33,275 nucleotides of DNA from Methanobacteriota archaeon (GTDB lineage Archaea > Thermoplasmatota > Poseidoniia > Poseidoniales > Poseidoniaceae). Where the stretch lies: NCBI GenBank assembly GCA_002722615.1, contig PBMQ01000029.1, positions 12,935 through 46,209 of the forward strand. Reading direction: 5' to 3'. The notes under the pieces were generated by a model. That model saw only the letters and a list, made by a program, of their open reading frames with translations. It did no database searches and was not told the origin of the DNA. Positions 1 through 33,275 of the stretch are shown piece by piece. Position 1 is the first letter of the stretch. Each line of letters begins with the position of its first letter. A program made the position numbers and the translations under genes.

Positions 1-864
1 AATACCTCTCAAATCGTGACCTTGACTAGCAAACAAGCATGTGTAAATGCTACCGTTTGCGGATAGTCGAGCTCGGGAACAATTGCCGCAAAAGGGGTTC
101 GTTATCGATTCGATGAAACCTACTTTCCAGCCCTGTTCGGTGGAATAGACCTTCGCAACATCGCTCGCATGGAGTGGTAGGTTAGGGTGAAGTGTTCCGA
201 AATGTTGCTCAAGCATTGAGCGCATCGTTTCACCCGAAACAACGTGATCGAGATTCCAATCGTTAGTCGTACCAACATCCATGTATTCAATAAAACGAAT
301 TGGGATACCTCGAGGTCCAAATTGTTGAACCATCGGAACTACCTGACTCTCATTGATGTTTTTTTTGATTACAGCGTTAACCTTGACAGGTAATCCGATA
401 TCTTGAGCCGATTCGATTGCTTCTAGGACAACGGAAGGATGTGCATTTGTATCACCCATCGTATGATAAATCTCTTCATCAAGAGCATCCAATGAAACAG
501 TAATTCGATCCAGTCCCGCATTGTACAAATCATTCAACTGATTCTTCAACAGGAGGGCGTTGGTGGTTAATGCGATATCAAGATTCGCTGAGCAGGAGCG
601 TAATTGTTGCACAAGTTTATGCAAATCTCTACGCAAAAGAGGTTCACCTCCAGTGAGGCGAACCTTTCGAAGACCGTGAGGAATCAATGCTCTGACAACG
701 TGAACTATTTCTTCGAAACCAAGGATGTCTTCTTTCGGAAGGAATTCATGAGTCCTATCAAAATGCTCTCGAGGCATGCAATATCTGCATCGCATATTGC
801 ACCGATCGGTGACCGAAATACGCAGGTCCAATAGAGGACGATAATGTGCATCCTCAAGGACCAT
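1..864 (-). CDS. moaA: GTP 3',8-cyclase / molybdenum cofactor biosynthesis protein A (radical SAM), 3' end truncated by window edge
   Basis: Manual minus-strand translation from ATG at 864: MVLEDAHYRPLLDLRISVTDRCNMRCRYCMPREHF... with radical-SAM CxxxCxxC, LTGGEPLLR, and the second cluster motif FCGNCSRARLSANGSIYTCLF. The ORF runs off the left edge, so it is absent from the ORF track. Confidence 0.92.
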   Translation of the reverse strand, partial: MVLEDAHYRPLLDLRISVTDRCNMRCRYCMPREHFDRTHEFLPKEDILGFEEIVHVVRALIPHGLRKVRLTGGEPLLRRDLHKLVQQLRSCSANLDIALTTNALLLKNQLNDLYNAGLDRITVSLDALDEEIYHTMGDTNAHPSVVLEAIESAQDIGLPVKVNAVIKKNINESQVVPMVQQFGPRGIPIRFIEYMDVGTTNDWNLDHVVSGETMRSMLEQHFGTLHPNLPLHASDVAKVYSTEQGWKVGFIESITNPFCGNCSRARLSANGSIYTCLFASQGHDLRGI

Positions 865-934
865 GTAATTTCCACTCGGCTTTGTATTGTGAATGTTTGC
901 AAGCCTTCATCTGATATGGTACTCAGGAGAGACC

Positions 935-2284
935 ATGGCCAAGGGTTGGGTCGACAAATGGGGTTCGCGTGGTAAGGGGCATCGCCCTAACCACATCCCT
1001 GCGATTGAAATCCAACCCACTTCCATGGAAGATAGACCTTGGAAATTACCACCCTCAAAAAGTCATATTATTCGAAAACTACTCCTCTGTGCACTAAGTA
1101 AAGGAAAACATACACTCATTGGCTTTGATGAATTGGGAGAAGATGCTGAGAGCATGCAACGATGCCTGACGCAACTTGGAGTGCAATTTCAAACCATCGA
1201 AAATGGCATTGAAATCACAGGAGTTGGAATTGAAGGATTTGAACGATCTCCTAGCGTTCTCCATGCTGGTAATTCTGGAACAGCATTGCGATTACTCATT
1301 GGCTTAACCTCAAGACTCGATTTCGTCAGTATGATAGATGGTGATGCAAGTTTACGAAACAGAAACCATTCCACTCTGTTGAATGCTTTGTCACCGTTGG
1401 GAGTAACATTCTCCTACTGCATCGAGCAAGAACGACTCCCTATCTCGGTTCATGGCCCCTGGATTGGTTCTGAACTGACCGTTGACGTTTCCCATTCGTC
1501 TCAGCCGTATTCCAGCATTCTTCTCTCAACGTGCGGAATTGAAACTCCATCGATTATCAAGACAGTTGGGGATGCAGTCAGCCGACGTCATTCTGCCCTC
1601 ACGATAGAACTCATGAAAGCGAGTGGTGCTTCGGTTAAGGTTGATCCAGAAGGAACAACTCTACAACCGTGGACATCCAATCCTCCGGAGGTATGGGACG
1701 TGCCTTCTGATGCTTCGATGATGGCCTTCCCTGTTCTGGCATGTTTGCTCAATAATCAAAGCATACAAATTGAGAATCCAGTTCAATCAAGGCATTCACT
1801 CGGACATGAGGTGTTACTCGATAACATCAATTCATTCGGAATCGAGGAACAAAATGGAACACTAACCCCAGTAGGAGAGGTGGCTGAAGTCGACATTGAC
1901 CTCCGCGATGCCAACGATCTCTTACCCCCACTTGCTGCAATTCTTGCACTTTCTGGTGGTGGACGACTTCGTGGAGCTACTCATGCTAAACACAAAGAGA
2001 GCAATCGAATCGATTGTACTGCACATCTCTTGAAATGTTTCGGACTAACATGCACAATCGAAGATGATGGACTCTCTATAGAAGGTGGCCAGCAGATGAC
2101 AAGACCGGAAAAATTTGTTGAGACATTTGGAGACCATCGCATACAAATGACGGCAGTTCTTCTTGCTGCTCAAACAGGAGGTACAATCGAAGGACCAAGG
2201 TTGCACAGAATTGCTGATCCTGCATTCCTAAGTCGTCTCTCAACCGTGCCGACCGAAGTGCTTGTCAAGGGAATCCAACGATAA
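935..2284 (+). CDS. aroA: 3-phosphoshikimate 1-carboxyvinyltransferase (EPSP synthase)
   Basis: ORF 893..2284; the likely start is the internal ATG at 935 (MAKGWVDKWGSRGK). Motifs: PPSKSHIIRKLLL, GNSGTALRLLIGL, LPPLAAILALSGGGRLRGATHAKHKESNRI, FGDHRIQMT. Confidence 0.93.
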   Translation: MAKGWVDKWGSRGKGHRPNHIPAIEIQPTSMEDRPWKLPPSKSHIIRKLLLCALSKGKHTLIGFDELGEDAESMQRCLTQLGVQFQTIENGIEITGVGIEGFERSPSVLHAGNSGTALRLLIGLTSRLDFVSMIDGDASLRNRNHSTLLNALSPLGVTFSYCIEQERLPISVHGPWIGSELTVDVSHSSQPYSSILLSTCGIETPSIIKTVGDAVSRRHSALTIELMKASGASVKVDPEGTTLQPWTSNPPEVWDVPSDASMMAFPVLACLLNNQSIQIENPVQSRHSLGHEVLLDNINSFGIEEQNGTLTPVGEVAEVDIDLRDANDLLPPLAAILALSGGGRLRGATHAKHKESNRIDCTAHLLKCFGLTCTIEDDGLSIEGGQQMTRPEKFVETFGDHRIQMTAVLLAAQTGGTIEGPRLHRIADPAFLSRLSTVPTEVLVKGIQR

Positions 2285-4210
2285 TCGTAATGCAGTTGGC
2301 CTTCCATGGACACAGGCCCATGGATTGGGAACGTTTCTCATGTCTTCGAGGAGTCGACGCATCTGAGCAATGGTGAGTGTATCGTTTGCTTTGACTGAAC
2401 CGCGACAAGCATTGAGGAATGCAAGATGATCTTTACGTCGCTCAATGGTCTCAAGTGGAGCGCCATCTTCTGATATGTCTTGAAGAAGATCGAGTAGGAA
2501 CGGTTCGACTTCATTGCCATCCAGTAAGCGTGGGGCTTGCATAACATCCCATTGGCCTTCATCTTGCTTTTCGAGATGAAATCCAAGTTCCTCAAATCGT
2601 TGCAAAAAAGATTCAAGACGAGCCTGTTGAGCAAGTGTTAATTCAATTCTCGACGGAACAAGGCGGGGTTGAGGTGTCCAAAGGCTCTCGTCGTTTCTCA
2701 ATCGCTCATAGCGGATTCTTTCGTGCAATGCGTGTTGATCGATCAACAACAATTCTTCCCCAGCTTGGGCCAGGATGTAGGAATCTGCAAATTGTGACAA
2801 CGGTTCCATGATGGGAAGATCGTTCAGAACGCCTTCAAGTGGAGATTCTTCAGTTGGAGAGATGCTACCGCCGCATCCTGCATGACGATGGAGTTCACGC
2901 TCTTGGTGAGAAAGAGCCGGCGCAATAGGATTAGTTGTTAGCCCCGGGAGTGATTTTTGTGCAGCAGCTGCAATCGATTGAGGTCGTGGCTTCTCAGGTT
3001 GTTTTGATGATTCTTCAGCAACATCTCCCACAAGATTCAGTTGTGTCCCAGCAGCAATCGCCCATGGAGGGGCGGCAGATGGTTCCGCAGATGTTTTTGG
3101 ATCTGCATCCTTGACCAACAACTCTTGAATGGGTTGATTTTGATTTGTTTGAGAGAGACCTTCCAATTCTTGCAATTCACCGCTCGAATCTGGTTGTGTT
3201 GGTGAAGTGGCAAGCGTATGTGCAATCGCCCGCTCAAGACGTTCAAGAACACGCCATGAATGACGCAGGCGCACTTCCCTCTTGGTTGGATGAACGTTGA
3301 CATCTACTTCATTAGCAGGAACGTGCAAGTGAAGCACTGCAACAGGATGTCGACCTTGCATCAAACGTGTTCGATAACCACGACGAATGGCTTGATGGAA
3401 CGGTGTTGAAGCGACCGGTCTATCGTTGACAAAAATGTGAATCTCATCGCCTTTGCCTCTGGAAATATCAGGAGCGCTGATGTAACCAGTCCATGATTCA
3501 TCCCCGGGGACATCTGCATCTTGCTTAGGTAAAACAAGCGGAAGAAGGTTGGAAGATTGCCCTCCCAACACATCATACAATCGGTTCTCAATCGATTCGC
3601 TTGATGGTAAATTCAGTGTAGAACGGCCATCGATTGTACACCGAAAGGCCACCGTTGGATGGGCAATAGCGTGTGCGACGACAACCTCAACAATTCGTGC
3701 ATGTTCAGTAGCAGGCCGGCGTTGAAATCCGAGACGAACAGGGGTATTTTGAAACAGATTCTCAACGGTGACAACAGTTCCATTCGCCATCCCAGTCGGT
3801 TGAATTTGTTCTTGAATACCATTCTCCATAATGATGCTTCGACCTTCATTACCTTCAGGTCTTGATGCGACCGTCAGTCGTGAGACGATACCAATACTCG
3901 CAAGTGCTTCTCCACGGAAACCTAGTGTGTGAATCTCATTGAGATCTTCGGGTTGACGGAGTTTTGATGTTGCGTGTCGAGATAATGCTAATTCGAGATC
4001 GTTTTCGTGAATTCCGCTCCCGTTATCTTCAATTCGAATAAGATCAAATCCACCACGTTCAATTTCTACATGTATGGAACTGCAGCCCGCATCAAGAGAA
4101 TTTTCAAGCAATTCTTTGACAACCTGTGCAGGACGCTCTACAACCTCACCGGCTGCAATATGGCCGATGGTTAAATCATCGAGTTGTTGAATTCGTTTAG
4201 GCTCAGTCAT
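2240..4210 (-). CDS. mutL: DNA mismatch repair protein MutL, with endonuclease motif
   Basis: GHKL ATPase N-terminus (IAAGEVVERPAQVVKELLENSLDAG, EDNGSGI, TLGFRGEALASI), C-terminal DQHALHERIRYE matching DQHA(X)2E(X)4E, and CVHGRPT. Confidence 0.96.
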   Translation of the reverse strand: MTEPKRIQQLDDLTIGHIAAGEVVERPAQVVKELLENSLDAGCSSIHVEIERGGFDLIRIEDNGSGIHENDLELALSRHATSKLRQPEDLNEIHTLGFRGEALASIGIVSRLTVASRPEGNEGRSIIMENGIQEQIQPTGMANGTVVTVENLFQNTPVRLGFQRRPATEHARIVEVVVAHAIAHPTVAFRCTIDGRSTLNLPSSESIENRLYDVLGGQSSNLLPLVLPKQDADVPGDESWTGYISAPDISRGKGDEIHIFVNDRPVASTPFHQAIRRGYRTRLMQGRHPVAVLHLHVPANEVDVNVHPTKREVRLRHSWRVLERLERAIAHTLATSPTQPDSSGELQELEGLSQTNQNQPIQELLVKDADPKTSAEPSAAPPWAIAAGTQLNLVGDVAEESSKQPEKPRPQSIAAAAQKSLPGLTTNPIAPALSHQERELHRHAGCGGSISPTEESPLEGVLNDLPIMEPLSQFADSYILAQAGEELLLIDQHALHERIRYERLRNDESLWTPQPRLVPSRIELTLAQQARLESFLQRFEELGFHLEKQDEGQWDVMQAPRLLDGNEVEPFLLDLLQDISEDGAPLETIERRKDHLAFLNACRGSVKANDTLTIAQMRRLLEDMRNVPNPWACVHGRPTALRLSLDSLDKHFGRHG

Positions 4211-4211
4211 G

Positions 4212-6848
4212 CTATTGATCTCCCAATTGATGTTGCATGCGTTCGATTAATGCAAAAGCATCTCTCGGCGAAAGGTCATCAAGATTTACCGAACTAAGCG
4301 TCGAAAGAACGTTCTCTTGAGCATCTGACATTGAGGGTCCATTCGATTCATTTGTTTGCATTGCAGCGGCTGCAAAATATCCCAAGAGAGAGGATTGTCC
4401 TTGTTCACGAGTACCAGGCGCTCCACTTCGCCCAGCTTTCGCACCTTGTGCCTGTTGCTCAAGGAAAGCGAGCAAATCAGTCGCACGTTCAACAACGCTT
4501 CGAGGAAGACCTGCAAGAGCCGCAACCTGGACACCATAGGATTCGTCGCATGGCCCATCTGCAACGGTGTGTAAGAAGCGCAACGTACCATCACTTTGAG
4601 CGACTTGAACGTGAACATTGGCTAATCCATTGACTTCTGATTCAAGTCCAACGAGTTGGTGATAATGTGTAGCAAACAAGCTTCGAGCACCAATTCGATT
4701 GCACACATCTTCCGTAACCGCCCAAGCGATTGAGAGACCATCAAATGTCGATGTCCCTCTACCAATTTCGTCCAACAGGAGGAGTGAATTTGGTGTTGCA
4801 CGGCGTAAGATATGTGCAACTTCGATCATTTCCATCATGAAAGTCGAACGACCTCTCCGAAGGTCATCACTTGCTCCTACTCGAGTGAAGATGCGATCAA
4901 TCAATCCAATACGTGCTTTCTCTGCAGGAACAAAACAACCCGATTGAGCAAGGATACTAACCAACGCTACTGTCCGCAAATACGTGGATTTACCACCCAT
5001 GTTCGGACCTGTGATGAGCAAAAAGTGTCGCTTGTCGTCCATAATAACGTCATTCGGAACAAAGCCTTGTTGAGCTTCTAGAACGGGATGTCGGGCTTGG
5101 CTGAGGACCATTTTTCGCCCTTCAGCAATGGTCGGTTTGACCCATGATCGTTGTCTGGCTGTTGAAGCAAAGCATTGCAAGACATCGATTGATGCAACCT
5201 TTGAAGCAATTTGTGCAAGTCGATTGGCATGCTTTCGAACACGGTCACGAAGAGAACAGAACAACCCATATTCGATGGCTTTGGATTTGCTTTCAGCTGT
5301 CAACAGGAGGTCATCCTGTTCACGAAGTTCATCCGTGACATATCGATTTCCATTTGTCATCTGCTGTTTACGTGTCCAATCATCAGGCACCTTGTCAGCA
5401 TGAGTTGAAGTAACCTCAATGAACCATCCAATCTGTCGATTCATACGAACTTTGAGACTTGGAATGTTCAATGCCTTTCGGAGTGATTGTTCAAGATCAG
5501 AAAACCAGGTGTGTCCCTGATTTGAAGCATTTCGATACCTGTCAAGTTCCTCATCAACACCTGCCCGGATCAATCCTCCATCTCGTAAGCCAAGTGGCAC
5601 TTCATCTGCGAGTGTGCGATGAATTTCCTCTGCGACATCAGAGAGTGAATCCAGATGTTCAACCAGGTGACAGAGCAATCCATCTTCGGTTTCAATGGAA
5701 AGGCGTTGAATCGCAGGCAAGCGTTCAATCGCATTTGCAGTTGCAAGCAAATCGCGTGCATTTGAACGATTGTACTTCAGTTGTGTCGAGAGGCGCTCAA
5801 GGTCCAACATTCCCTTGAGGCTATCACGAAGAAGATCGAGCCGTTTTGAAGATCGCATCAAAGCACCGACTGAAGCATGTCGAGCTTGTATCGCATCGGT
5901 GTTGGACAGTGGACGTAACAACCACGATTTCAAACACCTGCGTCCCATTGCAGTCCTGCATTTGTTCATTGCCCACAACAGTGAGCCTTCGTATTCACCC
6001 GCCAATGTTTGAGTAATTTCGAGATTTCGTAATGTGGTTTGGTCGAGAACCATTCCTTCCGATGTTTCTTGAATTTCAACATCACGTATCGCAATATCGT
6101 CATGACGATGTACAGAAGCAAGGTAATCGGCTGCAAGTGCAGTGGCTTGCAAGGCCTCAGGCGATTGCCCAAGGTCGAGATGTCCGAGATCATTCACTTC
6201 TAGCATTGCCTTCAGGCGTTGCGATGCTCTTTTCGGTTGCACAGAGTGTTGACTTACAATAACCGAATCAAGCATTCCCAGAAGGTGGAGAAGTTCACTT
6301 CGTTCGGCATCCTGCGGAGTAAGTACTAACTCACTAGGATTCCATCGCATGATTTCGTCATGGATTGAAGCCCACTTTCCATCACCCTCAAATGCTACAG
6401 CCCAAGCTTGACCGGTTGAAGCATCGATCATGGCCAATGCGGCAGTATCTTGATCGACAAGTAGACTACAGAGCAAGGCAGAGGAGTCACTTCCAATCAG
6501 GGATTCTTCGTACAACGAGCCTGGCGTGTAAATTCGTGTCACAACGCGTTCGAGGAGTTTAGCACCCTCTCGTAATTCTTCTTCTTGCTCTGCCACAGTT
6601 ACCTTGTGCCCAGAACGAAGCATAAGGCGGAGGTTTTCTTCGAGTTGATGCCATGGGAATCCTGCCATGGGAATTGGTTTCTCTGCGTTTTTATCACGAG
6701 ATGTCAACGCTAATCCAAGGACATTTGAACCAACTTCTGCATCTTCGTGAAAGAGTTCGTAAAAATCGCCCATCCGAAAGAAAAGAATCGTTCCAGGATT
6801 CGCATCCTTGAGCTCATGGAATTGGTCCATCATGCTCCGTTTTGCCAT
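4212..6848 (-). CDS. mutS: DNA mismatch repair protein MutS
   Basis: Mismatch-reading motif GDFYELFHEDA, Walker A TGPNMGGKSTYLRT, LLLDEIGRGTSTFDGLSIAWA, LFATHYHQL. Stop codon directly abuts the mutL start. Confidence 0.97.
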   Translation of the reverse strand: MAKRSMMDQFHELKDANPGTILFFRMGDFYELFHEDAEVGSNVLGLALTSRDKNAEKPIPMAGFPWHQLEENLRLMLRSGHKVTVAEQEEELREGAKLLERVVTRIYTPGSLYEESLIGSDSSALLCSLLVDQDTAALAMIDASTGQAWAVAFEGDGKWASIHDEIMRWNPSELVLTPQDAERSELLHLLGMLDSVIVSQHSVQPKRASQRLKAMLEVNDLGHLDLGQSPEALQATALAADYLASVHRHDDIAIRDVEIQETSEGMVLDQTTLRNLEITQTLAGEYEGSLLWAMNKCRTAMGRRCLKSWLLRPLSNTDAIQARHASVGALMRSSKRLDLLRDSLKGMLDLERLSTQLKYNRSNARDLLATANAIERLPAIQRLSIETEDGLLCHLVEHLDSLSDVAEEIHRTLADEVPLGLRDGGLIRAGVDEELDRYRNASNQGHTWFSDLEQSLRKALNIPSLKVRMNRQIGWFIEVTSTHADKVPDDWTRKQQMTNGNRYVTDELREQDDLLLTAESKSKAIEYGLFCSLRDRVRKHANRLAQIASKVASIDVLQCFASTARQRSWVKPTIAEGRKMVLSQARHPVLEAQQGFVPNDVIMDDKRHFLLITGPNMGGKSTYLRTVALVSILAQSGCFVPAEKARIGLIDRIFTRVGASDDLRRGRSTFMMEMIEVAHILRRATPNSLLLLDEIGRGTSTFDGLSIAWAVTEDVCNRIGARSLFATHYHQLVGLESEVNGLANVHVQVAQSDGTLRFLHTVADGPCDESYGVQVAALAGLPRSVVERATDLLAFLEQQAQGAKAGRSGAPGTREQGQSSLLGYFAAAAMQTNESNGPSMSDAQENVLSTLSSVNLDDLSPRDAFALIERMQHQLGDQ

Positions 6849-6923
6849 TGAAACCCCATCCGCGCAGTATGCAGGATGAGCCCTGATGACGAGAGGTGAT
6901 TAAGGTTCGGAAAAGTCGCTGTC

Positions 6924-8213
6924 TTACGCCTTCTTCAGGTGAATGGCTTTTTCGACCATCAAATATGCCTGTGTTACAATCATGATCACTCCGACAACAA
7001 TGAATGCAAAGTTGAGGAACCCTCGGCCTGAGGAGAGGGATCCTTCAAGCGTCAAGTCCAATGAAATACGGTCTGCTTTTCCGTTTGAATCGAATCCATG
7101 AATGTAGAGAACATCCCCTTCAATCATTCCCGCAGTTGATTGCAATGGTAAAGGATAAGGTAGATTCTTTGACGTACTTTCTCCAGTCGAGACATCAATC
7201 CTGAGAATCGATTCACTTCCCCGAGCTCCAAAGAGCCAAGCACGGTTATGCTCGTATTCGTAAACCATTACTGTGGAAGCATATGCTTGCATCTGTACTG
7301 AGTCGAGTGATACCATGTAGAATTCTTGGTTTGTTGCGACAACTGCTCCACCATCGGATGTTCGAACCAATGAATGGATTTCGCTTCCGTTACCCATCGC
7401 TTGGCGCAGGACTTGCGGTGCAGTTGAGCCACCGTCCCAGTACACATGAGCGAGAACGATTTGTGTTGTTGGGGTAGCAGGGCTTTGGGACGGTGAGGAT
7501 TGCACAGTGTAGGTTCCAACTGCAAGGAAGGTTGATTGTGAGAGATAAACAACATCGTCCCAAATGAGAGAGTCTTGGAGTGCAGAACTTGTAGTAATTA
7601 TTCCTTGTCCGTTTAATCCACGCAATCCAGAACCACCATCCTCAGAGGTCACTAAAAGCCTGTTTTTCAACATCGATGAAGAATCAACTGCAAGGGCATG
7701 AATCCCAAATTCGGAACCGTAACCATCGTCCAATGTTTGGTTTGAAACCATACCCTCTCGGTATGTTGAAAGGGTATTGAGGGCTGATGAAAAGGTGACA
7801 ATTCCATCACTGTCAGCGGTAAATAGTGTGATGTCCTCAATGGCAGGATCGTTCACAGGAAGAATATCGTCGATGTCATCGGACCCCATTTGTTGATACA
7901 TTTTGAATCCAACCTGAGTCTTGAGAATTCCACTGTGTGCATCACCCCATGAAGCATCTTCGTGATATTCAATCTCAATCAGGAATTCACCGTTCTCAAA
8001 CTCTAATTCATGAGAAGGATCTGTTCCTAGCATCATTCCTTCAAGCGAGGTTGTACCCCCTATGAGAAAACCTCCAATGATGATAAAGACAAAAAAGAGA
8101 CCTATTGCAAGCCACTGATGTTCGGATTCTTCCTCGAGCAACTTCCTCCAGCCACTCGCCATGAATCCCGGTAGCATTGAATGATTAAGTTCCTTCCCAT
8201 CAGAAATAACCAA
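6924..8213 (-). CDS. Hypothetical membrane-anchored protein, one N-terminal and one C-terminal TM segment; extracellular domain possibly beta-propeller-like
   Basis: Long ORF; TM WLAIGLFFVFIIIGGFLIGG near the N-terminus and FLNFAFIVVGVIMIVTQAYLMV at the C-terminus. The start may be internal at 8177 or 8162. Confidence 0.7.
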   Translation of the reverse strand: MVISDGKELNHSMLPGFMASGWRKLLEEESEHQWLAIGLFFVFIIIGGFLIGGTTSLEGMMLGTDPSHELEFENGEFLIEIEYHEDASWGDAHSGILKTQVGFKMYQQMGSDDIDDILPVNDPAIEDITLFTADSDGIVTFSSALNTLSTYREGMVSNQTLDDGYGSEFGIHALAVDSSSMLKNRLLVTSEDGGSGLRGLNGQGIITTSSALQDSLIWDDVVYLSQSTFLAVGTYTVQSSPSQSPATPTTQIVLAHVYWDGGSTAPQVLRQAMGNGSEIHSLVRTSDGGAVVATNQEFYMVSLDSVQMQAYASTVMVYEYEHNRAWLFGARGSESILRIDVSTGESTSKNLPYPLPLQSTAGMIEGDVLYIHGFDSNGKADRISLDLTLEGSLSSGRGFLNFAFIVVGVIMIVTQAYLMVEKAIHLKKA

Positions 8214-8297
8214 TCATTGCCAACATCTTCCCTGCCTTAGCGCATCGGAGGGATGATAAAGGGAGCATCAGTCGGAAGGATGCTTGGAGGACTGAAT

Positions 8298-8837
8298 ATG
8301 GCACGTAAGCCCGCATCCATGTATCGCCGTCTCAAGGGACCTGCCTATACCCGACGTAAGTATATCGGCGGTGTTCCCAACAATCGTATTCTTGCTTTCC
8401 ACTCCGGAAACCGCCGTGCTGCGGAGACTGGAGGGTTCCCTGTTGTCCTTGAACTTCTTGCCGACAACGATTGTCAGATTCGACACACAGCTCTCGAAGC
8501 TGCTCGTGTCATTTCCAACTCCACCATCCGTAATCAAGCAGGCGCTCAAGGATATGCGCTCCGTGTACACACATATCCTCACCACGTTCTCCGTGAAAAC
8601 AAGCAGGCAACTGGCGCAGGTGCTGACCGTGTTTCCCAAGGAATGCGCTGTGCATTTGGAAAGAATGTCGGAACCGCTGCTCGCGTCCGCCGTGGACAAC
8701 GAGTTATTTCGATTCACTGCAATGCAGCAGATTACCTCACTGCCAAGGATGCACTCCGCAAGGCAGGTATGAAATTCCCTACCCCCACAACAACTCGTGT
8801 TGTTCGTGGAGCAGAACACCTCAAGGGACTTGTATGA
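8298..8837 (+). CDS. rpl10e: 50S ribosomal protein L10e (uL16 family)
   Basis: MARKPASMYRRLKGPAYTRRKYIGGVPNNRI...; typical archaeal L10e/uL16 motifs; GGAGG upstream of ATG 8298 supports this start within ORF 8253..8837. Confidence 0.95.
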   Translation: MARKPASMYRRLKGPAYTRRKYIGGVPNNRILAFHSGNRRAAETGGFPVVLELLADNDCQIRHTALEAARVISNSTIRNQAGAQGYALRVHTYPHHVLRENKQATGAGADRVSQGMRCAFGKNVGTAARVRRGQRVISIHCNAADYLTAKDALRKAGMKFPTPTTTRVVRGAEHLKGLV

Positions 8838-8889
8838 ATTACAGCCGAGCTATATCTGCTCGGAACTTGTTTTACTGTGAGTGATAACC

Positions 8890-10662
8890 ATGCGTATCGT
8901 TGTTTTAGATGATGAACGATGCAAACCCAACATGCCTGCATTTGACTACTTGCAAAAATATGCAGGTTCATGTGGCGGCGAATGTATTCAGTTTACAGAT
9001 GAAAAATGGAAGATTCTAGAGACGGCTTGTCCTGTTTGTTTCACCAGAGCAAAATTATGCCCAGGAGATGCTGTTAAAGTCATTAATTTACCTTCAGAAC
9101 TGGACACAGACATGATTCATCGCTACAGTTTGAACGGATTCAGATTATTTCGCTTGCCAACGCCTACAAAAGAGTCTGTGGTAGGTGTGCTCGGTCCGAA
9201 CGGCATGGGTAAATCGACGGCATTCAATGCCCTTTCTGGACGAACAATCCCCAATCTGGGTGATTGGAGATCAACAGAAACAAACTGGGATGATGTAATC
9301 AGCACATTACCGCGTGGAGAATTACGTGACTTCTTCACATCTGTCAAAAATGGAGAAATCAAGGTCGCATTAAAGCCTCAAAATGTTGACAGGTTGCCGA
9401 AAAGAGTTCAAGGTACTGTAGAAAATCTGTTACGTAAGGTCGATGAAAGAAAAATGTTCGACGAATACGTGAAGGCAACAGGAATTGAAAAATTACTTTC
9501 CCGTACAGTTCAACAATTATCCGGTGGAGAACTTCAACGTATGGCGATATGTGCGACACTGCTTCGAGATGCTGATGTCTATTTCTTCGATGAACCCTCA
9601 TCATATCTCGATATTCATGAACGAATGCGTATCGTAAAAATCATCCAGGATCTTGCACAATCCAAGCGCGTAATCGTTATTGAGCACGATTTGGCAGTGC
9701 TCGATGTACTTGCCGACTTGGTCCATATCGTCTATGGAAACAAAGGAGCATTTGGTGTATTCACGCCAGCTCGATCTACTCGAACGGCCATCAACGCCTA
9801 TCTTGAAGGGTATCTGCCAGAGGAAAATGTTCGTATCCGTGAAAAGCCAATTAAGTTCCAAAAACACTACGACAGGCGAGGAGAAATTGGGAACCCAATA
9901 CTTCAATGGGGTGAAATTCGCAAGAATCTTGGAGAATTTGAACTTACAACAAACGAAGGTTCAGTTCACAGGTCTGAGGTCGTTGGCGTTGTGGGTGCAA
10001 ATGGTACGGGGAAATCAACTATGATCAAAATTCTAGCCGGTGAAATTGAGTATGACGAAGGCTGGGTAACCGATCAAACTACGATATCATACAAGCCTCA
10101 ACATATCGATGTCGACATGGATTGTACTGTCCAGATGTGGCTTGATAGTGAGTTGGGAATGCGTTGGCGGAGTGGTGAATTTAACGTCAACGTTATACGC
10201 GCTTTAGGCGTTGAGCCTCTACTTCAAAAGCGGGTCAAGAAATTATCAGGTGGGGAACGTCAAGCTGTTTCAATCGCCGTTTGTCTTGGCCGTGAAGCGG
10301 ACCTCTATTTATTGGATGAGCCTTCCGCTCACCTTGATGCAAATGCTCGTATGGAAGCTGCAAAAGCCATCCGTCGTACTATGGAAGCGAATGATAAATC
10401 TGCATTTGTTATTGATCATGACGTGTATTTTATTGACATTGTAAGCGACTCTTTACTTGTTTTTGAAGGACAGGGCGGAGTTCATGGCAAGGCTATGGGC
10501 CCCTATTCACTACGAGATGGAATGAATCGTTTCCTCGAAGATGTCAATGTGACCTTCCGCCGTGATCACGATTCAAAGCGCCCCCGCATCAACAAATCCA
10601 AGAGTCGAAAGGATCGAGAACAGCGTGAAAAGGGGGACTTTTACTCCTTTGAAAGCAAATAA
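8890..10662 (+). CDS. ABCE1/RLI-like ribosome-recycling twin ATPase with divergent N-terminal Cys domain
   Basis: Two ABC domains (GPNGMGKST ... LSGGELQRMAI ... FFDEPSSYLD; GANGTGKST ... LSGGERQAVSI ... LLDEPSAHLD) after an N-terminal RCKP...INLP region characteristic of ABCE1. ATG at 8890. Confidence 0.93.
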   Translation: MRIVVLDDERCKPNMPAFDYLQKYAGSCGGECIQFTDEKWKILETACPVCFTRAKLCPGDAVKVINLPSELDTDMIHRYSLNGFRLFRLPTPTKESVVGVLGPNGMGKSTAFNALSGRTIPNLGDWRSTETNWDDVISTLPRGELRDFFTSVKNGEIKVALKPQNVDRLPKRVQGTVENLLRKVDERKMFDEYVKATGIEKLLSRTVQQLSGGELQRMAICATLLRDADVYFFDEPSSYLDIHERMRIVKIIQDLAQSKRVIVIEHDLAVLDVLADLVHIVYGNKGAFGVFTPARSTRTAINAYLEGYLPEENVRIREKPIKFQKHYDRRGEIGNPILQWGEIRKNLGEFELTTNEGSVHRSEVVGVVGANGTGKSTMIKILAGEIEYDEGWVTDQTTISYKPQHIDVDMDCTVQMWLDSELGMRWRSGEFNVNVIRALGVEPLLQKRVKKLSGGERQAVSIAVCLGREADLYLLDEPSAHLDANARMEAAKAIRRTMEANDKSAFVIDHDVYFIDIVSDSLLVFEGQGGVHGKAMGPYSLRDGMNRFLEDVNVTFRRDHDSKRPRINKSKSRKDREQREKGDFYSFESK

Positions 10663-10703
10663 TGCGTCACGAGTTCTAAAGACCAGCATCCCGAGGAGTG
10701 ATC

Positions 10704-12473
10704 ATGCCTGTCGGAGTTCCACCAAAAGGAGGACCTCTGGGGAGGAGTCGTTCAAGACTCTCTGCCTCGGGACTAACTACGTACCTTCGATGTCGAAGGC
10801 AGTGGTATCTTACACGCAAAGTAGGATTGTCATCGCCATCATCGATTGGCCAAGTAACTGGTCTTGTGATTGAAGATGCATTGTGCCGAGTTCTCATGCA
10901 ACGTCCTGGAGATATGAATTCGTTTGATGAGTTGAAATCATGGGCATACAATTTGTGCAAAGATGAAGCACAGCAAGCTTGGAACGAAGGCGAAGAGGCA
11001 TGGAATGCACGGCTTTGGAAACGAGACGACTCGGATTGGTCGACGGTTGATGTTGCAAATTATGAACTCAAAATCCGTCAGGGCGTGGACTTGTTTCTCG
11101 AAGAGGTTGATGCTTGTTTCAATGCAAACGGAGGTCCGTTTATCGACGTATTCCGATCAAATTCTAGCCCATACAAAATCCCCGCACCCGCATGGGGGGA
11201 ACGTCCAGTATTCCCGGTTCCAGAGAAGGTACGCTCCATTCAAGCCCGAGACTGGTCCATCGAACATCCGTTTGAATGGCAAGACAACGGCAAACCAGTT
11301 CGTTGGAATGAAGCATGGGAGGTTGCTCGACCGTGGTTCAAAGATCCAAGAGTACATCAACCTCAGCGAATGTTTCATCCAGATGGTTGGGCTGCGGGTG
11401 AACTCGATCTTGTTCTGCGATGGGATGGCAACATTCGTCTTGTTGACATTAAATCAGGCCACTCAGGATCCGCATTTTCTGAGAGCCTTCAGCATCAACT
11501 CCGATTCTATGCTTGGCTTTGGTCAAGAACCGAAGAAGAAGGAGAGGTCGTCTCGATGGAGGGGTGGTACCTCTCGAGTAAAGAGAGAATAGAATACAAT
11601 GCTCCGAGTGAAGATGAACTTACATCAATGGATTCGGAGTTTTATGACATCAATGAGACAATGAGAGGCATGGGTGAAGGTGCATCAATGTTACCTGCGA
11701 ATCCAAGCAATGGTATTTCCGACCACAACGAGGCATGTCTTGGGGAATCAGCAGGGTGCAGTTGGTGTGCCGTTTCAACAGAGAACATTGCTACTGCAGG
11801 TCCAATGAATGAGAAAACACGGAGCATGATGTTGCAAGGTGTACAAATACAAACCCCATGTCTTCCGTTTTCCGAGATTCCTTCTCGGGTTGATGTGGAG
11901 GGTGAGCTTATTGCACAATGGGGCCCGTTGCCCAACCATTTCAACGAACCCGTCCTCGGTGCAATGTTGAAGGCTGGGGAAGCCACGATTGCAATTGAGG
12001 AGGCTGAACCGGGTGCTTTCCCAAACCTTCACGAATCAAAAAATGCGAAGGTCGTCATCAAGAATGCTTTACCCGGTGTTTGGAGGGATCAGCCCCGATT
12101 GTATGTTGACGGAAATTCTGAATTTGTGGAACAATCCGATGACCATGCAGGTACTACACGAATAGGATTACTCAGAACACGAGCAAATGTAGAAGGAATC
12201 GTTTTATCGATTCGAAGACAAAACGGTGTACGGCTTGATGGACGTCCATGGTCCATGCTTGCATTCCACCTTTGGGATGGAAGTCACGTTGTCGAAGTCG
12301 TTGCATTTGGTTCAGCCATTAGTGAGCGACTTCTTTCCTTGCAACCTGGAGAGAACATACGTTTGATTGGGGCTGAATTGGGATGGCGTGCTGGTTTGGT
12401 TCAACTGCGAATTGATGTACGAAAAACAAGAATCGAATTGCCTCGTCCTGAATTCACATCCAAGAGTATTTGA
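10704..12473 (+). CDS. Cas4/AddB-like PD-(D/E)XK nuclease with C-terminal OB-fold-like region (paralog 1)
   Basis: SRLSASGLTTYLRCRRQWYLTRKVG; FHPDGWAAGELDLVLRWDGNIRLVDIKSG; LQHQLRFYAWLW; CLGESAGCSWC. C-terminal ANVEGIVLSIRR...VVEVVAFG...GENIRLIGAELG resembles an OB-fold. Confidence 0.8.
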   Translation: MPVGVPPKGGPLGRSRSRLSASGLTTYLRCRRQWYLTRKVGLSSPSSIGQVTGLVIEDALCRVLMQRPGDMNSFDELKSWAYNLCKDEAQQAWNEGEEAWNARLWKRDDSDWSTVDVANYELKIRQGVDLFLEEVDACFNANGGPFIDVFRSNSSPYKIPAPAWGERPVFPVPEKVRSIQARDWSIEHPFEWQDNGKPVRWNEAWEVARPWFKDPRVHQPQRMFHPDGWAAGELDLVLRWDGNIRLVDIKSGHSGSAFSESLQHQLRFYAWLWSRTEEEGEVVSMEGWYLSSKERIEYNAPSEDELTSMDSEFYDINETMRGMGEGASMLPANPSNGISDHNEACLGESAGCSWCAVSTENIATAGPMNEKTRSMMLQGVQIQTPCLPFSEIPSRVDVEGELIAQWGPLPNHFNEPVLGAMLKAGEATIAIEEAEPGAFPNLHESKNAKVVIKNALPGVWRDQPRLYVDGNSEFVEQSDDHAGTTRIGLLRTRANVEGIVLSIRRQNGVRLDGRPWSMLAFHLWDGSHVVEVVAFGSAISERLLSLQPGENIRLIGAELGWRAGLVQLRIDVRKTRIELPRPEFTSKSI

Positions 12474-12497
12474 GGGGTCGGTTCCAGAAGCTAATCT

Positions 12498-14318
12498 ATG
12501 CCTGTTCGATTACCAGATCCTGAGCAGGATTTTGTTGGACCCTACAATCGTCTTTCGGCAAGCCAAGTCAACACTTGGAAGGCCTGCCCCCGTCTTTGGT
12601 ATTATGAGAAAGTTCGGCGATTTGTCATGCCACAAATCCCGATTCTCTTTGTCGGTAGGGCCGTTGAAGAAGCAATCTGTAAGACACTCAAAGAATCGCC
12701 AGCGCTCATTGTTGCGGCAGCACCTCCCGATATCTATTCTCCAACCCCGCTCGATGAAGAGGGGCGGCCAAATAGAGAGCACGATGGAAAATGGCCTGCT
12801 GAGGAATTACTTTTGTTACCGGAATCAAAGTGGCCAATCGACAAAAAATCGCTGCAAGAGTGGGCAAACAAACGCGTCCTATCTCATCTTACTGTAAGTT
12901 TGGAAGCAATGAGACTTGAATGGTTTAAGCACGAACGGAAAGCAGGTGATTGGGGCCTCGATGTCGACATAGAACGTTGTGCGATGATGGCTATGAATGG
13001 CATCAAAATGCACATGGATGAAATAGAAGCGTGCTTTCTATCAATTACTGATGAAGAAGTAGAAGCTTGGCGATTAGGACATCGCTATCACTGGCCTGCC
13101 CCTGATGGGCGCGGCTTTGCCATTGATTCACACCCGATTGCTGCAACAGGATCAATTGGCTGGATTGAAGCCTGGGAAATCGCACGTCCATGGTTTGTCG
13201 ATCCGGATGCGAAACCATTCATGATGAATGCAGTTCATCCAGAACACTGGTTCCAAGGCGAATACGACTTGGTATATCGATGGGGAGAACAAATCAAAAT
13301 TGTTGATATCAAGGCCTCGTTAGGAAATTCAGACCGCTCCGGAGATTATGTTGAACAACTTCGCATGTATGCATATTTGTGGTGGAGTACACATGATGGA
13401 GAACATGTTGATGCACTGGAGATATGGTACCTTGCTGCAGATTCAAAGAAGATGATTCAAGTCCCAAATGAAGATGAATTGAAGGCCATCGGCGTTGAAT
13501 TGAAAGCACTCTGGTCTGAATTGCGTGAGGAAACACCCAACATTGAACGATGCCCCGCTGAACCTGCACCAATGCGTTCTTTTGGACCCGGAGGGGTTCC
13601 TTCCAAGGAGGAACCATCGAAGACACGATGCGAACGATGCGATTGGTCGCATATTTGTCCAAATGGTGAGTGGGATGACGTGCATCCGAATGGGGGTGCA
13701 TTCCACCTACCGGGATTGGTAACTGAAACCAAAGGAACTCCACTGAATAAAATCAAAACGCGACATACCGTGACAGGACGAGTTCACACAGTGTTCAATG
13801 GACGACAGCAACGGATTACAATCGCAGAAGGCAATTCCGCATTTGCAGATGTACAAATCAAAGGAACAGAATTCAAGGACGGGGGGCCAACAATCCCTGA
13901 TGATCTCAAGAAAGGTGAATTAGTGCGAATCGAGAATGCTTTTTTCCAAATCAATTACAAAGGGGCGCTTACATTCAAAATCGATCCATTTGCACGCATT
14001 CTTCGAATCCAAGACGGTGATGAAGAAGTCTCACTCCACACTCCACGTGCACGATGGGATGTGATTGGAACTGTTGTCTATAGAACAGAAAAGAGAGGAG
14101 TTTCCGCACGAGGAGATTGGTGTCGAAAGGGATTGATGTTAATGGACGAATATGGGTCATTGAAAATCGAAGGTTGGCAAGCCGATTGGGGGACTCAATA
14201 TGAAATGTTGAACCCTGGTGACAAGGTTGTCATCACCAATATAGGGATCGATGGTTGGGCTGCATTAGCAAGAGGAGAGATGTATCGGACATCACGCCTC
14301 CACATCCTTCACGATTAA
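12498..14318 (+). CDS. Cas4/AddB-like PD-(D/E)XK nuclease with C-terminal OB-fold-like modules (paralog 2)
   Basis: NRLSASQVNTWKACPRLWYYEKV; VHPEHWFQGEYDLVYRWGEQIKIVDIKAS; YVEQLRMYAYLWW; CERCDWSHICP (CxxCx5C). C-terminal TRHTVTGRVHTVF and ARWDVIGTVVYRT resemble OB-folds. Confidence 0.82.
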   Translation: MPVRLPDPEQDFVGPYNRLSASQVNTWKACPRLWYYEKVRRFVMPQIPILFVGRAVEEAICKTLKESPALIVAAAPPDIYSPTPLDEEGRPNREHDGKWPAEELLLLPESKWPIDKKSLQEWANKRVLSHLTVSLEAMRLEWFKHERKAGDWGLDVDIERCAMMAMNGIKMHMDEIEACFLSITDEEVEAWRLGHRYHWPAPDGRGFAIDSHPIAATGSIGWIEAWEIARPWFVDPDAKPFMMNAVHPEHWFQGEYDLVYRWGEQIKIVDIKASLGNSDRSGDYVEQLRMYAYLWWSTHDGEHVDALEIWYLAADSKKMIQVPNEDELKAIGVELKALWSELREETPNIERCPAEPAPMRSFGPGGVPSKEEPSKTRCERCDWSHICPNGEWDDVHPNGGAFHLPGLVTETKGTPLNKIKTRHTVTGRVHTVFNGRQQRITIAEGNSAFADVQIKGTEFKDGGPTIPDDLKKGELVRIENAFFQINYKGALTFKIDPFARILRIQDGDEEVSLHTPRARWDVIGTVVYRTEKRGVSARGDWCRKGLMLMDEYGSLKIEGWQADWGTQYEMLNPGDKVVITNIGIDGWAALARGEMYRTSRLHILHD

Positions 14319-14515
14319 CCGCCTGAGGAAACCGTCGTAACTAAGAGCGTCACATCTGCTTGCAAGATGGTGCTATGAGGAAGGATTCGTTCTTCGAAAC
14401 TGACAATAACGGTTGAAGGAAGAATTCCTGCAGATTCAAGTGCCTGACGAATCGTCTGTCCTTGAACAATCTCTATGCTACAATTGTGGTCTCGCCCATG
14501 AAAGGTGATGTGCAT
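14315..14515 (-). CDS. ThiS/MoaD/SAMP-like ubiquitin-fold sulfur carrier, C-terminal diglycine
   Basis: 66-aa ORF ending ...DVTLLVTTVSSGG-stop; small beta-grasp-like size and composition with terminal GG. Ends in a shared TTAA with the convergent nuclease gene. Confidence 0.75.
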   Translation of the reverse strand: MHITFHGRDHNCSIEIVQGQTIRQALESAGILPSTVIVSFEERILPHSTILQADVTLLVTTVSSGG

Positions 14516-14569
14516 GAACTAGCCTGTGAAGCATCACGCTTATGACCGTGGCGCACAGGCAACAAACAA

Positions 14570-14652
14570 GCCGAGATCGCATAGCCCGGTATTGCGGTGG
14601 ATTCGAAATCCACTGTCCCTTGGACGCGGGGGTTCAAATCCCTCTCTCGGCG
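14570..14652 (+). tRNA. tRNA-Ser (anticodon CGA)
   Basis: Acceptor GCCGAGA/TCTCGGC with discriminator G; anticodon arm GTGGA-TTCGAAA-TCCAC (anticodon CGA); extended variable arm; T-arm GGGGG-TTCAAAT-CCCTC. No encoded CCA. Confidence 0.93.
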
Positions 14653-14653
14653 C

Positions 14654-15406
14654 TTACATGTAGAATGCATCAGGTTCTTCCATCAACTCACGGACATGAT
14701 CTGCACCACCTGAAGGGGCAATTTCATTCAACTTCGAGAGGAGTGCAGAACTAGCATCGTTTGGAAGATTGAGATCGAGTACCCAGCTCGTAAAAATGAA
14801 GTTCAATAGGCGTAATGATGCGTGAATATCTCCGCTTGCTCCAACAGTGGTTGCCATCGCACAAACGGACTTCAATCCAAACAATGGGGCAAGTGAAGCC
14901 ATCAACGCAGACATTCCTATTGCACCGCCCGATGGCTGATCACGCCGAACGTCAACACCTCGTTCTTCCAAATCGACACGATGCGGAGAAGATGTTGCAA
15001 CTGCAAATGCCTCCTTGACCTCTGGAGTTGACATTAATCCTGCTAAAACTACGATTTCCGTGATTCCTTGAGATGCTAAGTGTTTCAACAATTCAGTCGA
15101 AAAATCGTATTGCTGGAAGGACTCGCTTGGCTGCCCTCGCCCTGTAATGGTTAGGATTCTCTTTCCACCATTCGATTCGATTTGCTTTACGAGAAGATGA
15201 GGGGGTGCGAGTAAACCGTTTTCATCCAAACGTGCCAATGGTGTGAGACCTGGGTGAATGAAACGTGCAACCTCAATTGCATTATTTGCTTCATTCAGCA
15301 ATTCAATCGCATTCTTTCCAACATCACCTACCCCAGGTAACGCAAAGAGAACAAGGTCGATTGAAGTAAAGTCTATGTCTTCCAAAACGTCAACAAGGAG
15401 TGTCAT
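14654..15406 (-). CDS. PAC2 family protein (proteasome assembly chaperone-like)
   Basis: LVLFALPGVGDVGKNAIELL..., LLAPPHLLVKQ, EIVVLAGLMSTPEV, PSGGAIGMSALMASLAPLFGLKSVCAM; located in the archaeal L44e-S27e-aIF2a-Nop10-PAC2 cluster. Confidence 0.85.
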   Translation of the reverse strand: MTLLVDVLEDIDFTSIDLVLFALPGVGDVGKNAIELLNEANNAIEVARFIHPGLTPLARLDENGLLAPPHLLVKQIESNGGKRILTITGRGQPSESFQQYDFSTELLKHLASQGITEIVVLAGLMSTPEVKEAFAVATSSPHRVDLEERGVDVRRDQPSGGAIGMSALMASLAPLFGLKSVCAMATTVGASGDIHASLRLLNFIFTSWVLDLNLPNDASSALLSKLNEIAPSGGADHVRELMEEPDAFYM

Positions 15407-15466
15407 GAATCCCTAACCCTTCCGTTAAGGAGTATAATGTTTGACAATGAATGAACAAAAGAATGC

Positions 15467-15709
15467 TCATTCTTCTTCTTGTTCTTGGGAACCAGTTCGC
15501 ATTTCTTCTAGTGAAGGAAGTGTTGGAATTGTTTGTGGCCATTCAGGTGATTCTACATCGTTGAGTTGTCGGCGGACATTCGCTCGATGATCTTCTGGCG
15601 ACCACTTCAAGGGCGCTGCTGCTTGAGCTTTACCGCCACATGCAGGACATGTTGTTTCAAGACACCAAGCACCACAATCGACGCACTGCTGAAGGATTTG
15701 TCGTGCCAT
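15467..15709 (-). CDS. nop10: H/ACA RNP component Nop10
   Basis: MARQILQQCVDCGAWCLETTCPACGGKAQAAAPLKWSPEDHRANVRRQL: two zinc-type CxxC pairs plus the SPEDHRA...R motif; downstream of aIF2a. Confidence 0.88.
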   Translation of the reverse strand: MARQILQQCVDCGAWCLETTCPACGGKAQAAAPLKWSPEDHRANVRRQLNDVESPEWPQTIPTLPSLEEMRTGSQEQEEE

Positions 15710-15714
15710 GAAAA

Positions 15715-16503
15715 TCACTCCCGATATGAATCAGCTGTTCCTCCAGCAGATTCTATGATTGACACAATTGCAGCAATGGAATCTCTCCATGTATCTTCGG
15801 CAGTCTTGAAATCTGGCGCTCGCATTTCGATTCGGTATTCCGGTGCACCATCATAGTAACAATTCACTTCAATCTCTTCTTCAGGCGAAGATATTTTTTC
15901 AGCTGCAATCAAGGCATCACGTATGGTTTCAACACCGTTTCCTGTTTCAACTTTCAAGGTTAAAATGCCACGAATTTCAACAAATGGAGGAATGATATTT
16001 TCGACTGAGAGATCGATGAAAGGTTGTATCCAATCGCCCTCGAATCCAGCATCAACAATCGAACCCTCATGCATTGCTGCTTCTTCGAATGCCCCATAGA
16101 GGGTTTCGAAAACTTGAGTTAATTCGAGTTGGAGTTCAGATGCAAACTCTGCATCCCACTTCTGAGCCTCGGATAGAACCTTGAACAATTGATGTGCGCG
16201 TTGTTCATTCTTCCATTGTTGGAGACGATCTCGTCGTCGTTCTTCTGATACTGACTTGAGTGAAAGCTTGAGAGAACTGCCGTCACGCCGACTTGGCATG
16301 ACTTTGCAAACGAGACGTTGTCCTTCTCGAACGAATCGACGGATGTTTTTGATCCATCCACTTGCTATTTCACCAATGAAGATGAAACCGAGAACTCCCT
16401 CGTATTCATCGAGTGAAACATCCGCTCCGTTTTGCTTTACGCTATCAACGGTGACAACTACAAGTTCACCTTCTTCTGGGTAAATGAGGTCGGATTTCGA
16501 CAT
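15715..16503 (-). CDS. Translation initiation factor 2 subunit alpha (aIF2a)
   Basis: S1 domain MSKSDLIYPEEGELVVVTVDSVKQNGADVSLDEYEGVLGFIFIGEIASGWIKNIRRFVREGQRLVCKVM; operon context S27e-aIF2a-Nop10. Confidence 0.95.
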   Translation of the reverse strand: MSKSDLIYPEEGELVVVTVDSVKQNGADVSLDEYEGVLGFIFIGEIASGWIKNIRRFVREGQRLVCKVMPSRRDGSSLKLSLKSVSEERRRDRLQQWKNEQRAHQLFKVLSEAQKWDAEFASELQLELTQVFETLYGAFEEAAMHEGSIVDAGFEGDWIQPFIDLSVENIIPPFVEIRGILTLKVETGNGVETIRDALIAAEKISSPEEEIEVNCYYDGAPEYRIEMRAPDFKTAEDTWRDSIAAIVSIIESAGGTADSYRE

Positions 16504-16518
16504 GGAGGCTCAGCCTCC

Positions 16519-16689
16519 TCATTCCATCGTTTCGAGAACTGTACAGCCAACGAGATCCGCCTTTCCGCCGGATGGACTTGTGAGTGTTGCACCGCACACA
16601 CCACACGAAATGATGGTTGTGGAGCGGGAGAAAATGATGGATTCGTTTCCGCAATCCTTGCAAGAGACTTTCATAAATTGGCCAACCAT
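16519..16689 (-). CDS. rps27e: 30S ribosomal protein S27e
   Basis: MVGQFMKVSCKDCGNESIIFSRSTTIISCGVCGATLTSPSGGKADLVGCTVLETME with intact CxxC...CxxC. Lies inside the overextended ORF 16519..16992; start at 16689. Confidence 0.92.
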   Translation of the reverse strand: MVGQFMKVSCKDCGNESIIFSRSTTIISCGVCGATLTSPSGGKADLVGCTVLETME

Positions 16690-16699
16690 AGTATTCACC

Positions 16700-16984
16700 T
16701 CATCGATCCACGAGTTCAAACTTCTTGGCTCGCTTGCAAGGCGCATAATGGGCCTTACCAGTCTCAGTACAACGATAGAGAATGTTAACTCGCTTGGTCG
16801 GCTTTTCTCGACCATCAGGCTTTGGACGTGGGAAACCACGGTATCCACGCATGACCTTTCGGAACCGTCGCTGTCCCCAACGAAGTTCAGAAGCCCGCTT
16901 TTTCTTAACTCGCTCAACCGTGTGGAGCGTGTGCTTACCAGCAGAAGGACTGTACCGTTTAATTTGACGAGGCATCTTGACCAT
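16700..16984 (-). CDS. rpl44e: 50S ribosomal protein L44e
   Basis: MVKMPRQIKRYSPSAGKHTLHTVERVKKKRASELRWGQRRFRKVMRGYRGFPRPKPDGREKPTKRVNILYRCTETGKAHYAPCKRAKKFEL; L44e motifs and position before S27e. Start 16984 (or 16975) inside ORF 16700..17065. Confidence 0.9.
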   Translation of the reverse strand: MVKMPRQIKRYSPSAGKHTLHTVERVKKKRASELRWGQRRFRKVMRGYRGFPRPKPDGREKPTKRVNILYRCTETGKAHYAPCKRAKKFELVDR

Positions 16985-17115
16985 GTCTTCACCTGAACAG
17001 TTTGGCGACCATCGACGGGTATTTATTGCTGTCGTCCCATGGCTTGACTCCAAAAAGCCCAACAAACGGCATTCTTGTAGCCATATTCATAAGTCGTGCG
17101 CATCGGAAGACATCC

Positions 17116-17919
17116 ATGGAAAACGACTTCGAAGTCGCCTTGCTGCTGTGGGCGCCACTCGGATTTGTGTTCTTATCACTTGGTCTTCAATTTAGAAAAG
17201 ACTCGTCTTCAAAGAAATTTGGTAAAGTTCTCGGCGTAATTGGTTTCCTACTCTTCGGGGCCTCATTTCTAACCGTCCCGTCATCACCTTCTGCGGCATC
17301 GAGTTCTTTGCTCGTAAACATCCTACCTTCACTCGGGTTAATGGTGATTGGATTGTACATCGCATTGTTTGCAGGTGAAATTCCAGTCAAGAGATTCCCT
17401 TCAAAACTCCGTCCAGTGGGATTGTTAATGTTTGTGACTGGCTTTGCGTTGTTTGAAGCAATGCATTGGACTGACCATCCCCTTCTCCCATCAACAATGT
17501 GGGAGGGTGAATCCAACCGCTTCTGGATGATCTTCCGGCCAACGTTCCTATTGGCCATGAGCAGTTTTCTTTTGGCGAGTGGGTATTTGGTAAATCTCAT
17601 AGGGCAACGAATTAGTCAAACCTCGAAAGTACTCTACATCACTGGAGGTGTTTCATCCGTTTTATTGATCTTAAGTGTCATGTTCAACGGCTCATCCATG
17701 ACATCAGATGAGTTTCACAACTCTGTTCTGCTAGCAGCAAGTGATATTCTCGGATTTATATCAGGAGTTGGTTTGACAATCCTCGTCTTTGGCTTGACCA
17801 TTTGGCAATATGAGAGGAAACGCCCAGGCCTTGATCGGTTACCTCCTCCTGACCAAGAACAACTCAATATTGCCGCAGAAATCGTTCGAAACAATATAGG
17901 AGGTGAGGAAGATGAATAA
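17116..17919 (+). CDS. Hypothetical multi-pass membrane protein
   Basis: From ATG 17116: MENDFEVALLLWAPLGFVFLSLGLQF..., several hydrophobic segments (VLGVIGFLLFGASFLTV, LGLMVIGLYIALFAG, FLLAMSSFLLASGYLV). Confidence 0.75.
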   Translation: MENDFEVALLLWAPLGFVFLSLGLQFRKDSSSKKFGKVLGVIGFLLFGASFLTVPSSPSAASSSLLVNILPSLGLMVIGLYIALFAGEIPVKRFPSKLRPVGLLMFVTGFALFEAMHWTDHPLLPSTMWEGESNRFWMIFRPTFLLAMSSFLLASGYLVNLIGQRISQTSKVLYITGGVSSVLLILSVMFNGSSMTSDEFHNSVLLAASDILGFISGVGLTILVFGLTIWQYERKRPGLDRLPPPDQEQLNIAAEIVRNNIGGEEDE

Positions 17920-18355
17920 ACGCATCACACCTCTTCGATTAGTTATTGCAGGATTGCTCTTCCTACTACCTACACTTATTCTTGTTCTCCTCTCAAAAGG
18001 TTCGGTTTACGATAGCGAACGAGGATTAATTCGATTCGCAAATGCGTTCCTCACATCGTACACCCTAGCATCAATTTTCCTTGTATTGAACATGTTCCAG
18101 TATTCGAAGAGCCGGAGACAACCAACAGCACCATGGGTTTCAATGGTCTTTGCAGCAATCCTCGGTGTGCTTGTAACCTTCCTGCTCACCGCTCAAGGAG
18201 GTTTCCTCATGGAAGAAAACGGGTCCAGGCGTGCTCAAATCCTATACAACATCATTCACTTCATCGTCTCGAGTCTTGCAATCATGGTTGCAATTGGAAT
18301 AACTGTGCTGATATCCTTTGTAAATCTCGAAGCAAAGGAAGAAAACAAATCCTGA
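17912..18355 (+). CDS. Hypothetical four-TM membrane protein
   Basis: From ATG 17912 with upstream GGAGGTGAGG; hydrophobic segments LVIAGLLFLLPTLILVLL, LTSYTLASIFLVLNMF, WVSMVFAAILGVLVTFLLTA, FIVSSLAIMVAIGITVLISFV; overlaps the previous gene by 8 bp. Confidence 0.75.
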   Translation: MNKRITPLRLVIAGLLFLLPTLILVLLSKGSVYDSERGLIRFANAFLTSYTLASIFLVLNMFQYSKSRRQPTAPWVSMVFAAILGVLVTFLLTAQGGFLMEENGSRRAQILYNIIHFIVSSLAIMVAIGITVLISFVNLEAKEENKS

Positions 18356-18428
18356 ACATTTCCGACGTCGACCTCCATCGTTGACTTCATAAGGAAGAGG
18401 CAGGGGGCGTTGACATCGAGGTGAGCAT

Positions 18429-18608
18429 TTGTCAAAGGGTACACCGTCCATGGGTCGTCGACAAAAGACAACACACATCCGTTGCCGCCGCTGTGGCCGC
18501 AACGCATTTCACAAGCAAAAGAGCGTATGTGCTTCTTGTGGATATGGGAAGACTGCTCGAATGCGAACTTACAGCTGGAACAAAAAATCCCACCGACCCA
18601 AAGCCTGA
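18429..18608 (+). CDS. rpl37e: 50S ribosomal protein L37e (TTG start)
   Basis: Manual translation from TTG 18429: (M)[58 protein letters not shown]-stop; zinc CxxC...CxxC; GAGGTGAG upstream. 59 aa, missing from the track. Confidence 0.93.
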
Positions 18609-18667
18609 GCAAAATTAGGGGGAAGGAATACAAAGGCGGCGCGACTGTCCGCAACTAAGGGACTCAC

Positions 18668-20209
18668 ATGTGCGGCATCATCGGCATCGTTGGGCGACTC
18701 GGTTCAAACGTGAACCAAGCATTGTATGACGGCCTGACAGTTCTACAACATCGGGGACAAGATGCTGCTGGCATCATGACTGAGAACAAAGAGAAATTCA
18801 ATCTTCGCAAAGGGAACGGCTTGGTTTCAGATGTTTTTTACAAGCGACATATGCAAAAACTCCTCGGCCACATTGGAATCGGTCACGTGCGCTATCCAAC
18901 GGCTGGATCATCCTCCACAGCTGAAGCACAACCATTCTATGTGAACTCGCCATACGGGCTGGCACTAGCTCACAATGGAAACCTAACCAACAACAAGGAG
19001 ATTGCTCACAAACTTGTGGCTGAAAACCGACGTCACGTCAATACAACCAGCGACTCCGAGGTGCTGCTCAATCACCTTGCGGTACAACTCGACATCCTAA
19101 GCGATCAAATGAACATTGGAGGCGATCCGTTTCTCAACGTCGATTCATTCTTTGATGCAGTGAAAATCGTCAATGAATCCGTTCGCGGAGGATACGCTTG
19201 TGTTGGACTTGTCAACGGATACGGCCTCTTTGCATTCAGAGACCCTCATGGAATACGTCCTCTCATCTACGGAAAGCGCGAATATGAAGAGGGTACGGAA
19301 TGGGTTGTCGCAAGTGAATCTGTTGCGATAACCGCTCTCGGATTCGAAGTTGTTGCAGATGTTCAGCCTGGAGAAGCAATCTTCATTTCTACCTCTGGCC
19401 ATTTATTTACCAAGCAATGTGCAGAAAAGAAATCATTCACACCATGTATTTTTGAGCACGTTTATTTTGCTCGACCAGACTCTACAATCGACGGCATCTC
19501 TGTATATCAAGCACGATTAAATCAAGGGAAGCGTTTAGCAGAACGTGTGCTTGAGGATTGGCCAGACCATGACATCGACGCTGTCATTCCTGTTCCTGAT
19601 TCGGGGCGTATTTCTGCACTCCAAATGGCTAACACCCTCGGCGTGCCGTACCGAGAAGGTTTCGTCAAGAATCGATACGTTGGTCGCACCTTTATCATGC
19701 CAGGACAAGAGATGAGAATGAAATCAGTACGTCGGAAGCTTAACGCAATTCCACGAGAATTTGAAGGCAAGAATATCCTTCTGGTCGATGACTCAATCGT
19801 TCGTGGCACTACGAGCGCACAAATCATTGAGATGGCTCGTGAAGTGGGCGCGAACAAGGTCTACTTTGCATCCGCAGCACCACCTGTCCGCCACCCGAAT
19901 GTGTACGGCATCGACATGCCAGCAGTCGACGAATTCATTGCCAATGGAAAAACAATTGATGAAATCAACACAACAATAGGTTCAGATCGACTCTTCTATC
20001 AAAACCTAGAAGACCTCGAAGAAGTGACTGGCCACAAAAAAACAAACATCGATGGTTTTGATAGTTCGTGTTTCAATGGAAAATACATCACTGGTGACAT
20101 CGATCAAGCCTATCTTGACAAACTTCGAGCTGAACGAAATGATGCCTCAAAGCAAGACAGCATTGCAGAAGACGAACAAGGCATTGATATGCACAATCAC
20201 CAGATATGA
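18668..20209 (+). CDS. purF: Amidophosphoribosyltransferase
   Basis: [12 protein letters not shown] (catalytic Cys2), [27 protein letters not shown], PRTase motif [18 protein letters not shown]. Confidence 0.97.
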
Positions 20210-20245
20210 ACTGGTGACACATCAGGCTATAACTGAGCCAGACAT

Positions 20246-21808
20246 GTGGGTGACATGGTCGCAACACTTCCTGTGATTGACGCCATTCATCAGGAAGCCA
20301 CTGTTACAGTCATCGCATTACATCCTAATTCTGGTAAGATCCTCATAGGTGATGTTGAAGGTACAATTCAATGCGTTGATTTAGTAAGTCTCAAGCCAGA
20401 AATGCGAATTCAACTCGATTCAAAGGTCGTGGGCTTGGAATGGTGTCACAACAAGATCGTAATCTTGGATGAAACGAACGGTTTGTACATGTATTCAAGT
20501 GATGGAGAAGAACTCTGGAGACATGAGTTTGAGGCCGGAGGAGCAAAACTATCGGTTGGAAAGCAAATCCTTGCTCTTGATGGAATCGGTTCCCTTCGAC
20601 AGTTTACTCTCGATGGACAAGAATACCCATCCGTTATGCGTGACGTACGAACATTCGAAATTGGCAATGATTCGGTGTACTTAATGATGGAAAATCAATC
20701 TGTGGCTCGAACTGATGATGAATTAACCATCACCTATCAACGACCCCAGCGTGGAGAGATTGGTGAAGATATTGTCGCCCTTGGCCAGCATATTGGGGAA
20801 CAGTGGTTTGTTGCACGTGAGGGACATGCACTTGTTCCAGGAGAGGAAGAGGCACTTGAAATTGAAATCTATGAAGGCAATGATCTTCTAGGGAGAGAGG
20901 AAATTAATGGACGTGTCAAAGCCTCTTTATCCAGTGAAACCTGTCATTATCTTGGACTGGACAACGGTGAATTGGTTTCGGTACAAGAGTCTGTTCCAAA
21001 CGTGCTGAAGACGTTCCAGTACCCGATTCAATCCCTGCAGATGTATGAGAATACACTTCTTATCGGCACGTGGTTCTATGTCTATGGGTTTAACATCGAA
21101 TCCAAAGAAGTTGTTTGGCAGATTGAGCACAAAGGTATGATTCAAGACACACGTGTTGATTTAGATGGTAGACTTGTTTTCTTCGGCGACGATCAGAATG
21201 ACTGGACAGGTGTCGAACCTTTGGGCGTGTGTGATCTTCATCAGATACCAGTCGAAGTTGATGTTTCATTCCTCCAACTTTGGTTTGAAGAAGAGGTTGT
21301 TGAAGTCGAGACCGATCCTGAAATTGTCTATAGAACAGTTAATGACTTCACAAACCTTCTCTCCGAAGAGGAGCAAGAATCTCTCCAACAACACCCCGAA
21401 TTCGATGTCGGTTTTGATTCATTAGCTGCTGCGATGAATGAGGAAGTGCATTCAAATGATGATGACTCAGAAGAACAAGACTTGGATGAATTGTTGCAGT
21501 TTCTACATGAGGATGCTGCAGAATTTACCCCTCCTGTCGCCTACGCTGGCGAAAATCAAGTGATCTCCACTGTAGAGAAGGTTGAATATGCAATCGTCAC
21601 CTTGGATGGTTCCGAATCAAAGGATCCTCAAGATAGAATCGCATCATGGTCATGGTTGGACTCAACGGGACGTGAACTTTCAACCGAAGCAAAATTACGT
21701 GTCAAACTCTCCCTTGGAGTGCATCTCTTCGAACTACGAGTGTTCGATATCGATGGAGGCATGACAACAGATTCAGTACAGATTACCATTGAATCCTCAG
21801 CCTCATGA
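20246..21808 (+). CDS. Hypothetical repeat (beta-propeller-like) protein with C-terminal PKD-like domain
   Basis: Propeller-like repeats (VIALHPNSGKILIGDVEGTIQCVD, LDETNGLYMYSSDGEELWRHEF). C-terminal PPVAYAGENQVISTVEKVEYAIVTLDGSESKDPQDRIASWSWLD...GVHLFELRVFDIDGGMTTDSVQITI is PKD-like. GTG start, or ATG 20255. Confidence 0.75.
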   Translation: MGDMVATLPVIDAIHQEATVTVIALHPNSGKILIGDVEGTIQCVDLVSLKPEMRIQLDSKVVGLEWCHNKIVILDETNGLYMYSSDGEELWRHEFEAGGAKLSVGKQILALDGIGSLRQFTLDGQEYPSVMRDVRTFEIGNDSVYLMMENQSVARTDDELTITYQRPQRGEIGEDIVALGQHIGEQWFVAREGHALVPGEEEALEIEIYEGNDLLGREEINGRVKASLSSETCHYLGLDNGELVSVQESVPNVLKTFQYPIQSLQMYENTLLIGTWFYVYGFNIESKEVVWQIEHKGMIQDTRVDLDGRLVFFGDDQNDWTGVEPLGVCDLHQIPVEVDVSFLQLWFEEEVVEVETDPEIVYRTVNDFTNLLSEEEQESLQQHPEFDVGFDSLAAAMNEEVHSNDDDSEEQDLDELLQFLHEDAAEFTPPVAYAGENQVISTVEKVEYAIVTLDGSESKDPQDRIASWSWLDSTGRELSTEAKLRVKLSLGVHLFELRVFDIDGGMTTDSVQITIESSAS

Positions 21809-21830
21809 AGGAGAACGTACTGGCCAAAAC

Positions 21831-22586
21831 ATGGGCGTCATCTCTCCTATTATCGAGAACTTCTTGGTTGGGCCATTGCAGATGCGTTGCTCCGTTGTAA
21901 CGGATTGTGCTACTGGGGATACTGTCATTATCGATGGGGGAGATGAACCGCAACGTCTTATCGATTGGATCGAAAATTGTAGGGGGACAGGTCCTCATTG
22001 GTCGACACACAGTAAAGAAGAGACCTCAGCAATTGAACGAAAGGTCGTAGCATTACTCAACACCCATGCGCATTTTGATCACAGCGGACACATCCCCACA
22101 TTGAAGCAACACTTTGATGTCGATTGGTACTTGCATCCAGACGATACTTTTCTGCAAACTCTTGCAAAAACAGCCGCAGTCCGGTATGGAATTGTATTGC
22201 CTGAACCTGCAGTCGCAGACAAGAACATCACTGACGATCAATTGCTTTCATTAGGATCTCTCGATTTTGAAATCCTTCACACACCTGGACACACCTTGGG
22301 AGGATGCTGTTTACGACTCGTCATAGAGAATGATACAGATCATCTCTTCGTAGGAGATACGCTCTTTGCAGGCTCTGTTGGGAGAACGGATTTAGAAAAC
22401 ACTGGAGGCGATTTCAGTGTGCTCTCAAACAGTATTCGGACCAAGTTATGGCCGTTGAATCCGGAAACAATTGTCCATCCAGGCCATGGCCCCCTCACGA
22501 CGATTGGGCATGAAAAGGCGACCAATCCCTTTGTCGGCGATGGTGCTGGAGAATCCGGGGCGTACACCTTTGGCAAGTACGCTTAA
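21831..22586 (+). CDS. Metallo-beta-lactamase fold hydrolase (glyoxalase II-like)
   Basis: LLNTHAHFDHSGHIP (HxHxDH), LHTPGHTLGGCCLRL, LFVGDTLFAGSVGRTDL, VHPGHGPLTTIGHEKATNPF; ATG 21831. Confidence 0.9.
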   Translation: MGVISPIIENFLVGPLQMRCSVVTDCATGDTVIIDGGDEPQRLIDWIENCRGTGPHWSTHSKEETSAIERKVVALLNTHAHFDHSGHIPTLKQHFDVDWYLHPDDTFLQTLAKTAAVRYGIVLPEPAVADKNITDDQLLSLGSLDFEILHTPGHTLGGCCLRLVIENDTDHLFVGDTLFAGSVGRTDLENTGGDFSVLSNSIRTKLWPLNPETIVHPGHGPLTTIGHEKATNPFVGDGAGESGAYTFGKYA

Positions 22587-23515
22587 CCAAGAAGATTCGA
22601 AAGCGCATCTTGGAAAACTGGCAACGCCTCTTCCCAGGTGGCTACAATTCCATAGTCAGCATGTTGGAAAATAGGTGCATCCGCATCCTTGTTGATGGCT
22701 ACGATGTACTTCGAGGATCTCATTCCTGCAAGATGTTGGATTGCACCAGAAATTCCTACGGCGATGTAGAGGTTTGGATTGACTGTTTTTCCTGTCTGAC
22801 CAACTTGCATCGAGTGTGGAATCTCATCCCATGTATCGACCGCAGCACGTGATGCACCTACCGCTGCACCAATCGTATCTGCTACTGCTTCGAGATGGGT
22901 GAAGTTGGCTGGGGAGCCCATTCCACGGCCACCAGAAATGATGATGTTGGCCTCGGAGACATCGAGACGAGCGCTAGCTCGATGCATGACCTCTTGGACA
23001 GCAGTCTTAACGTCGCCGGATGCATCAACAACAGAAACCTCATTTGAGGACCCTGAGGCAACTGCTGGGAAGACATTTGCTCGTACTGAAACGACTGCAT
23101 CGCCACTGACACTTACTGTCTGGTTTGCCTTTCCTGAGTAAATCGGAGAAGTAAGGTTGCTCCCTTCAATCGAAACAACGTCTTGAACAATCGACAGACC
23201 ACGTCGTGCTGCGAGTCGTGATCCAACATCCTTGGAACGAGCCGTTGCAAGACAAAGGATTGTTCCAGCAGGAATAGCACTATCAAGCGCAGTTGCCCAG
23301 CCACTGCTGTCGTTTCCAGCGAATACGTCGGACTTGACTGCAATGACTTTTGACACACCATCGTACGATGAGACACCATCTGCTATTGAGGCGTCAGTAC
23401 AGGGTACAACAACAGTAACATCGCCACCCATTGCCTTCGCAGCACTCACAAGTTCTGCAGTTGATGGGTTTACATTTCCTTTTGTTAGTTCAGCAATCAC
23501 GATCATATTTGTCAT
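22583..23515 (-). CDS. etfA: Electron transfer flavoprotein subunit alpha
   Basis: [29 protein letters not shown]...; [83 protein letters not shown]. Start at 23515. Confidence 0.96.
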
Positions 23516-23525
23516 TTCATTCACC

Positions 23526-24269
23526 TCAGAGTACATTTGCTTCATCACGAAGAAGTTGGACGACTTGTGAGGCGGAGGAACCGCCTTCAAAGGTCTTGCC
23601 AGCAGGTTTAGCAGCAGGCATGGAGTGATTGGAGACAACGACGGAGGATGCCGGCGCTGTTGCAGTCATCAATTCGACTTGAGCCTTTTTTGCCATCATG
23701 ATGCCTTTGACATTTGCTTTTCGGGGCTTGAAATCTCCCTTGTCGCAGGAAATAACAGCCGGCAAAGGGACACTAATTTTCGCAACGCCAGATTCAACAG
23801 GCATTGAAACGGTGACATCAGTACTGAATTCGGCTCCGATGACGTTGGAAGCGTTGGACCATCCGAGACGTTCTGCTAGGCCTGGTCCGGTAGAGCCAGC
23901 GCCCGTATCAGCTGCGGACTTTCCACAGTAGACTGTGTCTGCTCCAAGAGACTCAATGGACTCCTTGAGAACGGATTGAAGTGCATTGGAATCAAGTTCG
24001 CCCCACGAATCATCCCATGCGCGTACGATGTTGTCAACACCCATTGCTTTCGCATCTTTGAGAATCTTCTCAGTTCCTGCGGCTCCAATCGTAAGCGCTG
24101 TTACTGTACCACCTGCTGCTTCTTTGTGGCGTAGTGCTGTTTCAATCGCAAAGCTATCGTATGGGCTCATCTCCATCTTCACGCTAGAAAGATCGACACG
24201 ATCACCTTGGACAGCAATTTTTGCGTTTGTATCCGGGACTTGTTTGACTAATACGACGATTGTAGGCAT
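23526..24269 (-). CDS. etfB: Electron transfer flavoprotein subunit beta
   Basis: MPTIVVLVKQVPDTNAKI, MSPYDSFAIETALRHKE, YCGKSAADTGAGSTGPGLAERLGW; adjacent to etfA. Start at 24269. Confidence 0.96.
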   Translation of the reverse strand: MPTIVVLVKQVPDTNAKIAVQGDRVDLSSVKMEMSPYDSFAIETALRHKEAAGGTVTALTIGAAGTEKILKDAKAMGVDNIVRAWDDSWGELDSNALQSVLKESIESLGADTVYCGKSAADTGAGSTGPGLAERLGWSNASNVIGAEFSTDVTVSMPVESGVAKISVPLPAVISCDKGDFKPRKANVKGIMMAKKAQVELMTATAPASSVVVSNHSMPAAKPAGKTFEGGSSASQVVQLLRDEANVL

Positions 24270-24344
24270 CTCTATCATGAGTGCCAGCGAGATGAGATTC
24301 ATGAACATTGGCTTTCAGCCGATATGAACTGACATCAGGAATCT

Positions 24345-25223
24345 ATGGTTGATGACAACCTTTACAGGCCTTCGTTGAGCACCAAAATCTCCATGTCAGA
24401 TGAGAGAAGAATTCCCGGGCCACCTAGCGAAGTTGCAGACACACTTAATCACTGGAGAGACCTGTTTCAAAGAAAGCATACCGCAGATTTTGAAGCCTTG
24501 AAAGGGCTAACTGCAGCAGATACTCCGATCTTTTCGTTTCTTGTCGATTACGCAGACATTGATAGAGATGACTTGCTGAATTTGCGGTTTAATGAATTTC
24601 CAGAACAAACCATTGACTTGGCCAACGAAGTATTGAGATCGATGGCATCAGAATTCTCCGATGTTCGATGCGTCCTAAGACCGCTGTTTTTACCCGACCA
24701 GAAATTGAAGGAAGTATCAAGCCTACGAATGAGAAATCGAGGAGATGTCGTTAGTTTGGTTGTGAAAATACAAGATGTCGGACCCCGCGTCGGATACCTG
24801 AAAAAAGCGCTTTACACCTGTATAATGTGCGGCCATCGTGAAGAAATCCCTCAACGTGTTGCTCGAGAGCGAAAGCGACCCCACGGGCCTTGTAAAATTT
24901 GTTTAGATGATGCTGAACAAACCATTGGTGGGCCAGTTTCCTACGGCCTGTACAAACATCTGGATGCCTTACTTCAATTGACTGCTGAGGGTTCGTTCTA
25001 CCAGGACATACAATATCTCAATGTTTATGATGCAAATAACGGCCCAAATGAGCAACCAATTCAGATTATTATCGATGATGAGTACGTTGATGAATACCAA
25101 GCAGGTCAAACCATTCGAGTCAATGGAATTGTATACATCGACCCGATTCCTGACAGGAACTTCGTAAAGGATACACGTCGAATCTTGCAGGTTCGAGCAA
25201 TCAGCATTGAAGAAGTTTCATGA
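24345..25223 (+). CDS. MCM N-terminal-domain-like protein (zinc finger + OB), no AAA+ domain
   Basis: Helical N-terminus FLVDYADIDRDDLLNLRFNEFPEQTIDLANEVLR; VVSLVVKIQDVGPRVGYLKKALYTCIMCG...GPCKIC; FYQDIQYLNVYD...QPIQIIIDDEYVDEYQAGQTIRVNGIVYIDP. The ORF stops before any Walker A. Alternative start 24393. Confidence 0.78.
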   Translation: MVDDNLYRPSLSTKISMSDERRIPGPPSEVADTLNHWRDLFQRKHTADFEALKGLTAADTPIFSFLVDYADIDRDDLLNLRFNEFPEQTIDLANEVLRSMASEFSDVRCVLRPLFLPDQKLKEVSSLRMRNRGDVVSLVVKIQDVGPRVGYLKKALYTCIMCGHREEIPQRVARERKRPHGPCKICLDDAEQTIGGPVSYGLYKHLDALLQLTAEGSFYQDIQYLNVYDANNGPNEQPIQIIIDDEYVDEYQAGQTIRVNGIVYIDPIPDRNFVKDTRRILQVRAISIEEVS

Positions 25224-26360
25224 TGTAATCTCGAGCATGGTCTCGTAAGCTTCTGGGTTGGCTTCGAAATGCTCAGTTATTGCTGATAAGCCTGCTGCAA
25301 CACCTGCTGCAACACCCATCTTTGCATCAAAAGGATGGAGGGTACCATCGCTCACTGCTTGCTTGAATGCATTGAGATTATCCCATGTGCTCGGTTCTCC
25401 AAATTTTGGATTTGGAGTCACTTGAATATGGCCAAATTCAGGAAGAACAACATGTTGAGCGAGTTCGTAAACAGGTGAATGTTCGTCCTCTGGATCAAGG
25501 TAAGCTTTCTTCATCTTCTTTTGCACTCTTTCAAGCGTGTCGTGTAACAGAAGTGCTCCATTTGGATCAGATTTGCTCATCTTATGGTCGAAAGAATCCA
25601 TCCGGACACCCGAGGCTTTCAATGAGGAGAGAATAGGGGTATGAAGGCATGTTGCCTTTTCCCAATTCCACTTTGAAGCCATGTCCCGCATGAACATGTG
25701 AGCCTTCCTTTGGTCCATTCCACCGATGGCAACATCGATGTCGAGTTCAAAAATATCCGCAGCCTGCATAGCAGGATAGTAAAACTTGGAAAGGTCATGG
25801 TCAGATGATGCTTCATCTCGACCCATAATGGTGAACGTTTTTCGCACCATCGGCAAGGTTGCACCTTTTGAGCAACGAAGTACACGAGCCCAATAATCTC
25901 CAGAATCCATGAGTTGACTTGCCCAATAAAACCGGAGTTGTCCCGGCCCATCACCTTCTTCTGGATATCCTAAGAGGGCTCGGAATGTTTCTTCCATATA
26001 GACGGCCGTCTTCTGAATATCTTCCATGTTTCCTCCAAACTTGTCGTTGACCCATGCGTGCCAGTCCGCCAAGAAAATCAAAACGTTCGCATCTGCTTCG
26101 AGCATTCTTCTAAGTTGAAGTGAGAGGACCTTCCAGCCAATGTGAGCCTTACCGCTTGGTTCGAAACCAACATAGCATCGGATGACTCCATCTCCAGCCA
26201 TCGAGGTTTTCTCAGCAAGACAATCGACAAGATGTTCGATACCTACGCTCTCCTCAACATCACCTATCATCAGATGGAGACGATGGCGATCTTCTTCAGA
26301 GAGTTCCTTGATCCGCTCATACCTCTCCTCAAATGGTTGGAGAAGAGTATCCAAATCCAC
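25218..26360 (-). CDS. tyrS: Tyrosyl-tRNA synthetase (archaeal/eukaryal type)
   Basis: CYVGFEPSGKAHIGW (HIGH-like), FLADWHAWVNDKFGG, FYYPAMQAADIFELDIDVAIGGMDQRKAHMFMRD, KMSKSDPNGA. Confidence 0.92.
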   Translation of the reverse strand: MDLDTLLQPFEERYERIKELSEEDRHRLHLMIGDVEESVGIEHLVDCLAEKTSMAGDGVIRCYVGFEPSGKAHIGWKVLSLQLRRMLEADANVLIFLADWHAWVNDKFGGNMEDIQKTAVYMEETFRALLGYPEEGDGPGQLRFYWASQLMDSGDYWARVLRCSKGATLPMVRKTFTIMGRDEASSDHDLSKFYYPAMQAADIFELDIDVAIGGMDQRKAHMFMRDMASKWNWEKATCLHTPILSSLKASGVRMDSFDHKMSKSDPNGALLLHDTLERVQKKMKKAYLDPEDEHSPVYELAQHVVLPEFGHIQVTPNPKFGEPSTWDNLNAFKQAVSDGTLHPFDAKMGVAAGVAAGLSAITEHFEANPEAYETMLEITS

Positions 26361-26369
26361 GATAACACC

Positions 26370-26894
26370 TCAAACAAGTTCGCTCAATTTCTTGACTTTC
26401 CCTTCCGAAGGAGGTTCGCCACGTTCAATCATACCTTCCAATTCAGCAATCATTGTTTCAGCTTTATCAATGGTTTCTTGAGTAACTGTACTGCTCATTT
26501 CGATGGTTTTTCGAATCATCTTGATGGCGGACTTTGCCTTGGAGAACTTTTTGGCGTCTTCTTTGGCCTTATCTCCACGTTGTTTAGCAGTGTAACCTGT
26601 TGCTTCATCGAGGAAAGCGGACCAACGGCGACGACTTTCCATTGCCTGCTCACGCCCACCTTCTGCTGAAAGGAATGTCTCAAGGTCGGCCCCTTTGAGT
26701 TGAACTACATCAACCTGAAGTTTGCCTTGGTCAGTGTAACAACCTGAAATCTGTGAAAGGAGACCGAATGATGCTTGGAACTCACCTTCTACATTTGCTT
26801 GTACATTCTCAAAATGTTGTGCTGCCATCTTTGCTAAGCCTGCGTTTCCACCAATTGATTTTTCCAGACCTCGTTTTACTGCGAATCGCTCCAT
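26370..26894 (-). CDS. Conserved-looking hypothetical charged helical protein
   Basis: 174-aa ORF upstream of tyrS with a 9-bp gap; MERFAVKRGLEKSIGGNAGLAKMAAQHFENVQANVEGEF... No family confidently recognised. Confidence 0.65.
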   Translation of the reverse strand: MERFAVKRGLEKSIGGNAGLAKMAAQHFENVQANVEGEFQASFGLLSQISGCYTDQGKLQVDVVQLKGADLETFLSAEGGREQAMESRRRWSAFLDEATGYTAKQRGDKAKEDAKKFSKAKSAIKMIRKTIEMSSTVTQETIDKAETMIAELEGMIERGEPPSEGKVKKLSELV

Positions 26895-26983
26895 GTTGGT
26901 CCATCGGCACGGACCTCATAAGGCTCGCGAAGAACAAACCACCCAAAGAGTGGGGTTTTTCTGTCAGATTACTTGGGCCAACT

Positions 26984-28150
26984 ATGCGCACAAGGGCATT
27001 CTTCCTCATATTGATTGTTCTTTTTGCACCGTTAGTATCGGCCTCTGAGGTTGGTTTTAGTAACGAGAATTCACTGGAAATGCAGGGACTGAACATTCGC
27101 GCCGGGGAAGTATCCCCTGCCGGTTCAAACATTTTGTTGGTAGGAGATGATGGATTTGTCCACTTGATTTCGGCTTCAAATCCTGGCGAGCGTAACAATG
27201 ATCAAGCAATCGACAGCAGCAGGTCTGCCCGATTCAACGACGTTTCATGGCATCCGAATGGTGAAACAGCATTGATTGCAGGGGATTTAGGCGCCGCACT
27301 TCGCTATTCACTTAGTGACAATCGGATCGAAGCTGTAAATGGTGCTGGAATCGTTGGAAGCATAGAATTAATCTCAACAGATTGGCGAGCAGGCGGAGAT
27401 TTAGCCTTCTTTGGTGCAAAAAATGGGAACATCTACAGTTTCAGTGAAGGAGAAGGAATGATACAACTTGTGAATACCAAATCAAGTCAAATTACGGATA
27501 TTGCATGTCATCTTGAGCAGAATATCTGCGTCGTCTCATCTCTAAATGATGGTCTCGCAGTGATTGATCGAACACGGGAAATTACTTGGCTTGATGGTAC
27601 ATCAGATGATACCTGGGTTGCTGTCGATTGCCCAGATGGAGACTACATCAAGTGTGCAGGTTTTGCAAGCGGACGCCGTCACGTTTCAATCGTCCTTGAC
27701 ATACAAGATGCATCCCAATCAACAACTGGGAAAATAATGCAACTGGAAGAAGGCTCGACGGATTTCATTTCTACGAGCAGAGGTCATGACGGAACATCTC
27801 TCATTCATCTCGCTCCAATGGAATCTGTTCGATACAAACTTGATGTCGATGAGGTGTTTATGCACATTGAATCGAATAAAATAACGTCTCATGATCCAGA
27901 GATTGCGGGTCAAAGAATTGCACTGATGTGGGAAACTGGCGAAGACGATGGTTGGTTAATCACAAATGAAGGATTGATCATTAATATTTACCCTACTGCA
28001 TCGAGAGAAAGTTTAGGAATTCTCGAAACCGTTACCTTTGCTGCTGTCGCCATCTCGGTACCGGGCGTCATCCTTGGCCTTATTTTCATGAACAGCCCAT
28101 ATTTGCAACGGAAATACAGGCAACTGCGAGGCTTTGAAAAGAAAGACTGA
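26984..28150 (+). CDS. Secreted/membrane-anchored beta-propeller-like protein
   Basis: From ATG 26984: signal peptide MRTRAFFLILIVLFAPLVSASEVG; WD/propeller-like repeats (NILLVGDDGFVHLISAS, WHPNGETALIAGDLGAALRYS); C-terminal TM FAAVAISVPGVILGLIFMNS. Confidence 0.8.
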   Translation: MRTRAFFLILIVLFAPLVSASEVGFSNENSLEMQGLNIRAGEVSPAGSNILLVGDDGFVHLISASNPGERNNDQAIDSSRSARFNDVSWHPNGETALIAGDLGAALRYSLSDNRIEAVNGAGIVGSIELISTDWRAGGDLAFFGAKNGNIYSFSEGEGMIQLVNTKSSQITDIACHLEQNICVVSSLNDGLAVIDRTREITWLDGTSDDTWVAVDCPDGDYIKCAGFASGRRHVSIVLDIQDASQSTTGKIMQLEEGSTDFISTSRGHDGTSLIHLAPMESVRYKLDVDEVFMHIESNKITSHDPEIAGQRIALMWETGEDDGWLITNEGLIINIYPTASRESLGILETVTFAAVAISVPGVILGLIFMNSPYLQRKYRQLRGFEKKD

Positions 28151-28221
28151 GGAGAATGAACATTCTTTTTGTGTGCTAAGGTTCATGAGTCGGGTTGCCT
28201 CCCACGAACTGAGGGAACTGA

Positions 28222-29397
28222 ATGGAACCTTTCGAAGCCGTCGATTTTTACGACATCGAATCCTTGCTAACAGAAGAAGAAATAATGATCCGAGACCTTG
28301 TTCGTGAATGGGTCGACGAGGAAGTTATTCCGAAGATTGAACATGCCTGTGATGAAGGTATTTTTCTCGACGAGTGGCGTGTCGCCCTTGGCGAGATGGG
28401 TGTCCTCGGAGCTCCATTGAAGGGCTATGGATGCCCCGGACTTTCCTACGTAGCATACGGACTCATTTGTCAAGAACTTGAACGAGGTGACTCTGGACTT
28501 CGTTCCTTTGCCTCTGTCCAGGGATCGCTCGCAATGTACCCAATTTGGGATTTCGGCAGCGAAGATCAGAAAAATTACTACCTTCCAAAAATGACTTCTG
28601 GAGAATGGATTGGTTGTTTCGGATTGACAGAACCAGATTACGGTTCAAATCCAGGAGATATGATCACGAAAGCAGAAGACATGGGAGATCATTATCTCTT
28701 GAACGGTGCAAAGATGTGGATTACCAACGGTACAATCGCAGATGTTGCAATAGTCTGGGCAAAACTCGATGGTGTCATTCGTGGATTCATTGTTGAAAAG
28801 GACGATGAAGGATTTTCAGCACCTGAAATGAAAGGGAAACATTCTCTCAAGGCATCAGTTACTTCGGAACTTGTGTTCCAAGATTGTAAGATTCCTAAAG
28901 ATAGAATTCTGCCTGGAGTAAAGGGTCTAAGAGGTCCTTTCTCTTGCCTGAACAATGCGCGTTTTGGAATTTCTTGGGGCGCATTGGGAGCAGCAATGGC
29001 ATGTTTCCACAGTGCCAAAACCTATGCTTTGAGCAGAATCCAATTCGATCATCCCATTGCATCATATCAATTGGTCCAAAACAAATTGGCATGGATGCTA
29101 CGTGAAATTACAAAAGGACAACTCCTTGCATACCATTTGGGTCGAAAAAAGGACGATGGTACATGGTTCAACGAACAGATCTCACTTGCTAAGATGAACA
29201 ACGTAGACATCGCCCTTGAAATCGCTCGTGTTTCAAGAGACATCCATGGAGCAAATGGAATTCTTGATGAGTATCCTGTTATGCGTCACATGGCAAATCT
29301 TGAGTCCGTCAAAACATACGAAGGAACTCATGACATTCACAACTTGATTCTAGGACGTTACATTACTGGCATTCAAGCCTTCACACGAACTGTTTGA
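28222..29397 (+). CDS. Acyl-CoA dehydrogenase, glutaryl-CoA dehydrogenase-like
   Basis: GLICQELERGDSGLRSFASVQGSLAMYPIWDFGSEDQK, GCFGLTEPDYGSNPGDM, GAKMWITNGTIADVAIVWAK, RIQFDHPIASYQLVQNKLAWM, KTYEGTHDIHNLILGR. Confidence 0.92.
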   Translation: MEPFEAVDFYDIESLLTEEEIMIRDLVREWVDEEVIPKIEHACDEGIFLDEWRVALGEMGVLGAPLKGYGCPGLSYVAYGLICQELERGDSGLRSFASVQGSLAMYPIWDFGSEDQKNYYLPKMTSGEWIGCFGLTEPDYGSNPGDMITKAEDMGDHYLLNGAKMWITNGTIADVAIVWAKLDGVIRGFIVEKDDEGFSAPEMKGKHSLKASVTSELVFQDCKIPKDRILPGVKGLRGPFSCLNNARFGISWGALGAAMACFHSAKTYALSRIQFDHPIASYQLVQNKLAWMLREITKGQLLAYHLGRKKDDGTWFNEQISLAKMNNVDIALEIARVSRDIHGANGILDEYPVMRHMANLESVKTYEGTHDIHNLILGRYITGIQAFTRTV

Positions 29398-29402
29398 GTC
29401 AA

Positions 29403-30698
29403 TCAAACGTTGGGAAGCAAACCGATACGAGACAACCCGCCCCAAACAGGGTCAAGGAATCGAGGCAAGAACCGGTGACGCAAATAAACTGCTGCTGCTA
29501 AACTCAGTTTCTGGATCTTGTTGAGTTTAACACGTCGAGTGAAGACGTCACCCTGTTGCTTCTCGATCTGCTTGAGGATCTTGTCGTAAAAGGCAATCAT
29601 TGCGGCAGGAGAGTAACGTGTTCGACGAGGAAGAAGTGGCAGAAGTTGGCGTGCTTCCTCAAGATAGGTACGGGCTCGTTTTGCATAATGATGGCAATAC
29701 GGTTCCCATGCACTACTTAGAACAACCTTTCCGCCTGAAAGGTCCGCTTCAGTCATTCCATTACGCTCAAGTTCATCCAGAGGGAGGTAGACTCTGTCAC
29801 GCTCAATATCTTCTCCAACGTCTCGTAAGACATTGGTCAGTTGCATGAAAATGCCCCATGATTCAGCGAATTTGCGGGCTCTTGGGTCATCATATCCATA
29901 AATTTCAATGCACATAAGTCCAACAACAGAAGCTACTCGATAACAGTAAACATACAATTCCTCAAAGGTTCTGTATCGGTTACTGTAAAGATCGTCTTCC
30001 ATTCCAGAGATGAGATCATCAAAGACACTTCGAGGGATGTTGTATCTATCGATTGTATCTTTCAGTGCTAAGAAAACAGGGTCTGTGCTGTATACTTCGG
30101 TGTAGCAAGTTGAAAGTTTCTTTCTAAAGAAAAACAATTGATTGATTTTGTTGAGATAAACTTCATCCTCCAAGATTGTGGTGCGCTTCTGAAGAGATTC
30201 AAGTTGGAGACGGTATTCTGTTGCTTCTTGACTTAGTTCGACAGTTGAACCTGGGAAACGATCGGCCCAATCTCCATCTGCGATGTCGTCTGCACGGCGA
30301 CAGAACGCATAGACTGCACACATCGCCAACCTTTGTTCGTCTGGCAAATACTTGAATGAGTGATAGAAGTTACCCGCCTCTCTTTTGGTAAGTTCTTCGC
30401 AGTACCGATAAGCGAGGCGATACAGTTCAATTGGTGGCTTGTCCGACCAAATTGGTGCATCAAGGTCAACGAAAGGATCAATCAATTCGTTTTGGTCGTT
30501 GAAGAGCCCAATCATCATTGCACCCTCTCGAAGTGCTTCCATTGCGGTGACACTTACTGCCTTTACGGCATCACGAGCAAGCATGACACCCGCTCGAAGT
30601 CTGTCAAGAGGAGTTGGTGAAGTTTTTGCCTCCACTGAACTCTCTGCCCCACCCTTGAGTGGAAAGAGAAGGTCCAGTGGTTTGCGGCGTTCCAACAT
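29403..30698 (-). CDS. Squalene/phytoene synthase family protein with about 110-aa N-terminal extension
   Basis: FYHSFKYLPDEQRLAMCAVYAFCRRADDIADGD; VASVVGLMCIEIYG; LTNVLRDVGEDIERDRVYLPLDEL. Start 30698 (MLERRKP) or 30707. Confidence 0.9.
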   Translation of the reverse strand: MLERRKPLDLLFPLKGGAESSVEAKTSPTPLDRLRAGVMLARDAVKAVSVTAMEALREGAMMIGLFNDQNELIDPFVDLDAPIWSDKPPIELYRLAYRYCEELTKREAGNFYHSFKYLPDEQRLAMCAVYAFCRRADDIADGDWADRFPGSTVELSQEATEYRLQLESLQKRTTILEDEVYLNKINQLFFFRKKLSTCYTEVYSTDPVFLALKDTIDRYNIPRSVFDDLISGMEDDLYSNRYRTFEELYVYCYRVASVVGLMCIEIYGYDDPRARKFAESWGIFMQLTNVLRDVGEDIERDRVYLPLDELERNGMTEADLSGGKVVLSSAWEPYCHHYAKRARTYLEEARQLLPLLPRRTRYSPAAMIAFYDKILKQIEKQQGDVFTRRVKLNKIQKLSLAAAVYLRHRFLPRFLDPVWGGLSRIGLLPNV

Positions 30699-30763
30699 CG
30701 TAAACAATTACGCCTAGCACCCGTTGTTTAAGAGACCTCCTCTCGAACGTTCGCATCAAAGCG

Positions 30764-30786
30764 ATGTTTATCAAATATGTAAACAT
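30764..30786. promoter_or_regulatory. Dyad-symmetric AT-rich element, candidate operator/promoter of the downstream synthase gene
   Basis: Perfect 7-bp inverted repeat ATGTTTA - tcaaatatg - TAAACAT in the intergenic region between two minus-strand synthase genes. Confidence 0.35.
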
Positions 30787-30805
30787 ATACTTACAAAGTT
30801 TGCTC

Positions 30806-31822
30806 CTAGGCACTCTTGTTTTTCGCAAGTAGTCTTTGAACTCCACCGGGAATAATCAGAGCACGCAATAATTTCTTGAAGTATCCCTTCATTTCGTCGC
30901 GAGTGACTTTTATTTTTTCGTCCGAATCGAGAATGTTCCCTTCTCGAAGTAAAGTTACGGTCCTTTGTCCAATCAGTACGGGGAGCATCGATGCCGCTTT
31001 GAGTCGAAATTGGCGGTCAGGTATCATCTTGATATATTCAATTGCGGCATCAAGATGTTCGCTTGTCAGATCGAGATACGTATCGTACAATGGACGGAAT
31101 GCATCGATGTTGCTTGTATTCAGCAAATCTTCAGGTTCGAGTCCATGGGCCTTCAATGAAGGACAGGGGATATAACAACGCCCGAATCGAACATCTTCAG
31201 GTATATCCCTGAGAATGTTGATCATTTGCAAAGCCTTACCAAAGCGTATTCCATTTTCGAAGAATTTTTTTTCCTTCTCTTCGGGAAGGGAGATGATGTG
31301 AGCAAGAGACATCTTGGTCCAAAATATGCCGACACAACCTGCAACCCTGTAGGTATAATCATCCAGTTCTTCCTCTGAATCTAATGAGGATATCTTGCCA
31401 TCATCCTTTGCAATTCCAAACCGTTGCAAGTCAAGAATTTGGCCCCCGACAATAACATCGAGACATTCAAGAATTCGCTCTTGGTCACCCTGATCATATA
31501 TTGACAAAGCTTGTACAACTTTCTTTACATTTCTCAACAATTCACCTTCGTCTGGGTTTGATTGAATGTCCGAAAGGGCTGACAAATCAGGGAAATCAAT
31601 CGAACGACCTTGAGCCACCTCGTTGTACTGGGTCAAGGCTTCGATCAAGTCGCTGGTTCGTCCAGTTTTTGAATCTGCGATAGTATCTGCAACTCGGGCA
31701 AGCAAATACAGCAATCCAATCTGCCCACGAATCTTCTTTGGAAGATATTTGAGTGTTGGGTAAAACGAGCGTGAAGTAGTCTCCAACAACTTGTCGATTT
31801 CTTCGTCTATCAATACCGACAT
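30806..31822 (-). CDS. Squalene/phytoene synthase family protein (squalene-synthase-like)
   Basis: From ATG 31822: MSVLIDEEIDKLLETTSRSFYPTLKYLPKKIRGQIGLLYLLARVADTIADSK; CVGIFWTKMSLAHI; MINILRDIPEDVRFGRCYIP. Confidence 0.9.
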   Translation of the reverse strand: MSVLIDEEIDKLLETTSRSFYPTLKYLPKKIRGQIGLLYLLARVADTIADSKTGRTSDLIEALTQYNEVAQGRSIDFPDLSALSDIQSNPDEGELLRNVKKVVQALSIYDQGDQERILECLDVIVGGQILDLQRFGIAKDDGKISSLDSEEELDDYTYRVAGCVGIFWTKMSLAHIISLPEEKEKKFFENGIRFGKALQMINILRDIPEDVRFGRCYIPCPSLKAHGLEPEDLLNTSNIDAFRPLYDTYLDLTSEHLDAAIEYIKMIPDRQFRLKAASMLPVLIGQRTVTLLREGNILDSDEKIKVTRDEMKGYFKKLLRALIIPGGVQRLLAKNKSA

Positions 31823-31949
31823 GCCCGCCCTCCAAACAGTTCCAACGCCCTCTCCCGCATGAAGATTATCACTGTGTGTTGGATGATTTGCAAGACAGAA
31901 CAACGAAGACTTTAGAATCAGGGATGTTTAGGTATGGAAGGGTGAGGAG

Positions 31950-33275
31950 ATGGAGTGTAGTTCCTGTGGAGCAGTAATCCCTGACGATTCCATCTTCTGT
32001 TCGGAGTGCGGAGCCCGGCAAGAAATCTCCAGAGCCGGCAGTTTTTCGGCCGTTGGTTCAACAAGTTTGAGTGGCGGTGAAGTCACTGGTGGTCGCGGTT
32101 TCGGTGTTGTTTCGGGTGAAGCAGTCCGACAACAACGTGACATGCAACAACAAGGAATGCCTCAAGGAATTCCAGCAGATATTCTACAAAATATCGCCTC
32201 AGGACTGCAACAACAGAACAATCTCCCACCAGGTGGGCAACTCCCTCCGCAGCAACCAAGTCAATTCCCCAACCAAATGAGTAATCAATTCCCTCAACAA
32301 CAACCCTTCATCCCGCAAGGCCAACAACCAGTGCAACAGAATATTCCTGGCAATGTCATTCCACAACAAAGTGACATTCCACAACAGCCCCGAGGTCCAA
32401 CCCTTGCAAGTGGTGCCGTTCCTAGTAACAACGTTGAATCACAGCTTGGCAAACAACTCGGAGGAACCACGGTGAGTAACAATCCTGCGTCTTCACCAAC
32501 CGACGCTATGGTGAACCGGCTTGCGGAAACAGAACGTGCGGTCAAGAATGAACGCAGAAATCAATGGCTGAACATGAACCAATCCAGTGCATCCAATGTA
32601 TTGGCGAACCTTGGAGCAGAACTTCCTTCACACCTCCGTGATGCTCAGGGGATTACTCCTGCAGCAGAGGTCATTGCTGGAACGATGGGCCAATCACCAT
32701 CCGATGGCCCAAGCGATGCCTTACTCAGAAGAATGTGTGAAGTTGCATCACGCCGAGTTGCTCGTAAGCGTGGTGTTGCAGTCGAAACACCTGAGGCGAA
32801 AATTTCAGATGGTGTCCTAGTTGTCAATCTCACCTACGTAGATGATGGACGTGTTCTCGACACACCAGAAGATCTCAGTTCTGCTTTTGAACATGCAATT
32901 CAAACAGAAGTTGCTCTCAAAGGCTATGACATGAACGTCGAAATTGTTCTCTCTTGCATGAAAGATGGTGAGGTAAAAACCATCGGAGCAGAAGAGGAAG
33001 AAGACGATGAAGAAATGTTTGCATGTGAGGTCTGTGACGGTCTTGTCAAGGAATCAGATCCAAAATGCCCACATTGCGGTGCAATTTTTGAAGATGAAGA
33101 GGAGGATGAACCGCAACAGACTCGCAAAGGACCTCCTGGACCTTCTCGTTCCGGACCACCAGGACCTAAGAAATCAGGTGGAGGACCCCCCGGACCTTCT
33201 CGTTCCGGACCACCAGGACCTAAGAAATCAGGTGGAGGACCTCCCGGACCTTCTCGTTCCGGACCACCAGGACCT
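31950..33275 (+). CDS. Double zinc-ribbon protein with Gln/Pro-rich linker and collagen-like C-terminal repeats, truncated by window edge
   Basis: Manual translation from ATG 31950: MECSSCGAVIPDDSIFCSECGARQE...QQQ/Pro-rich linker...ALLRRMCEVASRRVARKRGVAVETPEAKISDGVLVVNLTYVDDGRVL...EEEEDDEEMFACEVCDGLVKESDPKCPHCGAIFEDEEEDEPQQTRKGPPGPSRSGPPGPKKSG... Open to the last base (442 codons), so absent from the track. Confidence 0.88.
   Translation, partial: MECSSCGAVIPDDSIFCSECGARQEISRAGSFSAVGSTSLSGGEVTGGRGFGVVSGEAVRQQRDMQQQGMPQGIPADILQNIASGLQQQNNLPPGGQLPPQQPSQFPNQMSNQFPQQQPFIPQGQQPVQQNIPGNVIPQQSDIPQQPRGPTLASGAVPSNNVESQLGKQLGGTTVSNNPASSPTDAMVNRLAETERAVKNERRNQWLNMNQSSASNVLANLGAELPSHLRDAQGITPAAEVIAGTMGQSPSDGPSDALLRRMCEVASRRVARKRGVAVETPEAKISDGVLVVNLTYVDDGRVLDTPEDLSSAFEHAIQTEVALKGYDMNVEIVLSCMKDGEVKTIGAEEEEDDEEMFACEVCDGLVKESDPKCPHCGAIFEDEEEDEPQQTRKGPPGPSRSGPPGPKKSGGGPPGPSRSGPPGPKKSGGGPPGPSRSGPPGP
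33129..33275 (+). repeat. 54-bp in-frame tandem repeat (18 aa: GPPGPSRSGPPGPKKSGG), 2.7 copies, continues past window end
   Basis: Units at 33129-33182, 33183-33236 and 33237-33275 (partial). Only synonymous variation seen (GGACCTCCTGGA / GGACCCCCCGGA / GGACCTCCCGGA). Confidence 0.95.

Follow-up and report, generated by a model that had tools for sequence, protein, structure and literature searches.

An ABCE1 with a remodelled Fe-S domain is one of two alleles exchanged by recombination across the marine archaeal class Poseidoniia

The stretch of DNA analyzed here (the window; 33,275 nucleotides) lies on contig 29 of a draft genome (1.84 Mb, 82% complete) from the order Poseidoniales (Marine Group II), archaea that are common at the ocean surface. 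Among named records, those of Candidatus Poseidoniaceae are its closest relatives. It carries the gene for the ribosome-recycling ATPase ABCE1/RLI next to the gene for ribosomal protein L10e (Table 1). The N-terminal peptide encoded at 8890-9096 on the plus strand opens an unbroken frame that runs to 10662. The product scores 750.7 bits against the NCBIfam RLI equivalog NF009945 (cut-off 469), aligns end to end with P. abyssi ABCE1 (PDB 3j15/3bk7, E 1e-171), and matches PF00005 in two stretches. As read in the translation, both NBD1 and NBD2 retain Walker A, the LSGGE signature, Walker B (DEPS), and the H-loop. Thus, the identification of this gene as ABCE1/RLI with intact ABC cores, made in a first-pass annotation from the letters alone, was correct. 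The genome also contains aRF1, a Pelota-like gene, and uS12; ribosome splitting itself was not assayed. Elsewhere in the window, two tandem genes with PD-(D/E)XK nuclease domains (PF12705; 10698-12473 and 12498-14318), possibly duplicates, lie directly downstream of ABCE1, and adjacent MutL and MutS genes (PF08676/PF01119 and MutS domains) occupy 2240-6848 of the minus strand in this archaeon.

Table 1. Positions in the window of the ABCE1 gene, its altered N-terminal domain, and the exchanged tract.
Feature	Position	Strand	Basis
Ribosomal protein L10e/uL16 gene, left flank of exchanged tract	8253..8837	+	PF00252, 91 bits
Tract differing from sister genome G013	~8838..10470	+	50-base identity profile, BLASTN; ends within ~50 bases
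ABCE1/RLI ribosome-recycling ATPase	8890..10662	+	590 aa, single copy; NF009945 and PDB 3j15/3bk7 matches
Remodelled N-terminal (former Fe-S) domain, residues 1-68	8890..9093	+	Six invariant Cys, hhalign, no PF00037
Cys11, canonical ligand C1, retained	8920..8922	+	Translation, 42-sequence alignment, profile-profile alignment
Cys28, new position, invariant in remodelled form	8971..8973	+	Translation, 42-sequence alignment, profile-profile alignment
Cys32, at the place of a non-ligand Cys (C33) in canonical relatives	8983..8985	+	Translation, alignments
Cys47, canonical ligand C5, retained	9028..9030	+	Translation, 42-sequence alignment, profile-profile alignment
Cys50, canonical ligand C6, retained	9037..9039	+	Translation, 42-sequence alignment, profile-profile alignment
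Arg53, replacing canonical ligand C7; always Arg in the remodelled form	9046..9048	+	Translation, alignments
Cys57, canonical ligand C8, retained	9058..9060	+	Translation, 42-sequence alignment, profile-profile alignment
Walker A of NBD1, GPNGMGKS	9193..9216	+	Translation

The N-terminal domain had been described as having lost several canonical cluster cysteines, with Arg in place of the third Cys of CxxCxxCxxxCP. Profile-profile alignment with close canonical relatives confirmed both points: four of the eight [4Fe-4S] ligands are left (C1, C5, C6, and C8), there is no cysteine for C2, C3, or C4, and C7 is Arg53. The earlier count of six cysteines also held, but not the statement that one of them is at a new position; two are non-canonical (C28 and C32), and the remaining four occupy ligand positions. 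In ferredoxins, cluster I is ligated by C1, C2, C3, and C8, and cluster II by C4, C5, C6, and C7. Judged by this scheme and the profile-profile alignment, each canonical cluster is down to two ligands, and neither keeps four. PF00037 (Fer4) was matched by all 38 canonical relatives and by none of 42 remodelled sequences, while PF04068 was matched by all 38 canonical relatives and only weakly by the remodelled sequences (12 of 42, best E 0.003). In the window protein a Pfam search did not find the Fer4 family, leaving unmet the definition of the eight-Cys N-domain by PF04068 together with PF00037, and no convincing match to a zinc family was obtained for the remodelled domain. The remodelled and canonical N-domains are homologous (hhalign probability 99.6). 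All six cysteines (C11, C28, C32, C47, C50, and C57) are invariant across the 42 diverse remodelled sequences, and the median dN/dS of the remodelled N-domain is 0.017 (43 pairs), which argues that the domain is functional and constrained by strong purifying selection.

The predicted structure of the remodelled domain has a beta-alpha-beta-beta-alpha-beta order at a pLDDT of 80, and its closest match is to ABCE1 Fe-S domains (3BK7, TM 0.67 on the query, with weak E-values). Because the AlphaFold control on a canonical domain reached a pLDDT of only 40, this model lacks a usable baseline. In the post-splitting complex of S. solfataricus, the Fe-S domain swings into a pocket between h44, h5-h15, and uS12 (PMC7196836). 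Its contacts there are made by R2, by K15, N17, E19, and K59, which touch rRNA, and by P25, R28, and S29, which touch uS12 (PMC7196836). Canonical Poseidoniia retain nearly all of these residues; the remodelled form retains R2, and most of the others are gone. Since the published contact residues are mostly absent, docking of the remodelled domain on the ribosome may differ or be weaker. We looked for compensating changes in uS12, aRF1, and Pelota, and no column in these partners tracks the ABCE1 form; the aligned uS12 of a canonical genome (G031) and a remodelled one (G186) are identical.

We ran a profile of the remodelled domain over 340 genomes of Poseidoniia (MGII/MGIII) and obtained 309 matches, which were counted by hand with totals re-checked. 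The six-Cys form was present in 150 of the 309 (two as partial matches) and the eight-Cys form in 159. Scores were sharply bimodal, with nearly all remodelled domains between 139 and 161 bits and canonical domains at E values of 1e-9 to 1e-16, and every one of the 166 full genes that were read was either remodelled or canonical. Remodelled and canonical forms numbered 49 and 104 in family f1, 94 and 44 in f2, and 7 and 11 in f3. Both occur within 12 of 25 genera, including that of the window (7 remodelled, 13 canonical). In an even sampling of 390 genomes across the phylum, no remodelled form was found beyond the class; the best-scoring outside candidate (G581, 64.5 bits) was rejected, as its sequence reads as canonical. 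ABCE1 is present in one copy in nearly every genome of the class, whichever the form. Two genomes (G140 and G320) gave two N-domain matches each; the two in G140 are canonical, and one of them, a frame of 115 residues, may be a duplicate at a contig edge.

This distribution bears on two other explanations. All of the genomes are draft or metagenome-derived, and the first-pass annotation had proposed that close relatives with all eight ligands would point to a sequencing or assembly error. Such relatives do exist, but they do not indicate error, since roughly half of the class has the remodelled form. The 150 carriers come from independent projects and include L065 and L069, which we presume from their record names (AG- and AH- series) to be single-cell genomes, and the N-domain lies in one unbroken frame with the ATPase domains under the low dN/dS given above. 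We therefore give practically no credence to an error of sequencing, assembly, or binning, a reading that we regard as refuted by recurrence, and chance is excluded because all 42 diverse sequences have the same six cysteines and the form is present in 150 genomes. If the gene were a side paralogue released from recycling, a canonical copy elsewhere could have escaped notice in a genome that is only 82% complete. However, the second canonical ABCE1 that the first-pass annotation wanted searched for was not found in this genome, which yielded one full-length ABCE1 match. Nearly all of 60 relatives checked likewise have one copy, as do nearly all relatives of either type in the class, several of them more than 90% complete, and in sister genomes the canonical allele is found at the very locus, next to L10e, where the remodelled gene lies. 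We consider a side paralogue very improbable.

In a tree of the N-domain, a branch with support of 100 separates all remodelled rows from the others, and the remodelled N-domain thus arose once. For the ATPase part, the tree largely agrees with taxonomy, and at least 14 switches of form are needed; an NBD tree with the remodelled rows as one clade was rejected (AU p=1e-7). In the tree of the neighboring L10e gene there are 12 changes of form among 60 loci, and one clade was again rejected (p 1e-36). The clearest example of exchange is the window itself, compared with sister genome G013, which has the canonical form. The flanks are 93–95% identical (93% up to 8837 and ~94% from ~10470), whereas inside the intervening tract DNA identity drops to ~43% in the N-domain and ~70% in the NBDs. 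The L10e DNA tree groups the window with the canonical locus of this same genome (L014) with support of 100. This tract is an allele replacement in one of the two genomes, although which of them was the recipient cannot be told. In other within-genus pairs, divergence is limited to the first ~200 bases of the ABCE1 gene. These data show that homologous recombination exchanges the two ABCE1 forms, as alternative alleles, throughout the class Poseidoniia. Among type-linked NBD columns the strongest lie in NBD1 (139-243), as linked tracts would lead one to expect, and none is decisive.

The source of the window's N-domain could not be assigned. Family f2 was considered as donor, and the tree leans toward it (support 81), but grouping with other f1 sequences was not rejected (p 0.23). 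In f2 loci (L148-L184) the 1.6 kb upstream of ABCE1 yielded no L10e gene, and the pairing of L10e with ABCE1 is therefore mainly a feature of family f1. In genus g23 of family f3 (L188-L194, MGIII-like), the remodelled ABCE1 is nearer to Poseidoniales genes over the ATPase part too; here a whole-gene transfer, and not a domain swap, is probable.

What keeps both forms in circulation is less clear. Within genera, remodelled ABCE1 was associated with possession of rhodopsin (CMH, z 2.7) and, among rhodopsin bearers, with the blue-tuned Gln105 class (within-genus CMH, z 4.1). At the tuning site, all ten members read of one rhodopsin class have Gln (blue) and all ten of the other have Met (green); the two are the known Clade-A and Clade-B (PMC6336850). 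The classes had been noticed before the association was tested. Rhodopsins of the PLQ (blue) and PLM (green) classes, which are found throughout the Poseidoniia (e.g. L313-L332), alternate within genera much as the ABCE1 forms do, which suggests an axis of niche shared by both. In phylogenetically independent pairs the direction of the rhodopsin link holds and is not significant (median p 0.375), and nickel superoxide dismutase showed no significant association with ABCE1 form (z -1.9). That enzyme was common in many genera and not found in g12, g14, g16, g18, or any f3 genus. Because independent pairs were not significant, the test was post hoc, and nickel superoxide dismutase was unlinked, a niche of light, iron, or oxidants that keeps both alleles circulating is a lead only and the least certain of our inferences.

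We think it fairly probable that the remodelled gene is a functional alternative allele, spread by recombination, in which the two clusters have given way to one six-Cys site that holds zinc or, at most, a single cluster; the metal itself is inferred. The first-pass suggestion of no more than one cluster, or a Zn site, is thus compatible with the sequence. According to this proposal, the remodelled domain belongs to an alternative and ancient ABCE1 allele and would still rotate against the small subunit, keeping the ribosome split, while a six-Cys metal site in place of two [4Fe-4S] clusters would hold it together. The most likely occupant would be a structural zinc on the Cx3C/Cx2C quartet of C28, C32, C47, and C50, with C11 and C57 close by. 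That lever and fold were kept while the clusters were replaced would be the simplest reading. Such a site would lessen the dependence of recycling on iron and cluster assembly and its sensitivity to reactive oxygen. The ABCE1 clusters are believed to have a structural and not a redox role, and those destined for Rli1 are an oxidant target before insertion (PMC8153317), which makes their replacement chemically plausible.

In the absence of metal measurements and atomic coordinates, the preference for zinc over a single remaining cluster is guesswork based on spacing. Four cysteines are enough for one cluster, and a [4Fe-4S] cluster could persist at the old cluster II place on C28, C32, C47, and C50, with only cluster I lost and C11 and C57 structural; the cluster II ligands C5 and C6 remain, the Cx3C pair enters the loop where C4 stood, and the CP motifs C47-P48 and C57-P58 are retained. 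This would leave the conservation of C11 and C57 without clear reason, and it has to contend with an invariant Arg at C7, a broken CxxCxxCxxxCP motif, and the lack of any PF00037 score. It is possible, though in our judgment rather unlikely. A different kind of alternative concerns not the metal but the selective agent. A virus, toxin, or inhibitor aimed at ABCE1, instead of iron, oxidants, or light, could maintain two alleles, with recombination spreading the form that escapes; a long-lived two-allele pattern with repeated exchange resembles balancing selection, and uS12, aRF1, and Pelota do not co-vary. No such antagonist is known or was found, however, and with the patterns searched no viral contig showed the remodelled domain. 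We regard an antagonist as unlikely. The farthest-reaching reading would be an iron-free form of an essential, supposedly universal Fe-S recycler whose two alleles, traded by recombination at one locus across the class, are balanced by iron, oxidants, or light; we judge this full reading somewhat less likely than not.

The two [4Fe-4S] clusters of ABCE1 are considered essential, and it is unsettled why splitting ribosomes should require them (PMC8153317). A natural version without the canonical clusters, beside canonical sister species with matching partners, means that domain swaps can test the need for clusters directly. A supposedly indispensable part seems to have a substitute. ABCE1 would exemplify an essential translation factor that recombination maintains in two diverged forms, and it may also illustrate how abundant marine archaea spare iron in their translation machinery. 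The ABCE1 family is known; as far as searchable literature shows, a form lacking its defining eight-Cys feature is new. We found no earlier report pairing ABCE1 with Poseidoniales or RNase L inhibitor with Marine Group II, and since the subscription literature was mostly not covered, priority is uncertain.

The window protein resembles the ABCE1/RLI of archaea (P. abyssi, 3BK7; S. solfataricus, 6TMF) and eukaryotes in domain order, its two ABC cassettes, RLI family score, end-to-end alignment, predicted N-domain fold, and the ends of the N-domain sequence (MRIAV..., INLPEELD...). It differs from them in lacking four of the eight cluster ligands, in its two new cysteines, and in the replacement of most published ribosome-contact residues of the N-domain. 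With the canonical Poseidoniia allele (e.g. L014, CM001443 MG-II) it shares the locus in close relatives, the partners, and ~60–80% protein identity; in contrast to the window form, that allele has eight invariant ligand cysteines and PF04068/PF00037 matches, and its N-domain is 3 residues longer. The remodelled domain belongs by predicted fold to the family of bacterial-type 2[4Fe-4S] ferredoxins, but has neither their CxxCxxCxxxCP motif nor the canonical four-ligand set. Superoxide dismutases of MGII undergo a cofactor swap between Fe/Mn and Ni (PMC10783094), and there too metal-related switching is repeated among close MGII relatives. Whereas in that swap unrelated enzymes replace each other, the ABCE1 forms are alleles of one essential factor.
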